The translations under genes and the position numbers were made by a program. Below the pieces are notes generated by a model that had not been told where the DNA came from, did not search any database, and worked only from the letters and a program-made list of their open reading frames with translations. Positions 1 through 64,000 of a DNA stretch of 64,000 nucleotides are shown piece after piece (within the stretch, counting starts at the first letter, position 1; every line of letters begins with the position of its first letter). Where the stretch lies: the NCBI RefSeq assembly GCF_029211225.1, contig NZ_JARGEM010000003.1, forward strand, positions 124,001-188,000. Direction: 5' to 3'. This stretch comes from Antiquaquibacter metalliresistens. Its GTDB lineage: Bacteria > Actinomycetota > Actinomycetes > Actinomycetales > Microbacteriaceae.

Positions 1-1424
1 CCCTCGCCGGCATCGCCCTGGATGCCTCGGTCACCGGCATCCTCTCGGTACTGGTCTTCGGCGCCGGCACGAACTACGCGCTGCTGCTCATCGCCCGCTA
101 CCGCGACGAGTTGCGCCTGGTGGAGGATCGCCGCGAGGCGATGTCCAGGGCGCTGCGCGGTGCGGGACCTGCGATCATCGCGAGCGGCAGCACGGTCGTG
201 CTCGCCCTGCTCACGCTGGTCTTCGCGCAGCTCGAGGGCAACCGTGCGCTCGGCATCGCCTGCGCCACCGGTGTCGTGATCGCCATGCTCTTCGCGCTCT
301 TCGTGCTGCCCGCCGCCCTCGTGCAGTTCGGTCGCGGCCTGTTCTGGCCTGTCGTGCCCAGATTCGGCACGGAGGGCTCCGCCGAGCGCGGCGTGTGGCG
401 CAAACTCGGCACGCTCGTCTCCCGCAAGCCGGTGGTCGTGGCCATCGTCGGCGCCCTCGTGCTCGGCGCCCTCGCGCTCGGCACGACGCAGATCAAGGTC
501 GGCCTCGCGCAGACCGAGCGCTTCACCGCGGTGCCGGAGGCGGTCGTGGGGCAGGAGATCATCGCGGACGCCTTCTCCGCGGGCAGCGGTTCCCCGGCGG
601 CGGTCATCACGAACGCGGCCTACGCCGATGAGGTGGCGGATGCCGCGGCATCCGTCGACGGCGTCGTCTCGGCCACGGTCGGCGAGACCGACGGCGAGAT
701 CACCCAGGTGAACGTCGTGCTCGACGCGGCAGCGGAGACCTCGGAGTCCTTCGCCGCGATCGACGCGCTGCGGGCGGAGCTGTCGTCGATCGACGGTGCC
801 GACGCGATCGTGGGCGGGCTCGACGCGCAGTCCCTCGACGTGGCCCGCGCCCAGCAGGCCGATCAGGATCTGGTGATCCCGCTCATCCTCGCCCTCGTCT
901 TCCTCGTGCTCGTGATCCTGCTGCGCGCACTCGTCGCGCCCCTGTTGCTGCTGGCCACGGTCGTCGCGAGCTTCTTCGCGAGCCTCGGCGCGAGCTGGCT
1001 GCTGTTCGAGAGCGTGTTCGGCTTCCCGGCGATCGACACCAACGTGGTGCTGTTCAGCTTCCTGTTCCTGGTGGCCCTGGGTGTGGACTACAACATCTTC
1101 CTCGTCACCCGCGCGCGCGAGGAGACCGTCGCGCACGGCACCAAGGAGGGCATGATCCGCGCGTTGTCGTCGACGGGCGGCGTGATCACGAGCGCCGGCA
1201 TCCTGCTCGCGGCCGTGTTCGCGGTGCTCGGGGTGCTGCCGCTGATCACGCTCACGCAGATCGGCATCATCGTGTGCATCGGCGTGCTGCTCGACACCCT
1301 GCTCGTGCGCACCGTGATTGTGCCGTCACTGGCCTTCATCACGGGGGAGCGCTTCTGGTGGCCGAGCCGGGTCGCCTCGGTCGGCGCGGTCGTGCGCACC
1401 ACCGGCAACGGCGTGCAGCACTAG
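1..1424 (+). CDS. MMPL-family exporter, 3' part (5' end outside window)
   Basis: Reading frame is open from the window edge (first full codon at base 3) to TAG at 1422-1424, giving about 473 visible residues. It is the C-terminal two thirds of an RND-type MMPL membrane transporter, a family that exports lipids or hydrophobic compounds using the proton gradient. Visible are the end of the first helix bundle with GAGTNYALLLIARYR, two more helices, a hydrophilic loop, one helix, an extracytoplasmic domain of about 140 residues, then five or six helices with the family motif GVDYNIFLVTR and a final ERFWWPSR. The stop codon shares the palindrome CTAG with the stop of the convergent M23 gene. An ATG or TTG inside (e.g. 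111) is not the real start, because homology continues upstream. Substrate unknown. Confidence 0.9.
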   Translation, partial: LAGIALDASVTGILSVLVFGAGTNYALLLIARYRDELRLVEDRREAMSRALRGAGPAIIASGSTVVLALLTLVFAQLEGNRALGIACATGVVIAMLFALFVLPAALVQFGRGLFWPVVPRFGTEGSAERGVWRKLGTLVSRKPVVVAIVGALVLGALALGTTQIKVGLAQTERFTAVPEAVVGQEIIADAFSAGSGSPAAVITNAAYADEVADAAASVDGVVSATVGETDGEITQVNVVLDAAAETSESFAAIDALRAELSSIDGADAIVGGLDAQSLDVARAQQADQDLVIPLILALVFLVLVILLRALVAPLLLLATVVASFFASLGASWLLFESVFGFPAIDTNVVLFSFLFLVALGVDYNIFLVTRAREETVAHGTKEGMIRALSSTGGVITSAGILLAAVFAVLGVLPLITLTQIGIIVCIGVLLDTLLVRTVIVPSLAFITGERFWWPSRVASVGAVVRTTGNGVQH

Positions 1425-1879
1425 CGGGTCGGCAGCAGCACGGAGAACGGCAGCCCGCCCAGCAGGCGCAGCGGATTGACGTACTCCCCGTCGAGGCGCA
1501 CGCCGAAGTGCAGGCACGGGGATGCGCAGTGCCCGGGCACCACGGAGCCGATCGCCTCGCCGCGCCGCACCGGGGCACCCGCCGTCAGCGTCGAGGTGAC
1601 CGGCTCGTAGCTGGAGATGAGGCCGCCCGGATGCCGGATCGAGAGCACCGGACGGTCCACCACCACCCCGGCGAAGTGCACCACCCCGGCGGCGGGCGCG
1701 AACACCGTGCCGCCGGGTGCGCGCACATCGATGCCGCGGTGACCGGAGCCGTAGGGGGTGGCCGGTGCGATGTAGGGGCGCACGATCTCGTGCGGCGGTG
1801 CCACCGGCCACGCCCAGCTCGGGTCGGGCACGGCGAGCGGGAGCAGCAGGAGGCTCAGGAGGGCGATGGCGCGTCGCAT
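1421..1879 (-). CDS. secreted M23-family (LytM) metallopeptidase-like protein
   Basis: A 152-residue protein with an N-terminal signal peptide (MRRAIALLSLLLLPLAV, cleavage probably near SWA-WP) followed almost directly by an M23/LytM domain. The zinc-site motif HRGID (HxxxD) is near residue 47 and the second LHFGVR motif near residue 123, so the active-site residues appear intact. M23 enzymes cut peptidoglycan cross-bridges outside the membrane; some short ones are regulators. ATG at 1877-1879 is preceded on the minus strand by GGAGGG. It is divergent from rpsB, the usual neighbour of such a gene in this family. Small for the family, containing little besides the domain. Confidence 0.88.
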   Translation of the reverse strand: MRRAIALLSLLLLPLAVPDPSWAWPVAPPHEIVRPYIAPATPYGSGHRGIDVRAPGGTVFAPAAGVVHFAGVVVDRPVLSIRHPGGLISSYEPVTSTLTAGAPVRRGEAIGSVVPGHCASPCLHFGVRLDGEYVNPLRLLGGLPFSVLLPTR

Positions 1880-1953
1880 CCCTCCACGATCGCGCGACGG
1901 TCGTCCCCGCGGGCGGGCGGGGACGGGGCGGTGGAGAACCCGGGCGCTGGTGC

Positions 1954-2126
1954 TACCATTGGGGACAGCATCCGGGCAACCGGGTGACTACGCGTGCCCG
2001 TAGCTCATCGAGCGAACCAGGCCCACACTCCATCAGTCCCTGCGAAGCGGGGCGGAGTCTGTGCCCGGGCACCAGGTTCCGCGGCCGACCGGCGGCGGAG
2101 AACAACTGAGAAGAAGGAGTACGGCC
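1954..2126 (+). promoter_or_regulatory. rpsB promoter and 5' leader
   Basis: An extended -10-like TGCTACCAT ends at 1959, so transcription should start near 1966 and leave a leader of about 160 nt before rpsB. The leader has a small hairpin CCCTGC-GAA-GCGGGG (2038-2052) and GC-rich pairing before the ribosome site AAGGAG (2114-2119). Ribosomal protein S2 leaders are autoregulatory in other bacteria; whether this one is cannot be told from sequence alone. Confidence 0.4.
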
Positions 2127-3167
2127 ATGGCCGTCGTCACCATTCGCCAGCTGCTCGACAGCGGTGTGCACTTCGGGCACCAGACCCGCCGTTGGAACCC
2201 GAAGATGAAGCGCTTCATCCTCACCGAGCGCTCGGGCAGCCACATCATCGACCTCCAGCAGTCGCTGGCCTACATCGACAAGACCTACGACTACGTCAAG
2301 GAGACCGTCGCGCACGGCGGCACCATCCTGTTCGTCGGCACCAAGAAGCAGGCCCAGAACACGATCGCCGAGCAGGCGACCCGCGTCGGCCAGCCCTACG
2401 TCAACCAGCGCTGGCTCGGCGGTCTGCTCACCAACTTCTCCACCGTCTCCAAGCGCCTCGCGCGCATGAAGGAGCTCGAGGAGCTCGACTTCGAGGACAC
2501 CGCCAAGAGCGGCTTCACGAAGAAGGAACTGCTCATCAAGAAGCGCGAGCTCGACAAGCTGCACAAGTCGCTCGGTGGAATCCGCAACCTCACCAAGACG
2601 CCGTCGGCGGTGTGGGTCGTGGACACCAAGAAGGAGCACCTCGCCATCGACGAGGCGCACAAGCTCGGCATCCCGGTGATCGCCATCCTCGACTCCAACT
2701 GCGACCCCGACGAGGTGCAGTACCCGATTCCGGGCAACGACGACGCGATCCGCTCCGTCGGCCTGCTCACCCGCATCATCGCGGATGCCGCGGCCGAGGG
2801 CCTCATCCAGCGCCACCAGAAGCCCGAGGCCGGCGTTGAGGTCGAGCCGCTCGCCGCGTGGGAGGCGGAACTCCTCGCCGCGAGCGAGACCCCCGTCTCC
2901 GAGGCCGAGCAGATCGAGGCCGTCGACGGACTCATCGGCTCCACCACGCCCGATGAGGCCGCGGTCGCCGAGGTCGTCGCGGCCGAGGTTCCCGTCGAGG
3001 AGAACGACGCGGATGCCGTCGTCGCCGAGCACGAGGCCGCCGCCGACGCGACCATCGTTCCCGAGCACCACGTCGAGTCGGACGCGGAGACCGAGGCGAA
3101 GATCGAAGCCGCGGCCACCGAAGACGAGAAGAAGCCTGCTGCGGCCAAGCCCGCGGCCAAGAAGTAA
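2127..3167 (+). CDS. rpsB: 30S ribosomal protein uS2, with long acidic tail
   Basis: Small-subunit ribosomal protein S2, 346 residues. The start ATG at 2127 fits the universal beginning [20 protein letters not shown] and an AAGGAG site 7 nt upstream; the open frame further upstream is not coding. The S2 core occupies about residues 1-235 (WLGGLLTNF and the conserved VGTKKQAQ are present). From about residue 240 follows an Ala/Glu/Val-rich, low-complexity tail of roughly 100 residues ending in a basic [10 protein letters not shown]. The family is usually 230-280 residues long; tails like this are known in actinobacterial S2 and are predicted to be disordered. It is co-transcribed with tsf, 12 nt downstream. 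Confidence 0.98.
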
Positions 3168-3179
3168 GGACCGAAGAAC

Positions 3180-4007
3180 ATGGCAGACGTCAGCCTCGCC
3201 GACATCAAGGCCCTGCGCGAGCGCCTCGGCACGGGCATGGTCGACACCAAGAACGCCCTCACCGAGGCCGGTGGCGACATCGAGAAGGCCGTGGAGATCC
3301 TGCGCCTCAAGGGAGCCAAGGGCAACGCGAAGCGCGCCGACCGCTCCACCAGCGAGGGCCTGATCGCGGCCGTGCACAGCGCGACCGCGACCACGATGAT
3401 CGAGCTCGCGTGCGAGACCGACTTCGTGGCGAAGAACGAGAAGTTCATCGCCCTCGGCGACAAGGTGCTCGCCGCCCTCGCCGACTCCGGCGCCGAGACC
3501 GTGGATGCCGCGCTCGCGGTGCCGCTCGACGGCGGCACGGTCGGCAGCGTGATCGACGACGAGGCCGCCGTCATCGGCGAGAAGCTCGAGCTGCGTCGCA
3601 TCGTGCGCATCCCGGGTGACAAGTTCGAGGTCTACCTGCACCGCACTTCCAAGGACCTGCCCCCGCAGATCGGTGTCATCGTCGCCTACACGGGTGACGA
3701 CGCCGAGACCGCGCGCGGCGTGGCCCAGCACATCTCGTTCGCCGACCCGCAGTACCTCTCCCGTGAGGACGTGCCGCCGATCGACGTCGAGAACGAGCGT
3801 CGCATCGTCGAGGAGATCAGCCGCGGCGAGGGCAAGCCCGAGGCGGCTCTGCCGAAGATCGTCGAGGGTCGCATCGGCGCCTACTTCAAGCAGGTCGCCC
3901 TGCTCGAGCAGGACTACGCGCGCGACAACAAGCTCACCATCGGCAAGGTGCTCGCGGATGCCGGCCTCACCGTGACCGGGTTCGCCCGGTTCAAGGTCGG
4001 CGCCTAG
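3180..4007 (+). CDS. tsf: elongation factor Ts
   Basis: EF-Ts, 275 residues, recycles EF-Tu by driving GDP release. The N-terminal UBA-like domain (residues 1-55, LRERLGTGMVDTKNAL) is followed by the EF-Tu contact motif ETDFVAKNE near residue 80 and the core and dimerisation regions. Length is normal. ATG at 3180 follows an AAGGA site overlapping the rpsB stop. The gene ends just before a strong hairpin terminator (4018-4053), so rpsB-tsf form a bicistron separate from pyrH. Confidence 0.98.
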   Translation: MADVSLADIKALRERLGTGMVDTKNALTEAGGDIEKAVEILRLKGAKGNAKRADRSTSEGLIAAVHSATATTMIELACETDFVAKNEKFIALGDKVLAALADSGAETVDAALAVPLDGGTVGSVIDDEAAVIGEKLELRRIVRIPGDKFEVYLHRTSKDLPPQIGVIVAYTGDDAETARGVAQHISFADPQYLSREDVPPIDVENERRIVEEISRGEGKPEAALPKIVEGRIGAYFKQVALLEQDYARDNKLTIGKVLADAGLTVTGFARFKVGA

Positions 4008-4017
4008 CCACCACCGT

Positions 4018-4053
4018 CACGAAGGGCCCCGGGTTTTCCCGGGGCCCTTCGTG
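4018..4053 (+). terminator. strong intrinsic-type terminator after tsf
   Basis: A perfect 16-bp stem (CACGAAGGGCCCCGGG, 4018-4033) closes on a TTTT loop and pairs with 4038-4053. There is no U-tract, which is common for terminators in high-GC actinobacteria. It lies 10 nt after the tsf stop codon. Confidence 0.9.
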
Positions 4054-4068
4054 CATCCCGCCTGCCCG

Positions 4069-4150
4069 CTCCACCAATGCGGAGGACGACACGCCGGCGG
4101 CTCGCTCCCGGCGCGGGATGCCCGGCGCGCCGTCCTCCGCATTGGTGGAG
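4069..4150 (+). repeat. dispersed palindromic repeat, copy A (tsf-pyrH gap)
   Basis: A perfect 20-bp inverted repeat has the left arm CTCCACCAATGCGGAGGACG (4069-4088) and its complement at 4131-4150. The stem extends inward another 9 bp with two mismatches (ACACGCCGG at 4089-4097 against CCGGCGCGC at 4122-4130), leaving a 24-nt loop. The same arms, GGAGGAYGACACGCCG on the left and CGGCGCGCCRTCCTCCG on the right, recur in the same orientation at 52254-52325 and 53249-53324. It looks like a REP- or MITE-like element. A 7-bp direct repeat CTGCCCG lies flush on the left (4062-4068) and 6 nt beyond the right arm (4157-4163). Confidence 0.85.
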
Positions 4151-4183
4151 AGCACGCTGCCCGAGGATGAGGTTGCCGCGCGG

Positions 4184-4189
4184 TACCCT
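4184..4189 (+). promoter_or_regulatory. pyrH -10 box, leaderless
   Basis: TACCCT ends 7 nt before the pyrH GTG, so the transcript should begin at or next to the start codon. No Shine-Dalgarno sequence precedes the GTG. Confidence 0.55.
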
Positions 4190-4196
4190 GGGAACC

Positions 4197-4913
4197 GTGA
4201 CCGAAGACAAGCCCCGCCGTGTAATGCTCAAGCTCTCCGGAGAGGCGTTCGGCGGTGGTTCCCTCGGGGTCAACCCCGATGTGGTCGCGGCGATCGCGAA
4301 GGAGATCGCCGTGGCATCCGCCGAGGGTGTGGAGGTCGCGATCGTCGTCGGCGGCGGCAACTTCTTCCGCGGCGCCGAGCTCAGCCAGCGCGGCATGGAT
4401 CGCGGCCGCGCCGACTACATGGGCATGCTCGGCACCGTGATGAACGCCCTCGCCCTGCAGGACTTCCTCGAGCAGGCGGGGGCCGCCACGCGCGTGCAGT
4501 CCGCGATCTCGATGACGCAGGTCGCCGAGCCCTACATCCCGCGCCGCGCCGAGCGGCACCTCGAGAAGGGCCGCGTCGTGATCTTCGGCGCCGGCGCCGG
4601 GCTGCCCTACTTCTCCACCGACACGGTCGCCGCGCAGCGCGCCCTCGAGATCGGCGCCGACGTGGTGCTCGTCGCCAAGAACGGCGTCGACGGCGTCTAC
4701 GACGACGACCCGCGCAAGAACTCCGATGCATCCCGCCTCGATGAGGTCACCTACCAGGAGGCGCTGGTGCAGGGCCTCAAGGTGGTCGACTCCACCGCGT
4801 TCAGCCTGTGCATGGACAACGGGATGCCCATGGTCGTCTTCGGCATGGAGCCCGCCGGCAACGTGACCAAGGCCCTGCGCGGGGAACGCATCGGCACCCT
4901 CGTGCACGCCTGA
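4197..4913 (+). CDS. pyrH: UMP kinase
   Basis: Uridylate kinase, 238 residues, phosphorylates UMP to UDP in pyrimidine nucleotide synthesis. It belongs to the amino-acid-kinase fold, with [12 protein letters not shown] (phosphate loop, residues 9-20), the [11 protein letters not shown] nucleotide and UMP region near residue 58, and the ATP-site stretch [16 protein letters not shown] near residue 162. Length is normal. GTG 4197 is chosen because homologues begin a few residues before VMLKLSG and because a -10 box lies 7 nt upstream. An ATG at 4077 in the same frame falls inside repeat A and is rejected. Only 2 nt separate its stop from the next gene's TTG. Confidence 0.97.
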
Positions 4914-4915
4914 CC

Positions 4916-5770
4916 TTGCTCGTCGCACTGCTCGTCGGTGTCGCCGCCGTCGCGCACGCCACCTGGAACATCACCGTCAAACGCACCGGCGCGACCGGAC
5001 CCGGCTTCATCTGGGCCGGCGTGGTCGTCAGCGCGGTGCTCTACGCACCGTTCGGCATCACCTCCCTGTTGGAGTCCGGCGCGGACCTGCTCGCCTGGCT
5101 GCCGCTCGCCGCGGTCAGTGGGGTGCTGCAGATCGTCTACTTCTTCGCGCTCCAGCGCGGATACCGGCTCGGCGACGTCTCGGTGGTCTATCCGCTCGCC
5201 CGCGGCACCGGGCCCGCGCTGTCGGTGGTGCTCGCGATCCTGCTGCTCGGCGAGCGTCCGGGGTGGGTCGCGCTGCTCGGCGGTGCGGTCGTGGTCATCG
5301 GCGTGGTGGTCATCGGGCTGGCGGGCGGGGCCGAGCATGCCCGGGCGAACCGGGCGGGCATCCTCTACGGCCTCGTGGTCGGGGTGATCATCGCCGTGTA
5401 CACGCTGTGGGATGCTGCGGCCGTCACCGTGCACGCGATGCCGCCCATCGGCTACTACTGGGGCAGCGTGGTCGTGCAACTCGTGCTGCTGGCCGTGCCG
5501 GCGCTGCGCAGGCGCCGGGAGACCGTGGCGTTCGTGCGTGCGCATCCGGTGGCGGTGCTGCTGTTCGGTGCGCTCGGACCGCTCGCGTACGTGCTGATCC
5601 TCATCGCATTCCAACTCGCGGATGTGTCCATCATCGCGCCGGCCCGCGAGATCAGCGTGGTGTTGGTCGGGCTCGCCGGCTGGCTGCTGTTCCGCGAGCC
5701 GCACCCCGTGCAGCGCCTCGTCGGCGCCACGGTCGTGCTCGCCGGGGTCGCGCTACTGGCGCTCGGCTGA
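4916..5770 (+). CDS. EamA/DMT-superfamily transporter
   Basis: A membrane protein of 284 residues made of two EamA-type halves of about five helices each (first half about 1-135, second about 145-284), the arrangement of drug/metabolite transporters. The half-domains end in [18 protein letters not shown] and [19 protein letters not shown], the typical last-helix motif. Start TTG 4916 lies 2 nt after the pyrH stop and gives an initial hydrophobic helix ([18 protein letters not shown]); no ATG or GTG in frame lies closer. It probably relies on translational coupling to pyrH. Substrate unknown; likely a small metabolite. Confidence 0.85.
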
Positions 5771-5777
5771 CCCGCAC

Positions 5778-5783
5778 TACACT
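5778..5783 (+). promoter_or_regulatory. frr -10 box
   Basis: TACACT ends 22 nt before the frr GTG (5806). The leader carries TAAGGAG at 5795-5801, a good ribosome site for GTG 5806. An in-frame ATG at 5788 lies 4 nt after the -10 box and is probably too close to serve. Confidence 0.5.
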
Positions 5784-5805
5784 CGACATGGACGTAAGGA
5801 GAGCC

Positions 5806-6357
5806 GTGATCAGCGACGTTCTGGCCGAGGCCAAAGACAAGATGCAGAAGGCCGTGGAGGTCGCCAAAGACGACTTCGCGACCGTGCGCACCGGCCGTGC
5901 CAACCCCGCCCTGTTCCAGAAGGTGCTCGTCGACTACTACGGCACCCCGACCCCGCTCGGGCAGCTGGCATCCATGGCCAATCAGGAGGCGCGCACGCTC
6001 CTGATCACGCCCTATGACAAGGTGGCGCTGAAGGACATCGAGAAGGCGCTCGTCGCCGCGACGAACCTGGGGGCGAGCGTCGGCAACGACGGCAACGTGA
6101 TCCGCGCGACCCTGCCCGAGCTCAACGAGGAGCGCCGCAAGGAGTTCGTGAAGATCGTGCGCGACAAGGCCGAGCAGGCCCGTGTCGCCCTCCGCAACAT
6201 CCGCCGCAAGGCCAAGGACGACCTCGACAGCCTCAAGGAGGTCGGCGAGGACGAGATCGCGCGCGCGGAGAAGGACCTGGATGCCGCGACCAAGGCCCAC
6301 GTCGACGCCATCGACGAGGCCCTCAAGCGCAAGGAAGCCGAATTGCTCGAGGTCTGA
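5806..6357 (+). CDS. frr: ribosome recycling factor
   Basis: RRF, 183 residues, splits post-termination ribosomes together with EF-G. Domain I is the long three-helix bundle ([13 protein letters not shown], then the C-terminal charged helices) and domain II is the small beta insert ([30 protein letters not shown]). The conserved VRTGRANP loop is near residue 28. GTG 5806 is supported by AAGGAG 5 nt upstream and by homologues starting MISDVL. The stop TGA overlaps the cdsA ATG by one base, so the two are coupled. Confidence 0.97.
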
Positions 6358-7232
6358 TGGCCAGCGATTTCGAGGCCCAGGTGCGCGCCACCAACGAGGC
6401 CATCAACGCTCGCACCGGCCGCCCGTTGTTGCGCGCGATCCTGGTCGGGCTGCTGCTCGGCGGCGCCCTGCTGGTGAGTCTGCTCGTCATCAAAGAGCTC
6501 TACATGATCTTCGCCGCGGCGCTCATCGGCTTCGCGACCTACGAGCTCGCGACGGCACTGCGCTCCACCGGCCGTGACGTGCCACGCGTGCCCACCATCG
6601 CGGCCGCCATCGCCATCGTTCCGGCGGCCTTCTATTGGCAGGATGCCGGGCACTGGCTCGTCACGCTCGCTGCGATCGCGCTCGTGAGCCTCTGGCGACT
6701 CGCCGAGATGATCCGACCGAGCATGCGCGTGTCGCCCGCGGCCCTGCTGCGCGACCTCGGCGCCGGGGTGTTCATCCTTGTCTATATCGGCTTCATGGCC
6801 AGTTTCACGGTGCTGCTGACCGCGCAGGACGGCGGCCAGTTCTGGACCCTGGCCTTCCTCATCGTGGTCGTCTCGGTGGACACGGGGGCGTACGCCTCCG
6901 GGTTGGCCTTCGGCAAGCATCCGATGGCGCCGGTGATCAGCCCGAAGAAGACCTGGGAGGGTTTCGCGGGCTCGGTCGCCGCGGCGCTGATCGCGGGCAT
7001 CCTGCTGGCCATCTTCATGCTGCAGCAGCCGTGGTGGGTCGGCGTGATCCTCGCGCTCGTGCTCGTCGTGACCGCGACGACCGGTGACCTCGCCGAATCG
7101 CTCATCAAGCGCGATCTGGGCATCAAGGACATCAGCACCTGGCTGCCCGGGCACGGCGGCTTCCTCGACCGCGTCGACTCGTCGTTGCTGTCGGGCGCGG
7201 CCGCCTACGGACTCTTCCTGCTCTTCACCTGA
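6357..7232 (+). CDS. cdsA: phosphatidate cytidylyltransferase (CDP-diglyceride synthase)
   Basis: CdsA, 291 residues, makes CDP-diacylglycerol from phosphatidic acid and CTP at the membrane, the branch point of phospholipid synthesis. Eight or so membrane helices are visible. The C-terminal signature runs SLIKRDLGIKD then LPGHGGFLDRVDS, matching the family's active-site pattern with both Asp residues of the metal site. A hydrophilic N-terminal extension of about 20 residues precedes the first helix, as in other actinobacteria. It sits directly after frr, as in many bacteria. Confidence 0.96.
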   Translation: MASDFEAQVRATNEAINARTGRPLLRAILVGLLLGGALLVSLLVIKELYMIFAAALIGFATYELATALRSTGRDVPRVPTIAAAIAIVPAAFYWQDAGHWLVTLAAIALVSLWRLAEMIRPSMRVSPAALLRDLGAGVFILVYIGFMASFTVLLTAQDGGQFWTLAFLIVVVSVDTGAYASGLAFGKHPMAPVISPKKTWEGFAGSVAAALIAGILLAIFMLQQPWWVGVILALVLVVTATTGDLAESLIKRDLGIKDISTWLPGHGGFLDRVDSSLLSGAAAYGLFLLFT

Positions 7233-7255
7233 GCGGAAGTCCAGCCGTACTGCGG

Positions 7256-7261
7256 CACAAT
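7256..7261 (+). promoter_or_regulatory. -10 box of DivIVA-motif gene, leaderless
   Basis: CACAAT ends 6 nt before GTG 7268. No ribosome site precedes the start codon, which suggests a leaderless transcript. Confidence 0.5.
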
Positions 7262-7267
7262 GGAGCG

Positions 7268-7816
7268 GTGAGCACAACTTTCCCGCGCGCCCGCAAGAAG
7301 CCCGGCTACAACATCGACCAGGTCGAGGACTTCCTCGAGGAGGCCCGACGCGCCTACACGGCCGACCCGCGCCAGCCCGGGGTGCTCGATGCCGATTCGA
7401 TCCGCAGGATGGCGTTCTCCATGCAGCGCGCTGGCTATTCGACGTCGCACGTGGATGCCGCGCTCGAGCGCCTCGAGGACGCCTTCGCCGCCCGCGAGCG
7501 AGAGCGCGCCCTCGCGGAGGTGGGGGAGTCCGCGTGGTACGGCAAGGCCCGCAGCTCGGCGCAGGCGATTCTCGACCGACTCGCCCGCCCGGTCGGCCAG
7601 CGCTTCTCCCGGGTCGGACCGCTCACCTACGGCTACCACGTCAAAGACGTCGATGCCTTCGCCGAGCGCCTCACGGGCTACTTTCAGCACGGCAAGCCGA
7701 TGAGTGTCGAGCAGGTGCGTTCCGTGGTGTTCCGGCCCGCCAGGCGCGGCTACAACGAGACCCAGGTCGACCTGCTGCTCGACGCCGTGATCGACGTGAT
7801 GCTCGCGGTGCGCTGA
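7268..7816 (+). CDS. DivIVA-motif repeat protein
   Basis: An 182-residue soluble protein. It carries four spaced copies of a DivIVA-type GY-x(3)-(Q/H/D)V(D/E) motif: GYNIDQVEDFL (13-23), GYSTSHVDAAL (56-66), GYHVKDVDAFA (122-132) and GYNETQVDLLL (161-171). Most are preceded by a Phe and basic residues, as in the FPRxxxxxGY start of DivIVA. In DivIVA/Wag31 this segment binds curved membrane at cell poles or septa, but a single copy and a long coiled coil are usual; here the coiled coil is missing and the motif is repeated. Such DivIVA-domain repeat proteins exist in actinobacteria without a defined role. The start has no ribosome site but a -10 box 6 nt upstream. Confidence 0.85.
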   Translation: MSTTFPRARKKPGYNIDQVEDFLEEARRAYTADPRQPGVLDADSIRRMAFSMQRAGYSTSHVDAALERLEDAFAARERERALAEVGESAWYGKARSSAQAILDRLARPVGQRFSRVGPLTYGYHVKDVDAFAERLTGYFQHGKPMSVEQVRSVVFRPARRGYNETQVDLLLDAVIDVMLAVR

Positions 7817-7847
7817 GCCCTCCCTGGGCGCTGCAGGGTGCATCCGG

Positions 7848-7853
7848 TACGAT
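7848..7853 (+). promoter_or_regulatory. -10 box of lytic transglycosylase-like gene
   Basis: TACGAT ends 9 nt before GTG 7863, consistent with a leader of two or three bases or none. Confidence 0.5.
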
Positions 7854-7862
7854 TGGCCAACT

Positions 7863-8489
7863 GTGAGGAATCAATCGCGGCTCGTCGAGCTCCGCGCGCA
7901 GCGCAGGAGTGAGGGCGGCGACGTCTCCGGCCGCCACGTGCGCACGCCGTGGTCGCTGCCGTTCTTCGCGAGTTTCGTCACCTTCGCCTTCCTGCTCGTG
8001 ACCCTGGCGCCGCCGTACTCCGACGCCTACGCCGTGAACGTCTCCGGTGTGGCCGTGGAGGTCGCCGCCCAGTCCCTGCGGGTGGATGGGGAGTACTCGA
8101 ACGCCGTGGGACGCGACACCTTCTCGATCAGCGAGCCTGCGCCCGTGGTCGTGACCCCCTCGGTGCCCGCCGCCGGCGTGCCGGATCCGGGAACGGCACA
8201 GGCCATCGCCTACGCGATGCTGCAGTCGATGGGCTGGGGCGACGACGAGTACAGCTGCCTGGTGGCGCTGTGGAATCGCGAGTCGCACTGGAACGTTTAC
8301 GCGCACAACGCCTCGAGTGGCGCGTACGGCATCCCGCAGGCGCTGCCCGGCGAGAAGATGGCCTCCGCAGGCGCCGACTGGGCGACGAACCCGGCGACCC
8401 AGATCACTTGGGGGCTCGGCTACATCTCCGGCCGGTACGGAACGCCCTGCGGCGCCTGGGCGCACTCGGAGGAGATCGGCTGGTACTAG
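7863..8489 (+). CDS. lytic-transglycosylase-like exported protein
   Basis: A 208-residue protein with a charged N-terminus, a single helix at about residues 37-55 (LPFFASFVTFAFLLVTLAP) that acts as signal or anchor, a Pro/Val-rich spacer, and a C-terminal lysozyme-like domain from about residue 115. The domain has CLVALWNRESHWNVYAHN, with the likely catalytic Glu, then SSGAYGIPQALPG and ITWGLGYISGRYGTPCGAW, the form seen in actinobacterial transglycosylase and aggregation-promoting-factor C-terminal domains. Its presumed substrate is peptidoglycan outside the membrane. The start is leaderless. The TAG stop is part of a palindrome that covers the promoter of the next gene. Confidence 0.88.
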   Translation: MRNQSRLVELRAQRRSEGGDVSGRHVRTPWSLPFFASFVTFAFLLVTLAPPYSDAYAVNVSGVAVEVAAQSLRVDGEYSNAVGRDTFSISEPAPVVVTPSVPAAGVPDPGTAQAIAYAMLQSMGWGDDEYSCLVALWNRESHWNVYAHNASSGAYGIPQALPGEKMASAGADWATNPATQITWGLGYISGRYGTPCGAWAHSEEIGWY

Positions 8490-8505
8490 GGATGATCCCT
8501 ATGCT
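8487..8505 (+). promoter_or_regulatory. antiporter -10 box within a palindrome
   Basis: TATGCT (8500-8505) ends 6 nt before the antiporter ATG. A perfect 7-bp-arm palindrome TAGGGAT-G-ATCCCTA (8487-8501) contains the preceding stop codon and overlaps the -10 box. It could be an operator for a dimeric repressor, or chance. Confidence 0.45.
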
Positions 8506-8511
8506 GGCTGC

Positions 8512-10269
8512 ATGGAGCAGAGCGTCGGCGAGATCGTGCGCCTCGCGCTGTTCGGCATCGTCGGCCTCATCACGATCGTCGCGGCCGGCGCGTTCAGCAA
8601 GCGCCTCGGCATCGCCGCTCCGCTGATCCTCATCGTCGCCGGCGTCGGGTTCAGCTTCATCCCCGGTGCGCCCGTCGACATCCCGCACGAACTCGTGCTC
8701 GTCGGTCTGCTGCCGCCGATCCTCTATGCGTCCGCGTTGAACGTGCCGGTCGTGGACTTCCGGCGCAACTTCACGAGCATCTCCGTACTCAGCGTCGGTC
8801 TCGTCGTCGCGACGGCGTTCCTCAGCGGCTGGGTGCTGTTCCTGATCTTCGACGGCTTGAGCTTTCCCGCCGCGCTCGCGATCGGCGCGGTCATCAGTCC
8901 GACCGATGCGGTCGCGGCGACCGCGATCGCGAAGAAGCTCGGTCTGCCGCACCGGCTCGTCACCATCCTCGAGGGCGAGTCGCTCGTCAACGACGCCACG
9001 GCGCTCGTGCTGCTGCGCTCCGCGATCGCGGCGGTGGCCGCGGCGACCACGTTCTGGGGATCGGTCGGCGAGTTCTTCTTCGACGTGCTCACCGCCATCG
9101 CGGTGGGCTTCGCCGTGGGCATCGTGGCCGTGTTCATCCGATCCAGGCTCAAAGACCCGGTGCTCGACACCGCGGTCTCCTTCGCCGTGCCGTTCGTCGC
9201 CTACCTGCCCGCCGAGGCGCTCGGGGCCAGCGGAGTGATCGCCGTGGTCGTGGCCGGGCTGTACTCCGGTCACCGCAGCGCGGTCGCGTTCTCCGCGCGG
9301 TCGCGCATCTCGGAGCGGTTGAACTGGCGCACGGTGCAGTTCGTGCTGGAGAACGGCGTCTTCCTGCTGATCGGCATCCAGGTCACATTCCTGGTCGGTC
9401 AGGTGCGCAGCGAGGATCTCAGCGCCGTGCACGCCGTGCTCATCGGCCTGCTCATGACGCTCGTGGTGCTCGTGATCCGCTTCATCTTCGTGGGGCCGCT
9501 CGTGACCTTCCTGCGTTCGCAGGATGCGCGGGCCGACGCGCGAACATCCCGGATCGCCGACATGCTCGCCGGCCTCCGGTTGCGTCAGGGCACCAGGCGC
9601 ACCGAGCAGCAACCGCAGACGGCGCGTCGCACCGAGCGCGCCGAGCGCATGCTGCGCCGACGTCAGGCGGACATCAAGCAGCTCAAGGCCGAGGGACTCG
9701 ACTGGCGCGGCGGCGTGGTGCTCGGCTGGTCTGGGATGCGCGGCGTCGTCACCCTTGCCGCCGCCCAGACCCTGCCGGACGACACCCCTTTCCGTCCCCA
9801 GCTGGTGCTCATCGCCTTCACCGTCGCGGTCACCACACTGATCGTGCAGGGCGGCACCCTCCCGCTGCTCATCCGCACCATCGGCATCCGGGGCACCGGC
9901 AGGGCCGCCGAGAGCCGCGAGCTGGCGGAACTGCTCGACGAGCTCGGCGTCGCCGGCATCGCCGCGCTCGACTGCGCCGAGCTCAGGCAGAGCGAGGTCG
10001 ATCCCGAGGTGCTCGAGCGGGCACGTGCCGAGACGCTGATGTCGGCGGAGGTGGCGCGCGAGCACGCCCGTGACCTCGGCTCGGACGAGAAGTCCCCGCA
10101 GCGCCAGTACCGTGCCCTGCGTTGGGAGGCGCTGCAGGCGCAGCGCGACGCCCTACTGGAGGCGCGCGCCGAAGGCAGCTACTCCTCCCGCGTGCTCGAC
10201 CGGGCCCAGTCGATGCTCGACCTCGAGGAGACCCGCCTCGAGCAGCTCGATGACCCGGGCGGATCGTAA
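8512..10269 (+). CDS. CPA1-family Na+/H+ antiporter
   Basis: An ion/proton antiporter of 585 residues with about 12 membrane helices in residues 1-330 and 400-480. The CPA1 hallmarks are visible: GAVISPTDAVAATAIAKKLG near residue 125 (ion-binding Asp) and the following EGESLVNDATALV. A cytoplasmic insertion of about 60 charged residues lies between the last helices, and a basic/acidic tail of about 110 residues follows, as in the NhaP/YjcE type. It exchanges Na+ or K+ for H+ to manage pH and sodium. ATG 8512 is leaderless, with TATGCT 6 nt upstream, and removes a spurious in-frame extension into the preceding gene. Confidence 0.93.
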   Translation: MEQSVGEIVRLALFGIVGLITIVAAGAFSKRLGIAAPLILIVAGVGFSFIPGAPVDIPHELVLVGLLPPILYASALNVPVVDFRRNFTSISVLSVGLVVATAFLSGWVLFLIFDGLSFPAALAIGAVISPTDAVAATAIAKKLGLPHRLVTILEGESLVNDATALVLLRSAIAAVAAATTFWGSVGEFFFDVLTAIAVGFAVGIVAVFIRSRLKDPVLDTAVSFAVPFVAYLPAEALGASGVIAVVVAGLYSGHRSAVAFSARSRISERLNWRTVQFVLENGVFLLIGIQVTFLVGQVRSEDLSAVHAVLIGLLMTLVVLVIRFIFVGPLVTFLRSQDARADARTSRIADMLAGLRLRQGTRRTEQQPQTARRTERAERMLRRRQADIKQLKAEGLDWRGGVVLGWSGMRGVVTLAAAQTLPDDTPFRPQLVLIAFTVAVTTLIVQGGTLPLLIRTIGIRGTGRAAESRELAELLDELGVAGIAALDCAELRQSEVDPEVLERARAETLMSAEVAREHARDLGSDEKSPQRQYRALRWEALQAQRDALLEARAEGSYSSRVLDRAQSMLDLEETRLEQLDDPGGS

Positions 10270-10272
10270 GCT
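10267..10272 (+). promoter_or_regulatory. -10 box of small CxxC protein gene, leaderless
   Basis: TAAGCT overlaps the stop codon of the antiporter and ends 6 nt before ATG 10279; no ribosome site is present. Confidence 0.5.
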
Positions 10273-10278
10273 GGGTGC

Positions 10279-10572
10279 ATGCCCCGCTCGAACCGTCGTC
10301 GTGACGCTCGGCGGGACGAGGAGCCGCTCGACCTCACTCGCGTGCTGGCCGGAAGCCTGCACACCCAGTCGAAGCGCGACGGCGACTGGAAGGTGCAGCC
10401 TTTGGCGGCGCCCAGCGCCGTGAAGTCCTACACCTGCCCCGGATGCGGACTCGAGATCGCGACCGGCGTCGCCCACCTCGTCGCCTGGCGTGCCGACGGC
10501 ATCATGGGGGAGGCCGACGCCCTCGCCGCACGTCGGCACTGGCACACCCACTGTTGGAGGATCAGAGCATGA
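10279..10572 (+). CDS. small conserved actinobacterial protein with zinc-ribbon-like motif
   Basis: A 97-residue basic protein. The N-terminal 25 residues are Arg/Asp-rich. The second half holds YTCPGCGLEI (CxxC near residue 53) and a C-terminal HWHTHCW, which together give two Cys, several His and another Cys for a possible zinc site. Proteins like this are widespread in actinobacteria and are often labelled ATP/GTP-binding without basis, as no P-loop is visible. Function unknown. It is translationally coupled to the next hydrolase, because its TGA overlaps that ATG. Confidence 0.8.
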   Translation: MPRSNRRRDARRDEEPLDLTRVLAGSLHTQSKRDGDWKVQPLAAPSAVKSYTCPGCGLEIATGVAHLVAWRADGIMGEADALAARRHWHTHCWRIRA

Positions 10573-11282
10573 GCGAGGAGATCCGCGGCGGCACCGTGCT
10601 GCCCGCGATTCGCGAGGACGTCGAGTTCACCACGAGCGACGGCCACGTGCTCGTCGGCGAGCTCGCGCTTCCGCAGACCGCGACACCCGTCGCCACGCTC
10701 GTGTGCCTGCACCCGCTGCCGACCGGGGGCGGGTTCATGGATTCGCACATCATCCGCAAGGCGGCCGCCCGCCTTCCGGCGCTGGCCGATCTCGCGGTGC
10801 TGCGCTTCAACTTCCGAGGGGTCACCTCGCCGCGCGGCACCTCGGGCGGCGAGTTCGGCTTCGGCGTGGACGAGCAGCACGACCTCGCGGCGGCGATGGG
10901 CTTCGTCGCCGAGCGCGGACTTCCGCACCCGTGGCTGCTCGGGTGGTCGTTCGGCACCGAGATCGCGCTCGAGTACGGGCTGCGGCATCCGATCGAGGGT
11001 GCGATCCTGCTCTCGCCGCCGCTGCGCCGCACCACCGACGAGGAGCTGGCAGCGTGGGCGGGCAGCGGCAAGCGGTTGGTGGCGATCATCCCGGAACTCG
11101 ACGACTACCTGCGCCCGGCGGAGGCGGCGAAGCGGTTCGCGCTGGTGCCGCAGACCGAGTTCGTCGCCGTCGAAGGCGGCAAGCACCTGTGGGTCGGCGA
11201 AGACCAGGTCTACCGCGTGCTCACGGAGATCGTCGCGCGGCTGAACCCCGGAGTGCTGCCGCTGCCGCGCACCTGGGGTTGA
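10569..11282 (+). CDS. alpha/beta-hydrolase
   Basis: A 237-residue soluble hydrolase. The nucleophile elbow is GWSFGT (GxSxG type) near residue 122, the oxyanion region is RFNFRGVTSPRGTSGG near residue 80, and the catalytic His is likely in EGGKHLW near residue 207. This combination fits the dienelactone-hydrolase-like family; the substrate is unknown. ATG 10569 overlaps the upstream stop by ATGA and has GGAGG at 10557-10560. It converges on the AI-2E permease gene with a 12-bp gap. Confidence 0.9.
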   Translation: MSEEIRGGTVLPAIREDVEFTTSDGHVLVGELALPQTATPVATLVCLHPLPTGGGFMDSHIIRKAAARLPALADLAVLRFNFRGVTSPRGTSGGEFGFGVDEQHDLAAAMGFVAERGLPHPWLLGWSFGTEIALEYGLRHPIEGAILLSPPLRRTTDEELAAWAGSGKRLVAIIPELDDYLRPAEAAKRFALVPQTEFVAVEGGKHLWVGEDQVYRVLTEIVARLNPGVLPLPRTWG

Positions 11283-11294
11283 TCGGGCGTCGGG

Positions 11295-12356
11295 CTACAG
11301 TTCGGCCTGACGCGGCACGACGACCTGATTGATGATGAGCAGGATCGCGGCGGCGACGGGGATCGCGATCAGCGCGCCGAGGATGCCGAGCAGGCTGCCG
11401 CCCGCGAACACCGCGATCACGACGATCGCGCCGGGCACCTTGACCGCCGAGGCCATGATCCGCGGGTTCAGCACGTAGGCCTCGAGCTGCATGTAGGCGA
11501 GGTAGTAGACGCCGACCCAGATCACGGTGGGCGCGCCGTCGAACAGCAGCACCAGCAGCGTGATGACGATCGAGCCGGAGATCGTGCCCACCAGGGGGAT
11601 CAGCGACCCGAGGAAGGCGATGAAGGCCAGCAGCGCGGAGTAGCTCACCGGCATGCCCAGCAGCGGCAGCACGAGGGTGAGGAAGATGAACGAGAGCACC
11701 CCATTGACGAGGGCGAGCCCTGCCTGGCCGATCACGTAGCGGCCCACCGAGGTCGCGACCTGCTCGGCGAGGTGGATGAAGGTCTCACGTCGCGAGGCCG
11801 GAACGAGCTGGTAGATCCCCCGCTTGATCGTCGACAGGGACGACACGAAGTAGATCGTGAGGATGAGCACGATGACCGCGCCGGTCGCCCCGGTCGCGAT
11901 CGTCGCGCCGACCGCCAGCACCCCGCCGCCGATCGACGTGAAATCGAGGTTCTTGATCCAGTCCTGGGCGCCGGCGATGACGTCATCCAGTGGCAGCCAC
12001 GGCAGGGCTGTCGCGATCTGCTCATAGAGGGTGCCGTCGTTGAAGTCCGAGATCAGTCCCGGCACCGTCTCGATGGCGGTGTTCACCTGCTCGACGATCA
12101 CCGGGATGATCGCGAACACGAGCCCGGTGGCGACCCCGATCACGGCGACCAGCACGGTGACGATCGCGGCCCAGCGCGGGAACTTGCGCCCCTCCAGCCA
12201 CGACACGAGCGGATCGAGCCCGAGGGCCAGGAACAGCGCCGCGCCGACGTAGGTGAGCACCGTCGCAAGGCTGCCGATGGTGGCGCCGATCGCGACGGCG
12301 ACGATCACGCCGAGCCCGCCCAACAGGCCGACGCGGAACGGGTTCTGGATCTTCAC
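11295..12356 (-). CDS. AI-2E family (PerM-like) permease
   Basis: A membrane protein of 353 residues with about eight helices and the central hydrophilic segment typical of the AI-2E transporter/PerM family. The C-terminal half carries the conserved GSLIPLVGTISGSIVITLLVL-type region and an ending IPVAAAILLIINQ. Family members export signal molecules or Na+; the function here is not predictable. GTG 12356 (VKIQNPFRVGLLGG) is chosen because homology begins there; the upstream open frame is composed of Arg/Pro-rich out-of-frame sequence. It lies 31 nt after the coiled-coil gene on the same strand, so the two probably form an operon. Confidence 0.9.
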   Translation of the reverse strand: MKIQNPFRVGLLGGLGVIVAVAIGATIGSLATVLTYVGAALFLALGLDPLVSWLEGRKFPRWAAIVTVLVAVIGVATGLVFAIIPVIVEQVNTAIETVPGLISDFNDGTLYEQIATALPWLPLDDVIAGAQDWIKNLDFTSIGGGVLAVGATIATGATGAVIVLILTIYFVSSLSTIKRGIYQLVPASRRETFIHLAEQVATSVGRYVIGQAGLALVNGVLSFIFLTLVLPLLGMPVSYSALLAFIAFLGSLIPLVGTISGSIVITLLVLLFDGAPTVIWVGVYYLAYMQLEAYVLNPRIMASAVKVPGAIVVIAVFAGGSLLGILGALIAIPVAAAILLIINQVVVPRQAEL

Positions 12357-12387
12357 GGGGTGCCCCTGGTCTCGTCGAAACGCGTCG

Positions 12388-14142
12388 TCAGTTCTCGGCG
12401 GCGACCTTCTCGGCCTCCTGCAGCACGCCGCGAAGGTTCTCGAAGTACCCCGCCACGGTGTCGCGCTCAATCCTAATCTTCGCCAGGCGTTCCTCCGCCT
12501 CGGACACGAGCTCGTGTGCACGCCGCTCCGCATCCGCGATCAGCGATCGCGATCGCGCGTCGGCGCTCTCGAGCACCTCCTTCGCGTGCGCCTCCGAGGT
12601 CTCCCTCAGCGTGCGGGCCTCGGCCTTCGACGTCGTCGTGAGCGTCTCGGCCTCCCGACGGGCGGTCTCCGCCTGGCGTGTCGCCTCGGCGAGCTGTGCC
12701 TGGGCCTCGTCCAGGTAGCGCTGCGTCTGGGCGGTGGCCTCCTGGTGCTTGGCCAGGAACTGCTGCTCCGCCTCATCCCGGCGTCGGGTGAGCTCCACTT
12801 CGAGGTCCGCACGCGCCTGCTCGGCGTCGCGGGCCAGGCGGCTGCGGGTCTCGTCCGCCTGGTGGGCGAGCGCTGCGCGAGTGGACTCCGTCTCGCTCGC
12901 GAGCTCGGCGCGTTGCCGCTCGATGTCGCGCGCGAGGTCGGAGGTCTGCTTCTCGGTGTCGAACTGCAGCTTGGCGCGCGCCTCGGTGATCTCGGTCTCG
13001 AGCGCGGCCCTGCGCTCCGTGATCTCGGCGTTCAGCGCTGCGCGCTGCTCGGCGATGTCGCGGTTCAGGCTGGCGCGGGCCTCCGCCGTGTCCGAGGCGA
13101 GCGCGTTGCGCGCCGCCTTCATCTCGGCATCGAACTCGGCGCGTGCCCCCGCGATCTCTGCGGCGAGTGCGGCGCGGGTCGCCTCGGTCTCCGCCGCGAG
13201 CGCCGCGTACGCGGCCTCGACGTCGGCCTCGTGCTTGGCGCGCGCCGTCTCGGTGTCGACGGCGAGCTGCTCCTGTGCCGCGCGGGTCTCGTTCTCATGC
13301 CGTTCGCGTGCGGCCGCGATCTCGTTGGCGAGGTTCTCCCGGGCTGCGGCGATCTCGGCCGCGAGCTCGGCGCGACCGCTGTCCATCTCTCGCGCGAGGT
13401 CGGTGCGACCCTGCTCCAGGTCGCGCGCGAGATCGGCGCGCAGTCGCGCGTTCTCGTTCTCGTACTCGGCGCGACCGAGCTCGGAGTCGCGCGCGAGCTC
13501 GGCGGCGGCCTCGCGCGCGGCCGTGGCCTCGCGCGTGGCGGTGACCTTCAGCTCGGCGACCTCGCGCTCCGCCTCGGCGCGCAGCGCCGCGGCCTCGCGT
13601 TCCGCGGTGGCCCGGGTCTCGGCGGCCTCGGTTGCGACGGCAGCACGCAGCGCCGCGGCCTCGCGCAGGGCATCCTGGTGCAGGGTCTCGGCCTCGGCGC
13701 GCGCGCGGGCGAGCGTGGATGCCGACTCGTCGCGCGCATCGGCGAGCGTCTTGCCCGCGAGCAGGTTCGCGTCGTCGAGCACACGCTGCGCCTCGGCGGT
13801 CGCCTGCGCCTTGATCGCGGTGACCTCGGCCTGGGTCTCGGTGCGCATGCGCTCGGCGTCGATGTCCGCCTGGCTGATGAGCCGCGTCGACTGCTCCTCC
13901 GCCACGCGCAGCGTGTTCTCGAGCTTCGTGCCGAGTCCGGCGTAGGTGGGGCTGCCCGTCTCGTCGAGCTCGGCCTGCAGGTCTTCGTTCACCGCGAGGA
14001 GGCGCTTGACCTCCTTGGCGGCCTCGGCGCGATCGGCGTTCGCCCGGATGAGTTCGGAGCGCAGCTGCTGCAGCGCACGATCGACTTCCTCCTTCTTGTA
14101 GCCGCGCATCTCGGTGCCGAAATCGACGTCGTCAGCAGCCAT
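12388..14142 (-). CDS. giant coiled-coil protein with N-terminal DivIVA-like motif
   Basis: A 584-residue protein, almost wholly predicted alpha-helical coiled coil rich in Ala, Glu and Arg. Residues 8-27 (FGTEMRGYKKEEVDRALQQL) match the membrane-binding DivIVA motif; the rest is heptad-like with many repeats of the type AELAREI. This architecture resembles actinobacterial polarity or cytoskeletal proteins (DivIVA, Scy, FilP), so a scaffold at the pole or septum is inferred. ATG 14142 follows GAGGAG on the minus strand. Low-complexity composition makes the opposite strand look open, but only this frame gives a sensible protein. Confidence 0.87.
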   Translation of the reverse strand: MAADDVDFGTEMRGYKKEEVDRALQQLRSELIRANADRAEAAKEVKRLLAVNEDLQAELDETGSPTYAGLGTKLENTLRVAEEQSTRLISQADIDAERMRTETQAEVTAIKAQATAEAQRVLDDANLLAGKTLADARDESASTLARARAEAETLHQDALREAAALRAAVATEAAETRATAEREAAALRAEAEREVAELKVTATREATAAREAAAELARDSELGRAEYENENARLRADLARDLEQGRTDLAREMDSGRAELAAEIAAARENLANEIAAARERHENETRAAQEQLAVDTETARAKHEADVEAAYAALAAETEATRAALAAEIAGARAEFDAEMKAARNALASDTAEARASLNRDIAEQRAALNAEITERRAALETEITEARAKLQFDTEKQTSDLARDIERQRAELASETESTRAALAHQADETRSRLARDAEQARADLEVELTRRRDEAEQQFLAKHQEATAQTQRYLDEAQAQLAEATRQAETARREAETLTTTSKAEARTLRETSEAHAKEVLESADARSRSLIADAERRAHELVSEAEERLAKIRIERDTVAGYFENLRGVLQEAEKVAAEN

Positions 14143-14173
14143 GACTCTCCTCGAGCTCAGGGGGAATTGGGCT

Positions 14174-14179
14174 AGTTTA
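14174..14179 (-). promoter_or_regulatory. -10 box for the coiled-coil/permease operon
   Basis: On the minus strand TAAACT lies 31 nt upstream of ATG 14142, leaving a leader of about 25 nt that carries GAGGAG. This is a conventional led transcript, unlike many neighbours. Confidence 0.5.
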
Positions 14180-14280
14180 GCGGCGCGATGTGGCCTCCGG
14201 GATCGCCTTCTCGATCCGTGGCCGGGGCGGGGATTCACCGAGCTCCCAGGCGGTTCCCAGTGCGGTGGAGCGGCATCCGC

Positions 14281-14416
14281 TACTCTTGAACGTCTTTGTT
14301 GTTGCACTCCCGCCCGTCGGGAGCCCCTTCACCTCGTCCCTAGTGCGAGCAGTCGCGGTTCGCGACGGAGGGCGTCGAGAGCCTTGCGGCCCGGCAACAC
14401 GAAAGGAGTAGTCCAC
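14281..14416 (+). promoter_or_regulatory. promoter and structured leader of membrane-protein operon
   Basis: TACTCT (14281-14286) is a good -10 box, giving a leader of about 125 nt. The leader holds two perfect hairpins: CTCCCG/CGGGAG (14307-14323, 5-nt loop) and GTCGCG/CGCGAC (14352-14366, 3-nt loop), then AAAGGAG at 14402-14408 before GTG 14417. No known riboswitch class is recognised. Confidence 0.45.
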
Positions 14417-16153
14417 GTGCGGATCGTTCTCGCCATCATCAGCTTCACCCTCGCGGCCGTCATGCTCGTCTTCGGCATCGCGCAGCGCACCTTCCTGGCA
14501 GCCCCGGACAAGGTCGTGCTCGCCACGACGGTCGAGCAGGATGCCCCGGTCACGGTCATCGACGGCAGCGCCCTGAACGCGTTCGTCGGCCGGCAGACCG
14601 TGACGATCGGCGGGGCGGAGCAGGTGACCGGAGCCTACGGACGCACGGTGGACGTGCTCGGCTGGATCGGCGACGCGAGCTACACCCTGATCACGCTCGA
14701 CGAGAACGGCGAGCTGACGAGCGAGCGGGTGCGCGGCACCGAGGACGAGGTGCCGAGCCCCATCGGCTCGGACCTGTGGTTCGACGAGTATCAGGGCGGC
14801 GAATCCCTCACCACGGTCATCAACGTTCCTGCGAACGTGTCGTTCCTCGCGGTCTCCGACGGCATCGCACCGGCGCCGACGAAGGTGTCGATCACCTGGC
14901 CGCTCGACAACTCCACGCCGTGGTCCGGCCCGCTCATCGTCGGGGGCGCGGTGCTGCTGCTGCTCGGCCTCGCATTCCTGCTGCTCGGCATCAATCACAT
15001 GCGTCGAGCCGGCGGGCCGCGCCGCAAGTCGCTGCCGAAGGTTCCCCGCAAGCCCCGGTACAAGCCGGCGCGCAAGCCGGTCGACAAGTCCGGTTCGGGG
15101 CGACGTGCCGTGCGGCCCAGCATGGCCGCCGCGACGGTGCTGGTCGGCGCGCTCGCGCTCACCGGCTGCAGCGCCGAGTTCTGGCCGCAGGCGGACCGCA
15201 CCGCGACCACGCCGAGCCCGAGCCCGAGCTTCGAGCCCGGCAGCGAGGTGGACCCGCCGGCCGCGACCGAGGGTCAGGTGGCGCGGATCGTGGAGCGCAT
15301 CTCCGAGGTCGTGACCGAGGCGGACGCCGCGAGCAACGGCGATCTGCTGGCCACCCGCATGGATGGCGCGGCGCTCGAACTGCGTCTGGCGAACTATTCG
15401 ATCCGCGCCGCGGACGCCGGCATCGCGGCCCTGCCCGCCATCCCCGCCGGGCCCGTGAAGCTGGTGCTGCCGCAGCAGAACGACGGCTGGCCCCGCACGG
15501 TGCTGGCCATCATCCAGAACGAGGATGACCAGACCGTCGCCCCCGTCGCGCTCTTCCTCGAGCAGCCGACCGCGCGCGAGAACTACAAGGTGAGCTACGC
15601 CATCACCCTGGAGCCCGCCGCCGTGCTGCCGGAGGTCGCGCCGGCGGACATCGGCACCGCGCGACTGCAGCCGGACAGCCCGCTGCTGCGCGTGGCACCC
15701 ACCGAGGTCGCACTCGCCTACGCCGACATCCTGGAGAAGGACGTGGAGAGCACGTCGTACCTCGACTTCGAGGCCGAGGGCGACAGCCTGCGCGACGCGG
15801 TCGGCCTGGCGAAGAAGAACGAGATCATCGCCAGTCTGCCGACGACCGCCGCGGTGACCTTCGGGCACGCGATCGGCGAGGCGGACCCGATCGTGCTCGC
15901 CACCATCGACGCCGGTGCGCTCATCGCCGTCAACCTCTACGAGACCACCAGCGTGCGTCCGACCGAGGCCGGCGCGGCCGTCAACCCGTCCGGCTCGGTC
16001 AAGGCGCTGTCCGGCGTCGCGGTGAGCACGAAGGGCGTCATCGCGACCTACAGCGACCAGCTGCTGTTCTACGTGCCGCCGGCCGGCGGTGGTGGCAAGA
16101 TCGTATTGCTCGGCTACAGCCAGGGCCTCGTCAAGGCTTCGGAGATCGGATGA
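14417..16153 (+). CDS. conserved membrane protein with internal lipobox-like segment
   Basis: A 578-residue protein of unknown function. Residues 1-24 form a helix, residues 25-173 a probable extracytoplasmic domain, and 174-197 a second helix (LIVGGAVLLLLGLAFLLLG). A strongly basic stretch (198-235, many Lys/Arg/Pro) comes next, then residues 236-251 read MAAATVLVGALALTGC, which is a textbook lipoprotein signal with lipobox LTGC (Cys251). A Thr/Ser/Pro linker and a second extracytoplasmic domain of about 300 residues follow. It therefore looks like a two-TM protein fused to a lipoprotein precursor. GTG 14417 has AAAGGAG 8 nt upstream. The stop overlaps the ybbN ATG (ATGA), so the three downstream-linked genes form an operon. 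Confidence 0.82.
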   Translation: MRIVLAIISFTLAAVMLVFGIAQRTFLAAPDKVVLATTVEQDAPVTVIDGSALNAFVGRQTVTIGGAEQVTGAYGRTVDVLGWIGDASYTLITLDENGELTSERVRGTEDEVPSPIGSDLWFDEYQGGESLTTVINVPANVSFLAVSDGIAPAPTKVSITWPLDNSTPWSGPLIVGGAVLLLLGLAFLLLGINHMRRAGGPRRKSLPKVPRKPRYKPARKPVDKSGSGRRAVRPSMAAATVLVGALALTGCSAEFWPQADRTATTPSPSPSFEPGSEVDPPAATEGQVARIVERISEVVTEADAASNGDLLATRMDGAALELRLANYSIRAADAGIAALPAIPAGPVKLVLPQQNDGWPRTVLAIIQNEDDQTVAPVALFLEQPTARENYKVSYAITLEPAAVLPEVAPADIGTARLQPDSPLLRVAPTEVALAYADILEKDVESTSYLDFEAEGDSLRDAVGLAKKNEIIASLPTTAAVTFGHAIGEADPIVLATIDAGALIAVNLYETTSVRPTEAGAAVNPSGSVKALSGVAVSTKGVIATYSDQLLFYVPPAGGGGKIVLLGYSQGLVKASEIG

Positions 16154-17061
16154 CCAACGCCCCTCTCGGCGGCGCGAACCTGCGCGGCGCAGTGGACCTC
16201 TCCTCGCTCGTGCGCCCGCCGGCCCCGCCCGCAGGTGCGGTCGAGGCGGCCGCCCGCGGCGGCATCGTGCGCGAGGCGGACGACGCCTCGTTCACGCAGG
16301 TGCTCGACCTGTCGCAGACCGTGCCCGTGCTCGTCGAGTTCGTGGGGCAGGGGATCGAGGCATCCCTCGGCGCACTCGTGCGCGAGTACGGTGGCCGGCT
16401 GGCCCTGGCCACGGTCGACGCAACCCGCAACCCGCAGCTGGTGCAGGCCTTCCAGGTGCAGCAGGTGCCGACGGTCGCCGCGGTGATCGGCGGGCGCCCG
16501 CTGCAGCTGTTCGCGGGGATGCCCCCCGCGGAGGAACTGCGCGGCGTGCTCGATCAGGTGCTGCAGGTCGCCGCCCAGAACGGTATCACCGGTCGCCTCA
16601 CGGTCTCCGACGAGGACGGCGAGCCGGCCGAGCCCGTGGAGGAGCCGCTGCCGCCGCACCACCAGGAGGCGTACGACGCGATCGCGGCCGGCGACTTCGC
16701 CACCGCGATCAAGGAGTACCAGACCGCGATCGCTCAGAACCCGCGCGACGCGCTCGCGGTGGCCGGCCTCGCGCAGGTCTCGCTGCTCGCGCGGCTCGAA
16801 GGCGCGGACGCCGCCACCCTGCGCAGTGCCGCCGCCGACGCGCCGGACGACGTCGCCGCCCAGCTCGCGGTCGCCGACCTCGATGTCGCCGGGGGCCACC
16901 TCGATGACGCCTTCGGTCGTCTGCTCGACCTGTTCCCGCGGCTCGACCAGGCCGCCAAGAACACCGTGCGCACGCGGCTGCTCGACTACTTCGAGATCGC
17001 CGGAGCCGAGGATCCGCGGGTGGTCACCGCTCGCCGCAGGCTCACGGGCCTGCTCTACTAG
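16150..17061 (+). CDS. YbbN-like thioredoxin-fold/TPR co-chaperone
   Basis: A 303-residue soluble protein. Residues about 45-150 form a thioredoxin-like domain in which the usual CxxC is absent (VEFVGQGIEASLG at that place), so it is not a redox enzyme. After an acidic linker, residues 170-303 form a helical TPR-like region (AIAAGDFATAIKEYQTAIAQNP). This is the layout of YbbN/CnoX, a chaperone helper that hands clients to the folding machinery. ATG 16150 overlaps the previous stop; the TAG stop overlaps the next GTG by one base. Confidence 0.88.
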   Translation: MTNAPLGGANLRGAVDLSSLVRPPAPPAGAVEAAARGGIVREADDASFTQVLDLSQTVPVLVEFVGQGIEASLGALVREYGGRLALATVDATRNPQLVQAFQVQQVPTVAAVIGGRPLQLFAGMPPAEELRGVLDQVLQVAAQNGITGRLTVSDEDGEPAEPVEEPLPPHHQEAYDAIAAGDFATAIKEYQTAIAQNPRDALAVAGLAQVSLLARLEGADAATLRSAAADAPDDVAAQLAVADLDVAGGHLDDAFGRLLDLFPRLDQAAKNTVRTRLLDYFEIAGAEDPRVVTARRRLTGLLY

Positions 17062-17477
17062 TGACCGATCCCGCGGTGGTGCCCGGTCCATCCGCGGGGT
17101 GGCTCGACGTGCGGCGTCGGCTGCTGAATCTGCTGGCCGTCGCGGTGCCGATCGCCGTCGGACTTCTGCTGCAGGCACTGCGGGTGCCGGTCATCGCGAT
17201 CGGCGCGGTGCTGCTCGTGCTCTTCGCCGCCGGTCTCGTCGCCTCGATCGTCGTCGGGCGGCGCGTCACCCGCGCGATGCGCGCCGAGGCGGCGGCGGGC
17301 TACTCCACGCTCTACGACGTCGCGGGCTTCGCTCTGCGCCACGCCCGCACGCTGGAGGTGCTGCGCCCGGCCTCCGTCGCCCCGCAGAACCCCGGCTCGC
17401 GTTCGCTCGTGGCCGGGATGTTCCGGGTGAAGCCCGGCACGGTGCTCGCCAAGCGCCTCGACGACGACGCGTCCTGA
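17061..17477 (+). CDS. small membrane protein of unknown function
   Basis: A 138-residue protein with two adjacent membrane helices (about residues 20-66) and a basic C-terminal cytoplasmic part. No family is recognised. GTG 17061 overlaps the ybbN stop codon by one base, so it is the last gene of the 14417-17477 operon. It converges on glgB with an 18-bp gap. Confidence 0.7.
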   Translation: MTDPAVVPGPSAGWLDVRRRLLNLLAVAVPIAVGLLLQALRVPVIAIGAVLLVLFAAGLVASIVVGRRVTRAMRAEAAAGYSTLYDVAGFALRHARTLEVLRPASVAPQNPGSRSLVAGMFRVKPGTVLAKRLDDDAS

Positions 17478-17495
17478 GCCGCGCGATCCCTCGGG

Positions 17496-19652
17496 TCAGG
17501 CCGGCGTGAGCCACAGGCCGGCGAGCGGGGGCAGCGTCAGCTCCACCGAGGCCGGGCGGCCGTGGAATCCCTCGGTGCTGGCCTCGACCGCGCCGTAGTT
17601 GCCGACGCCGGACCCGCCGAACTCCACGGCATCCGTGTTGACGACCTCACGCCAGGTGCCGGCGAAGGGCAGACCGACCCGGTACGGTCCCACCGGGTTG
17701 CCGCTGAAGTTGAACAGGCCCACGAGCGGCGCGCCCGACGCCGACCAGCGCAGGAAGGCGAGCACGTTCTGCGCGGCGTTGCCGCCGTCGAGCCACTCGA
17801 ACCCCGCAGCGGTGTTGTCCTGTTCCCACAGCGCCGGGGTGTCGCGGTACACCCGGTTCAGCTGCCCCACGAGCGCCTGCAGCCCCTGGTGCACCGGCTG
17901 GTCGAGAATCCACCAGTCGAGCCCGCGTTCCTCGCTCCACTCCGAGGGTTGCCCGAACTCGCTGCCCATGAACAGCAGCTGCTTGCCCGGATGCGCCCAC
18001 ATGAAGCTCAGGTAGGCCCGCACGTTCGCGAGCTTCTGCCACTGGTCGCCCGGCATCTTGTGCAGCAGCGATCCCTTGCCGTGCACGACCTCGTCGTGGC
18101 TGATCGGCAGCATGAAGTTCTCGCTGAACGCGTAGAAGAACGAGAACGTGATGTCGTTGTGGTGGTACGAGCGGTACATGGGGTCTTCGGCCATGTACTG
18201 CAGGGAGTCGTGCATCCAGCCCATGTTCCACTTCAGGCCGAATCCGAGCCCGGATTGCGAGGTCGGCTTGGTCACGCCCGGCCAGCTCGTGGACTCCTCG
18301 GCGATCATCACGATGCCGGGGTTGCGCTTGTAGGCGGTCGCGTTGACCTCCTGCAGGAACGCGATCGCCTCGAGGTTCTCGCGCCCGCCGTACTGGTTCG
18401 GCAGCCATTCGCCCTCCTTGCGCGAGTAGTCGAGGTAGAGCATGGATGCCACGGCATCCACCCGAAGCCCGTCGATGTGGAACTCCTCCAGCCAGTACAG
18501 GGCGTTCGCGACCAGGAAGTTGCGCACCTGGGACTGCCCGAAGTCGAAGATCAGGGTGCCCCAGTCGAGCTGCTCGCCGCGGCGCGGATCGGAGTGCTCG
18601 TAGAGCGGCTGACCGTCGAAGCGCGCGAGCGCCCACTCGTCCTTCGGAAAGTGCCCGGGCACCCAGTCCATGAGCACGCCGTAGCCGGCGCCGTGCAGCC
18701 GGTCGATGAGGTACTTGAGGTCGTCGGGATGCCCGAACCGGCTGGTCGGCGCGTAGTACCCGGTGACCTGGTATCCCCAGGAGCCGCCGAAGGGATGCTC
18801 GGCGAGCGGCATGAACTCGACGTGCGTGAACCCCGTGAGCTCGAGGTAGGCGATGAGCTCGTCGGCGAGGCTGCGGTAGTCGAGTCCCGGGCGCCACGAG
18901 CCCACGTGCAGCTCGTACACGGACATGGGGGAGTTGTGCGGGTCGGTCTGCGCTCGCCGGGTCATCCAGTCGTCGTCGCCCCAGGTGTAGAGCGACTGTC
19001 CGACGCGGGATGCCGTGGCCGGCGGCACCTCGGTGTAGCGCGCCATCGGGTCCGCACGCTTCACCCACTCGCCGGCGGCGGTGAGCAGCTCGAACTTGTA
19101 GGCGGTGCCGGGTTCGAGCGCGGGCACGAAGAGCTCCCAGACGCCGTTGTCGTCGAGGCGGCGCATGGCGTGGCCGACGCCGTTCCAGCCGTTGAAGTCG
19201 CCGATCACGCGCGCGGCGCGGGCGTGCGGCGCCCACACCGAGAAGGCGGTGCCGTCGACGTCTTCGTGCGGACGGCAGTGGGCGCCGAGCACCTGCCAGA
19301 GCTGCTCGTGACGACCCTCGCCCCACAGGTACAGGTCGATCTCGCCCACTGTCGGCACGAAGCGGTAGGGGTCGTCCGCCACCCAGCTCGGGGCAGCGTC
19401 GTACTCCGCCTCCACGGTGTAGGCCTGCGCGGGTGCGGGGGCGACGCCCTGCCACAGCCCGTTCGCGAGATGCACCAGCGGCACGCGAGAACCGTCCGCC
19501 CGCACCACGGTGACCGCGGACGCGAGCGGGCGCAGCACGCGATACACCCAGTGCTCACCGACCGGATGCTGCCCGAGTGTGTCGTGCGGACGCGGATGCG
19601 CGCCCGCCGCCAGTGCTGCGACATGATCCGGGTGCAGCTCGGGCAGCGTCAT
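17496..19652 (-). CDS. glgB: 1,4-alpha-glucan branching enzyme
   Basis: GlgB, 718 residues, introduces alpha-1,6 branches into glycogen-like glucan. Two N-terminal beta-sandwich modules are present (the second, a CBM48, includes [20 protein letters not shown] near residue 140). A GH13_9 barrel follows, with the catalytic Asp in [18 protein letters not shown], the Glu in IAEEST and the third acid in [12 protein letters not shown]. The C-terminal beta domain ends the protein. ATG 19652 overlaps the glgE stop by one base on the minus strand, so glgE-glgB are coupled. A longer open frame extending upstream is only an out-of-frame reading of glgE. Confidence 0.97.
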
Positions 19653-21634
19653 CAGTGACCTCTCGGGTAGTGCACGTGCATGATGTGCACCGGTTCGGTG
19701 AACGCGTCGAGCCGCACGTAGGTGTCGCGGCCCCAGTCGTAGCGGATGCCCGTGACGAGGTCGACGACCTCGAAGTGCGCATCGGGCTCGAGCCCGAGCA
19801 CGGTCAGGTCGAGATGCACGACCGTCTCGCGCACGGAGTGGGGATCGACATTGGCGATGACGATCACGGCGTCCGTCGTGCCGCCGTTGAACCGGGCGTC
19901 GAGCACCTTGCTGTAGACGAGGATCGAGTCGTCGTCGCTCCAGTGCACGCTGAGGTTGCGAAGCTGGCGCAGGGCCGGGTGGGCGGCACGGATCGCATTG
20001 AGCCTGGTCAGGTACGGCGCCAGCGAGGTTCCCGCCTTCTCGGCCGCGACCCAGTCGCGCTGCTTGTACTCGTACTTCTCGTTGTCGATGTTCTCCTCGG
20101 AGCCCGGGCGCGCGACGTGCTCGAACAGCTCGTAGCCGGCGTACACACCCCAGGACGGGCTGGCGGTGGCGGCGATGGCGGCGCGCACCTTGTACGCCGG
20201 CACGCCACCGAACTGCAGGTACTCGGTGAGGATGTCGGGCGTGTTCACGAACAGATTCGGCCGCAGGAAGGCGTCCGTCTGACTGGAGAGCCCGGTGAGG
20301 AACTCCTCGAGTTCGAGCTTGGTGTTGCGCCACGTGAAGTACGTGTAGGACTGCTGGAAGCCCACCTGCGCGAGCGAGTGCAGCATCGCGGGCCGCGTGA
20401 ACGCCTCGGCCAGGAAGACCACGTCGGGGAACTCGCCGTTGATCTCGTGCAGCACGAGCTCCCAGAACTGCAGGGGCTTGGTGTGCGGATTGTCCACCCG
20501 GAAGATGCGCACGCCGCGCGAGATCCAGAGCCGGATGATGCGCAGCACCTCGGCGCGGATACCGGCCGGGTCGTTGTCGAAGTTGACCGGGTAGATGTCC
20601 TGGTACTTCTTCGGCGGGTTCTCGGCGTAGGCGATCGTGCCATCCGGCAGCCTGGTGAACCATTCGGGATGCTCCCGCACCCACGGGTGGTCGGGGGAGG
20701 CCTGCAGGGCCAGGTCGATCGCGATCTCGATGCCGGCCCGCGCGGCGGCGCCGAGGAAGAACGCGAAGTCCTTCTCGTCGCCGAGGTCGGGGTGGATCGC
20801 GTCGTGCCCTCCGGCTGACGCGCCGATCGCCCACGGCGAGCCGGGATCCTGCGGGCCCACCGTGAGCGTGTTGTTGGGACCCTTGCGACCGGTGACCCCG
20901 ATCGGATGGATCGGCGGAAGGTAGAGCACATCGAAACCCATCGCCGCCACGCCGGGCAGCCGCTTGGCCGCGGTGCGGAAGGTGCCGGAGGTCCAGGTGC
21001 CGTCCTTGGCCCGCTTGGCGCCCTCGCTGCGCGGGAAGAACTCGTACCAGCTGCCGACGCCCGCCCGTTCGCGCTCCACCCGCAGGCTGAGGGTCTCGCT
21101 GAACGTGTCGAGGCTGGCCACCGGCTTGGTCTCGATCGCCTCGGTGAGCTTCGGGTCGTTCAGCACCGCCCAGCGTTCGGCCGCGCTCACCGGCGACGCG
21201 AGCACCGCCGCGGCCCGCTGCACGATCGCGCGGCGCGGCGCGCGCGCGAGCAGTTGGGCACCGATCTCCAGCATGAGCTCGACGTCGATGCCGGCCGGGA
21301 TCTTGATGGCGGCGTTGTGATGCCAGGTCGCCCACTCGTCCGCGAAGGCCCGCACCTGCCAGGTCCACTCACCGGGGGTGTGGAGCACCGCGAGCGCCTG
21401 CCAACGGTCCGTGCCGGGCGCGACCGGCGACATCCGGTGCACGGTCTGCACGCCGAGCGGGTCGGTCAGCAGCATCTCGACGCCGATCGCGTCGTGCCCC
21501 TCGCGGAACACGGTCGCACCGAAGGGCACCACCTCGCCGACGTAGGCCTTGGCCGGCCACCGGTTCTCGGGTTGCTGCGGCGTCAGGAATCGGATCGGGA
21601 TGCGACCCAGCTTCGGCGCGTACTCGGTAGCCAC
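19652..21634 (-). CDS. glgE: alpha-1,4-glucan:maltose-1-phosphate maltosyltransferase
   Basis: GlgE, 660 residues, adds maltose from maltose-1-phosphate to alpha-glucan chains, an actinobacterial glycogen route. An N-terminal domain ([26 protein letters not shown]) precedes the GH13_3 barrel. Signature segments include [22 protein letters not shown] (shown in part), the nucleophile region [16 protein letters not shown], the Glu in FLAEAFTRP, and a C-terminal domain. GTG 21634 ([14 protein letters not shown]) is chosen because homology starts there and TAACGT lies 7 nt upstream. The usual donor-forming partners (TreS/Pep2 or GlgM) are not in this window. Confidence 0.96.
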
Positions 21635-21641
21635 GATTTCG

Positions 21642-21694
21642 ACGTTACCGCCTAGCGTGCGTTTTACCGCGGCGTAATGTCCCTGGCCTAGTGT
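21642..21694. promoter_or_regulatory. divergent glgE / glgP promoter region
   Basis: The 67-bp gap between glgE and glgP holds two leaderless -10 boxes. TAACGT (21647-21642, minus) ends 7 nt before the glgE GTG. TAGTGT (21689-21694, plus) ends 7 nt before the glgP ATG. The two promoters are back to back, so one regulator site between them could serve both synthesis and breakdown genes; no clear operator palindrome is visible. Confidence 0.5.
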
Positions 21695-21701
21695 CGGAGA
21701 G

Positions 21702-24254
21702 ATGAAGGCCATCCGAAGGTTCACGGTCCGCACGGTGCTCCCCGCCGCGCTCGCCCCGCTGGACGAGCTCTCCATGAACCTCCGCCGCTCGTGGCACGAG
21801 CCGACGCGGCAGCTGTTCCGATCGATCGATCCCCAGCGCTGGGAGGACTGCCGTCACGACCCGATCGCGCTGCTGGGGGCCGTCGGCCCGGAGCGCCTCG
21901 CCGAGCTCGCGGCGGACGCCGCCTTCGTACGGGCCGCCGACGAGTTGCTCGCCGAGCTGCACGAGTATCTGAGTGCGCCGCGCTGGTACCAGACGTTGGA
22001 GGGCGCGCCGGCCTCGATCGCCTACTTCTCGCCGGAGTTCGGTATCGCCGCGGCCCTGCCGCAATACTCGGGCGGCCTCGGAATCCTCGCGGGCGATCAC
22101 CTCAAGGCCGCCAGCGACCTCGGCGTGCCGATCCTCGGCGTCGGGCTGTTCTATCGCTCCGGGTACTTCCGGCAGTCCATCTCGCGCGACGGCTGGCAGC
22201 TCGAGAGCTACCCGGTGCTCGACCCGGACGGCCTGCCGCTCACCGTGCTGCGCCATCCGGACGGCACCGCGGCGCGGGTCGCACTCGCGCTGCCCGACGG
22301 ATCCGCCCTGTACGCGCGCATCTGGCAGGTGCGCGTGGGGCGCATCACGCTGTTGCTGCTCGACACCGACATCCCGGAGAACGACGAGTCGCTGCGCACC
22401 GTCACCGACCGGCTCTACGGCGGCGGGGGCGAGCACCGGCTGCTGCAGGAGCTGCTGCTCGGCATCGGCGGGGTGCGGGCGATCAAGACCTATGTCGAGC
22501 TCACCGGGGCGCCGGAACCCGAGGTCTTCCACACCAACGAGGGTCACGCCGGATTCCAGGGGCTCGAGCGCGTCAGCGATCTCATCGGCGACGGACTTTC
22601 GTTCGCCGAGGCCCTGCAGGTCGTGCGTGCGGGCACCGTCTTCACCACCCACACGCCGGTGCCCGCGGGCATCGATCGCTTCGAGCTGGAGATGATCACC
22701 CGCTACTTCTCCGGCGATCTGCTGCCCGGCGTGGATGCCGCGGACGTCGTCGCACTCGGGGTCGAGAACTACCAGGGCGGCGACCCGACGAAGTTCAACA
22801 TGGCCGTGATGGGATTGCGGCTCGCCGAGCGGGCGAACGGCGTCTCGAAGCTGCACGGCGAGGTCTCCCGCGAGATGTTCGGCGCGCTGTGGCCGGGGTT
22901 CGACGCAGACGACGTGCCGATCACCTCGATCACCAACGGTGTGCACGCCCCCACCTGGACCGACCCGGAGATGCTCGCCCTCGCGCAGCGCACCTTCGGT
23001 TCGAGCGAGACGACCGTGGTCGACTGGTCGTCGCCCGAGCTCACGGATGCCGAGCTCTGGGCCGCGCGCGGCCGAATGCGTGCGCAGCTGGTCACCGAGG
23101 CGCGCCGTCGGGTCTCGCTCGCCTGGCAGGAGCAGAACCCCGGCGTCGGCGACCCGGCCTGGTTCTCGAGCCTGCTCGACCCGAACGTGCTGACGATCGG
23201 CTTCGCCCGCCGCGTGCCCACGTACAAGCGCCTCACGCTCATGCTGCACGACCCGGAGCGGCTGCGCGCGCTGCTGCTGCACCCCGAGCGGCCGATCCAG
23301 CTCGTGATCGCCGGCAAGTCGCATCCCGCCGACGACGAGGGCAAGCGCCTCATCCAGCGGCTGGTGGAATTCGCGGCCGAGCCCGAGGTGCGCGAGCGCA
23401 TCGTGTTCCTACCGAACTACGAGATCGCGATGGCGAAGCTGCTCTACCCCGGCACCGACGTCTGGCTCAACAACCCGCTTCGCCCGCTTGAGGCCTGCGG
23501 CACCTCGGGCATGAAGGCCGCGCTCAACGGTTCGCTGAACCTGTCGATCCTCGACGGCTGGTGGGCCGAGTTCTACGACGAGGAGAACGGTTGGGCCATT
23601 CCCTCCGCCGACTCCGCCGGTGACGGCGCCGAGCGCGACAAGCTCGAGGCGGAGAGCCTCTACGACCTGATCGAGCACCAGATCGCGCCACGGTTCTACG
23701 ACCGCGGCGACGACGGCGTTCCGCACCGCTGGATCGACTCGATCCGCCACACGCTCGCGACGCTGTCGCCGGCGCTCTCCGCCGACCGCATGGTCACCGA
23801 GTACGTCGAGCGTCTCTACCGACCGGCCGCCGACGCCGAACGCGCGATCAGTGCCCACCAGTACGCGCCGGCGCGCGAGCTCGCCGCGTGGAAGGCCAAG
23901 GTGATCGCCGCGTGGCCGGCGGTGCACGTCGCGCACGTCGAGTCCGGCGGGGTGGATGCCGTGCCCCAGGTCGGCGACGAACTGCATCTGCGCGCCACCG
24001 TCGCCCTCGACGGCCTCGGCCCCGACGACATCGCGGTGGAGGTCGCGTACGGTCGCGCCTCCGAGGGCGACGTGCTCGACGAGGTGCAGCACGTGCCGCT
24101 CGAGCTCGCGTCCGAGCCGGGGCAGCCCGTGGTGTTCGCCGGCACGGTGCCGCTGGCTCGGTCGGGGAGCTTCGGCTACACGGTGCGCGTGGTGCCGAGG
24201 CATCCGCTGCTCGCCTCGCCCGCCGAGATGGGGCTCATCGCCGTCGCGGAGTAG
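21702..24254 (+). CDS. glgP: alpha-glucan (glycogen/maltodextrin) phosphorylase
   Basis: GT35 phosphorylase, 850 residues, releases glucose-1-phosphate from the ends of alpha-1,4-glucan. This is the actinobacterial type with an N-terminal DUF3417-like region (LSMNLRRSWHEPTRQLF). Substrate-site motifs include SPEFGIAAALPQYSGGLGIL and FHTNEGHAGFQGLERV. The pyridoxal-phosphate lysine lies in EACGTSGMKAALNG, near residue 610. ATG 21702 has no ribosome site but TAGTGT 7 nt upstream. Its place opposite glgE-glgB joins storage and mobilisation of the same polymer. Confidence 0.96.
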   Translation: MKAIRRFTVRTVLPAALAPLDELSMNLRRSWHEPTRQLFRSIDPQRWEDCRHDPIALLGAVGPERLAELAADAAFVRAADELLAELHEYLSAPRWYQTLEGAPASIAYFSPEFGIAAALPQYSGGLGILAGDHLKAASDLGVPILGVGLFYRSGYFRQSISRDGWQLESYPVLDPDGLPLTVLRHPDGTAARVALALPDGSALYARIWQVRVGRITLLLLDTDIPENDESLRTVTDRLYGGGGEHRLLQELLLGIGGVRAIKTYVELTGAPEPEVFHTNEGHAGFQGLERVSDLIGDGLSFAEALQVVRAGTVFTTHTPVPAGIDRFELEMITRYFSGDLLPGVDAADVVALGVENYQGGDPTKFNMAVMGLRLAERANGVSKLHGEVSREMFGALWPGFDADDVPITSITNGVHAPTWTDPEMLALAQRTFGSSETTVVDWSSPELTDAELWAARGRMRAQLVTEARRRVSLAWQEQNPGVGDPAWFSSLLDPNVLTIGFARRVPTYKRLTLMLHDPERLRALLLHPERPIQLVIAGKSHPADDEGKRLIQRLVEFAAEPEVRERIVFLPNYEIAMAKLLYPGTDVWLNNPLRPLEACGTSGMKAALNGSLNLSILDGWWAEFYDEENGWAIPSADSAGDGAERDKLEAESLYDLIEHQIAPRFYDRGDDGVPHRWIDSIRHTLATLSPALSADRMVTEYVERLYRPAADAERAISAHQYAPARELAAWKAKVIAAWPAVHVAHVESGGVDAVPQVGDELHLRATVALDGLGPDDIAVEVAYGRASEGDVLDEVQHVPLELASEPGQPVVFAGTVPLARSGSFGYTVRVVPRHPLLASPAEMGLIAVAE

Positions 24255-24286
24255 CCGTCGACCCGGCGGCCGCACGCCCCGGCGGG

Positions 24287-24292
24287 TAGAAT
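24287..24292 (+). promoter_or_regulatory. -10 box of DUF177 gene
   Basis: TAGAAT ends 8 nt before GTG 24301. No Shine-Dalgarno is seen, so the mRNA is probably leaderless. Confidence 0.55.
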
Positions 24293-24300
24293 CGACCATC

Positions 24301-24849
24301 GTGCCGCACTTCACCAAGACCCCGTACACGATCCCCGTGTACGACCTCATGCACCGCCCGGGCGAGATGCGTGAGAAGCAGCTCGACATCGTCGTGCCGG
24401 AGGGATTCGGCAACGCCGTGATCGGCGTGCGCGCGGGTTCGACGCTGCACATCGATGCGCGACTCGAGTCGCTGCACGACGGCATTCTCGTCTCCGGTGT
24501 GGTCACCGGCACCGCTGAAGGGGAGTGCGTGCGGTGCCTCACGCCCGTCGCCCAGCGGCTCCGGGTCGAATTCCAGGAGCTTTTCGCGTATTCTCTTGAC
24601 GAAGCTTTCGACTACGAGGTTCACGACGATCACGTCGACCTCGAACCCGTGGTCAGGGATGCGGTGGTTCTTTCACTGCCGTTCCAACCCGTGTGCCAGG
24701 ACGATTGCCCAGGCCTGTGCCCCGAATGCGGGGCGCGGTTGCTGGACAATCCGGGTCACGAGCACGAGGCTCCCGCCGATCCACGGTGGGCGGCCCTTGC
24801 CGGACTCGAACTGCCTGACGCCGAAGACTCCAGCACAGAGAAGAGATAG
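24301..24849 (+). CDS. YceD/DUF177-family metal-binding protein
   Basis: A 182-residue protein of the YceD (DUF177) family, nearly always encoded just before rpmF. It has a beta-rich N-terminal half with ECVRCLTPV (CxxC near residue 80) and a C-terminal DDCPGLCPECG (near residue 140), a four-cysteine set suited to bind metal. The family is linked to rRNA accumulation and ribosome assembly in plants and bacteria. GTG 24301 follows a -10 box by 8 nt. Its stop is 4 nt before the rpmF ATG. Confidence 0.92.
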   Translation: MPHFTKTPYTIPVYDLMHRPGEMREKQLDIVVPEGFGNAVIGVRAGSTLHIDARLESLHDGILVSGVVTGTAEGECVRCLTPVAQRLRVEFQELFAYSLDEAFDYEVHDDHVDLEPVVRDAVVLSLPFQPVCQDDCPGLCPECGARLLDNPGHEHEAPADPRWAALAGLELPDAEDSSTEKR

Positions 24850-24853
24850 AGCC

Positions 24854-25057
24854 ATGGCAGTTCCCAAGCGCAAGATGTCGCGGGCCTCCACCCGCATGCG
24901 CCGCGCCCAGTGGAAGGCTGACGCCCCCACGCTCGTCAAGACGATCGAGAACGGCAAGGTCACCTACAGCCTCCCGCACCGCGCGAAGGTCGTCGAGGAC
25001 TCCGCCGGCACGCCCCTGTACATGGAGTACAAGGGCCGCAAGGTCGCCGACGTTTAG
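24854..25057 (+). CDS. rpmF: 50S ribosomal protein bL32 (cysteine-free form)
   Basis: bL32, 67 residues, starting MAVPKRKMSRASTRMRRAQW. The standard zinc-ribbon cysteines are absent; the protein has no Cys at all, so this is the zinc-independent (C-minus) version. ATG 24854 is preceded by AGAGATAGA, a weak site, and is 4 nt after DUF177. Many actinobacteria keep two bL32 forms swapped under zinc starvation; whether a C-plus copy exists elsewhere is unknown. Confidence 0.96.
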   Translation: MAVPKRKMSRASTRMRRAQWKADAPTLVKTIENGKVTYSLPHRAKVVEDSAGTPLYMEYKGRKVADV

Positions 25058-25114
25058 TGTTTTTGGGTTCGCCTTGCAGGCGACACCGAATGAATCCTCG
25101 ACTCCGGTAGCGCC

Positions 25115-25798
25115 GTGAGCGACGACTCGACCCTCTCAGCAGCGCTTGGGGTCGTTGTCGACCCCGAGCTGCTTCAGCTTGCCCTGACGCACCGCTCGTA
25201 CGCCTACGAGCACGGCGGCCTCGCCCACAACGAACGCCTCGAGTTCCTCGGCGATTCGATCCTCGGCCAGGCGGTGACGGTGCGGCTGTACCACGATCAC
25301 CCCGATGTAGCCGAGGGCGAGCTCGCCAAGCGGCGGGCATCCCTGGTCTCCTCCCTCGCGCTCGCCGAGATCGCCCGCACGATCGGGCTCGGCGAGCACA
25401 TCCGCCTCGGCAAGGGCGAGGAGCTCACCGGGGGCCGCGACAAGTCCTCCATCCTCGCCGACACCGTCGAGGCGATCATCGGCGCCACCTACCTCGACCA
25501 GGGCGGGGATGTCGCCACCGACCTCGTGCTGCGGCTCGTGGAACCCCTGCTCTCCGACCCCAGCCGCTTCGGCGCCGCGATGGACCCGAAGACGAGCCTG
25601 CAGGAGCTCGCCGTGCGCCTCGGTCGTGGCATGCCCAGCTACCACGTGACCGACAGCGGGCCCGACCACTCCAAGCGGTTCACCGCCAGCGTGCTGCTCG
25701 GCGACGCGCCCGTGGCCACCGGCGAGGGCTCGAGCAAGAAGCAGGCCGAGATGGCGGCCGCGCTCGAGGCGTGGACCCTGCTGCAGCAGCCGAAATAG
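25115..25798 (+). CDS. rnc: ribonuclease III
   Basis: RNase III, 227 residues, cuts double-stranded RNA and processes rRNA. The catalytic signature NERLEFLGDS is at residues 39-48, the second acidic cluster DTVEAIIGATYLD near residue 118, and the double-stranded RNA-binding domain runs from about residue 155 (PKTSLQELAVRLG, ending SSKKQAEMAAALEAW). GTG 25115 is the likely start. It lies downstream of rpmF and 4 nt before mutM, the usual actinobacterial order. Confidence 0.97.
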   Translation: MSDDSTLSAALGVVVDPELLQLALTHRSYAYEHGGLAHNERLEFLGDSILGQAVTVRLYHDHPDVAEGELAKRRASLVSSLALAEIARTIGLGEHIRLGKGEELTGGRDKSSILADTVEAIIGATYLDQGGDVATDLVLRLVEPLLSDPSRFGAAMDPKTSLQELAVRLGRGMPSYHVTDSGPDHSKRFTASVLLGDAPVATGEGSSKKQAEMAAALEAWTLLQQPK

Positions 25799-25802
25799 CG
25801 CC

Positions 25803-26666
25803 GTGCCCGAGCTTCCCGAGGTCGAGGTGGTGCGCCGCGGACTCGCACCGGCCGTCGATGGGGCGACCGTGGCATCCGTGGAGGTGCTCGACGTGCGCTC
25901 GCTGCGGCGTCATCTCGGCGGCGACTTCGAGGCGCGACTGACGGGCTCGCGCCTGCTCGGGCCGCAGCGGCGCGGCAAGTTCCTGTGGATTCCCATCGCG
26001 GAATCGGAGGAAGCCGTCGTCGTGCACCTCGGCATGTCCGGTCAGGTGCTGCTGCGTGAGCCGGGTGTGGATGACGCGCGCACCCGCATCCGCATCGACC
26101 TCGAACACCCCGCCCACGGGGCCCTGCGGCTGAACTTCGTCGACCAGCGCATCTTCGGCTCGATGGCCATCGACCGTCTCGTGCCGGCGGCGGATCATCC
26201 CGACGAGCTCATCCCTTCGCAGGTTGCGCACATCGCCCGCGACCCGATCGACCCGCGGTTCGATGAGCGATTGTTCTTCGCGCGGCTCGCGCGCAAGCAC
26301 ACGTCCATCAAGCGTGCCCTGCTCGACCAGAGCCTCGTGAGCGGCATCGGCAACATCTACGCCGACGAGGCACTTTGGGCCGCACGCGTGCACTACGAGC
26401 AGCCCACGGCCACGCTCTCCCGCCGCCGCGCTCAGGCCCTGCTCGCCGAGGTGCGGTTGGTGCTCGACCGGGCCCTCGCCGAGGGCGGCACGAGCTTCGA
26501 TGCGCAATACCTCAACGTGAACGGCCAGTCCGGCTACTTCGCGCATTCGCTCAACGCCTACGGACAGCAGGGCAAGGCGTGCCCGCGCTGCGGCCGGCCG
26601 ATCGTGCGCGAGTCGTTCATGAACCGCGGCTCGCACTTCTGCGCGCACTGCCAGCGTCTGCGCTAG
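25803..26666 (+). CDS. mutM: formamidopyrimidine-DNA glycosylase
   Basis: MutM/Fpg, 287 residues, removes 8-oxoguanine and formamidopyrimidines and nicks the abasic site. The catalytic N-terminal PELPEVE (Pro2, Glu3) and Lys59 in RRGKFLW are present, then the helix-two-turn-helix region (LLDQSLVSGIGNIYADEALW). The C-terminal zinc finger is CPRCGRPI with FCAHCQ at residues about 260-285. Start GTG 25803 is 4 nt after rnc. The gene is followed by a small hairpin and converges on the GNAT pair. Confidence 0.97.
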   Translation: MPELPEVEVVRRGLAPAVDGATVASVEVLDVRSLRRHLGGDFEARLTGSRLLGPQRRGKFLWIPIAESEEAVVVHLGMSGQVLLREPGVDDARTRIRIDLEHPAHGALRLNFVDQRIFGSMAIDRLVPAADHPDELIPSQVAHIARDPIDPRFDERLFFARLARKHTSIKRALLDQSLVSGIGNIYADEALWAARVHYEQPTATLSRRRAQALLAEVRLVLDRALAEGGTSFDAQYLNVNGQSGYFAHSLNAYGQQGKACPRCGRPIVRESFMNRGSHFCAHCQRLR

Positions 26667-26677
26667 CCACACCCTCA

Positions 26678-26695
26678 CCCCACCCCTCAGTGGGG
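26678..26695. terminator. small hairpin between mutM and GNAT genes
   Basis: CCCCAC (26678-26683), a 6-nt loop and GTGGGG (26690-26695) form a short stem in the 38-bp convergent gap. It could terminate from either side but is weak. Confidence 0.4.
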
Positions 26696-26704
26696 CGGAG
26701 CGGG

Positions 26705-27766
26705 TCAGGTCAGCGTCTTCTTCCACGCCCCCTCGTAGCCGACCGCGACGAACCCGACGGCTTCGTTCACCGAGAGCATGTGGCGGTTCTCCTCCGCGTT
26801 GAAGGTCGTGATGGAGGGGTGACCGGGCTCCAGGCGCTCCAGGTGGGCGATGTTCGCGACCTTCAGCAGCATCCCGAGGCGGTGGCCACGATGCTCGCTG
26901 AGCACGATCGTGTCCCCTTGGGCGACGGCGCGGTTCGGCTGCGGCGGCACGCTCAGTTCGGTGAAGCCCGCGAGTCGACCGCTCGGCACATGCTCGACCG
27001 CCGCGATGAACTGACGTCGCGGACTCTCGGCCTGCCGTGCTTCGTCGTCGAGCACGCGCTCGACCGTCCAGATGTCTTCGGTCGCGTCGAGTCCGGCGCT
27101 CGGGGCATCCGTGCTCATGCGCGTCGCGAGCATCGCGATGTCCTCGAGCCAGTGCTTCGGCGTCGCTCCGACCCAGGTGTGCACGCGATAGTCGGGCCCG
27201 GATGCCGCCGCCGCCTCGACGCGCTCCGCGAGGTCGACGACCGGCAGTGCGAGCCTGCTCGATCGCTCCACCTGTTCGAGGCTCCACCCGCGGGCGAGCA
27301 GAAACCGCACGCCCGGGTCGGCGAGCGGCACCGACCCGAACCCCGTTGGCGCCTCGAGGCGGTCGCCGGGCTGCTGGCGGGCCATCGCGTAGGCCTGCAG
27401 GGTCGTGCGCTCGAGTCCGGTCGCGACCGCGACCACCGCGTCGTACAGCGCCGAGCCGATGCCGCGGCCGCGGAACTCGGGCAGCACCTCCACGCTCAGC
27501 CACGAGACATCCGTCGCCGCCTCGGTCTGGATCTCGTGGATCGCGCGCGCGACGATGCGTCCGTCGACCCGCGCGACGAAGAGCCGCTTCGGCTCGTAGG
27601 GGTCGAGCCAGCCCGGCAACAGTTCCTCGGGCTCGTAGACGAGGTCGTCGCCGCCGAAGCTGTGCGCCTCAATCGCGTTGCGCACGTGCACCATCTCGGC
27701 GAACGCGTCGCCGCCGGGCGCATCGATGCTCGTCGGGATCGTGAGCTCGTCGATCGTGAAGCTCAT
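26705..27766 (-). CDS. GNAT acetyltransferase, tandem paralogue 2
   Basis: A 353-residue protein with two GNAT-like halves. The N-terminal half carries the acetyl-CoA motif VLPEFRGRGIGSALYDA (near residue 95). The C-terminal half has the degenerate HRGHRLGMLLKVAN and a conserved end (FNAEENRHMLSVNEAVGF). It is clearly paralogous along its length to the gene just upstream on the minus strand. ATG 27766 overlaps that gene's stop by 4 nt. Substrate unknown; double-GNAT proteins of this type acetylate small molecules or resist antibiotics in actinobacteria. Confidence 0.87.
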   Translation of the reverse strand: MSFTIDELTIPTSIDAPGGDAFAEMVHVRNAIEAHSFGGDDLVYEPEELLPGWLDPYEPKRLFVARVDGRIVARAIHEIQTEAATDVSWLSVEVLPEFRGRGIGSALYDAVVAVATGLERTTLQAYAMARQQPGDRLEAPTGFGSVPLADPGVRFLLARGWSLEQVERSSRLALPVVDLAERVEAAAASGPDYRVHTWVGATPKHWLEDIAMLATRMSTDAPSAGLDATEDIWTVERVLDDEARQAESPRRQFIAAVEHVPSGRLAGFTELSVPPQPNRAVAQGDTIVLSEHRGHRLGMLLKVANIAHLERLEPGHPSITTFNAEENRHMLSVNEAVGFVAVGYEGAWKKTLT

Positions 27767-28833
27767 GCCAGGTCCTTTCGCCAGGCGCTCTCCGCGCCGC
27801 GTGCGACGAAGCCCAGGGACTCGTTCACGTCGAGCATGTGCCGGTTCTCCTCGGCGTTGAAGGTCGTGACCGAGGGATGCCCCGGCCGAAGCCGCGCGAG
27901 CTGCTCCAGGTTGCCGACCTTCACGAGCATGCCGAGCGCATGCCCGCGGTGTTCGCGCAGCACGAGTGTCGCGTACTGCGCCACCGCGCGATGCGACTGC
28001 CTGGGCACCGACAGGATCGTGAAGGCCACGAGCCGGCCGCTCGGCACGTGCACCGCACCCGCGGTGAGACGCTCGCGCGGGTCGAGGCGCTCGTTGCGAT
28101 CGTCCGCCGCTCGGATGCGGTCGGCGTCCCACACGTCCTCCGGTTCGTCGAGCCCGGCCGTCGGCGCATCCGTGCTCATCCGAGTGCCCAGCAGCGCGAG
28201 ATCCTCCACCCATTCCTCGGGGGTGCGACCGATCCACGTCACCACCCGGTAGTCCGCGCCGCTGCGCTCCCGGGCGGCCTCGAGTCTGGACTGTAGGTCG
28301 GGCACGGGCAGCTCGAGGCGACTGAACCGCTCCACCTGCTCGAGGGCGTATCCCCGCGACTGCAGGAAGGCGACGTCGCGAGCGCCGGCGGGAATCGACC
28401 CGACGCCGGTTGGCGGCGTGAGCCTCGGCCCGGTCTGCTCGGGCACGGCGGTGTACACGAGCGCCTTCGCCTTGCCGTCGGCGCGGGCGAGCGACTCGAC
28501 GGCGTCGGCCAGCGCCGTGCCGATGCCGCGCCCGCGGAACTCGGGCAGCACCTGCACGGTCAGCCACGCCGAGTCCGCGCCGTCGCCGAGGCTCGTCTCG
28601 TAGATCGCGCGGGCGACGATGTCGCCGTCGACGCGGGCCGCCAGCATCCGTCTCGGCAGATGCTCGTTTCGGAACCAGGTGAGCTCCTCCGCGGGCTCGT
28701 ATGCGAGCTCCGTGGTGCCATAGCCGATCGCGTCGACCGTGTTGCCGATCTCGACGGCGCGCGCGTAGTCGGCGGCATCGGGGCCGTCGCTGGTGTTCGG
28801 GATGGCGATCTCGTCGATCGTGAAGCCGGACAT
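27763..28833 (-). CDS. GNAT acetyltransferase, tandem paralogue 1
   Basis: A 356-residue double-GNAT protein: VLPEFRGRGIGTALADAVE in the N-terminal half and HRGHALGMLVKVGNLEQL in the C-terminal half. It shares order, length and long identical stretches (for example LLGTRMSTDAPTAGLDEPED against the paralogue) with the adjacent gene, so the pair arose by tandem duplication. ATG 28833 follows GGAGAG on the minus strand, and the gene is divergent from smc. Substrate unknown. Confidence 0.87.
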   Translation of the reverse strand: MSGFTIDEIAIPNTSDGPDAADYARAVEIGNTVDAIGYGTTELAYEPAEELTWFRNEHLPRRMLAARVDGDIVARAIYETSLGDGADSAWLTVQVLPEFRGRGIGTALADAVESLARADGKAKALVYTAVPEQTGPRLTPPTGVGSIPAGARDVAFLQSRGYALEQVERFSRLELPVPDLQSRLEAARERSGADYRVVTWIGRTPEEWVEDLALLGTRMSTDAPTAGLDEPEDVWDADRIRAADDRNERLDPRERLTAGAVHVPSGRLVAFTILSVPRQSHRAVAQYATLVLREHRGHALGMLVKVGNLEQLARLRPGHPSVTTFNAEENRHMLDVNESLGFVARGAESAWRKDLA

Positions 28834-28929
28834 GGCGGGTCTCTCCTCGTGGGATGCTGGGAGCCGCCGTTTCGGCAGCCGACCAGACTGCCCGCGGTCA
28901 GCCGCCCGTGTCAAGGCCGTGCGGTCGGG

Positions 28930-28935
28930 TACCCT
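28930..28935 (+). promoter_or_regulatory. smc -10 box
   Basis: TACCCT ends 26 nt before the smc GTG (28962), giving a leader of about 20 nt with a GCGGAG-like site. An ATG at 28945 is out of frame. Confidence 0.4.
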
Positions 28936-28961
28936 AGCCCGAAGATGTCGAGCGGAGCGCC

Positions 28962-31900
28962 GTGTACCTGAAGAGCCTGACCCTGAAGGGGTTCAAGTCC
29001 TTCGCGCAACCGACGACCTTCGCCTTCGAGCAGGGTGTCACGTGCGTGGTCGGGCCCAACGGCTCCGGCAAGTCGAATGTCGTGGATGCCCTCGCCTGGG
29101 TCATGGGCGAGCAGGGGGCCAAGACCCTCCGCGGCGGCAAGATGGAAGACGTCATCTTCGCGGGCACCGCCACGAAGGGACCGCTCGGCCGAGCCGAGGT
29201 CATCCTCACCATCGACAACTCCGACGGCGCGCTGCCGATCGAGTACACCGAGGTCACGATCAGCCGCACGCTGTTCCGCAACGGCGGCAGCGAGTACGCG
29301 ATCAACGGCGAGCAATGCCGCCTGCTCGACGTGCAGGAGCTGCTCTCCGACAGCGGTCTCGGCCGGGAGATGCACGTGATCGTGGGCCAGGGGCAGCTGG
29401 ATGCGGTGCTGCACGCGAGCCCCGAGGACCGGCGCGGCTTCATCGAGGAGGCCGCGGGCATCCTCAAGCACCGTCGTCGCAAAGAGAAGACCATCCGCAA
29501 GCTCGATGCGATGCAGGCGAACCTCACCCGCCTCAGCGACCTCGCGGGGGAGATCCGTCGCCAGCTCAAGCCCCTCGGCGCGCAGGCGGAGATCGCCAAG
29601 GAGGCCGCGTCGATCGCCGCGATCGTGCGGGATGCCCGCGCCCGCCTGCTCGCGGACGAGGTCGTCGAACTGCGCGCCGCCATCACCGACTTCAGCCGCA
29701 GCGAGTCGGAGCGCAAGACGGAGCGCATCGTGCTGCAGGAGCAGCTCGATCAGGCCAAGCTGCGCGAGGGCCGGCTCGAGCAGGCCCAGGTCGGGGATGC
29801 CGTGGATGTCGCCCGTCGCGTCGCCTTCGGTCTGGAGTCCGCCCAGGAACGGCTGCGCGGGCTCTACACCCTCGCCAACCAGCGGCTCGCCCTGCTCGGC
29901 CAGCAGAGCGACTCGCCGGCCACGGGTGCCACGATCAGCCAGGCCACGGTGCAGGAGGCGCGCGACGAGGCCGAGCGGCTCGCGGCGACCGTCGCGCAGG
30001 CGGAGGAGGCGCTCGGTGCCGCCGCCGCGGGCGTGGCGACGGCGAAGGCATCCCTCGACTCGCTCGACGAGGAGATCGCCGCGCAGAGCGCGCTCGTCTC
30101 CCGACACGACCTCGAGCTCGCCGGTCTCGCCTCCCGCGTGGAGGTGGCCCAGTCCAAGCTCGCGAGCGCGCGCGGTGAGCTGCTGCGCCAGCAGAACGCG
30201 CTCGAACAGGCGGAGCAGCGGCGTGACGCCACCCGCGCCGAGTTCGTGGCGCTCGAGGCGGAGGCCGCCACGAGCGAGGAGGGCGACGGGTCGCTCGACG
30301 CCGCCTACGAGGCCGCCGAGGAGCGGGTCACCGCACTGCAGGCCGAGATCGAGGCGCTGCGCGACGAGCTGCACGCCTCCGAGCGCGAACGGGATGCGCT
30401 CGCCGCGCGCAGCTCCGCGCTGAGCCTCGCGGTCGACCAGAAGGACGGATCGAGTGCGCTCGTCGCGGCCAAGCTCTCCGGCATCCGCGGCCTCGTCGCC
30501 GAGCACGTGAAGATCCAGCCGGGCTACGAGGCCGCCATCGCCGCGGCCCTCGGCTCACTGGCCGACGCCGTGCTCGCCGACGACCGCGACGCGGCGATCG
30601 ATGCGCTCGCGCACTCCGCGAGCAAGGACTTCGGCCGCGTCGAGGTGGTCATCGCCGAGGCGCCCAGGATCGCGGCGATCACCGCCGCCGGCGTCGTGGC
30701 GGCCGCCGAGGTCGTCACGGCCCCCGACGGCGTGCTGGGCCTGCTCGCGTCCGTGCTCATCGCCGACGACCTGGAGGCCGCGCGAGCCGCGTTCTCGCAC
30801 GCCCCGGACGATGCGACGTTCGTCACCCGCTCCGGCGACGTGCTCACCCGGTACGTGCTGCGCGGCGGCTCCGGCGCCAAGCGCTCCCGACTGGAACTCG
30901 TCGCTGAGCGCGACACGGCCACCGCGAGCCTCGCGACCGTCACGACCCAGATCGAGCGCACCCGTTTCGCGCTCGCCGAGAAGCGCGGCGCGCTCGAGAC
31001 CGCGAAGACGGATGCCGCCACCGCCCTCACCGCGCTGCGCGAGTACGACGCCGCCATCGCCGCCCAGTCCGAGCAACTCGGCCGATTCCGCATCCAGCTG
31101 GAGGCCGCGCAGGCGGAGTGGGAGCGCCTCTCCCAGGGGCTCGAGGTCACCGCCGAGAAGGTTCGCGAGGCCGAGGTCGGTCTCGAGCGGGCGAAGGCCG
31201 AGCACGATGAGGCCGCAGCCCGCCCGCGTCCCATGCTCGACGTCTCGGCACGCGATGGGGTGCTCGAGGAGGTCGAGGTCGCGCGCTCGAAGGAGCTCGA
31301 GCTGCGCATCCAGCTGGAGACCATTCGTGAGCGCGTTCGCGCCGAACGGGCGCGCGCCGACCAGCTCGCCGAACAGCTCGTCGCGGAGCGCGAGGCGGCC
31401 GCCGAGCAGGCGCGCCTGACCGTGATCCGCAACCGCCAGGTCGCGGCGGCGAACCGGGTGATCGCGGCGCTGCCGTCCGTGCTCGACTCGATCGACCGAT
31501 CCGTCTCCCAGGCTCGTGTCGAACTGGCCTCGAAGGAGGCCGAGCGCAGCGCCCAGAACGAGGAGCTCGCGACGCTGCGTCGTGAGGAAGGCGCCCTGCG
31601 GGAGCGGCTCGCGGTGATCAGCGAGAACGTGCACGGCCTCGAGATGCAGATCTACGAGAAGAAGCTGCACCTCTCGACCCTGCTGGAACGCGCCGGCGAG
31701 GAACTCGGTCTCGTCGAGGACGTGCTCGTGGCGGAATACGGCCCCGCCGTCCCGGTGCCGGACGACGCCGCCACCCCCGCCCCTCTCACCCCTCTCGCAA
31801 CTCATGGGGCGGGCACCGACACGCCGGCATCCGCCCCCCTCGATGGCGGGTCGGATGCCGCAGACCATGAGTTGCGCGAAGCGGCGGGCGAAGCGGCGGG

Positions 31901-32648
31901 CGAAGCGGCGGGCGAAGCGGCGCGCGAAGAGGCGGGCGAAGCGGGCCGCCACGAGGGCGGCGAGGGGATGCCGAGCAAGCCCTTCGTACGCGCCGAGCAG
32001 CAGGAGCGGCTGGCCAAGGCGGAGCGCAAGCTCGCGCAGCTGGGTCGGGTCAACCCGCTCGCGCTGGAGGAGTTCGACGCGCTCGAGCAGCGCCACAAGT
32101 TCCTCACCGAGCAGCTCACCGACCTCACCAACACGCGCAAAGACCTGTTGACGATCATCGAGGAGCTCGACGAGAAGATGCAGCACATCTTCTCCGACGC
32201 CTTCGACGACACGAAGGCGGCGTTCAACGAGGTGTTCCCGGTGCTGTTCCCGGGCGGCACCGGCAGTATCCAGCTCACCGACCCCGAGAACCTGCTCACC
32301 ACGGGCATCGAGGTCACCGTGAAGCCCGCGGGCAAGAAGATCGAGCGGCTGAGTCTGCTGTCGGGCGGTGAGCGCAGCCTCGCCGCGGTCGCCCTGCTCA
32401 TCGCCATCTTCAAGGCCCGCCCCAGCCCGTTCTACATCATGGACGAGGTGGAGGCGGCGCTCGACGACGCGAACCTGGGGCGCCTGCTGACCATCTTCGA
32501 AGACCTGCGCCGCACCAGCCAGCTCATCGTGATCACGCACCAGAAGCGCACGATGGAGATCGCCGATGCCCTCTACGGCGTGAGCATGCGCGCCGATGGC
32601 ATCAGCGCCGTCGTCGGGCAGCGCGTGAACACGGAACGGGCGAGCTAG
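28962..32648 (+). CDS. smc: chromosome segregation protein SMC, with a repeat-derived insertion
   Basis: SMC ATPase, 1228 residues, the core of condensin. It folds DNA with ScpA/ScpB. The Walker A motif GPNGSGKS is at 31-38, long coiled coils follow, the hinge lies at about 505-650, and a second coiled arm leads to the signature LSGGE (1133-1137) and Walker B FYIMDE (1157-1162). Between residue 928 (after EEYGP-type sequence) and residue 1006 (PFVRAEQQ) there is a Pro/Ala/Glu-rich insertion. It is made partly of a nested DNA palindrome (31796-31876) and five in-frame 12-bp repeats encoding EAAG-like units (31878-31946). A shorter variable linker is normal here, but its composition is not. GTG 28962 starts MYLKSLTLKGFKSF. 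Confidence 0.97.
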   Translation: MYLKSLTLKGFKSFAQPTTFAFEQGVTCVVGPNGSGKSNVVDALAWVMGEQGAKTLRGGKMEDVIFAGTATKGPLGRAEVILTIDNSDGALPIEYTEVTISRTLFRNGGSEYAINGEQCRLLDVQELLSDSGLGREMHVIVGQGQLDAVLHASPEDRRGFIEEAAGILKHRRRKEKTIRKLDAMQANLTRLSDLAGEIRRQLKPLGAQAEIAKEAASIAAIVRDARARLLADEVVELRAAITDFSRSESERKTERIVLQEQLDQAKLREGRLEQAQVGDAVDVARRVAFGLESAQERLRGLYTLANQRLALLGQQSDSPATGATISQATVQEARDEAERLAATVAQAEEALGAAAAGVATAKASLDSLDEEIAAQSALVSRHDLELAGLASRVEVAQSKLASARGELLRQQNALEQAEQRRDATRAEFVALEAEAATSEEGDGSLDAAYEAAEERVTALQAEIEALRDELHASERERDALAARSSALSLAVDQKDGSSALVAAKLSGIRGLVAEHVKIQPGYEAAIAAALGSLADAVLADDRDAAIDALAHSASKDFGRVEVVIAEAPRIAAITAAGVVAAAEVVTAPDGVLGLLASVLIADDLEAARAAFSHAPDDATFVTRSGDVLTRYVLRGGSGAKRSRLELVAERDTATASLATVTTQIERTRFALAEKRGALETAKTDAATALTALREYDAAIAAQSEQLGRFRIQLEAAQAEWERLSQGLEVTAEKVREAEVGLERAKAEHDEAAARPRPMLDVSARDGVLEEVEVARSKELELRIQLETIRERVRAERARADQLAEQLVAEREAAAEQARLTVIRNRQVAAANRVIAALPSVLDSIDRSVSQARVELASKEAERSAQNEELATLRREEGALRERLAVISENVHGLEMQIYEKKLHLSTLLERAGEELGLVEDVLVAEYGPAVPVPDDAATPAPLTPLATHGAGTDTPASAPLDGGSDAADHELREAAGEAAGEAAGEAAREEAGEAGRHEGGEGMPSKPFVRAEQQERLAKAERKLAQLGRVNPLALEEFDALEQRHKFLTEQLTDLTNTRKDLLTIIEELDEKMQHIFSDAFDDTKAAFNEVFPVLFPGGTGSIQLTDPENLLTTGIEVTVKPAGKKIERLSLLSGGERSLAAVALLIAIFKARPSPFYIMDEVEAALDDANLGRLLTIFEDLRRTSQLIVITHQKRTMEIADALYGVSMRADGISAVVGQRVNTERAS
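31796..31876 (+). repeat. nested palindrome inside smc
   Basis: Outer perfect 12-bp arms are CGCAACTCATGG (31796-31807) and CCATGAGTTGCG (31865-31876). Inner perfect 9-bp arms are CGGCATCCG (31825-31833) and CGGATGCCG (31852-31860). The length (81 bp) is a multiple of three, so the reading frame is kept. The decamer GACACGCCGG just left of the inner arm also occurs in repeat copy A. Confidence 0.85.
31878..31946 (+). repeat. 12-bp tandem repeat in smc
   Basis: GAAGCGGCGGGC occurs three times exactly (31878-31913), then as GAAGCGGCGCGC and GAAGAGGCGGGC, then a 9-bp partial copy. The unit is in frame and encodes EAAG, EAAG, EAAG, EAAR, EEAG, EAG (residues about 973-995). It directly abuts the nested palindrome. 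Confidence 0.9.
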
Positions 32649-32669
32649 CGCCGCTCGCCCCGCGCTCGC

Positions 32670-32675
32670 TAACGT
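32670..32675 (+). promoter_or_regulatory. -10 box of membrane protein gene, leaderless
   Basis: TAACGT ends 6 nt before GTG 32682. This favours GTG 32682 over the in-frame GTG at 32676, which would lie right after the box. Confidence 0.55.
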
Positions 32676-32681
32676 GTGCGC

Positions 32682-34277
32682 GTGACCGAATCTCATCTCC
32701 GGATGCCACGGCTCGCCCGCCTCGTCAGCGCCGTCGTCGCCGCCCTCATCGCCCTGCTCGCGCTCAGCGCCACCACCCCGGCCCGCGCCGACGAAGCGGC
32801 CTGCGCCGACACGCGCTTCGCCGGCGGCGGCTACGAGTTCTTCACCGTCGAGACCCGGTACCTCCCGCCACCGCTGCGCGGGTTCGAGTTTGACTGCGCA
32901 TCGCGGCTCACGAGCTTCGGCGACCAGCAGACCCAGTACGTGCTGCTGACCACCGATGCGAGCGTCGAGCGCTACGTCGAGATGATCCAGGCGTTCGAAC
33001 GCGCTGGCTGGATCGAGACGCCCGTGATCAGCTACATCGACGCCGACGGCGTGCGCGACTCCGGGCAGGTCGACTCGACCGGGCTGGCGGCCGTGGGCCC
33101 GGATGCCCAATGGGCGAGCGCGCGCTTCTCGAACGCCCGCAACGGGCTCAACATCGTCTCGATGGTCTATGCCGACGGCGTGGGCAGCGAGAACGATCCG
33201 GCGCTGACCGGCCCCAGCATCCTGATCGACATCTTCGTCAACGAGGACTACGACGCCACCGGCATCGCCGACCCGAGCGTGCTCAGCACCCTCAAGACGA
33301 TGCAGGATGCCGCGATCACCCCCACCCAGGGGCTCGTGCTCGGCGGCTCGGCCGTGATGCTCATGCTGATCGTCGGGTATCCGGGCTCGCTGCTCGGATC
33401 GGTGATCGGAGCCCGCTACGACGCCCTCGCGGCGGCACTGCGCCGGTGCTGGCGCTCCGCCGCCGGTGACCCGACGCAGCCGCGTCGTCGTCCGCCCGGG
33501 TGGCTGATCTGGCCCGGCTTCGTCGCGGCGGCGGTCATCGGCGGCTTCGTGGACCCGGCGTTCGGCTTCAACCTGATGTCGCTGCGCGTGCTGCTGAGCG
33601 GACTGCTCGGCTTCCTGGTGTTCAACCTCGGGGTCTGGACGCTCGTCAAGCTCGTGATGAGGCGGGTGCAGCCCGACGCGCGACCGTACATCAAGTTCCG
33701 CTGGGGGTCGCTGATCGTCGTGGCCATCGCCGTGATCGTCGCGAGACTGCTCGACTTCAACCCCGGCGTGATCTTCGGCCTCGTCGCCGGTCTGGCGTTC
33801 GGGATGACGCTCGCCCTCTCGCGGGACGCGCTCGTCATCCTGCTCGGCTCGGCCTTCGGTCTCGTGGCCGCGGCGGTCGGCTGGATCGGCTACAGCCTGC
33901 TCACCCCGATCAAGGGCGACAACGCGGTCACGGTCTTCATCACCGAGTTCTTCAGCGGGCTCACGATCGAAGGCATCTCGACCCTGCCGCTCGCGCTGCT
34001 GCCCTTGGCGCGCCTCGACGGCGCCACGCTCATGAAGTGGAAGAAGTGGGTGTGGGCGATCGCCTACGCGATCGGCCTGGTCGCCTTCATGTTCGTGCTG
34101 TTCACGGTGCCGGGCAGCTGGGGCGACATCCCCGGCGACTTCGTGCGCTGGATCAGCCTGTTCGTCGCGTTCGGTGTCGTCGCCGTCGCGATCTGGGGCG
34201 TCGACAACTATCTCGCGCGGCGCCGCAGGCGGCGCACGGGCATCGAGGAGGAGCAGGAATCCGAACTGCAGGGCTGA
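32682..34277 (+). CDS. exported/multi-spanning membrane protein of unknown function
   Basis: A 531-residue protein with a cleavable signal peptide (helix ending ALSATTPARA-DEA), an extracytoplasmic domain of about 170 residues (FVETRYLPPPLRGF-type start, several Asp/Ser), then roughly eight membrane helices and a basic/acidic C-terminus. No known family is recognised. It sits between smc and ftsY, a position often held by a different gene. The gene starts leaderless. It might combine a sensory or binding domain with a channel-like membrane part, but this is speculation. Confidence 0.75.
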   Translation: MTESHLRMPRLARLVSAVVAALIALLALSATTPARADEAACADTRFAGGGYEFFTVETRYLPPPLRGFEFDCASRLTSFGDQQTQYVLLTTDASVERYVEMIQAFERAGWIETPVISYIDADGVRDSGQVDSTGLAAVGPDAQWASARFSNARNGLNIVSMVYADGVGSENDPALTGPSILIDIFVNEDYDATGIADPSVLSTLKTMQDAAITPTQGLVLGGSAVMLMLIVGYPGSLLGSVIGARYDALAAALRRCWRSAAGDPTQPRRRPPGWLIWPGFVAAAVIGGFVDPAFGFNLMSLRVLLSGLLGFLVFNLGVWTLVKLVMRRVQPDARPYIKFRWGSLIVVAIAVIVARLLDFNPGVIFGLVAGLAFGMTLALSRDALVILLGSAFGLVAAAVGWIGYSLLTPIKGDNAVTVFITEFFSGLTIEGISTLPLALLPLARLDGATLMKWKKWVWAIAYAIGLVAFMFVLFTVPGSWGDIPGDFVRWISLFVAFGVVAVAIWGVDNYLARRRRRRTGIEEEQESELQG

Positions 34278-34302
34278 GCCATATGCCGGCCGACCCGGGC
34301 GA

Positions 34303-34308
34303 TAACCT
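34303..34308 (+). promoter_or_regulatory. ftsY -10 box, leaderless
   Basis: TAACCT ends 6 nt before the ftsY ATG; no ribosome site is visible. Confidence 0.6.
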
Positions 34309-34314
34309 TGAGGC

Positions 34315-35184
34315 ATGGCTGAACCATGGTCGCTCGGGCACGCGTTGCGCGGTATGTTCACGCGCAAGACGATCGACGACGACACCTGGGACGACCTCGA
34401 AGACGCCCTGATCAAGGCCGACTTCGGCCCCGACATCACCGATGACATCGTCGCGGAGCTGCGCGCGAGCGTCGCCAAGTACCGCACCACCGACCCCGCC
34501 GACCTGCGCCGGATGCTGCGCGAGAGCCTCGAGGAACGCCTCGCCCGCCTCGACCCCACCCTGCACCTCACCGCGCGCCCCGCGGTCGTGCTCGTCGTCG
34601 GCGTGAACGGGGTCGGCAAGACCACGACGATCGGCAAGTTCGCGAAGTTCCTCACCAACTACGGCCGCAGCGTCGTGGTGGGGGCCGCGGACACGTTCCG
34701 GGCGGCGGCCGTCGAGCAGTTGGCGACGTGGGCCGAACGTGGGGGAGCGCGGATCGTGCGGCCGCAGGCTCAAGGGCAGGACCCGGCATCCGTCGCCTTC
34801 CAGACCGTCGAGCTGGCGCAACGCGAGGGCATCGACATCGTGCTCATCGACACCGCCGGTCGGTTGCAGACCAAGAGCGGGCTCATGGACGAGCTCGGCA
34901 AGATCAAGCGCGTCATTGAGAAGCAGACCGAGATCGCCGAGGTGCTGCTCGTGCTCGATGCGACCACCGGTCAGAACGGACTCGCCCAGGCGGAGGCCTT
35001 CATCGAGCACGCCGGTGTCACGGGTCTCGTGCTCACCAAGCTCGACGGTTCGGCGAAGGGCGGCTTCGTGCTCGCCGTGCAGGAGCGCACCGGCATCCCG
35101 ATCAAGCTCGTCGGGCAGGGCGAGGGCATCGGCGACCTGACGGGGTTCACCCCGCACGTGTTCGTGAGCGGCCTCCTCGACTAG
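34315..35184 (+). CDS. ftsY: signal recognition particle receptor FtsY
   Basis: FtsY, 289 residues, the membrane-side SRP receptor GTPase. The NG domain is complete: P-loop GVNGVGKT at 96-103, ADTFRAAAVEQL, DTAGRLQ near residue 182 and TKLDGSAKGG near residue 240. It lacks the long acidic A-domain of E. coli FtsY, as is usual in short actinobacterial forms. The start ATG 34315 is leaderless, with TAACCT 6 nt upstream. Its partner ffh lies about 600 bp downstream, separated by a minus-strand gene. Confidence 0.97.
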   Translation: MAEPWSLGHALRGMFTRKTIDDDTWDDLEDALIKADFGPDITDDIVAELRASVAKYRTTDPADLRRMLRESLEERLARLDPTLHLTARPAVVLVVGVNGVGKTTTIGKFAKFLTNYGRSVVVGAADTFRAAAVEQLATWAERGGARIVRPQAQGQDPASVAFQTVELAQREGIDIVLIDTAGRLQTKSGLMDELGKIKRVIEKQTEIAEVLLVLDATTGQNGLAQAEAFIEHAGVTGLVLTKLDGSAKGGFVLAVQERTGIPIKLVGQGEGIGDLTGFTPHVFVSGLLD

Positions 35185-35206
35185 CGCCGCAGGCGACGGC
35201 CGAGCG

Positions 35207-35722
35207 CTAGAAGGCGTCGCGGTGCAGCGTGGAGATCTCGAGGTAGTGCGCCGCGCCGGCGAGCACCGCGGCGTACTCATCGTCGGTGAGCTCCCGGCGC
35301 ACCTTTGCGGGCACGCCCGCCACGAGTGAGCGCGGGGGCACGATCGTGCCCTCGGTCACGAGCGCCCCGGCGGCGACAAGCGAACCGGTGCCGATCACGG
35401 CGTGATTCATGACGGTCGCGCTCATCCCGATGAGGCAATCGTCTTCAACCGTGCAACCGTGCAGCACCGCGCCGTGGCCGACGGTCACGCGGGCTCCGAT
35501 CGTCGCGGGAACACCGTCGTCGACGTGCATGACGACGTTGTCCTGCAGATTCGTGCCCTCGCCGATCGTGATGCGATCGGTGTCCGCGCGCAGCACCGCG
35601 CCGTAGAACACGCTCGCTCGCTCGCCGAGGGTGACATCCCCGACGAGGGTCGCGTTCGGGGCGACGAACGCCGAGTCGGGAACGGCGGGGGTGTTGTCGC
35701 CAATGGTGATGATCAATGCCAT
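35207..35722 (-). CDS. gamma-carbonic-anhydrase-like hexapeptide protein
   Basis: A 171-residue left-handed beta-helix protein of the YrdA/gamma-carbonic anhydrase family. Hexapeptide repeats run from about residue 15 to 130 (for example PNATLVGDVTLGERASVFYG). The three presumed metal His residues are kept in NVVMHVDDG and VGHGAVLHGC. A C-terminal helix completes the fold. Family members are CO2 hydrases or have lost activity; this cannot be decided. ATG 35722 is leaderless on the minus strand. The gene lies between ftsY and ffh in the opposite direction. Confidence 0.92.
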   Translation of the reverse strand: MALIITIGDNTPAVPDSAFVAPNATLVGDVTLGERASVFYGAVLRADTDRITIGEGTNLQDNVVMHVDDGVPATIGARVTVGHGAVLHGCTVEDDCLIGMSATVMNHAVIGTGSLVAAGALVTEGTIVPPRSLVAGVPAKVRRELTDDEYAAVLAGAAHYLEISTLHRDAF

Positions 35723-35728
35723 GGCACT

Positions 35729-35780
35729 ACCGTAATGCGGTGGCCGCCCTGACAGCTCGTCAGGCAGCCTGATCTAAACT
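35729..35780. promoter_or_regulatory. divergent promoters of gamma-CA and ffh genes
   Basis: On the minus strand TACGGT (35734-35729) lies 6 nt from the gamma-carbonic anhydrase ATG. On the plus strand TAAACT (35775-35780) lies 9 nt from the ffh ATG. Both suggest leaderless or near-leaderless transcripts. Confidence 0.55.
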
Positions 35781-35789
35781 GGGCGCACC

Positions 35790-37343
35790 ATGGCCATCTT
35801 CGGAAACCTCACCGATCGTCTCGCTGAGACCTTCAAGAACCTCCGCGGCAAGGGCAAGCTCAGCCCCGCGGATGTCGACGGCACCGTCCGCGAGATCCGT
35901 CGCGCGCTGCTCGACGCCGACGTCGCGCTCGAGGTGGTCAAGGAGTTCACCGGTCGCGTGCGCGAACGCGCCCTCGGTGACGAGGTCTCGAAGGCGCTGA
36001 ACCCGGCCCAGCAGGTGGTGCAGATCGTCAACGACGAGCTCATCACGATCCTGGGTGGGCAGCAGCGTCGGCTCGAGTTCGCGAAGAAGCCGCCGACCGT
36101 CATCATGCTCGCGGGCCTCCAGGGCGCCGGTAAGACGACGCTCGCGGGCAAGCTCGCGAAGTGGCTCAAGTCTGAGGGGCACACCCCGCTGCTCGTGGCG
36201 GCCGACCTGCAGCGTCCCAACGCCGTCACCCAGCTTCAGGTGGTCGGCGAGCAGGCGGGCGTGCCGGTGTGGGCGCCGGAGCCGGGCAACGGCAAGGGCA
36301 ACCCGGTCAAGGTCTCCAAGGACGGTGTGAAGGAGGCCGAGCGTCGCCAGTACGACGTCGTCATCGTCGACACCGCCGGTCGCCTCGGCGTCGACGCCGA
36401 GCTCATGAAGCAGGCGTCCGACATCCGCAAGTCGATCAACCCCGACGAGGTGCTGTTCGTCATCGACGCCATGATCGGTCAGGACGCGGTGCAGACCGCG
36501 CGCGCCTTCCAGGACGGCGTGGACTTCACCGGCGTCGTGCTCTCCAAGCTCGACGGCGATGCCCGTGGCGGCGCCGCGCTCTCGGTCGCCTCCGTGACCG
36601 GTCGACCGATCATGTTCGCCTCCACGGGGGAGGGACTCGACGACTTCGAGCCGTTCCATCCGGATCGCATGGCCAGCCGCATCCTGGACCTGGGCGACAT
36701 CCTCACCCTCATCGAGCAGGCGCAGAAGACCTTCGACGAGGAGGAGTCGCGCAAGGTCGCGGAGAAGTTCGCGACCGACACCTTCACCCTTGAGGACTTC
36801 CTCGGCCAGATGCAGCAGCTCAAGAACATGGGCTCCATCAAGGGGATGCTCGGCATGCTGCCGGGCGCGAAGGGCATGCGTCAGCAGCTCGACAACTTCG
36901 ACGAGTCGGAGATCACGCGCACCGAGGCCATCATCCAGTCGATGACCCGGCAGGAGCGGCAACTGCCGAAGCTGCTCAACGGTTCTCGCAGGCTGCGCAT
37001 CGCGAAGGGATCGGGCACGACCGTGACCGAGGTCAACGCGCTCGTGAACCGTTTCGAGCAGGCCGCGAAGATGATGAAGACCGTCGCCAAGGGCGGCACC
37101 CCGCAGATCCCCGGCATGGGGCCGATCCCCGGTCAGAAGTTCGGCGGCGGCAAGCAGCAGCCGAAGAAGAAGGGATCGCGCTCGGGCAACCCCGCCAAGC
37201 GCGCGGCGGAGAATGCGGCGCTCGCGGCGGGCAAGCCGCTCGGCGGCGGGGCGGCGGCCGGTTCGGGGTTCGGCCTGGGATCGAAGCCCGGCGGCCCGAG
37301 CGAGGAAGAACTCGCGAGCCTGCAGAAGTTCCTGGGGCGCTAG
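35790..37343 (+). CDS. ffh: signal recognition particle protein Ffh
   Basis: Ffh/SRP54, 517 residues, binds signal sequences with 4.5S RNA and targets ribosomes to FtsY. The N domain (1-95) is followed by the GTPase with P-loop GLQGAGKT (109-116), DTAGRLGVD and SKLDGDARGG. The methionine-rich M domain is at about 300-440 (FTLEDFLGQMQQLKNMG, then MLPGAKGM). A Gly/Lys-rich tail of about 70 residues is typical of actinobacteria. Start ATG 35790. There is no strong terminator, but a CGTCG/CGACG mini hairpin follows at 37357-37372. Confidence 0.97.
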   Translation: MAIFGNLTDRLAETFKNLRGKGKLSPADVDGTVREIRRALLDADVALEVVKEFTGRVRERALGDEVSKALNPAQQVVQIVNDELITILGGQQRRLEFAKKPPTVIMLAGLQGAGKTTLAGKLAKWLKSEGHTPLLVAADLQRPNAVTQLQVVGEQAGVPVWAPEPGNGKGNPVKVSKDGVKEAERRQYDVVIVDTAGRLGVDAELMKQASDIRKSINPDEVLFVIDAMIGQDAVQTARAFQDGVDFTGVVLSKLDGDARGGAALSVASVTGRPIMFASTGEGLDDFEPFHPDRMASRILDLGDILTLIEQAQKTFDEEESRKVAEKFATDTFTLEDFLGQMQQLKNMGSIKGMLGMLPGAKGMRQQLDNFDESEITRTEAIIQSMTRQERQLPKLLNGSRRLRIAKGSGTTVTEVNALVNRFEQAAKMMKTVAKGGTPQIPGMGPIPGQKFGGGKQQPKKKGSRSGNPAKRAAENAALAAGKPLGGGAAAGSGFGLGSKPGGPSEEELASLQKFLGR

Positions 37344-37408
37344 CCTCGCCCGAGTCCGTCGAGTGAACGACGAGCCGCGCGCGGCCGCCGGTCCCCCATT
37401 TGGCCGTC

Positions 37409-37438
37409 TTGACGCGCGCTCGCCGTAGGGTGTTTTAT
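37409..37438 (+). promoter_or_regulatory. amylase promoter (-35 TTGACG, -10 TTTTAT)
   Basis: TTGACG (37409-37414) and TTTTAT (37433-37438) are 18 nt apart. The -10 box lies inside the operator-like sequence 37429-37450, so a bound repressor would block RNA polymerase. Confidence 0.55.
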
Positions 37439-37450
37439 CGATTTACTAAA
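37429..37450. promoter_or_regulatory. LacI-type operator 1 (amylase)
   Basis: A 22-bp site with right half TCGATTTACTAAA. Compared with the inferred full palindrome TTTAGTAAATC/GATTTACTAAA the right half is exact and the left half is poor. It shares TTATCG(A/G)TT-type centre and the ACTAAA end with operator 2 at 39493-39514. It overlaps the amylase -10 box. Confidence 0.5.
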
Positions 37451-37499
37451 GTGTGAACCTACGCGGCCGGGTGCACTGATCAGACGAGGAAGTCAGATT

Positions 37500-39362
37500 A
37501 TGCAGAGAAAACGCCAGCCGAACGCTGCCTCCGGGCACCCCGGTCGATGGATCGCAGCACTCCTGGCCGCGGCGGTCATGCTCTTGGGCTCCGTCGCCGT
37601 TCCGGCACAGGCCGACCCGCCTCCCTCCCCGGGACTCCTGGAGGAGGGTGACGTCATCTACCAGGTGCTCGTCGATCGCTTCTACGACGGCGACTCGAGC
37701 AACAACGACACCAGCAACGGCGAGTACGACCCCGACGACCTCGGGTTCTACCACGGCGGCGACTGGGCGGGGCTGACCGAGAAGCTTGAGTACATCGCGA
37801 ATCTGGGTGTCACAGCGATCTGGCTTTCGCCGGTCTCCGACCAGCAACCGCTGTCGCGGGATAACAACGAGGCGAGCTATCACGGCTACTTCACGCGCGA
37901 CTTCGCGACACCCAACGAGCACTTCGGAGACACGGCGGAGCTTCAGGACCTCATCGACACCGCCCATGGACTCGGATTGAAGATGATCCTCGATGTCGTG
38001 CCCAACCACACCGCGGACTACTTCAATGGCACGGCGACGACGTATTCGCCGAGCACCTATAAGCCGGCCAGCCCGCTGGACAACTCGGCGTACTACCACC
38101 ACAACGGCGACTGCCTCTTCAACGGACTCGAGACACAGACGCAGATTGAGCAGTGCGACCTGGGCGGGCTCGACGATCTCGATCAGTCCAACTCGACGGT
38201 GTCGAACTACCTGATCGACACCTATAAGGACTGGGTCGACATGGGCTTCGATGGGATCCGGGTGGATGCCGCGCGCTCGGTGCCCAAGGCCTGGCTCGAG
38301 GACTTCGAAGACGCCATGGAGGTTCCGACATTCGGGGAGGTCTTCGTCGGCGATGTCGACTACGTCTCCGAGTATCAGGATTATCAGTGGGGCGAGCTGG
38401 ACTTCCCCTACTTCTTCGCGGTGCGGAGTGCCTTTGCAGCCGACACGGACATGAACGCGCTTGGCGACCTGTTCGACCAGGACTACAAGTACGTCGACGC
38501 GAACAAGTTGGAGACCTTCATCGACAACCACGACCGGGCGCGATTCCTGACCTGGGCGAACGACAACTACCAGCGGCTTCGGTCGGCGCTCACGTTCATG
38601 ATGACGACGCGTGGCATCCCCGTGATCTACTACGGCACGGAGCAGGCGGATGACGGCAACGGCAACGCCTCCGAGAATCCCATCGCCAATAAGGACAACC
38701 GCAAGGACATGTCCAGCTTCGACGAGGACTCCAACCTCTACAACCACATTCAGCAGTTGACGGCCATGCGGGCCGCGTACCCGGCGTTGCAGGTCGGTAC
38801 GCAGCGCGAGATGTGGTCGGACACCAGCGTGTACGGCTTCTCGCGTCGCGACGACTCGTCAGGGGCGGAAGCAATCACCCTGTCGAGCAACTCCTGGACC
38901 AACCAGACGCGCACGATTCCGCTGCGAGCCGAGAGCACGATCGCGGTGAACACGGTGCTCACCAACGCGATGGACACGAGCGAGACGGTGACCGTGGTTT
39001 CGGGCGGCGTCACGGGCAAGCAGATCACGGTGACCCTGGGGGAGCACGAGACCGCCGTCTACGTGCCGGGATCGCCGGCGACGTACTCGCCGGAGGCGCG
39101 CAACACCACCACGGTTCGGGTGCACTACAACGTCGGGCTCGGCAACAACATCGCGATTCGTGGCGACACCTATCCGTTCAGCTGGACGGCGGGAAGGGCC
39201 GCGCGCAATGTCGCCTCCGACGTGTGGGAGTTCGAACTCGAGCGGATCCCCGACGGGGTGACCTTCGAGTTCAAGCCACTCATCAACGATGCGACCTGGT
39301 CGACGGGCGGCAACTACACGGGAACGGGCGGGGATGTCATAGACATCTATCCGACCTTCTGA
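37500..39362 (+). CDS. secreted GH13 alpha-amylase with C-terminal module
   Basis: A 620-residue secreted amylase. The signal peptide (MQRKRQPNAA..., cleavage likely after AQA38) is followed by a GH13 barrel from about residue 50. Catalytic acids by position are Asp256 (GFDGIRVDAAR), Glu280 (TFGEVF) and Asp345 (FIDNHDRARF). Region I (DVVPNHTADY) and a domain C follow. The last about 85 residues (TTVRVHYNVGLGNNIAIRG onward) form a beta-rich, starch-binding-like module. It should release maltodextrins outside the cell for the importer downstream. ATG 37500 has GAGGAA 10 nt upstream. Codon use is more relaxed, with more AAC/AAG/TAT, than in the neighbours. Confidence 0.93.
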   Translation: MQRKRQPNAASGHPGRWIAALLAAAVMLLGSVAVPAQADPPPSPGLLEEGDVIYQVLVDRFYDGDSSNNDTSNGEYDPDDLGFYHGGDWAGLTEKLEYIANLGVTAIWLSPVSDQQPLSRDNNEASYHGYFTRDFATPNEHFGDTAELQDLIDTAHGLGLKMILDVVPNHTADYFNGTATTYSPSTYKPASPLDNSAYYHHNGDCLFNGLETQTQIEQCDLGGLDDLDQSNSTVSNYLIDTYKDWVDMGFDGIRVDAARSVPKAWLEDFEDAMEVPTFGEVFVGDVDYVSEYQDYQWGELDFPYFFAVRSAFAADTDMNALGDLFDQDYKYVDANKLETFIDNHDRARFLTWANDNYQRLRSALTFMMTTRGIPVIYYGTEQADDGNGNASENPIANKDNRKDMSSFDEDSNLYNHIQQLTAMRAAYPALQVGTQREMWSDTSVYGFSRRDDSSGAEAITLSSNSWTNQTRTIPLRAESTIAVNTVLTNAMDTSETVTVVSGGVTGKQITVTLGEHETAVYVPGSPATYSPEARNTTTVRVHYNVGLGNNIAIRGDTYPFSWTAGRAARNVASDVWEFELERIPDGVTFEFKPLINDATWSTGGNYTGTGGDVIDIYPTF

Positions 39363-39428
39363 ACGGAGACCTCGGTCGCGCGGCCGCAAGCATCATTCGC
39401 GCGGCCCGGGAGCGGGCGCTGAGCCCGT

Positions 39429-39466
39429 GACAAGGCCCGTCCTGCATCCGCGGGGCGGGCCTTGTC
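39429..39466 (+). terminator. terminator after secreted amylase
   Basis: A perfect 11-bp stem, GACAAGGCCCG (39429-39439) and CGGGCCTTGTC (39456-39466), with a 16-nt loop. It separates the amylase transcript from the aglA operon. Confidence 0.85.
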
Positions 39467-39489
39467 GACACTTGCATTCCTCATCCGGA

Positions 39490-39516
39490 TTGTTTAGTGT
39501 ATCGGTTAACTAAACT
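39490..39516 (+). promoter_or_regulatory. maltodextrin operon promoter with LacI-type operator 2
   Basis: TTGTTT (39490-39495) and TAAACT (39511-39516) are a possible -35/-10 pair, 15 nt apart. Across them lies the 22-bp palindrome TTTAGT...ACTAAA (39493-39514), with 8 of 11 positions paired between halves. A repressor there would exclude polymerase. It resembles operator 1 upstream of the amylase. Confidence 0.55.
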
Positions 39517-39533
39517 TTGACTCGAAGGCGAGC

Positions 39534-41243
39534 ATGAGCACACAGTGGTGGCACGACGCGGTGGTGTACCAGATCTACCTGCGGTCGTTCGCCGACGCCA
39601 ACGGTGATGGGGTCGGCGACCTCGCCGGACTCATCTCGAGGCTCGACTACCTGCAGGACCTCGGCGTCGACGCGCTCTGGCTCAATCCGTGCTACCGGTC
39701 GCCGCAGCGCGACCACGGGTACGACATCGCCGACTACTACGCCATCGACGAGGCGTACGGCAGCGTGGCAGATCTCGAGCGACTCGTCACCGAAGCGCAC
39801 TCGCGCGGGATGCGGCTGCTGCTCGACATGGTCGCCAATCACTGCTCCGATCAGCACGCCTGGTTCCAGGAAGCGCTCGTCGCCGACGCCGGGAGCCGGG
39901 CTCGCGAGCGCTTCCTGTTCCGCGATGGCCGCGGGGAGTCCGGCGAACTCCCGCCGAACAATTGGCAGAGCGTCTTCGGCGGCCCTGCCTGGACCCGGGT
40001 CGCCGATGGGCAGTGGTACTTCCACGCCTTCGATTCCAGCCAGCCCGACTTCAACTGGCGCAACCAGGAGGTCGTCGAGTACTTCGACGGCGTGCTGCGA
40101 TTCTGGTTCGAGCGCGGTGTCGACGGCTTCCGCATCGATGTCGCCCACGGATTGTTCAAGGCCGCCGACATGCCAGACGCCGTCGGTGACGGTCACAACT
40201 ACGGCATGTGGGATCAGCCCGAGGTGCACGACATCTACCGCCGCTGGCGGGCCATCGGCGACGAAAACGAACCCGAAAAGTACTTCGTCGGCGAGATCTG
40301 GGTGCCGAGTCTCGAGAGCATGACGGCGTACTTGGTGCCTGACGAACTGCACCAGGCCTTCACCTTCGATCTGCTCGTGCAGCCCTGGGAGTCGTCGCGG
40401 ATGACCGCCGCGATCGAGCGCGCGCTCGGCCAGGCGGCGGCGGTCGGCGGGCCGCCCGCCTGGACGCTGTCGAACCATGACGTGCATCGCACCGCGACCC
40501 GATACGGGCAGGAGCAGCACCTCGACGCACCGCTGCCGACGGATATGATCGCGGCCGCCCGGCGACAGGGCACGGCCGACCTCGACCTCGGGGTTCGGCG
40601 CGCGAAGGCGGCCATCATGCTGCAGCTCGCGCTCCCCGGGGCCGCATACCTCTATCAGGGCGAGGAGCTCGGCCTGCCCGAGGTCTTCGACCTGCCGGAC
40701 GATGCGCGGCAGGACCCCATCTGGCTGCGCTCGGGTGGCGCGGAACTCGGTCGCGATGGCTGCCGCGTGCCCATGCCGTGGGATGCCACCGCCCCGACCT
40801 TCGGGTTCAGCCCGAGCGATGCGACCGCCGCCCCCTGGCTGCCGCAACCCGCGGAGTTCGGCGACTACGCGGCGAACAGCCAGGCGGCGTCCGAGGCATC
40901 CACGCTGGCTCTGTACCGGAAGGCGATCAGTGCCAGGCGTGCGGTGTTCGGGGAGGAGAAGTCGGTGCAGTGGCTGGAGTCGGGGCATCCCGAGCTGCTT
41001 GCACTCAGACGCGGTGCGGGGATCTGCGTCGTCAACTTCGGCGACCACGACCTGACGGTCCCGGGGGAGTGGAGGGCCGAGCTGGTGCTCGGTTCGGAGA
41101 GTTTCGGGAGCGGCACGATCGTTCCTGCGAATAGCGCCGCCTGGCTGAGCGTCGTCCGAGTGCCCTTGGGCTCGGCGGCGCGGTCGGCGGACCGAGCCCG
41201 CACGGGTTCACCAGCACCACAGCTGGAATCCACGGCCCCCTAG
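39534..41243 (+). CDS. GH13 alpha-glucosidase
   Basis: A 569-residue cytoplasmic GH13 enzyme (no signal peptide), of the alpha-glucosidase/oligo-1,6-glucosidase type (MSTQWWHDAVVYQIYLRSF, RDHGYDIADYYAID). Catalytic residues are Asp202 (GFRIDVAHG), Glu254 (VGEIW) and Asp316 (SNHDVHR). It likely trims imported maltodextrins from the non-reducing end to glucose. ATG 39534 follows GAAGGCGAGC. It is the first gene of the operon that continues through the ABC importer to lacI. A Pro/Ser/Ala-rich tail of about 25 residues ends it. Confidence 0.93.
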   Translation: MSTQWWHDAVVYQIYLRSFADANGDGVGDLAGLISRLDYLQDLGVDALWLNPCYRSPQRDHGYDIADYYAIDEAYGSVADLERLVTEAHSRGMRLLLDMVANHCSDQHAWFQEALVADAGSRARERFLFRDGRGESGELPPNNWQSVFGGPAWTRVADGQWYFHAFDSSQPDFNWRNQEVVEYFDGVLRFWFERGVDGFRIDVAHGLFKAADMPDAVGDGHNYGMWDQPEVHDIYRRWRAIGDENEPEKYFVGEIWVPSLESMTAYLVPDELHQAFTFDLLVQPWESSRMTAAIERALGQAAAVGGPPAWTLSNHDVHRTATRYGQEQHLDAPLPTDMIAAARRQGTADLDLGVRRAKAAIMLQLALPGAAYLYQGEELGLPEVFDLPDDARQDPIWLRSGGAELGRDGCRVPMPWDATAPTFGFSPSDATAAPWLPQPAEFGDYAANSQAASEASTLALYRKAISARRAVFGEEKSVQWLESGHPELLALRRGAGICVVNFGDHDLTVPGEWRAELVLGSESFGSGTIVPANSAAWLSVVRVPLGSAARSADRARTGSPAPQLESTAP

Positions 41244-41266
41244 GGCCACAATCACATGAGGGAGCA

Positions 41267-42535
41267 ATGATGCACCGCACACTACTGAGGCTCGCCGCGA
41301 TCGGCGCAGCCGCCGCGCTCGCCCTGACCGGCTGCACCGCCGGGGGCGGCTCGGGCGATGGCGACGTCGAGGTGACCGTCTGGCATTACTGGGATGGCAC
41401 GAACGCCGACACCTTCGATGCCATGGTGGACGACTACAACGCCAGCCACGAGGGCGTGGTGATCAAGGCCTCGAACGTGCCCAACGCCGACTTCCTGACC
41501 AAGCTGCGCGCCTCGGCCACCTCGAACACGTTGCCGGACATCGCGATCGGCGACCTGGTCTGGGTGCCGCAGATCAACCAGATCGGCACCCTTGCCGACC
41601 TCGGCCCGTTGCTGCCCGCCGACGTGCTCTCCGACATCAACCCCGCCCTGACCTCCTTCGGCACGATCGACGGCAAGCAGGTCTCGGTACCGGTCTCAGC
41701 CAACAACCTCGGCTACATCTACAACAAGACGCTGTTCGAGGAGGCCGGTCTCGACCCCGACTCGCCGCCCATCACCTGGGAGGAGCTGAAGGCGGATGGC
41801 GCGACGATCCTCGCCAAGACCGGCAAGCCCGCCTACGAGCTGTTCACTCAGGCCGGCGACAACGGCGAGGGGCTCACCTGGAACTTCCAGGTCAACCTCT
41901 GGCAGGCCGGCGGCGAATTCCTCACCGCCGACAACAGCGCGGCCGCCTTCAACACCGCGGCGGGCGAGGAGGCCCTGGGGTACTGGAAGGAACTCATCGA
42001 CTCCGGCCTGAGCAAGGTCGGCGCGTGGGGCGAGCTGGGCAAGAGCGAGGTTGCCTCGGCGACCGACGGATCGTGGATGGTCGGCATCTGGGCCCCCGAC
42101 CCGCCCTTCGACTTCGGCGTGAGCACGGCCCCGTACCCGGAAAACGGCACGCCGGCCACCAACCTCGGCGGCGAGCAGGCGATGGTCTTCGACAACGGCG
42201 AGGCCACGACGAAGGCGGCGGCGGACTTCTTGGCCTGGTTCCTCGAGCCCGAGCAGGTGCTCAGCTGGAGTGAGGCGACCGGCATGCTTCCGGTCACCAA
42301 CTCGATCGCCACGAGCGACGAGTACCTGGGCTGGGTGGACGAGAACCAGCCGCGTCTGCGCCCGTACGTAGAGCAGATGGCCGTCGCCCACGCCCGACCG
42401 AACACTCCGCTGTACCCGGCGATCTCGCTGGCCTTCGCGAAGGAGATCGAGAAGGCCCTCACCGGTGCCGTCTCGGTCGAGGATGCCCTCGCGAACGCCG
42501 AGCAGGCCGTCAACGACGTGATCGCCAAGGGTTAG
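41267..42535 (+). CDS. maltodextrin ABC transporter, substrate-binding lipoprotein
   Basis: A 422-residue periplasmic-binding-type lipoprotein. The lipobox is LTGC, with Cys23 after a short signal peptide. The mature part fits family 1 extracellular solute-binding proteins (VWHYWDGTNADTFDAMVDDYN, KAATPDFLAWFLEPEQVLSW-type region), the group for maltose and other oligosaccharides. ATG 41267 (MMHRTL) follows GAGGGAG; a second ATG directly follows. Context (malF/malG, GH13 enzymes, LacI) indicates maltodextrins, but ligand identity is inferred. Confidence 0.93.
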   Translation: MMHRTLLRLAAIGAAAALALTGCTAGGGSGDGDVEVTVWHYWDGTNADTFDAMVDDYNASHEGVVIKASNVPNADFLTKLRASATSNTLPDIAIGDLVWVPQINQIGTLADLGPLLPADVLSDINPALTSFGTIDGKQVSVPVSANNLGYIYNKTLFEEAGLDPDSPPITWEELKADGATILAKTGKPAYELFTQAGDNGEGLTWNFQVNLWQAGGEFLTADNSAAAFNTAAGEEALGYWKELIDSGLSKVGAWGELGKSEVASATDGSWMVGIWAPDPPFDFGVSTAPYPENGTPATNLGGEQAMVFDNGEATTKAAADFLAWFLEPEQVLSWSEATGMLPVTNSIATSDEYLGWVDENQPRLRPYVEQMAVAHARPNTPLYPAISLAFAKEIEKALTGAVSVEDALANAEQAVNDVIAKG

Positions 42536-42538
42536 TCG

Positions 42539-43480
42539 TTGACCCAGTTGCAGTCCGGTATCCGCCCCGGTCGCTCAGGCGGCCGGGGCGGTTCCCCGCG
42601 GGAGCGGTACAACCGCGAAGAGGTGCTCACCGCCGGACTGTTCCTGCTGCCCGCGCTCGCGGTGCTCGGCATCTTCGTGATCTATCCGATCGTCTCGGCC
42701 GGATACATCAGCCTCACCTCGTGGAACGGGTTCTCGCCGGTCAAGGAATTCATCGGCTTCGACAACTACGTGCGACTGGCGCAGGACCCGGAATTCTGGA
42801 ACTCGCTCACGGTCACCTGCATCTACGCCTTCGGGGTGTGCGTGCTGAGCGTGGCCTCCGGACTCGTCGTGGCCTTGCTGCTGGATGCGCCGCTGCGGGG
42901 CCGCGGCTTCTACCGCGGCGTGTACTTCCTCCCCGCGGTCACCTCGTCCGTGGCCGCGGCGATCGTCTGGCGGTACATGCTCGACCCCTCGGGCTTCGTC
43001 AACACGGTGTTGGGGCAGGTGGGCATCCAAGGTCCCGACTGGTTGCAGGATCGCTGGCTCGCGCTCGGTGCGCTCACCCTGCTGACGGTCTGGAAGAACG
43101 TCGGATTCAATGCGATTCTGTATCTCACCGCGCTGCAGGCGCTGCCGGAGGGCGTCTTCGAGGCGGCGCAGATCGACGGCGCGAGCTTCTGGCAGCGCAT
43201 CCGGTTCATGACGATCCCGCTGCTGAAGCCCATGACCTTCTTCGTCGTCGTACAGGCCCTCATCACGAGCTTCCAGGCGTTCGACCTGGTTTACATCCTC
43301 ACCGGTGGCGGACCACAGGGCGGCACCGAGGTGCTCGGCATGATCATGTATCGCGAGGCCTTCCGGTTGAGCGACTTCGGCTACGGCACTTCGATCGCGT
43401 TCGTGACGCTGTTCCTCGTGCTCGGGGTCTCCCTGGTCAACTGGCGAGCCTCCGGCTCGGGAAAGTCCCCGCTGCGATGA
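42539..43480 (+). CDS. maltodextrin ABC transporter permease (MalF-type)
   Basis: A 313-residue permease with six membrane helices after a basic N-terminus. The EAA loop EAAQIDGASFWQRIRFMTIP is near residue 218, where the ATPase docks. Start TTG 42539, 3 nt after the binding-protein stop, gives MTQLQSG; no better start lies nearby. Its stop overlaps the next ATG by 4 nt. Confidence 0.92.
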   Translation: MTQLQSGIRPGRSGGRGGSPRERYNREEVLTAGLFLLPALAVLGIFVIYPIVSAGYISLTSWNGFSPVKEFIGFDNYVRLAQDPEFWNSLTVTCIYAFGVCVLSVASGLVVALLLDAPLRGRGFYRGVYFLPAVTSSVAAAIVWRYMLDPSGFVNTVLGQVGIQGPDWLQDRWLALGALTLLTVWKNVGFNAILYLTALQALPEGVFEAAQIDGASFWQRIRFMTIPLLKPMTFFVVVQALITSFQAFDLVYILTGGGPQGGTEVLGMIMYREAFRLSDFGYGTSIAFVTLFLVLGVSLVNWRASGSGKSPLR

Positions 43481-44298
43481 AGCGAACCACTGCAATCGCC
43501 CTCGCCCGCCACGCCGTGCTCATCGTCGGCGCGGCCTTCGTGGTGCTGCCGTTCCTCTGGATGTTCACCACCTCGCTGCAGACCCGTGCCGAGACCTACT
43601 CCAACGGCTCGATCTTCCCCACCTCGTGGCACTGGGAGAACTACGTCGTCGCCTGGGAGGCCGCGCCCTTCGGGCAGTACTACCTCAACAGCCTGATCAT
43701 GGCGGCCGGCATCGTCACCGGTCATCTCGTGCTCGACGCCTTCGCCGCCTACGCCTTCGCGCGCTTGCGCTTCCCGTTCAAGAACGCGCTGTTCGTGATC
43801 CTGTTGGCGGCGCTCATCGTGCCCACGTTCGTCACGATCATCCCCGCGTATTCGCTCGTGGCCTCGTTCGGTTGGATCGACAGCTACACCGGCCTCATCG
43901 TGCCGCGACTGGCGGACGTCTTCGGCATCATCCTGCTGCGACAGTACTTCGCGTCGATCCCCGGGGAACTGGAGGATGCCGCACGCATCGACGGCTGCAG
44001 TCGCATCGGTACGTTCTTCCGCATCATGGTTCCGCTCGCGATGCCCGCCTTCGCAACGCTCGCGATCTTCAGCTTCCTGTTCGCCTGGAACGACTTCCTC
44101 TGGCCGCTGTTGGTGACCAACTCGGATGAGCTGCGCACCATCCAGATCGGACTCTCTGCCTTCCAGGGACGCTATGGCACCTCCTGGAACTACCTCATGG
44201 CCGGCACGCTCACTGCGACCGTGCCCAGCATCATCGTGTTCATGATCTTCCAGCGCGCCCTGGTGCGTGGGATCGCCGCCAGCGGATTGAAGGACTGA
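43477..44298 (+). CDS. maltodextrin ABC transporter permease (MalG-type)
   Basis: A 273-residue permease with six helices and EAA-like loop ELEDAARIDGCSRIGTFFRI near residue 165. It pairs with the MalF-type gene. ATG 43477 overlaps the upstream stop (ATGA). No ATPase gene follows; the next gene is a glycoside hydrolase, so the importer must use an ATPase encoded elsewhere, as with shared MsiK-type proteins in actinobacteria. Confidence 0.93.
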   Translation: MKRTTAIALARHAVLIVGAAFVVLPFLWMFTTSLQTRAETYSNGSIFPTSWHWENYVVAWEAAPFGQYYLNSLIMAAGIVTGHLVLDAFAAYAFARLRFPFKNALFVILLAALIVPTFVTIIPAYSLVASFGWIDSYTGLIVPRLADVFGIILLRQYFASIPGELEDAARIDGCSRIGTFFRIMVPLAMPAFATLAIFSFLFAWNDFLWPLLVTNSDELRTIQIGLSAFQGRYGTSWNYLMAGTLTATVPSIIVFMIFQRALVRGIAASGLKD

Positions 44299-44302
44299 CA
44301 GC

Positions 44303-45661
44303 ATGCACACCCCCGACTGGCTCGCCGACGCCGTCTTCTACCAGATCTTCCCGGAGCGATTCGCGAACGGTGACCCCGCTCTCGATCCGCCAGGGGTCGA
44401 ACCTTGGGGGGCGGAGCCCACGCGCGACAACTTCTTCGGCGGCGACCTCGCCGGCATCACCGGCCACCTCGACCACATCGTGTCGCTCGGGGCCAACGCC
44501 ATCTACCTGACCCCGATCTTCGAGGCCGACACCAATCACCGCTACGACGCGAAGGACTACTTCGCGATCGATCACCGGCTCGGTGACCTCGACGCGTTCA
44601 AGGCCTTCCTCGACGCGGCCCACTCGCGGGGCATCCGCGTGGTGCTCGACGCGGTGCTCAACCACTGCGGCGACGGTCACTGGGCGTTTCGTGACGTCGT
44701 GGAGAAGGAGGCGGCATCCGAGTACGTCAACTGGTTCTCGGTGGAGAGCTTTCCGGTGCAGCCGCACCCCGAGCCGAACTACCGCACGTGCTCCGGCTGC
44801 TACTACCTGCCCAAGTGGAACGCCTACAACCCCGAGGTGCGCGAGCACCACTACAAGGTCGCGCGGTACTGGATCGAACAGGGCGTCGATGGCTGGCGGC
44901 TCGACGTGCCGTACTTCATCAACGACAACTTTTGGCGCGGCTTCCGTGACGTGGTGAAGGGCATCGACGAGAACCTCTACATCGTGGCGGAGGAGTGGCG
45001 CGCGCCCGAGCACTGGCTGCAGGGCGACCTCGCCGACGGCACCATGAACTACACCTTGCGCGACCTCGTGCTCGGCTTCGTCGCCGACCGCGCGATCGAT
45101 GCGCAGCAGTTCGCGGAGGGAATGAACGAGCTCACGGCGCGCGTGCCCGAGGCCGCCCGACCGGCGATGCTCAACCTGCTCGGCAGTCACGACACGGAGC
45201 GACTCGTCACCCGCCTCGGCGGCGATCTCGACGCGGTGAAGCTCTGTTACGCGCTTCTGCTCATGGCGCAGGGCGCCCCGATGATCTACTACGGCGACGA
45301 GGTCGGGCTCACCGGCGACAACGACCCCGGATGCCGCGGCACGATGCCCTGGGACCAAGCCGACTGGAACCACGACCTGCTCACCCACCTGCGCGAGCTC
45401 GTCGCGCTGCGAGCGGAGCATCCGTCGCTGCGAAGGGGCGCGCAACACGTGGCGTCGCTCGGGGACGACGTCGCGATCATGACCCGGACCGCCGCCGACG
45501 GCGAGGCGGTGACCCTCGTGGTGAACCGTAGCGCCGAGCCCGTGATGCTCGATGGCGGCCTGGGCAGGATCGTCTACGGCGCCGGCACCGCCATGCACGG
45601 GGCGATCGAGGTGCCGCCGACGGCTATCGTCGTACTTGCGAGAGGAGGCCGACCGGCATGA
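44303..45661 (+). CDS. GH13 cyclomaltodextrinase/neopullulanase-like enzyme
   Basis: A 452-residue cytoplasmic GH13 enzyme. MHTPDWLADAVFYQIFPERF is a start typical of neopullulanase/cyclomaltodextrinase enzymes without the N-terminal CBM34. Catalytic Asp201 (GWRLDVPYF), Glu230 (VAEEW) and Asp297 (GSHDTER) are present. It likely hydrolyses linear or cyclic maltodextrins. ATG 44303 is 4 nt after malG; its stop overlaps lacI by 4 nt. Confidence 0.9.
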   Translation: MHTPDWLADAVFYQIFPERFANGDPALDPPGVEPWGAEPTRDNFFGGDLAGITGHLDHIVSLGANAIYLTPIFEADTNHRYDAKDYFAIDHRLGDLDAFKAFLDAAHSRGIRVVLDAVLNHCGDGHWAFRDVVEKEAASEYVNWFSVESFPVQPHPEPNYRTCSGCYYLPKWNAYNPEVREHHYKVARYWIEQGVDGWRLDVPYFINDNFWRGFRDVVKGIDENLYIVAEEWRAPEHWLQGDLADGTMNYTLRDLVLGFVADRAIDAQQFAEGMNELTARVPEAARPAMLNLLGSHDTERLVTRLGGDLDAVKLCYALLLMAQGAPMIYYGDEVGLTGDNDPGCRGTMPWDQADWNHDLLTHLRELVALRAEHPSLRRGAQHVASLGDDVAIMTRTAADGEAVTLVVNRSAEPVMLDGGLGRIVYGAGTAMHGAIEVPPTAIVVLARGGRPA

Positions 45662-46722
45662 AGGCGCGTCGGGTGACCATGCAAGACGTCGCCGAGCGGG
45701 CGAACGTCTCGAAGACGGCCGTCTCGCTCGCCTTCAACGACAACTCGCGCCTGTCCGAGGCGACGCTCAAGCACATCCTCGCCGTCGCCGCCGAACTCGG
45801 CTACTCGCAGGATCCGGCGGCACGGATGCTGCGGACCCGCCGCACGAACAGCCTCGGCCTGCTGCTGCCGCAACAGCTCGACAAGGTGCTCGAGAACCCG
45901 TACTACTCACAGTTTCTGCAGGGCATCGGGCAGACCTGCCAACGCGAGGGGTTCACGCTGCTGCTCGCCCCGCCGCTGCGGGGCTCGATGCTCAAGACGA
46001 TTCCGTACGCGGCGGTCGACGGCTTCATCGTGAGCGGACTCGAGTACGACCGCGGGGAGGTGAGCGCGCTGCGGCAGCGCGGCATCCCGTTCGTGCTCGT
46101 CGACAGCGAGATCCACGAGGGAGTGCCCTCGGTGGAGATCGACGACAGTGACGGCATCGAGCAGCTCGTGCTCCATCTTCTCGATCTCGGGCACCGTTCG
46201 ATCGCGATTCTCGCCATCGAGACCGGCATCGACGGCGGATACGCGCACTGGCGGGGACCGATGCTCCGGCGCATGCAGGGAGCGATCGCAGCCCTCGCGA
46301 CCCGCGGTCTCACCCCCGAGAGCGACGGCATCAGCGTGCTCGAGGTGCCGTGCACGCGAGCGGGAGGCGTGCGCGCATTCCAGAGCCTGTGGACAGGGCC
46401 AGATCGGCCGACCGCGATCGTCGCCTTCAGCGACATTATCGCCCTCGGCGTGCTGGACGCGGCGCGTGAGGCCGGGGTGTCCGTTCCCGCCGAGGTGTCG
46501 GTGAGCGGCTTCGATGATCTTGCGGAGGCGAGTTGGTCGATGCCATCCCTCACGACCGTGCGGCAGCCGATCGAGAGCAAGGGGCGACTGGCGGCCGAGT
46601 TCCTGGTCGAGTCGATCTCCGCGGCAGACAGCTCGCGTGCGCACCAGCAGCGGCTGCACACGACGCTCCTCGTGCGGGACTCCACCGGCCCGGCACCACA
46701 GAGTCGCGTCGGCGGTTCCTGA
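45658..46722 (+). CDS. LacI-family repressor of the maltodextrin operon
   Basis: A 354-residue LacI/GalR regulator. The helix-turn-helix is at residues 7-26 (TMQDVAERANVSKTAVSLAF), the hinge near residue 50, then a periplasmic-binding-like sensor domain (VDGFIVSG, VSGFDDLAEASW, TTVRQP). It ends the maltodextrin operon, overlapping the upstream gene by 4 nt, so it is co-transcribed and probably autoregulated. The two related 22-bp sequences at 37429 and 39493 are its likely targets; the sugar effector is inferred to be a maltodextrin. Confidence 0.93.
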   Translation: MKARRVTMQDVAERANVSKTAVSLAFNDNSRLSEATLKHILAVAAELGYSQDPAARMLRTRRTNSLGLLLPQQLDKVLENPYYSQFLQGIGQTCQREGFTLLLAPPLRGSMLKTIPYAAVDGFIVSGLEYDRGEVSALRQRGIPFVLVDSEIHEGVPSVEIDDSDGIEQLVLHLLDLGHRSIAILAIETGIDGGYAHWRGPMLRRMQGAIAALATRGLTPESDGISVLEVPCTRAGGVRAFQSLWTGPDRPTAIVAFSDIIALGVLDAAREAGVSVPAEVSVSGFDDLAEASWSMPSLTTVRQPIESKGRLAAEFLVESISAADSSRAHQQRLHTTLLVRDSTGPAPQSRVGGS

Positions 46723-46728
46723 CACCCT
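46723..46728 (+). promoter_or_regulatory. -10 box of GH16-like gene, leaderless
   Basis: CACCCT ends 6 nt before ATG 46735, with GAGAGG between them. A leaderless start is possible. Confidence 0.4.
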
Positions 46729-46734
46729 GAGAGG

Positions 46735-47475
46735 ATGCGCGAGATCCACGACCGGTTCGATGGTCCGGCCCTCGACGCCCGCACATGGCTGGACGCGTAC
46801 CTGCCGCACTGGACGACCCCCGAGCGTTCCCTGGCACGCTATGAGCTCGGGGGCGACGGCATCCGCTTGCGCATCGACGCGGACCAGCCCGCGTGGCTAC
46901 CGGCCACCGGCCTCATGCGGGTGTCGGCCCTCCAGACCGGCACCTTCTCGGGCCCAGTCGGGGATGCCGTCGGCCAGGATCGGCCCCGCGACGACCTGCG
47001 CGTGGTCACCGCCGTTCCACCCCGGCGGCTCTGGGCGGGCAGGTCTGGGCGGGTCGAGGTGACGGTGTCGGCGAGCCCGGATCCGACATGCATGCTCGGT
47101 ATCTGGCTCATCGGGGAGGAACGGCGGCCCGAGGAATCCGGGGAGATCTGCATCGCCGAGTTGTTCGGTTCGTCCGCATCGACGGTGCGACTGGGCATCA
47201 AGCCGCATCACGACCCGCGACTGCGTGAGGATGTGCGCGACATCCCGATCGACTTCGACTTTACCGGGCCGCACCGCTACGGTGCGCAGTGGGGTGATGG
47301 GGTGAGCCGAATCCTCATCGACGGCGAGGTGGTCGCGGAGTTCCGGCAAGCGCCGCCCTACCCGCAGCAGCTCATGATCGCGCTGTTCGAGTTTTCGACC
47401 GATGAGCAGCGCGATCCCGTCGGCTACCCGAAGTCGGCGACCGTGCACGCCGTGCACGCTGCCGAGGAGTCGTAG
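46735..47475 (+). CDS. GH16/concanavalin-fold-like protein with altered catalytic motif
   Basis: A 246-residue protein without a signal peptide. It starts FDGPALDARTWLDAYLPHW and is beta-rich throughout. The segment GEICIAELFG matches the GH16 catalytic pattern E-x-D-x-x-E in position but with Cys at the central Asp (E-I-C-I-A-E). FDFTGPHRYGAQW and GVSRILIDGEVVAEF fit the following strands. The two Glu residues might still act, but the loss of the Asp makes classic glucanase activity doubtful. It lies downstream of lacI and may belong to the glucan locus. Conserved elsewhere in actinobacteria as an unnamed protein. Confidence 0.75.
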   Translation: MREIHDRFDGPALDARTWLDAYLPHWTTPERSLARYELGGDGIRLRIDADQPAWLPATGLMRVSALQTGTFSGPVGDAVGQDRPRDDLRVVTAVPPRRLWAGRSGRVEVTVSASPDPTCMLGIWLIGEERRPEESGEICIAELFGSSASTVRLGIKPHHDPRLREDVRDIPIDFDFTGPHRYGAQWGDGVSRILIDGEVVAEFRQAPPYPQQLMIALFEFSTDEQRDPVGYPKSATVHAVHAAEES

Positions 47476-47478
47476 TGT
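47473..47478 (+). promoter_or_regulatory. -10 box of LLM oxidoreductase gene, leaderless
   Basis: TAGTGT includes the upstream stop codon and ends 7 nt before GTG 47486. Confidence 0.5.
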
Positions 47479-47485
47479 TGATTCA

Positions 47486-48268
47486 GTGACTTCTGAACGC
47501 CCCGTCCGCATCGGCATCCAGCTCCAGCCCCAGCACGCCCCGTACGCTCTGATTCGCGATCGGGTGCGCGAGATCGAGGATCTCGGCGCCGACATCCTGT
47601 TCAACTGGGACCACTTCTTCCCGCTCTCGGGCGACCCGGACGGACTGCACTTCGAGGCGTGGACGGAACTCGGATCGTGGGCCGAGCTGACCAGCCGCAT
47701 CGAGTTCGGCACGCTCGTCAACTGCAACAGCTACCGCAACCCCGACCTGCAGGCCGACATGGCCCGCACCCTCGACCACATCAGCGGCGGCCGCTTCATC
47801 TTCGGCACCGGGTCGGGCTGGTTCGAGCGCGACTACGACGAATACGGCTACGAGTTCGGCACCGCCGGGCAGCGCCTGAACGCGCTCGCCGAGGCCCTGC
47901 CCCGCATCGAGGCGAGGTGGGCGAAGCTCAACCCGGCGCCGGTTCGCGACATCCCCGTGCTCATCGGCGGCAGTGGCGAGCAGAAGACGCTGCGCATCGT
48001 CGCCCAGCACGCCGACATCTGGCACTCGTTCGTGAGTCCGGAGATGCTCGATCACAAGCTCGACGTGCTGCGCGGCTGGTGCGACGAGGTGGGCCGGGAC
48101 ATCTCGGAGATCGAGATCTCCAACGAGCAGCGTGCGAAGGACTTCGTCAGCGCCGACGCGCTGCGGGAGCGCGGCGTCACGCTCTTCACGGTGGGCATCT
48201 CGGGCCCCGACTACGACCTCGGCATCGTCAAGGATTGGCTGGCCTGGCGCGACGCGCAGAACGCCTGA
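47486..48268 (+). CDS. LLM-class F420-dependent oxidoreductase
   Basis: A 260-residue luciferase-like monooxygenase-fold protein. Typical stretches are VRIGIQLQPQHAPYALIRD, ADILFNWDHFFPLSGDP and GGRFIFGTGSGWFERDYDEYG. Family members use reduced F420 or FMN; actinobacteria encode many. The substrate is unknown. GTG 47486 is leaderless. Confidence 0.9.
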   Translation: MTSERPVRIGIQLQPQHAPYALIRDRVREIEDLGADILFNWDHFFPLSGDPDGLHFEAWTELGSWAELTSRIEFGTLVNCNSYRNPDLQADMARTLDHISGGRFIFGTGSGWFERDYDEYGYEFGTAGQRLNALAEALPRIEARWAKLNPAPVRDIPVLIGGSGEQKTLRIVAQHADIWHSFVSPEMLDHKLDVLRGWCDEVGRDISEIEISNEQRAKDFVSADALRERGVTLFTVGISGPDYDLGIVKDWLAWRDAQNA

Positions 48269-48301
48269 TCGTCGGTCTCCTCGCGCCGGACCACTCGGTC
48301 C

Positions 48302-48307
48302 TACGAT
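48302..48307 (+). promoter_or_regulatory. -10 box of amidase gene, leaderless
   Basis: TACGAT ends 6 nt before ATG 48314; no ribosome site. Confidence 0.55.
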
Positions 48308-48313
48308 GAGGGC

Positions 48314-49663
48314 ATGACCCTCCTCACCGCCGTGGAGCTCGCCACCGCCGTACGCGCGGGAACGACCACCGCCGTCGACGCCACCCGTGCGGCCCTCGAG
48401 CGGATCACGGGGGATGACGTGGGCGCGTTCCAGCTCGTGCGCGCCGAGAAGGCGCTCGCCGAGGCCGCCGCGGTGGATGCCCGCGCCGATCGCGCACGAC
48501 TGCCCCTCGCGGGCGTGCCGGTGGCGATCAAAGACAACATCCCCGTCGCGGGGGAGCCGCTGCGCGACGGTTCCGCGGCGACCTCGGACGATCCCCAGCC
48601 GGCCGACCATCCCGTCGTCACCCGGCTGCGCGACGCCGGAGCGGTCGTCGTCGGTCTCACCCGCGTGCCCGAGTTGTGCGTCTTCGGAGCGACCGACTCG
48701 GTCTTCGGCATCACCCGCAACCCGTGGAACCGAGACCGCACGTCGGGTGGCTCGTCCGGCGGGAGTGCCGCGGCCGTGGCATCCGGATTCGTGACGATCG
48801 CGCACGGCAACGACGGCATGGGGTCGATTCGCATCCCCGCCGCCAACTGCGGGTTGTTCGGTCTCAAGCCGGGTTCGGGGCTCGTGCCCCAGGAGATCGG
48901 GGTCGACGCCTGGTTCGGCATGAGCGAGAACGGACCGCTGGCGACGACGGTCGCGGATGCCGCACTCATGCTCTCGGTGCTCGCGGGCCGCCCGGCCCTC
49001 GCGACCGTCACCGAGCCCACAGCGCCCCTCCGGGTCGCCCTCGCGACCAACGAACCCTCTGCGCTCGTGCGCACCGACCCGGAGTTCCGGCGTGGTGCCG
49101 CCGAGACCGCCGAGGCGCTCCGCGCGCTGGGGCACACCGTGACCGAGGTCTCGTTCCCGTACCCGGCCAACCCGCTGCCGCTGCTGGCGCGGTGGTTCGG
49201 GGGCACGGCGACGGATGTCGCGGGCCTCGATGCGAGCAAGCTCGAGCCGCGCATCCGCACGCACGCCCGGCTCGGGCGACTGGCGCGTCGGCTCGGCTGG
49301 CTCTCGCCACGCCCGGTGGCGCGGATCCGCGCTCGGGTCACCGCGTTCTTCGAGGACTACGACGTGCTCATCACGCCGACCCTCGCCCAGCCTGGAATCG
49401 AGGCGGTTCGCTGGGGAGAGCGCAGCTGGTACGCCAACCTCATGGCCAACATCCGCTACGCGCCCTACCCCTCGTTGTTCAACCTGCTCGGCTGGCCGGC
49501 GGCGAGCGTGCCTGCGGGATGGCACGCGAGCGCCGGGGTGCCGCTCGCGGTGCAGCTCGCGGTGCTCCCGCGCCCCGATGGTGCGGGGGAGGCGACGATT
49601 CTCGGCCTCGCGGCCCAGCTCGAACGGGTGCGTCCGTGGCCGCTCACGGTCGGCGGTCGCTGA
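48314..49663 (+). CDS. amidase-signature-family hydrolase
   Basis: A 449-residue member of the amidase signature family. The catalytic Lys is in VAIKDNIPVAG (near residue 75), the glycine-serine motif is GGSSGGSAAAVASG (near residue 147), and the nucleophile region DGMGSIRIPAANCG follows (near residue 172). Substrate unknown; such enzymes cleave amides in amino-acid or xenobiotic breakdown. It is not linked to gatB/gatC, so it is not the GatA of tRNA amidation. The start is leaderless. Confidence 0.9.
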   Translation: MTLLTAVELATAVRAGTTTAVDATRAALERITGDDVGAFQLVRAEKALAEAAAVDARADRARLPLAGVPVAIKDNIPVAGEPLRDGSAATSDDPQPADHPVVTRLRDAGAVVVGLTRVPELCVFGATDSVFGITRNPWNRDRTSGGSSGGSAAAVASGFVTIAHGNDGMGSIRIPAANCGLFGLKPGSGLVPQEIGVDAWFGMSENGPLATTVADAALMLSVLAGRPALATVTEPTAPLRVALATNEPSALVRTDPEFRRGAAETAEALRALGHTVTEVSFPYPANPLPLLARWFGGTATDVAGLDASKLEPRIRTHARLGRLARRLGWLSPRPVARIRARVTAFFEDYDVLITPTLAQPGIEAVRWGERSWYANLMANIRYAPYPSLFNLLGWPAASVPAGWHASAGVPLAVQLAVLPRPDGAGEATILGLAAQLERVRPWPLTVGGR

Positions 49664-49729
49664 CTGCCAGCGATCAGCGGGTTTCTGCCATCGCGTTCGT
49701 GCAGCGACGCCTCCGTCGGGGGTCGGGCC

Positions 49730-49735
49730 TAGCCT
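49730..49735 (+). promoter_or_regulatory. -10 box of DMT transporter gene, leaderless
   Basis: TAGCCT ends 6 nt before GTG 49742; no ribosome site. Confidence 0.55.
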
Positions 49736-49741
49736 GAACCG

Positions 49742-50674
49742 GTGAGTACCGCTTCCACCGCCCGCACTGGGCTTGCCCCCCTGGTTCTCGTCGCGATCGC
49801 GGTGACGATCCTCGCTTGGGCGAGCGCGTTCATCGTGATCCGCGGCACCGCCTCGTATTTCTCCGGCGGTGCGCTCGCCCTCGGTCGTCTCGCCGTCGGC
49901 ACGCTGCTGCTCGGCATCGTGGTGCTCATCGGTCGGCGGTGGGTCGCGCCGAATCGTCGGGAGTGGCTGCAGATCATCGGCTTCGGCGTGTTCTGGTTCG
50001 GTGCATACAACATCGCCCTCAACATCGCCGAGCAGACCCTGGATGCGGGAACGACCGCGATGATCGTCAACATCGGGCCGATCCTCATCGCGCTCGGGGC
50101 CGGCGTGTTCCTCGGCGAGGGCATCCCGAAGTGGCTCGCGATCGGCGCCGGCGTGGCCTTCGTCGGCGTCGTGCTCATCGGCCTGGGCACGAGCGGGGCG
50201 AGCCTCGGGGGAGCCGGGGTGCTCTGGGCGCTCCTGGCCGCGGTCACCTACGCCGCGGGCGTGCTGTTGCAGAAGCCCGCGCTCAAACGCCTCCCGAACG
50301 CGCAGGTGACGTGGCTCGGCTGCGCCATCGGCTTCGTGGTCTGCCTGCCGTTCACGGGCGAACTCATCAGCGGTGTGCAGACCGCCCCGGCCGAGGCTGT
50401 GCTCGGCATGATCTACCTCGGTGCGGTGCCGACGGCGCTCGCGTTCAGCACCTGGGCCTATGCCCTCTCCCGGATGCCGGCGGGTCAGCTCGGCGTCACC
50501 ACCTACATCGTGCCGCCGCTCGCGGTCGTACTGGGCCTGCTCATCTTCGGCGAGGTTCCGGCCGTGATCGCCATCATCGGCGGCGTGATCTGCCTCATCG
50601 GCGTCGGGTTGTCGCGTCGGCGCAGCCGGATTCCCGTTCCCGTTCCGCGTTCCGTCGGAAACGTGGCAGAATAG
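49742..50674 (+). CDS. EamA/DMT-superfamily transporter
   Basis: A 310-residue membrane protein with ten helices in two EamA halves. ILAWASAFIVIRGTASYFSGGALALGRLAVG begins the first half (shown in part as ILAWASAFIVIRG), and PTALAFSTWAYALSRMPAGQ lies in the second. It is a probable exporter of metabolites such as amino acids or purines; substrate unknown. GTG 49742 is leaderless. Gap to rpsP is 135 bp and holds the rpsP promoter and leader. Confidence 0.9.
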   Translation: MSTASTARTGLAPLVLVAIAVTILAWASAFIVIRGTASYFSGGALALGRLAVGTLLLGIVVLIGRRWVAPNRREWLQIIGFGVFWFGAYNIALNIAEQTLDAGTTAMIVNIGPILIALGAGVFLGEGIPKWLAIGAGVAFVGVVLIGLGTSGASLGGAGVLWALLAAVTYAAGVLLQKPALKRLPNAQVTWLGCAIGFVVCLPFTGELISGVQTAPAEAVLGMIYLGAVPTALAFSTWAYALSRMPAGQLGVTTYIVPPLAVVLGLLIFGEVPAVIAIIGGVICLIGVGLSRRRSRIPVPVPRSVGNVAE

Positions 50675-50809
50675 GCGGTTGAGTCCTCCGCTGCCCGACC
50701 CTCTATCTGGCTCGGACGGACACCATCAGAGCTTTCGACGCCGAGTGTGCACCCCACGCTCACGGCTGGCAGTTCGCCACCAATACACATACGTCAATTC
50801 AGGAGAATT

Positions 50810-51346
50810 GTGGCTGTCAAGATCCGTTTGAAGCGCCTGGGCAAGATCCGCGCGCCGTACTACCGCATCGTCGTCGCCGACTCGCGCACCAAGCGCGACG
50901 GTCGCGTCATCGAGGAGATCGGCAAGTACCACCCCACCGAGGAGCCCTCGTTCATCGAGGTCAAGTCCGACCGCGCCCAGTACTGGCTCGGTGTCGGCGC
51001 TCAGCCCTCCCCGCAGGTCGAGGCCATCCTCAAGCTCACCGGCGACTGGGGCATCTTCAAGGGTGACAAGAACGCCAAGAGCACCGTCAAGACTAAGGAG
51101 GCGCCCGTCGCCTTCAGCGTCGACGAGAAGAAGAAGCCGGTGCTCAAGCCGAAGGCCGAGAAGCCCGCTGCCAAGGCCGAGGAGCCGAAGGCCGCCGACG
51201 AGGATGCCGCTGCCGCAACCGGCGACGACCTCGCCGCCGAGGCATCCGTCGTCAGCGACGGCGCCCCCGAGGAGGCCCCGGCCGCCGACGCCGCCGACGA
51301 GGCGCCCGTCGCGGGCACCGACGACGCGCCGGCCGAGGAGTCCTGA
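50810..51346 (+). CDS. rpsP: 30S ribosomal protein bS16, with long acidic tail
   Basis: bS16, 178 residues. The core ([20 protein letters not shown]) covers about residues 1-85; then an Ala/Glu/Lys/Pro/Asp-rich tail of about 90 residues. Family members are usually 80-100 residues, longer in actinobacteria, and this resembles the tail of S2 in the same window. GTG 50810 has AGGAGA 4 nt upstream. It heads the rpsP-khpA-rimM operon; a CAGAAT box near 50667 may be the promoter, giving a leader of about 130 nt. Confidence 0.97.
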
Positions 51347-51348
51347 GC

Positions 51349-51585
51349 TTGCTGGCTCCCGCTCTCGAACACCTCGTCAAGGGGATCGTCGATCACCCCG
51401 ATGAGGTGCAGGTCGTCGCGAAGAACTCGCAGCGCGGCGAGGTCCTCGAGGTGCGTGTGCACCCCGAGGACCTCGGTCGCGTGATCGGTCGCGCCGGTCG
51501 TACGGCCAAGGCTCTGCGCACCCTGGTCGCGGCGCTGGCCGACGGCCGCAAGGTACGAGTCGACGTCGTCGACACCGACTTCTAG
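51349..51585 (+). CDS. khpA: KH-domain RNA-binding protein
   Basis: A 78-residue protein with one KH domain (RVHPEDLGRVIGRAGRTAKALRT, core GxxG loop GRAG). It is the KhpA/YlqC type found between rpsP and rimM in Gram-positives. KhpA binds many RNAs with KhpB. The start is TTG 51349, 2 nt after the rpsP stop; no other start fits. Rare start and tight spacing suggest coupling. Confidence 0.93.
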   Translation: MLAPALEHLVKGIVDHPDEVQVVAKNSQRGEVLEVRVHPEDLGRVIGRAGRTAKALRTLVAALADGRKVRVDVVDTDF

Positions 51586-51586
51586 A

Positions 51587-52180
51587 GTGGCAACACCGGC
51601 AGCACCGCGCCCGAGTCACACCCAACTGCGGGTCGGGCGGCTCACGAAGGCGCACGGGCTCAAGGGCGCGATCAAGATCGAGCTCTTCACCGATGTTCCG
51701 GAGAAGCGCTTCGTTCCCGGTGCCGTCTTCACCCTGCAGGTGCCGACAAGCTCGCCCTGGCACGGCAAGACCCTCGAGTTGCGTGAGCTGCGGTACTACA
51801 ACCTGCAGCCCGTCGCGTTCTTCAAGGGCATCGACGACCGATCCACTGCCGAGACCCTCATCAAGGCCATCCTCTGGGTCGAGCAGGACCTCGCCGAGAC
51901 GGAGGAGGATGCCTGGTTCGACGAGCAGCTCGTCGGTCTCGACGTGCTGCGTGACGGCCGCAAGGTCGGCACCGTCGCGCGCATCGACCACTTCCCGGCC
52001 CAGGATCTGATCACGGTCGCCACCGACACCGGCGAGGTGCTCGTGCCGTTCGTCAAGGCCATCGTCACCGCCGTCGACGTCAAGGCGGGCACGCTCACCG
52101 TCGACCCGCCGCTCGGGCTCTTCGAGGAGCTGCCCGACGAGGACCTCCCGGACGAAGCCCCGGCGCCCTCGGCCCAGTAG
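51587..52180 (+). CDS. rimM: 16S rRNA-processing protein RimM
   Basis: RimM, 197 residues, helps assemble the 30S head. The N-terminal domain has LRVGRLTKAHGLKGAIKIE; the PRC-barrel starts near residue 105 (WFDEQLVGLDVLRDGRKVG) with LVPFVKAIV later. An acidic tail ends it. GTG 51587 is one base after the khpA stop. rimM is normally followed directly by trmD; here a repeat-bounded nuclease gene on the minus strand intervenes. Confidence 0.96.
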   Translation: MATPAAPRPSHTQLRVGRLTKAHGLKGAIKIELFTDVPEKRFVPGAVFTLQVPTSSPWHGKTLELRELRYYNLQPVAFFKGIDDRSTAETLIKAILWVEQDLAETEEDAWFDEQLVGLDVLRDGRKVGTVARIDHFPAQDLITVATDTGEVLVPFVKAIVTAVDVKAGTLTVDPPLGLFEELPDEDLPDEAPAPSAQ

Positions 52181-52248
52181 CCCGTTCGGGCCCGCACGCG
52201 CAGCGCTTCCCGCTCAGCGCACCCGGACGCCACTCCCGCTCAGCGCGC

Positions 52249-53175
52249 TCAAGCCATTTCGGAGGACGACACGCCGCATGAGGCCTGGTGTCGCCCCCAC
52301 GACGGCGCGCCATCCTCCGCAATGGTGGTTTGCGGAACCCGTCCACGGGGCCAGAGGTGCTCGCGTCGGGCGATCAGTTGCAGGATGCCCCGCTCGGCCC
52401 GAGCCCAGTCCAGCGTGACCTGCAGATGGCTGAGTCGAATCACGCGGTAGCCCAGGATCGCCAGCTCGAGGTCCCGCTCGCGATCCCGCTCGAACGAGCT
52501 CGGATCGGTGTGCCATCGTCGTCCGTCGATCTCGAGCACCAGGCGATCGCCGACCAGGAGATCGACACGGCCGAGGGTGCCGATTCGCACCTGTGCCCGC
52601 ACCGGGATGCCGCGGCGCCTGAGCCGGCACCGCGCGAGTGACTCCCCGCCGCTCTCGGCGGCCCCATCGATCTCGGCGAGCATCGACGGCACCGACGCAA
52701 GCGCGGACTCCACCTCCAGCCAGCTCACCGCCCCGGCGTGGAGCGCCGAGTCGATGGTCGCCACGGCATCCTCGGATGCGAGGCACGTCGCCAGCTGCTT
52801 CACCATGTCGGCGCGCGACTCGAGGGGCGAAGGATTGTCGCGCCACCGGGCGGAGCGCCAGTGCAGCACGACGCCGGGCGTGCCGACCAGTGCTCGCCCC
52901 GCGTGCTGAGGGACGGCGACATGGAGCACGTCGCTGGCCGGCGCCCACAGTCCGAGGTGGTCCGCGAGGTAGACGCAGCCGAGCCGCCCGCCCAGCCGCA
53001 CCGCGGCGACGATCTCGATCGGTGCGTCCGGGATCGCGAGCCACCCGGGACGGACCTGGACCACAGCGCCCGACGCGACCGCCGACCGCAGCCCGGCGCG
53101 AGTGAACCCCGCGCGAATGAGGGCCGAGGCTCGCGCGGCGGGTTCCGTGCTTCGGAGGTGGGCGGCGACATCCAT
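52249..53175 (-). CDS. AbiEi-like wHTH plus DUF559 (Vsr-like) nuclease protein
   Basis: A 308-residue protein. The N-terminal region (residues about 5-50, RAGFTRAGLRSAVASGAVVQ) resembles the winged-helix antitoxin domain AbiEi_4. The C-terminal region is a DUF559 endonuclease-like fold of the Vsr/PD-(D/E)xK group: GRVDLLVGDRLVLEIDGRRW with Asp and Glu-x-Asp in line, then RDRERDLELAILGYRVIRLS. Residues about 284-308 (TTIAEDGAPS...) are encoded by repeat copy B and are not part of the domain. ATG 53175 is chosen; ATGs at 53193 and 53208 are alternatives. Such genes are frequent in actinobacteria; their function is not established. No toxin gene is adjacent. Confidence 0.85.
   Translation of the reverse strand: MDVAAHLRSTEPAARASALIRAGFTRAGLRSAVASGAVVQVRPGWLAIPDAPIEIVAAVRLGGRLGCVYLADHLGLWAPASDVLHVAVPQHAGRALVGTPGVVLHWRSARWRDNPSPLESRADMVKQLATCLASEDAVATIDSALHAGAVSWLEVESALASVPSMLAEIDGAAESGGESLARCRLRRRGIPVRAQVRIGTLGRVDLLVGDRLVLEIDGRRWHTDPSSFERDRERDLELAILGYRVIRLSHLQVTLDWARAERGILQLIARREHLWPRGRVPQTTIAEDGAPSWGRHQASCGVSSSEMA
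52254..52325 (+). repeat. dispersed palindromic repeat, copy B
   Basis: The left arm CCATTTCGGAGGACGACACG (plus CCG, 52254-52276) pairs with CGGCGCGCCATCCTCCGCAATGG-type sequence at 52303-52325 (four mismatches in 23). Loop 26 nt. It is read as the last 25 codons of the minus-strand nuclease gene, whose TGA lies at 52249-52251. Same orientation as copies A and C. Confidence 0.85.
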
Positions 53176-53248
53176 GCCCGATGGTGGCCGCATGGCGTCG
53201 CGTGACATCGCGGTAGCCAGGATTCGGGGGAGAACTCCGACCCAGCTC

Positions 53249-53324
53249 CATTCGGGAGGATGACACGCCGGCGAGCGCGACTCGCAAGCCGCCCATCGGC
53301 GCGCCGTCCTCCGCTGTCGGATGG
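53249..53324 (+). repeat. dispersed palindromic repeat, copy C
   Basis: The left arm CCATTCGGGAGGATGACACG continues to CCGG (53249-53271). The right arm CGGCGCGCCGTCCTCCG starts at 53297, with an outer CGGATGG ending at 53324. The loop is about 26 nt. The arms match copies A and B in sequence and orientation. It lies between the nuclease start and the trmD promoter. Confidence 0.8.
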
Positions 53325-53356
53325 GTCCGGCGCGCTCGCGGTCGGCGTCGGGGCCG

Positions 53357-53362
53357 TAGGCT
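53357..53362 (+). promoter_or_regulatory. trmD -10 box, leaderless
   Basis: TAGGCT ends 6 nt before the trmD GTG (53369). It gives trmD its own promoter downstream of the nuclease unit. Confidence 0.6.
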
Positions 53363-53368
53363 CGACGG

Positions 53369-54058
53369 GTGCGCATCGACATCGTCACGATCTTTCCCGA
53401 GTTCTTCGGCGTGCTCGATGTCTCACTGCTCGGCAAGGCCCGCCAGACCGGCCTCATCGACGTCGCCGTGCACGACCTGCGCGACTACACGCACGACCGG
53501 CATCGCACGGTGGATGACACGCCCTACGGCGGCGGCGCCGGCATGGTGATGCGTCCCGAGCCCTGGGGCGAGGTGCTCGACGAGGTGCTGCGCCCGGAGT
53601 CCATCGTGATCGTGCCGAGCCCCGCCGGCGAGCGCTTCACCCAGGCGATTGCTCGGGAGCTTGCCACCGCGCCGCGCCTGGTCTTCGCCTGCGGGCGGTA
53701 CGAGGGCATCGACCAGCGGGTGGTGGAGTACGCGGCATCCGTCGCCACGGTGCGTGAGCTGAGCCTCGGCGACTACGTGCTCAACGGCGGCGAGGTCGCC
53801 GCGATGGCCATGATCGAGGCGATCGGCCGGCTCGTGCCCGGCGTGATCGGCAACCCGGAGAGCCTCACCGAGGAGAGCCACGAGGGCGGGCTGCTCGAGT
53901 ATCCGAGTTACACGAAGCCGGCGACGTGGCGGGGGCTCGAGGTGCCCGCCGTGCTGACCAGCGGCAACCACGGCGCGATCGCGGCGTGGCGGCGAGAGCA
54001 GCAGCTGGAGCGCACGCGCAGGGTGCGGCCCGACCTGTTGCCGGGCGGCGAGACCTAG
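53369..54058 (+). CDS. trmD: tRNA (guanine37-N1)-methyltransferase
   Basis: TrmD, 229 residues, methylates G37 of tRNAs using S-adenosylmethionine and prevents frameshifting. The trefoil-knot region has [31 protein letters not shown] and [10 protein letters not shown]. Length is normal. GTG 53369 starts [13 protein letters not shown]. The gene is leaderless and convergent with map (5-bp gap), so it is no longer part of an unbroken rimM-trmD-rplS operon. Confidence 0.97.
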
Positions 54059-54063
54059 CCCGT

Positions 54064-54831
54064 CTACCCTCGGGCGGTGAGCACCACGGGACCCGACTCG
54101 GTCACCGCGACGGTGTGCTCGAAGTGGGCGGCACGTGAGCCGTCCTTGCTGCGCAGGGTCCAGCCGTCGGCATCCGTGTAGATCTTGTCCGTGCCGAGCA
54201 TGAACCACGGCTCGATCGCGAAGACGAGGCCCGCCCGCAACGGCAGCCCGCGTCCACGGCGACCGTCGTTGGCGATGTGCGGATCGCCATGCATCTCATG
54301 GCCGACGCCGTGGCCGCCGAAGTCCAGGTTCACCTTGTAGCCGGCGGCGTGCGCGACATCGCCGATCGCCGCCGAGATGTCGCCGATGTGGTTGCCGACC
54401 GTGGCCGCCGCGATGCCGGCATCCAGCGCCGCCGAGGTGACCTCGACCAGACGCAGGTCCTCATCGCGGGGCGTGCCGACCGCGAAGGTGATCGCGGAGT
54501 CGGCGACCCAGCCGTCGACGGATGCCGCGAAGTCCAGCGAGAGCAGGTCGCCATCCTGCAGCGTGTAGTCGTGGGGGAGCCCGTGCAGCGCGGCGTCGTT
54601 GACCGAGGTGCAGATCACCTTGCCGAACGGCGACCCGCCGAACGACGGGTGATAGTCGATGTAGCAGCTCTCCGCACCGGCGGCGCGGATCATGTCGTGG
54701 GCGATCCGGTCGATCGTCAACAGGTTGACCCCGACCTTGGATGCCGCCGCCGTCGCTTCGAGCACGCTCGCGACGAACGCGCCCGCCGCTCGCATCCGCT
54801 CGATCTCGGCGGGAGTGCGCAGTTCGATCAC
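54064..54831 (-). CDS. map: methionine aminopeptidase, type I
   Basis: MetAP, 255 residues, removes N-terminal Met. Metal-site residues are visible: two Asp in LSLDFAASVDGWVADSAITF, His in GHGVGHEMHGDP, Glu in AIEPWFMLG and Glu in FEHTVAVTESG. Start GTG 54831 ([14 protein letters not shown]) overlaps the tetR stop (GTGA) and also has TAGGCT 6 nt upstream. So it can be read both from tetR mRNA and from an internal leaderless promoter. Many actinobacteria have two map genes; the other is usually near adk. Confidence 0.95.
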   Translation of the reverse strand: MIELRTPAEIERMRAAGAFVASVLEATAAASKVGVNLLTIDRIAHDMIRAAGAESCYIDYHPSFGGSPFGKVICTSVNDAALHGLPHDYTLQDGDLLSLDFAASVDGWVADSAITFAVGTPRDEDLRLVEVTSAALDAGIAAATVGNHIGDISAAIGDVAHAAGYKVNLDFGGHGVGHEMHGDPHIANDGRRGRGLPLRAGLVFAIEPWFMLGTDKIYTDADGWTLRSKDGSRAAHFEHTVAVTESGPVVLTARG

Positions 54832-55499
54832 CCGGCGAGCCTAGCCGTCTGGGCGTGCGGTGCCAGATACTCGTCGACGATCACGCGCAGCTTGTCGATG
54901 AAGCGGATGTCGCCGGCCGGATCGGTCTGGAACGCGCGGTTCAACAGCGCATCGCCGATCTCGATCGCGACCTCGATGTCGAAGGTGAGCTCGTCGCTCG
55001 GTTGCAGGCCGCACCGTTCCACGAGCAGCTCGTTGAAGGCGCGGGCCAGGGCGGCGTTGTTGCTGTCCGAGTCGGGCTTCAGCACCCGCCGGGCGATCAC
55101 ATCGCCGAACCCGAGCGCACGGAACCCGGGCTCATGGCGGCACAGGTCCACGTAGGCGTCGATCGCCGAGTTCATCGCGGAGGTCCACGAGCCGGGCGCA
55201 TCCGCGGAATCGCCGAACACGCGCTCGGTGAAGCGCTGGAGGTTGCGTGCGGCGAGCGCGGTCAGCAGCGACTGGATGTTCGGGAAGTAGCGGTAGACGA
55301 CGCCGACCGAGGAGCCGGATGCGACAGCGACATCGCTCGTCGTGAGCCCGTCGATGCCCTGCTCGTCGATGAGTGCGGCGGCGGTGTCGAGCAGGTTCGT
55401 GATGCGGTCGGCGCTGCGCTGCTGCACGGGTTCGGTGCGGATGGCGGCTTGGACCGGCACCGGAGAGACGATCGCGGCTTTGGTGGTGCTCATGGTCAT
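54828..55499 (-). CDS. TetR-family regulator
   Basis: A 223-residue regulator. The TetR helix-turn-helix is at about residues 30-75 ([20 protein letters not shown], then [20 protein letters not shown]); the C-terminal ligand domain is of unknown class. ATG 55499 (MTMSTTK) or 55493 could start it. TGA overlaps the map GTG by 4 nt. Divergent from rplS. Targets unknown; no obvious palindrome lies in the rplS-tetR gap. Confidence 0.88.
54838..54843 (-). promoter_or_regulatory. map -10 box, inside tetR, leaderless
   Basis: On the minus strand TAGGCT (54843-54838) ends 6 nt before the map GTG, within the last codons of tetR. Confidence 0.55.
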
Positions 55500-55587
55500 G
55501 GGGTGCTGCACTCTTCCTGTCCGTCCCAGGATACCGTCGCCGATCGTCCTATTTCGCTGTGAGTGGCACGGCACGCCGCTCATGTGC

Positions 55588-55713
55588 GAGAATTGGGGTT
55601 CGTGTGCCGCCCCGGTACTGCCACAGGGGGCCGGAGGTTCGCGGCACCGCATCCATTCTTCACGAATCACTGAACCGTGTCCGACTTGTGGCGGGCGCAG
55701 AGAGCGAATCATC
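55588..55713 (+). promoter_or_regulatory. rplS promoter and structured leader
   Basis: GAGAAT (55588-55593) is a candidate -10 box, leaving a leader of about 115 nt. It contains GTGCCGC (55604-55610) paired with GCGGCAC (55641-55647), enclosing further GC-rich pairing. rplS leaders that bind L19 are known in Firmicutes; this one cannot be assigned to that class. Confidence 0.4.
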
Positions 55714-56061
55714 ATGCACATCCTCGACAACGTCGACGCCGCGTCCCTCAAGGACAACATCCCGGACTTCCGCGCCGGCGACACCGTCAAGGTGCACGTG
55801 AACATCGTCGAAGGCACGCGCTCGCGTATCCAGGTCTTCCAGGGCGTCGTCATCGGCCGCTCGGGCGAGGGCGTTCGCGAGACCTTCACCGTGCGCAAGG
55901 TCAGCTTCCAGGTCGGCGTCGAGCGCACCTTCCCGGTGCACTCCCCGATCATCGACCACATCGAGATCGTCACCCGCGGTGACGTGCGCCGCGCCAAGCT
56001 CTACTACCTGCGCGACCTGCGCGGCAAGAAGGCGAAGATCAAGGAGAAGCGCGACGCCTAA
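55714..56061 (+). CDS. rplS: 50S ribosomal protein bL19
   Basis: bL19, 115 residues, at the subunit interface. Conserved [18 protein letters not shown] and [16 protein letters not shown] are present, with [21 protein letters not shown] 55714 fits homologues ([13 protein letters not shown]) although no strong ribosome site is seen. The map/tetR pair lies between trmD and rplS. A hairpin follows at 56086. Confidence 0.97.
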
Positions 56062-56085
56062 AGCCGCGTTTCAACCGTCTTTCCC

Positions 56086-56118
56086 GAGCTCCCAGCCGCT
56101 TATGCTTGCTGGGAGCTC
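56086..56118 (+). terminator. hairpin between rplS and lepB, with lepB -10 box in its loop
   Basis: A perfect 11-bp stem, GAGCTCCCAGC (56086-56096) and GCTGGGAGCTC (56108-56118), has an 11-nt loop containing TATGCT at 56101-56106. It can end rplS transcription, and TATGCT can act as a -10 box for lepB (ATG 56128), so the two functions overlap. Confidence 0.7.
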
Positions 56119-56127
56119 TGGGGTTAA

Positions 56128-56868
56128 ATGACTGAAAATGCACAGGCCGTCGCCGACGGCGAGCGGGACGCGAAGCCGGCACGCAAGCGCGGGTGGAAGA
56201 TCTTCGTCCGCGACATCCTGCTGATCTTCCTGGCGGCGCTGCTCATCTCGTTTCTCATCAAGACGTTTCTGATCAGGTCGTTCTACATTCCGTCGTCCTC
56301 CATGGAGCAGACGCTGCACATCGACGACCGCATCATCGTCAACCAGCTCGAACCCGGGCTGATCCCGATCGAGCATGGCGATGTCGTCGTCTTCCGCGAT
56401 CCGGGCGGCTGGCTCAGCCCGGTGGTCGAGCAGCCCACCAACTGGTTCGTGTCCGCGGTGGATGCCGTGCTCGCCTTCGTCGGGCTCAGCGCGCCGGACA
56501 GCAACGACCACCTCATCAAGCGCGTGATCGGACTGCCGGGTGACGTCGTCGTGTGCTGCAACGACTTTGGCCAGCTGACCGTCAACGGCGTGCCCCTCGA
56601 GGAGCCGTACGTCACCCTGCCCGAGAACGTGACGAAGGTCACCCGGGACGACTTCTCCGTCACCGTGCCCGAGGGCTCGCTCTGGGTGATGGGCGACAAC
56701 CGCTACAACTCGGCCGACTCGGCGTTCCACCGCGACGATCCGACCGGCGGTTTCGTGCCCATCGACAACGTCGTGGGTCGCGCGCTGCTGATCAGCTGGC
56801 CGCTGGAGCACTGGGCCTGGCTCGACAACTACCCCGTCACCTTCCGAGGGGTGGACGAGGCCCGGTGA
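56128..56868 (+). CDS. lepB: signal peptidase I
   Basis: Type I signal peptidase, 246 residues, cuts signal peptides outside the membrane. One N-terminal helix is at about 27-46. The catalytic Ser58 lies in IPSSSMEQTL, Lys131 in DHLIKRVIGLPGD, and box E is MGDNRYNSADSAFH. ATG 56128. The stop overlaps the rnhB GTG by 4 nt. Secreted amylase, M23 and binding proteins here would be among its clients. Confidence 0.96.
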   Translation: MTENAQAVADGERDAKPARKRGWKIFVRDILLIFLAALLISFLIKTFLIRSFYIPSSSMEQTLHIDDRIIVNQLEPGLIPIEHGDVVVFRDPGGWLSPVVEQPTNWFVSAVDAVLAFVGLSAPDSNDHLIKRVIGLPGDVVVCCNDFGQLTVNGVPLEEPYVTLPENVTKVTRDDFSVTVPEGSLWVMGDNRYNSADSAFHRDDPTGGFVPIDNVVGRALLISWPLEHWAWLDNYPVTFRGVDEAR

Positions 56869-57530
56869 CCGTCGCCGACCCGACGATGCGCCTCGAGCGC
56901 TCCCTGCACAAGGAGGGCGTCGCCTGGGTGATCGGGTGCGACGAGGTCGGTCGCGGCGCGATCGCGGGCCCGGTGGCCGTGGGGCTCAGCATGATCGATG
57001 CCGGAGTGAAGCGGCATCCGACCGGTCTTCGCGACTCGAAGATGCTCAGCGAACCGCGTCGCGAGGCGCTCGCCCCGCTCGCGAGGGAATGGTCGGTGTA
57101 CGCCGCGGTGGGTCTCGCCTCCGCGGAGGAGGTCGATCGCCTGGGCATCATGGCGTGCCTGGGACTCGCCGGCACTCGCGCCCTGGAGCAGCTCTACGAC
57201 GCGGGCGCCCCGGTGGCGGATGCCGTGGTGATCCTCGACGGATCCCATGACTGGCTCACCGCCCACGGTCACGGTGTGCCCCGGGTGCGCACCCAGGTGA
57301 AGGCGGACCGGGACTGCGCCTCGGTGGCCGCGGCATCCGTGATCGCCAAGGTGCACCGCGACCGCATCATGATCGACGCGGACGAGGAGATTCCCGGCTA
57401 CGGCTGGAAGGGCAACAAGGGCTACGCCTCGACCGAGCACTATGCGGCGATCAACCAGCTCGGCCCGAGCGCGCTGCATCGCCACAGCTGGCTGCACAAG
57501 GCCGACCCCGCGCTCTTCGAGCTCGAGTGA
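56865..57530 (+). CDS. rnhB: ribonuclease HII
   Basis: RNase HII, 221 residues, nicks at ribonucleotides in DNA. Catalytic acids are in VIGCDEVGRGAIAGP (DE near residues 25-26), Asp in ILDGSHD and Asp in KADRDCASVAAASVIAKVHRD. GTG 56865 overlaps lepB (GTGA). It ends a lepB-rnhB pair. Confidence 0.96.
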   Translation: MTVADPTMRLERSLHKEGVAWVIGCDEVGRGAIAGPVAVGLSMIDAGVKRHPTGLRDSKMLSEPRREALAPLAREWSVYAAVGLASAEEVDRLGIMACLGLAGTRALEQLYDAGAPVADAVVILDGSHDWLTAHGHGVPRVRTQVKADRDCASVAAASVIAKVHRDRIMIDADEEIPGYGWKGNKGYASTEHYAAINQLGPSALHRHSWLHKADPALFELE

Positions 57531-57596
57531 GGCGCTCGCACTAGCCGCATCGAGCGTCGGCCAATACGCTCATCGCATCGATCTGAGGAGGTCAGC

Positions 57597-58637
57597 ATGT
57601 CCACGCCGTCCCGTCACGTCGGCTCACTCATCGGTGGGGAGTCCGTCTTCGAGAGCGAGGCCGGGGGCATCACCCAGCTGACGGCCGAGTCGCTGCCGAT
57701 CCTCAGCGGCCTCTCCATCAAGCGCATCACGCTCGCGCCCGGCGCCATGCGCGAACCGCAGTGGAACGTCAACGCGAACCAGCTCGCCTACGTGGTCGCC
57801 GGCACGGTGCTGGTGTCGACCCTCGGCAACGCCGACTCGTTCTCGAGCTTCGTGGTGAACGCCGGCCAGATGTACCACGTCGAGTCCGGTGCGGTGTATC
57901 ACATCGAGAACGTCGGCGAGGTCGAGGCGGAGATCGTCGCCGCCCTGCGCACCGAGCGACCGGCGCACTTCTCCCTGCAGAACAGCTTCAACGCGATGAC
58001 GGATGCCGTGCTCGGCAATACCTACGACCAGCCCGCGTCCGTCTTCGAGGCGTTCGGCCGCGGGGACGCCTCGCAGATCGTGCGTCGGAACGGGCCCGCG
58101 CGCATCCCAGACACCGCCGGACTGCCCAACGCCCGCCTGTTCGACATGGGGGGCCAGAACCCGCCTCTGTCGTACGCCTACGGGCAGGCGCGGCTCGCGC
58201 GCAAGCAGTTCTGGGCCGCCCTCGACGACATCTCGATGTACGAGCTGACGATCGGCGGCAACGGCATGCGTGAGCCGCACTGGCATCCCGTGACCGCCGA
58301 GCTCGGCTACGTGCAGTCGGGGCACGCGCGCATGACCGTGCTCGACCCGGACGGCAGCCTCGACACCTACGAGCTCGAGCCCGGGCAGGCGTACTTCATC
58401 CCGCGCGCGTACCCGCACCACATCGAGGCGCTCGAGGACGACGGCATCCGGTTCCTGATCTTCTTCGACCAGCCCACCCCCGGCGACGTCGGGTACCGGG
58501 CCACCGCATCCGCGTTCTCCCGCGAGGTGCTCTCGGCGTCGTTCGGCGTGCCCGAGCGCGACCTGCCGCAGTTCCCGTTCACCCCGGTCGATCCGCTGAT
58601 CGTCGGGCGCGCGAATCCGCGCGACCCGATCGGCTGA
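57597..58637 (+). CDS. bicupin (oxalate-decarboxylase-like) protein
   Basis: A 346-residue protein with two cupin barrels. The C-terminal barrel keeps the metal motif MREPHWHPVTAELGYVQSG (HxH...E). The N-terminal barrel has MREPQWNVNANQLAYVVAG, where both His of the motif are replaced by Gln/Asn. So it probably binds metal only once. Oxalate decarboxylases have two sites. Function unknown. ATG 57597 follows GAGGAGG at 57584-57590. Lies alone between rnhB and the DUF1275 gene. Confidence 0.9.
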   Translation: MSTPSRHVGSLIGGESVFESEAGGITQLTAESLPILSGLSIKRITLAPGAMREPQWNVNANQLAYVVAGTVLVSTLGNADSFSSFVVNAGQMYHVESGAVYHIENVGEVEAEIVAALRTERPAHFSLQNSFNAMTDAVLGNTYDQPASVFEAFGRGDASQIVRRNGPARIPDTAGLPNARLFDMGGQNPPLSYAYGQARLARKQFWAALDDISMYELTIGGNGMREPHWHPVTAELGYVQSGHARMTVLDPDGSLDTYELEPGQAYFIPRAYPHHIEALEDDGIRFLIFFDQPTPGDVGYRATASAFSREVLSASFGVPERDLPQFPFTPVDPLIVGRANPRDPIG

Positions 58638-58647
58638 GCGCGGCGAG

Positions 58648-59340
58648 ATGGAGCAGGGTGCAGTCGCCGACCGCTGGCACGGTGCCGTGGCGATCGTGCT
58701 GTCCTTCGGCTCCGGGGCGACGGACGCGTTCGCCTTTCTGAACCTCGGCGGCATCTTCACCGCGATGATGACCGGCAACCTCGTGATCGCGAGCCTCACC
58801 CAGCGCCCGAACTACCCGGAGACGGTGCTCGGCGCATCCGTCTCGATCGCTTCGTTCGCGCTGAGCGTCTACCTGTGCCTGCGCGTCGCCCGCAAGGGCG
58901 CCGGTCGTGAGCGCCTGGTGATCGTGCTCGCCGCGGCGTTCCTCGCCCAGGCGGGCGTGCTGGCGGGCTGGGCGCTCTCGCCCTCCCGCCCTCTGATGCT
59001 CATGGTGATGCTGATCTCGCTCTCGGCCGCGGCGATGGGGGCGCAGACGGCGGTCGCGCGGCGCATCGAGTCCCGTTCCGGGGTGACGACCACCTATGTC
59101 ACCGGCACGATCACGGCGTTCATGGCGGCGTTCGCCGATCGCACGAAGGGCGACAACGTGGTGCGTGCGGCGGTCATCCCCGCGCTCGTGCTCGGCGCGT
59201 TGAGCGGGTCGATGCTCATGCGCATCGACCCGACATTCGGCGCGGCGCTGCCGTTGCTGCCCTCCGCGATCGGCCTCGTGCTGATCGCCATCGCGCCCGC
59301 CCCGGCGGCGACCCTCCAGCCCGCGGCACCGAGCGCCTAG
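58648..59340 (+). CDS. DUF1275 (YoaK-like) membrane protein
   Basis: A 230-residue membrane protein with about six helices, DUF1275 type (SFGSGATDAFAFLNLGGIFT, MMTGNLVIA). Function unknown. Start ATG 58648, 10 nt after the cupin stop, with GGCGAG just upstream, suggests an operon with it. Confidence 0.88.
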   Translation: MEQGAVADRWHGAVAIVLSFGSGATDAFAFLNLGGIFTAMMTGNLVIASLTQRPNYPETVLGASVSIASFALSVYLCLRVARKGAGRERLVIVLAAAFLAQAGVLAGWALSPSRPLMLMVMLISLSAAAMGAQTAVARRIESRSGVTTTYVTGTITAFMAAFADRTKGDNVVRAAVIPALVLGALSGSMLMRIDPTFGAALPLLPSAIGLVLIAIAPAPAATLQPAAPSA

Positions 59341-59343
59341 ACT
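59338..59343 (+). promoter_or_regulatory. -10 box of DUF2469 gene
   Basis: TAGACT includes the upstream stop codon and ends 9 nt before ATG 59353. Confidence 0.5.
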
Positions 59344-59352
59344 GTTCTTCTC

Positions 59353-59676
59353 ATGGATGAAGACGAGTTCGAGGACTACGACCGCGAGGTCGAACTGGCG
59401 CTCTACAAGGAGTACCGGGATGTCGTCGGCCAGTTCCGCTACGTCGTGGAGACCGAACGGCGCTTCTACCTCGCCAACGAGGTCGAGCTCGTGCGCCAGG
59501 ACACCGAGACCGACTTCTACTTCGAGCTGACCATGAACGACGTGTGGGTGTGGGACGTCTACCGCTCCGACCGGTTCGTGAAGTCGGTGCGGGTGCTCAC
59601 CTTCAAAGACGTCAACGTCGAGGAGCTCAGCTCGAAGGAGCTCGAGCTGCCCAAGGAACTCGCGCTCGACGAATGA
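59353..59676 (+). CDS. DUF2469 protein
   Basis: A 107-residue acidic protein (MDEDEFEDYDREVELALYKE, TDFYFELTMNDVWVWDVYR). DUF2469 is an actinobacterial family found near rnhB and yraN; function unknown. ATG 59353. It overlaps the next gene by ATGA. Confidence 0.93.
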   Translation: MDEDEFEDYDREVELALYKEYRDVVGQFRYVVETERRFYLANEVELVRQDTETDFYFELTMNDVWVWDVYRSDRFVKSVRVLTFKDVNVEELSSKELELPKELALDE

Positions 59677-60563
59677 CGTTCTTCGACGGTCGCGGCCCCG
59701 TGGGGGTGTGGTTGACGCGCGTGGGACTCGTCGGGGCCGTGGAGGCTCGTGCCGCGGCATCCGAGATCGAGCGACTCGGGTACGGCACCCTGTGGATCGG
59801 CGAGGGCGCGAACAACAAAGAGGTGCTCTCCAACGCGGGCATCCTGCTCGCCGGCACCTCGACGCTCGCGATCGCGACCGGCATCGCGAGCATCTACGCC
59901 CGCGACCCCTACGCCGCGAAGGCGGGCAGCGAGGCGCTCGGCGAGGCCTACCCCGGCCGGTTCCTGTTCGGCATCGGGGTCAGCCATGCCCGCAACGTCA
60001 CCGCTCGCGGCCACGAGTACGCCGGGCCGGTGAGCGCGATGCGCGCCTACCTCGACGGCATGGATGCCGCGGACTACCGCGGTCCGCGCGCCGACCCGCC
60101 CGTGCCGCTCATGCTCGCGGCACTGCGCCCGCGCATGCTCGAACTCGCGCGGGATCGCAGCGCGGGGGCGCATCCGTACTTCACCCCCGTGGAGCACACT
60201 CGTCGGGCGCGTGCCGTGCTCGGGAAGGGGCCGCTGCTGACCCCCGAGCTGATGGTCGTGCTCGATGAGGACCCGGTGTCGGCGCGCGCGATGGCCCGCA
60301 CCAGCATGACCCCCTACCTGGCGCTGCCGAACTACGCCAACAACCTGCTGAGCCTCGGCTACACGGAGGCCGACCTCGCCGACGGCGGCAGCGACCGCCT
60401 CGTCGACGACCTCATCGCCTGGGGCTCGCCCGCGGCGATCAGCGCCCGCATCCGGGAACACCTGGATGCCGGCGCCGACCACGTCTGCATCCAGCCGCTT
60501 GCGACGACCCTCGAGCAGGCGATCGCCGACCTCGACGTGCTCGCCCCGGTGGTGCTGGCGTGA
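59673..60563 (+). CDS. LLM-class F420-dependent oxidoreductase
   Basis: A 296-residue luciferase-like monooxygenase-fold protein (PVGVWLTRVGLVG, LGYGTLWIGEG, YPGRFLFGIGVSHA). Substrate unknown. ATG 59673 overlaps the DUF2469 stop; its own TGA overlaps the next GTG. Confidence 0.9.
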   Translation: MTFFDGRGPVGVWLTRVGLVGAVEARAAASEIERLGYGTLWIGEGANNKEVLSNAGILLAGTSTLAIATGIASIYARDPYAAKAGSEALGEAYPGRFLFGIGVSHARNVTARGHEYAGPVSAMRAYLDGMDAADYRGPRADPPVPLMLAALRPRMLELARDRSAGAHPYFTPVEHTRRARAVLGKGPLLTPELMVVLDEDPVSARAMARTSMTPYLALPNYANNLLSLGYTEADLADGGSDRLVDDLIAWGSPAAISARIREHLDAGADHVCIQPLATTLEQAIADLDVLAPVVLA

Positions 60564-60919
60564 TCGGCGCACGCCGGGTGCCGGTCGCGGTGCGCGTGCT
60601 CGTACTCGCCGTGCTCGCGGCCGTGATCGCCCTCGCGCTGCTCTCGCTGCAGCACCGCACCGTCACCGGTGACGTGCACGTCGTGACCGCCCTCGACGCG
60701 GTCAGTTGCGTCGCGGATGACGCGGCCCCCGCCATGCCGGACGTGCTCCCGATCGCCGACCCCATGCTCGCCGGGCTGCTGCTGCTCGCGCTCGCGGCGG
60801 TGCTGCTCGTGGCCGTGGTCATCACCGCCGTGGAACGTCTCGCCGCCAGGCCGCGCCCGCCCGGGCGATCGCCGCTGCCCCTACTGTTCTCCGCCACTCC
60901 CGGTCTGCTGCGGGTGTAG
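60560..60919 (+). CDS. small two-helix membrane protein
   Basis: A 119-residue protein with one helix near residue 10-28 and another near 70-90, an extracytoplasmic loop with a single Cys (AVSCVADDAAP), and a basic Pro-rich tail. No family recognised. GTG 60560 overlaps the upstream stop. It precedes the DsbA-like gene by 62 nt and may share function with it. Confidence 0.65.
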   Translation: MIGARRVPVAVRVLVLAVLAAVIALALLSLQHRTVTGDVHVVTALDAVSCVADDAAPAMPDVLPIADPMLAGLLLLALAAVLLVAVVITAVERLAARPRPPGRSPLPLLFSATPGLLRV

Positions 60920-60981
60920 GAGCGGTGCGGTCCGCCGCGCCCTCGCACACCCCATCCGCACGACCAGACCTGGAGTTCAGC

Positions 60982-61617
60982 ATGAGAAAAGGCATCATCA
61001 TCACCATCGCCGCGGCCGCGGTGCTCGTCATCGCCATCGTGACCATGTTCGCGATCCGTTCCGCCACCGCCCCCTCCGCCCCGCCGGCCTCGGGAGGGTC
61101 GGCGCTCGCCGCGGACAGCCACGTGCTCGATGAGGGGGACGCCGTGACCGTCGTCGAGTTCCTCGACTTCGAGTGCCCGGCGTGCGCGGCCTTCGTTCCC
61201 GTCGTCGAGGAGCTTCGGGCGGAGTTCGAGGGGCGCCTGACGTATGCGGTGCGGTATTACCCGCTGCCGAAGCATCCCAACGCCGTGAACGCGGCGATCG
61301 CCGCCGAGGCCGCCGCCCGGCAGGGGCAGTTCGAGGCGATGGCGACCCTGCTGTTCGCGCGGCAGGCCGATTGGGCCGGCAACGCGCAGTCGCAGGCGCC
61401 GCTGTTCCGCGACTACGCCGCCGAGCTCGGCCTCGACCTCGCACAATACGACACGGATGTCGCGGACCCGGCCGTGCTCGAACGCGTGCAGTCCGACGTG
61501 GCCGCCGGTGCCGCGCTCGGGGTGCAGTCGACGCCGTCGTTCTTCGTGGACGACGAGCTGTTGCAGCTGCAGGCGTACGACGACCTGCGGGATGCCGTGG
61601 CGGCGCGGGTGGGGTAG
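60982..61617 (+). CDS. DsbA-like thioredoxin-fold protein
   Basis: A 211-residue exported protein with an N-terminal helix anchor (IIITIAAAAVLVIAIVTMF) and a DsbA-type domain. The active site ECPACAAF (CxxC) is near residue 67 and the cis-Pro loop STPSFFVDD near residue 178. It would oxidise or reduce protein thiols outside the membrane. ATG 60982 follows TGGAG. An in-frame ATG upstream gives an unlikely extension. Confidence 0.9.
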   Translation: MRKGIIITIAAAAVLVIAIVTMFAIRSATAPSAPPASGGSALAADSHVLDEGDAVTVVEFLDFECPACAAFVPVVEELRAEFEGRLTYAVRYYPLPKHPNAVNAAIAAEAAARQGQFEAMATLLFARQADWAGNAQSQAPLFRDYAAELGLDLAQYDTDVADPAVLERVQSDVAAGAALGVQSTPSFFVDDELLQLQAYDDLRDAVAARVG

Positions 61618-61894
61618 GGCGCGGCGGGCCGCCCGCGGGTGTGCGCGGCCTGGGTGCGCGCCGAGCCGCCCGCGGGTGTGCGCACCTGCACGGATTCGGG
61701 GCGGCGCGCCGCCGGGTGGGCGCCGACACGCGGGAATCGCGCAGTATCCGTGCGTGACGGCACGCGTGCCCCTGCGAGTGGATGGGCGGTGCGGCCCGCC
61801 CGTCCTCTCCTCACAAGCGGGCGCGCCACCCCGACTCGACACAGATGCGCGCGAGGCAGGATGTCGCGACCGGCGACATCGCCACCCTTGACCC
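61618..61894. other. intergenic region with short direct repeats
   Basis: This 277-bp gap holds no supported gene. A 19-bp direct repeat GCCGCCCGCGGGTGTGCGC occurs at 61628-61646 and 61665-61683. A small inverted repeat (GATGTCGC/GCGACATC) lies near 61861-61880. CACCCT at 61883-61888, 6 nt before the yraN ATG, is a possible leaderless -10 box. Confidence 0.7.
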
Positions 61895-62251
61895 ATGGCA
61901 GCGAAGGACGCGCTCGGGCGACGCGGTGAGCAGATCGCCGCGCGGCACCTGGAGTCGCGCGGGCTGAGCATCCTCGACCGCAACTGGCGTTGTCCGCAGG
62001 GCGAGATCGACCTCGTCGCGCGGGACGGGGTCGAGGTGGTGTTCGTGGAGGTGAAGACGCGCGCGGGACTCGGGTACGGGCATCCGCTCGAGTCGATCAC
62101 GACGGTGAAGCTCGCGCGGTTGCGGCGACTCGCGGCGGCGTGGTGCGAGGCGCACCCGGGGCGGCACGAGCGCATCCGCATCGACGCGATCGCGGTGATC
62201 GCGCCAGCGGGCGGCGTCGTGCAGATCGAGCACCTGGAGCGGGTGTTCTGA
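61895..62251 (+). CDS. yraN: UPF0102 YraN-family protein
   Basis: A 118-residue nuclease-fold protein of the UPF0102 family (LGRRGEQIAARHLESRG, GEIDLVARDG, VVFVEVKTRAG: Asp and Glu-x-Lys in line). Role not firmly known. It is next to comM/dprA as in many bacteria. Confidence 0.94.
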   Translation: MAAKDALGRRGEQIAARHLESRGLSILDRNWRCPQGEIDLVARDGVEVVFVEVKTRAGLGYGHPLESITTVKLARLRRLAAAWCEAHPGRHERIRIDAIAVIAPAGGVVQIEHLERVF

Positions 62252-62264
62252 TGGGCGGCCTCTG

Positions 62265-63800
62265 ATGGGTATGGGGCGCACCTGGTCGGTGTCGCTGCTC
62301 GGGCTGCAGGGTGCGGTTGTGGAGATCGAGGCCGACCTCTCCAGCAACCTGCCCGCGTTCGTGCTGATCGGACTGCCGGATGCCGCGCTCGGCGAGGCGA
62401 AGGACCGGGTGCGGTCCGCGGCGACGAACGCCGGTTGCCCGCTGCCGAACCGCAAGATCACGGTGAACCTGTCGCCCGCGGCGCTGCCCAAGCACGGCTC
62501 TGGCTTCGACCTGGCGATCGCGCTCGCCGCGCTCGCGGCGGCGGGGGAGGTGCGCGCCGAGTCCATCGAGCGGGTGCTGCACCTGGGGGAGTTGGGGCTC
62601 GACGGGCGCTTGCGACCGGTCAACGGCATCCTGCCCGCCGTGCTCGCCGCGTCGCGCGCGGGCTTCGAGACGGTGATGGTGCCGGCCGGCAACGCGGACG
62701 AGGCCGCGCTCGTGCCCGGCATCCGGGTCGTGCCGGTCGCCTGCCTGCGTGATGCTGCGATCTGGCACGGGGGCGAGTTCGAGCCGGTGCCGGTCGAACC
62801 GATTCTGCGCGCTCTGCCGGATGCTCCCGCCGACGACACCGGTGACCTGGCCGATGTCATCGGCAATCCGGATGCCGTCGACGCGATGCTCGTCGCGGCG
62901 GCGGGCGGACACCACGTGCTGCTGCTCGGGCCGCCGGGAGCTGGCAAGACCATGCTCGCCTCCCGCCTGCCGGGGCTGCTGCCCGATCTCGACCCGCGCG
63001 CGGCGCTCGAGGTGAGCTCGGTGCGGTCCCTCGCCGGCCTGCCGGTCGGGGGCACGCTCGCCGCCCGCCCGCCGTTCGAGGCCCCGCACCACACCGCCTC
63101 CGCGGCCGCGCTCGTCGGCGGGGGGAGCGCGACGATCCGTCCGGGCGCGGCGGCGCGGGCCTCCGACGGGGTGCTGTTCCTCGACGAGGCCCCCGAGTTC
63201 GCCGCGGTCGCCCTGGACGCGCTGCGGCAACCGCTCGAGTCCGGCGTGATCAGCATCCATCGCGCGAACGCGGTCGCGCACTTCCCGGGCCGGTTCCAGC
63301 TCGTGCTCGCCGCGAACCCGTGCCCGTGCGGGCAGTACGGGGCGCGCGACTCCGAGTGCACATGTCCGCCGAACGCACGCAGGCGCTACCTCGGCAAGCT
63401 CTCCGGTCCGCTGCTGGACCGCATCGACATCCAATTGCGGGTGCACCGCATCACCGCCGCGCAGCTTCGGCTCGCAGCCCAGGGCGGCGGGATGACGACG
63501 GCCGAGGCCCGAGACCGCGTCGCGACCGCGCGCGCCGCCTCGGCCACGCGCCTGGCGGACACCCCGTGGCGCTTGAACTCGCAGGTGCCCGGCACCTGGC
63601 TGCGCGGGCCGGCCGCGCGGCTCCCCGCCGGCGCCACCGCCGCACTCGATCGCGCGCTCGAGCGCGGCGGCATCACCATGCGCGGATACGACCGCGTACT
63701 GCGCCTCGCGTGGACGCTCGCCGACCTCGCCGGCGACCCGCGACCGGATGCCGCCCACGTCGGGCGCGCGCTGTACCTGAGGAGGGCGATGTCCACATGA
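62265..63800 (+). CDS. comM: YifB/ComM-family Mg-chelatase-like AAA ATPase
   Basis: A 511-residue ATPase. The N-terminal domain (LLGLQGAVVEIEADLSS) is followed by Walker A GPPGAGKT (near residue 225), Walker B GVLFLDEAPEF and a C-terminal domain with CPCGQYG. ComM promotes branch migration in natural transformation in Gram-negatives; its role in actinobacteria is not settled. ATG 62265; overlaps dprA by 4 nt. Confidence 0.95.
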   Translation: MGMGRTWSVSLLGLQGAVVEIEADLSSNLPAFVLIGLPDAALGEAKDRVRSAATNAGCPLPNRKITVNLSPAALPKHGSGFDLAIALAALAAAGEVRAESIERVLHLGELGLDGRLRPVNGILPAVLAASRAGFETVMVPAGNADEAALVPGIRVVPVACLRDAAIWHGGEFEPVPVEPILRALPDAPADDTGDLADVIGNPDAVDAMLVAAAGGHHVLLLGPPGAGKTMLASRLPGLLPDLDPRAALEVSSVRSLAGLPVGGTLAARPPFEAPHHTASAAALVGGGSATIRPGAAARASDGVLFLDEAPEFAAVALDALRQPLESGVISIHRANAVAHFPGRFQLVLAANPCPCGQYGARDSECTCPPNARRRYLGKLSGPLLDRIDIQLRVHRITAAQLRLAAQGGGMTTAEARDRVATARAASATRLADTPWRLNSQVPGTWLRGPAARLPAGATAALDRALERGGITMRGYDRVLRLAWTLADLAGDPRPDAAHVGRALYLRRAMST

Positions 63801-64000
63801 GCATGTTCGGACTGAAGGAGGCCGAGGTCGCCGAGTTGGTGCGGGCGATCACGGCGCGAGACCTCGACCGGGATGCCATCGAGGAGCGATTCGCGCGCGC
63901 GACCTGGACCGCCATCGCGGAGCCGGGCGACCGGGTCGCGGGGCGGCTCATCGCCGTGCTCGGAGCGCCGCGAGCGCTCGCCGCGGTGGTGGAGCGCTGG
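63797..64000 (+). CDS. dprA: DNA-processing protein DprA, 5' part
   Basis: Only the first 68 codons are inside the window (MSMFGLKEAEVAELVRAI, then WTAIAEPGDRVAG). The sequence matches the start of DprA, which loads RecA on incoming single-stranded DNA. ATG 63797 overlaps comM (ATGA); ATG 63803 is an alternative. Confidence 0.8.
   Translation, partial: MSMFGLKEAEVAELVRAITARDLDRDAIEERFARATWTAIAEPGDRVAGRLIAVLGAPRALAAVVERW

Follow-up and report, generated by a model that had tools for sequence, protein, structure and literature searches.

The 81-bp palindrome that the smc gene of this actinomycete carries in frame is one member of a dispersed repeat family, and probably represents the non-autonomous form of a mobile, REPIN-like family that is partnered by a nuclease resembling homing endonucleases. 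Bacteria commonly carry small palindromic repeats; that other copies of this one flank the gene of a likely DNA-cutting enzyme hints at a mode of spread for such palindromes that has not been described. (The window referred to below is the whole stretch of DNA that was analyzed, 64,000 nucleotides in length.)

The host gene, smc (28962..32648, + strand), encodes a chromosome segregation SMC protein of 1228 residues (TIGR02168, E 9.3e-261), and its reading frame stays open across the palindrome. The element, the smc member of family A, occupies 31796..31876 and is bounded by a left arm, CGCAACTCATGG (31796..31807, + strand, perfect over 12 bp), and a right arm, CCATGAGTTGCG (31865..31876, - strand), that is its exact reverse complement; at up to one mismatch these two arms are the only matches to the arm sequence in the window. 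An inner inverted repeat (31825..31860), with 9 perfect bp in its arms CGGCATCCG (31825-31833) and CGGATGCCG (31852-31860), lies in the interior. The initial annotation had reported an 81-bp palindrome with perfect 12-bp outer and 9-bp inner repeats, and both its sequence and its coordinates are confirmed; the nesting that it emphasized exists, but the interior is variable and the inner repeat is no fixed part of the element. Tandem 12-bp units abut the right arm (31878..31949, + strand). Five such units are present, as had been claimed, but only three encode EAAG, the motif that had been ascribed to all of them; the others encode EAAR and EEAG (one each), and a degenerate sixth unit, EAGR, extends to 31949. 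Tandem duplications of this type abut 13 of the 54 elements examined.

The sequence of the SMC linker varies strongly and is rich in GC. The same inverted-repeat score is reached by 4 of 500 synonymous-codon shuffles of it, so that the smc palindrome taken alone is suggestive and it is the genome-wide pattern of the arms that decides. That pattern (the 12-bp arm occurs in 13 exact copies, its reversed control in none), together with the fixed spacing and matched arm changes described below, contradicts an origin in chance or low-complexity linker sequence, whose probability we regard as negligible. The arm copies form mostly inverted pairs of ~80 bp, among them six elements of 79-81 bp. The search of the genome for further copies supports the earlier proposal that a repeat was inserted in frame, was tolerated and made the SMC linker longer, the arms being those of a dispersed repeat of the genome; what the initial annotation did not foresee is the link of this family to a DUF559 nuclease gene and the palindromes in the smc linkers of other species.

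Two of the six family A elements flank a 302-aa gene whose product has a Vsr/DUF559 nuclease domain, the unit as a whole sitting between glyS-like and dsbA-like genes. Copies that stay in frame are found inside smc, tilS, hrpA and a methyltransferase gene, and of the 49 elements examined outside smc 45 lie between genes, 17 of these with convergent genes on either side (intergenic assignment here means a home-made codon score with smc alone as its training set). Dispersal, short inverted ends and a length of ~80 bp are also what ordinary MITEs of an unrecognised DDE transposase would present, but the gene between paired elements specifies a DUF559-type nuclease, and the ends of 54 elements show direct repeats (2-9 bp) at close to chance level, with no sign of target-site duplication; a MITE origin is accordingly very improbable. 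(Ancient protein sequence as the source of the smc insert is rejected along with chance and the ordinary MITE, on the evidence given against these.)

The window holds a second unit, of family E, between rimM-like and trmD-like genes. Its DUF559/MTES_1575 nuclease gene (52249..53175, - strand, start codon picked by eye) is flanked by two 60-bp elements, one at 52260..52319, into which the 3' end of the gene runs, and the other on the opposite flank at 53254..53313, ahead of the trmD-like gene. A lone family E element lies between tsf-like and pyrH-like genes (4069..4150), and is the top inverted repeat in the window in the span range 40-125.

The association of palindromes with nuclease genes extends across the genus. 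Matching palindromes flank both sides of 49 of 60 DUF559 genes, which may be an undercount, since the family E unit of the window scored 3 and was missed by the flank test, being recognized by eye and by its pattern. (The 60 genes come from 78 matches, with 18 partial matches omitted; seven of them helped to build the profile, and without these seven the count is 42 of 53.) In controls, both-side palindromes are found in 49 of 600 cases with flanks swapped between genomes, 0 of 300 shuffled, 3 of 300 random intervals and 1 of 133 open frames of the window, these last being mechanical stop-to-stop frames rather than annotated genes. Thresholds were chosen once these loci had already been inspected, and the controls were run at identical thresholds. 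The arrangement of a nuclease gene between two elements occurs in the genome under study, in five genus genomes with arms of family B, in G315 (family B2) and in one Actinomycetales MAG. Outside the genus, 25 units with loci were tested, one Glaciihabitans genome being counted apart, and the association is looser in more distant genomes: of 40 further, lower-ranked family units, hand-chosen at one per genome from the lower rows among the matches listed, 16 pass, as do 4 of 14 units of a phylum sample, several of which are partial matches whose flanks may be misplaced. Of 199 Microbacteriaceae genomes sampled, at least 136 encode DUF559/AbiEi-like proteins. Dispersed CGCAACTCATGCTG arms in the Glaciihabitans genome had led to the prediction of a flanked DUF559 gene there, and one is present: it stands between CGTAACTCATGC arms at a score of 9, exactly the threshold.

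Arm and nuclease sequences diverge jointly (Mantel r -0.78, n 49, 0 of 5000 permutations, uncorrected for phylogeny), which may be simple co-inheritance of the unit, and dispersed copies usually carry the same arms as the resident unit. This joint travel of arm and nuclease type argues against another relationship between the two, in which something other than the nuclease disperses the palindromes (repair by the host, template switching or a transposase that went unrecognised) and a homing endonuclease parasitises them, its gene having inserted into or between copies. Such parasitism would fit the closest relative of known function, the homing endonuclease I-Bth0305I, the want of target-site duplication, and the presence of elements in G316, G317 and G312 without an intact matching unit. 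Against the nuclease as mover stand three genomes rich in family B sites that lack an intact B unit, namely G316, G317 and G300 (the last retains a remnant), and G312, which has family A and no A unit. The one other mover looked for, a Y1 transposase/RAYT (PF01797), has 0 matches in the genome under study and was found in 5 of 14 control genomes. We consider parasitism unlikely, if the most serious of the alternatives.

The architecture of the elements is consistent with a mobile REPIN-like family. Two inverted arms of 12-15 bp have their starts ~70 bp apart, and the length of the interior is better kept than its sequence. Start-to-start distances are 68-70 in family A (n=15), 70-73 in B (n=25, 14 of them at 71) and 69-71 in B2 (n=9), as counted inside preset windows of 66-72 and 65-76; arm pairs beyond these windows occur, for example a B2 element of 97 bp in total. 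The arms show 15 matched double changes and 16 one-sided ones, against a mean of 2.3 and a maximum of 8 matched changes in 1000 reshufflings (the 54 elements include near-identical neighbours, two of them in L147). Interior folding z is -0.93 for A, -1.08 for B and +0.17 for B2, whose interiors fold no better than shuffled sequence.

The nuclease domain is of the EDxHD type, and the candidate catalytic residues E200, D227, E237, H244 and D253 are retained in 60, 60, 60, 59 and 60 of 60 genus homologs, respectively, and in 65, 65, 64, 64 and 65 of 65 family homologs. The nearest solved structures are 3r3p (I-Bth0305I) and 3hrl; the catalytic domain matches I-Bth0305I in sequence at E 2.3e-6, and I-Bth0305I is also its top fold match, at E 0.003 (no Foldseek match reaches 0.001). 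NCBIfam has no family for the DUF559 protein of this genome. The gene product is likely a DNA-cutting enzyme. The N-terminal region is weakly AbiEi-like (Pfam at or under cut-off, poorly modelled) and is possibly a DNA-binding winged helix. This AbiEi-like match, and the intergenic, partly convergent placement of the elements noted above, would suit a protein that is mainly a regulator or repressor, with the palindromes as its operators or terminators and their copies as its regulon. Full palindromes on both sides of the gene, copies within coding sequences, a number of family B sites that varies from 0 to 40 among genus genomes and the retention of the candidate catalytic residues all argue against regulation, which we take to be improbable.

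Linkers of smc in other species tell a related story. The same insert is not seen in all relatives, the outcome that by the initial annotation would have spoken against a repeat insertion: among 26 other genus members the family A arm type occurs in smc only in G312. Eight of 27 species have an smc linker palindrome with a nuclease-linked arm type, and in 5 of 25 genomes the smc palindrome matches a unit of the same genome at a score of at least 10 (0 of 5000 shuffles). Taken singly, the smc palindromes of G282, G299 and G311 could be due to chance (44, 27 and 38 of 500 shuffles), and it is their agreement with unit arms that supports them. For the smc palindromes of G310, G313 and G317 there is no link to DUF559. 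Lengths of smc palindromes are divisible by three in 5 of 5, sister species G316 and G319 both being included in the count. These palindromes show SMC to have taken up insertions of this kind more than once, at a single linker.

The dispersed family, its flanking of nuclease genes, the joint divergence and the in-frame copies make a REPIN-like system the best, and a reasonably probable, reading. The autonomous form would be palindrome, nuclease gene, palindrome; a dimer of the nuclease might bind both arms and cut or nick at the palindrome end, repair or replication might then copy the element to new places, and copies within genes would persist when in frame at tolerant linkers. With palindromes tied to a nuclease unrelated to RAYT, and with arm and enzyme diverging together, the mover of such repeats becomes directly testable, and a role is proposed for DUF559/AbiEi-like proteins.

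Several known systems invite comparison. Proteins of the DUF559/MTES_1575 group share their Pfam domains with the nuclease considered here; MTES_1575 has been named as a nuclease domain of the Vsr family (PMC3710099), in a text in which the string "palindrom" occurs 0 times and no link to palindromes is made. Titles and abstract openings of literature with the word DUF559 likewise contain no such link, and the papers that turned up for the arm GAGCAGACGCAAAA or its parts are, by title and abstract opening, not about repeats; no description of palindromes linked to such a nuclease was found. I-Bth0305I, an EDxHD homing endonuclease with a related catalytic domain, is described as forming a dimer on its target, whose length is nearly 60 bp (PMC3943268). 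It is associated with a group I intron, whereas the present gene lies between palindromes that exist alone as well; an intron or intein home was not encountered for the family A unit, between its glyS-like and dsbA-like neighbors, and an Rfam scan of the window, family E unit included, gave no family at threshold. CGTC-tagged REPs, including RPE-4 and RPE-6 of Rickettsia, are short palindromes, some within genes, and resemble the present family in its in-frame copies. The published account (PMC3733652) reports CGTC repeats, the in-frame Rickettsia palindromes among them, without a dedicated transposase, and a linked enzyme (RAYT) for palindromic repeats of the GTAG type, whereas an enzyme gene is linked here; of the A, B and B2 arms only B contains CGTC, on its other strand, and by eye the arms are not hairpins of 8-9 bp.

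The closest counterpart is REPIN/RAYT. As described (PMC3116915), REPINs have two conserved inverted ends (71 bp from start to start in GI REPINs) around a spacer that is fixed in length but less conserved; they show compensatory changes, lie for the most part outside genes and have a copy next to the gene of the cognate enzyme. The elements described here differ in that their partner is a Vsr/DUF559 nuclease, with no Y1 match in the same genome and, on inspection, no GTAG on either strand of the A, B and B2 arms. They are alike in inverted ends, a start spacing of ~70 bp, a less conserved spacer, compensatory arm changes, mostly intergenic copies and copies beside a linked enzyme gene. There is perhaps an even chance that they constitute a new class of bacterial mobile DNA, hairpin palindromes for whose dispersal a Vsr/EDxHD-type nuclease takes the place of an HUH, DDE, tyrosine or serine recombinase. 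Such a class would be widespread among Microbacteriaceae, perhaps among further Actinomycetes too, would enter the SMC linker repeatedly, and would be convergent with REPIN/RAYT down to the ~70-bp spacing; a hairpin design on which two unrelated enzymes had converged would be a sign that replicators of this kind are physically constrained.

The 81-bp palindrome at 31796-31876 of the window lies in frame in smc, in the stretch encoding the SMC linker ahead of the C-terminal head, and is directly followed by 12-bp tandem units. Its arm, CGCAACTCATGG (family A), occurs in 13 copies in the 3.07-Mb, 34-contig genome of A. metalliresistens, against 0 for the reversed pattern. Paired in inverted orientation, these sites make up six elements of 79-81 bp, two of which have a single-base change in one arm; of the remaining sites, one is a solitary arm and two are additional right arms, placed in tandem next to one of the elements. 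A second family A element is also in frame, in tilS (the start codon is uncertain), immediately ahead of the PP-loop domain, and it adjoins tandem repeats. Of 299 sampled family genomes, only that of A. metalliresistens itself has the exact paired pattern. Scanning a named genome collection (from which this genome may have been left out) with 11-bp arms yields six stretches: Glaciihabitans sp. RYN_57 accounts for four, a Salinibacterium MAG and an Actinomycetales MAG for one each.

Beyond the window, a nuclease gene (C23:357073-357981, in contig numbering) lies between two of the six family A elements. Its 302-aa product matches MTES_1575 (E 1e-9) and DUF559 (E 2e-9); the AbiEi match is weak (E 2e-4) and below the Pfam cut-off. 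The family B arm, TTCCGAAATGACGGA, is the arm found in the smc linkers of two genus mates, G316 and G319. Its sites (≤1 mismatch) number 3-40 in eight of 27 genus genomes and 0-2 in the other 19, with no sites for the reversed control in the same search, and in five of the eight B-rich genomes a homologous nuclease gene lies between family B elements. Family B2 elements (TTCGGAAATTCAGGA) stand on either side of the nuclease gene in G315. In the Actinomycetales MAG the gene has one 70-bp element per side, and the arm change distinguishing these two elements is present in both arms. G300 has 21 family B sites, and at its locus L217 (G300:C13:48478-48778) a family B element adjoins the remains of a nuclease gene, which contain a stop codon; the unit has probably died and left its elements behind.

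Searching the genus for DUF559 genes gives 78 matches, with every one of the 27 genomes represented, and the 60 near-full-length matches were examined for palindromes with matching arms on both sides, within 320 bp. Such flanks are found for 49 of the 60, and for 42 of 53 once the seven profile-seeding genes are removed. The controls give 49/600 for flanks paired between units of different genomes (some of these pairs share an arm family), 0/300 for shuffled sequence, 1/133 for mechanical open frames of the window and 3/300 for random intervals. Over the 49 units, arms resemble each other more the more similar the nucleases are (r -0.78, 0 of 5000 permutations, phylogeny ignored). Alone, this correlation shows co-inheritance; dispersed copies matching the resident unit are more telling. 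Given dispersed CGCAACTCATGCTG arms in the Glaciihabitans genome, a DUF559 unit was expected there beforehand: two of its four DUF559 matches pass the flank test, one of them bearing CGTAACTCATGC arms at a score of 9, the threshold.

The window itself contains a unit of another family, E, with 60-bp elements and CGGAGGACGACACGCCG arms. Its DUF559 gene (52249-53175, minus strand) lies between genes that we take from their sequence to be rimM-like and trmD-like, with paired copies on one side (52260-52319) and the other (53254-53313); a third, lone pair (4080-4139) lies between presumed tsf-like and pyrH-like genes. Single arms (≤2 mismatches) number 9 in the window against 1.5 expected, 6 of them within the three pairs.

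The SMC linker is highly variable among the 27 genus genomes, and in eight of them it carries a palindrome of a DUF559-linked arm type. The arms are of type A in G000 (A. metalliresistens) and G312, B in G316 and G319, B2 in G315, TTCTCCGGAG in G282 and G299, and AAATGCAGGA in G311. Synonymous shuffles of the linker reach the palindrome's score in 0/500 cases for G315, G316 and G319, 4/500 for G000, 12/500 for G312 and 27-44/500 for G299, G311 and G282 (for G311 the count refers to a repeat that scores equally high); these last three therefore rest on their match to a unit. Among 25 genomes with passing units, five (G000, G282, G311, G315, G319) have an smc palindrome that scores ≥10 against a unit of their own genome (0/5000 shuffles), and seven do at ≥7.5, G299 and G316 joining (2/5000); G316 owes this to a B2 unit, which its palindrome matches less well than the B units of other genomes. 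The SMC tree has several weak nodes; in it the two type A genomes, G000 and G312, do not group as sisters, whereas the two B genomes do, as do the two with TTCTCCGGAG arms, and the simplest count is therefore about six insertions into the linker; alternatively, an older element there may have been converted in place. All five A, B and B2 elements within smc have a length divisible by three, versus 12/49 elements elsewhere. The smc palindromes of G310, G313 and G317 are of another kind and match no DUF559 unit, and thus another palindrome family also uses the linker; those of G310 and G313 (L058, L052) belong to the GCGTATCGAAACC type and have GGTTGAGTAGC/GCTACTCAACC-like outer arms, and that of G317 (L051) is unlike them.

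Arm complementarity is maintained: of the changes in arm pairs, 16 are one-sided and 15 are matched double changes, against an average of 2.3 double changes (maximum 8) after reshuffling of the arms. Arm starts are ~70 bp apart and the interior is variable. The motif CGACACGCCG, or one close to it, recurs in the interior of elements of different arm families (window 4087-4096, 31817-31826 and 52267-52276; loci L004 and L013; the smc copies of G282 and G299) and may be a second protein-binding site. Outside smc, 45 of the 49 elements examined are intergenic, one partially overlaps a coding sequence and three lie within one (tilS; hrpA, between helicase domains; a DUF7059 methyltransferase gene). 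Target-site duplications at element ends show no excess over chance, and short tandem duplications adjoin 13/54 elements versus 33/1080 random positions. At L135, L143 and L148, right arms or end sequences stand in tandem next to complete elements (periods 16, 21 and 25 bp), and the smc copy likewise has adjoining repeats.

In Microbacteriaceae the system is clear: 136 of 199 sampled genomes, in 58 of 78 genera, have a DUF559 match (E 1e-25), and matching palindromes flank 21/25 top-ranked and 16/40 lower-ranked units of other genera. Outside the family it is thin, with matches (E 1e-15) in 12/148 genomes of a phylum sample, A. metalliresistens counted; outside its genome 4/14 pass the flank test, including 3/3 from one other family. 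At L226, L227 and L229, which come from another actinobacterial family (three genomes, presumably mycobacterial), DUF559 genes have palindromes of 56-62 bp on either side, their arms GAGCAGACGCAAAAGCCCC-like.

Of 60 genus and 65 family homologs, at least 59 and 64, respectively, retain each of five candidate catalytic residues. The window's DUF559 protein was modelled from two sequences, with poor quality over the whole chain (mean pLDDT 59) and fair quality towards the C-terminus (residues 121-270, pLDDT ~65-87). A fold search with this model finds nothing below E 0.001; the top match is the catalytic domain of homing endonuclease I-Bth0305I (E 0.003) and the next 3hrl (E 0.018; probability 1.00 for both), and a sequence profile search finds both too. 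I-Bth0305I reportedly dimerises on a target almost 60 bp long (PMC3943268). Because of these matches and that dimerisation, it is proposed that a nuclease dimer would recognise both arms of the element; cutting followed by repair would then copy it. The adjoining tandem duplications would be consistent with the end of the element being nicked repeatedly and repaired with slippage.

DUF559-linked palindromes are undescribed in the literature searched, whose coverage stops short of bioRxiv and most subscription journals. The nearest comparison is with REPINs (REP doublet hairpins). Their defining enzyme is not found in the A. metalliresistens genome, and the arms of the elements are without GTAG; the architecture repeats the description of REPINs in PMC3116915. 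By this analogy the element would be REPIN-like in its working, yet it is not a REPIN.
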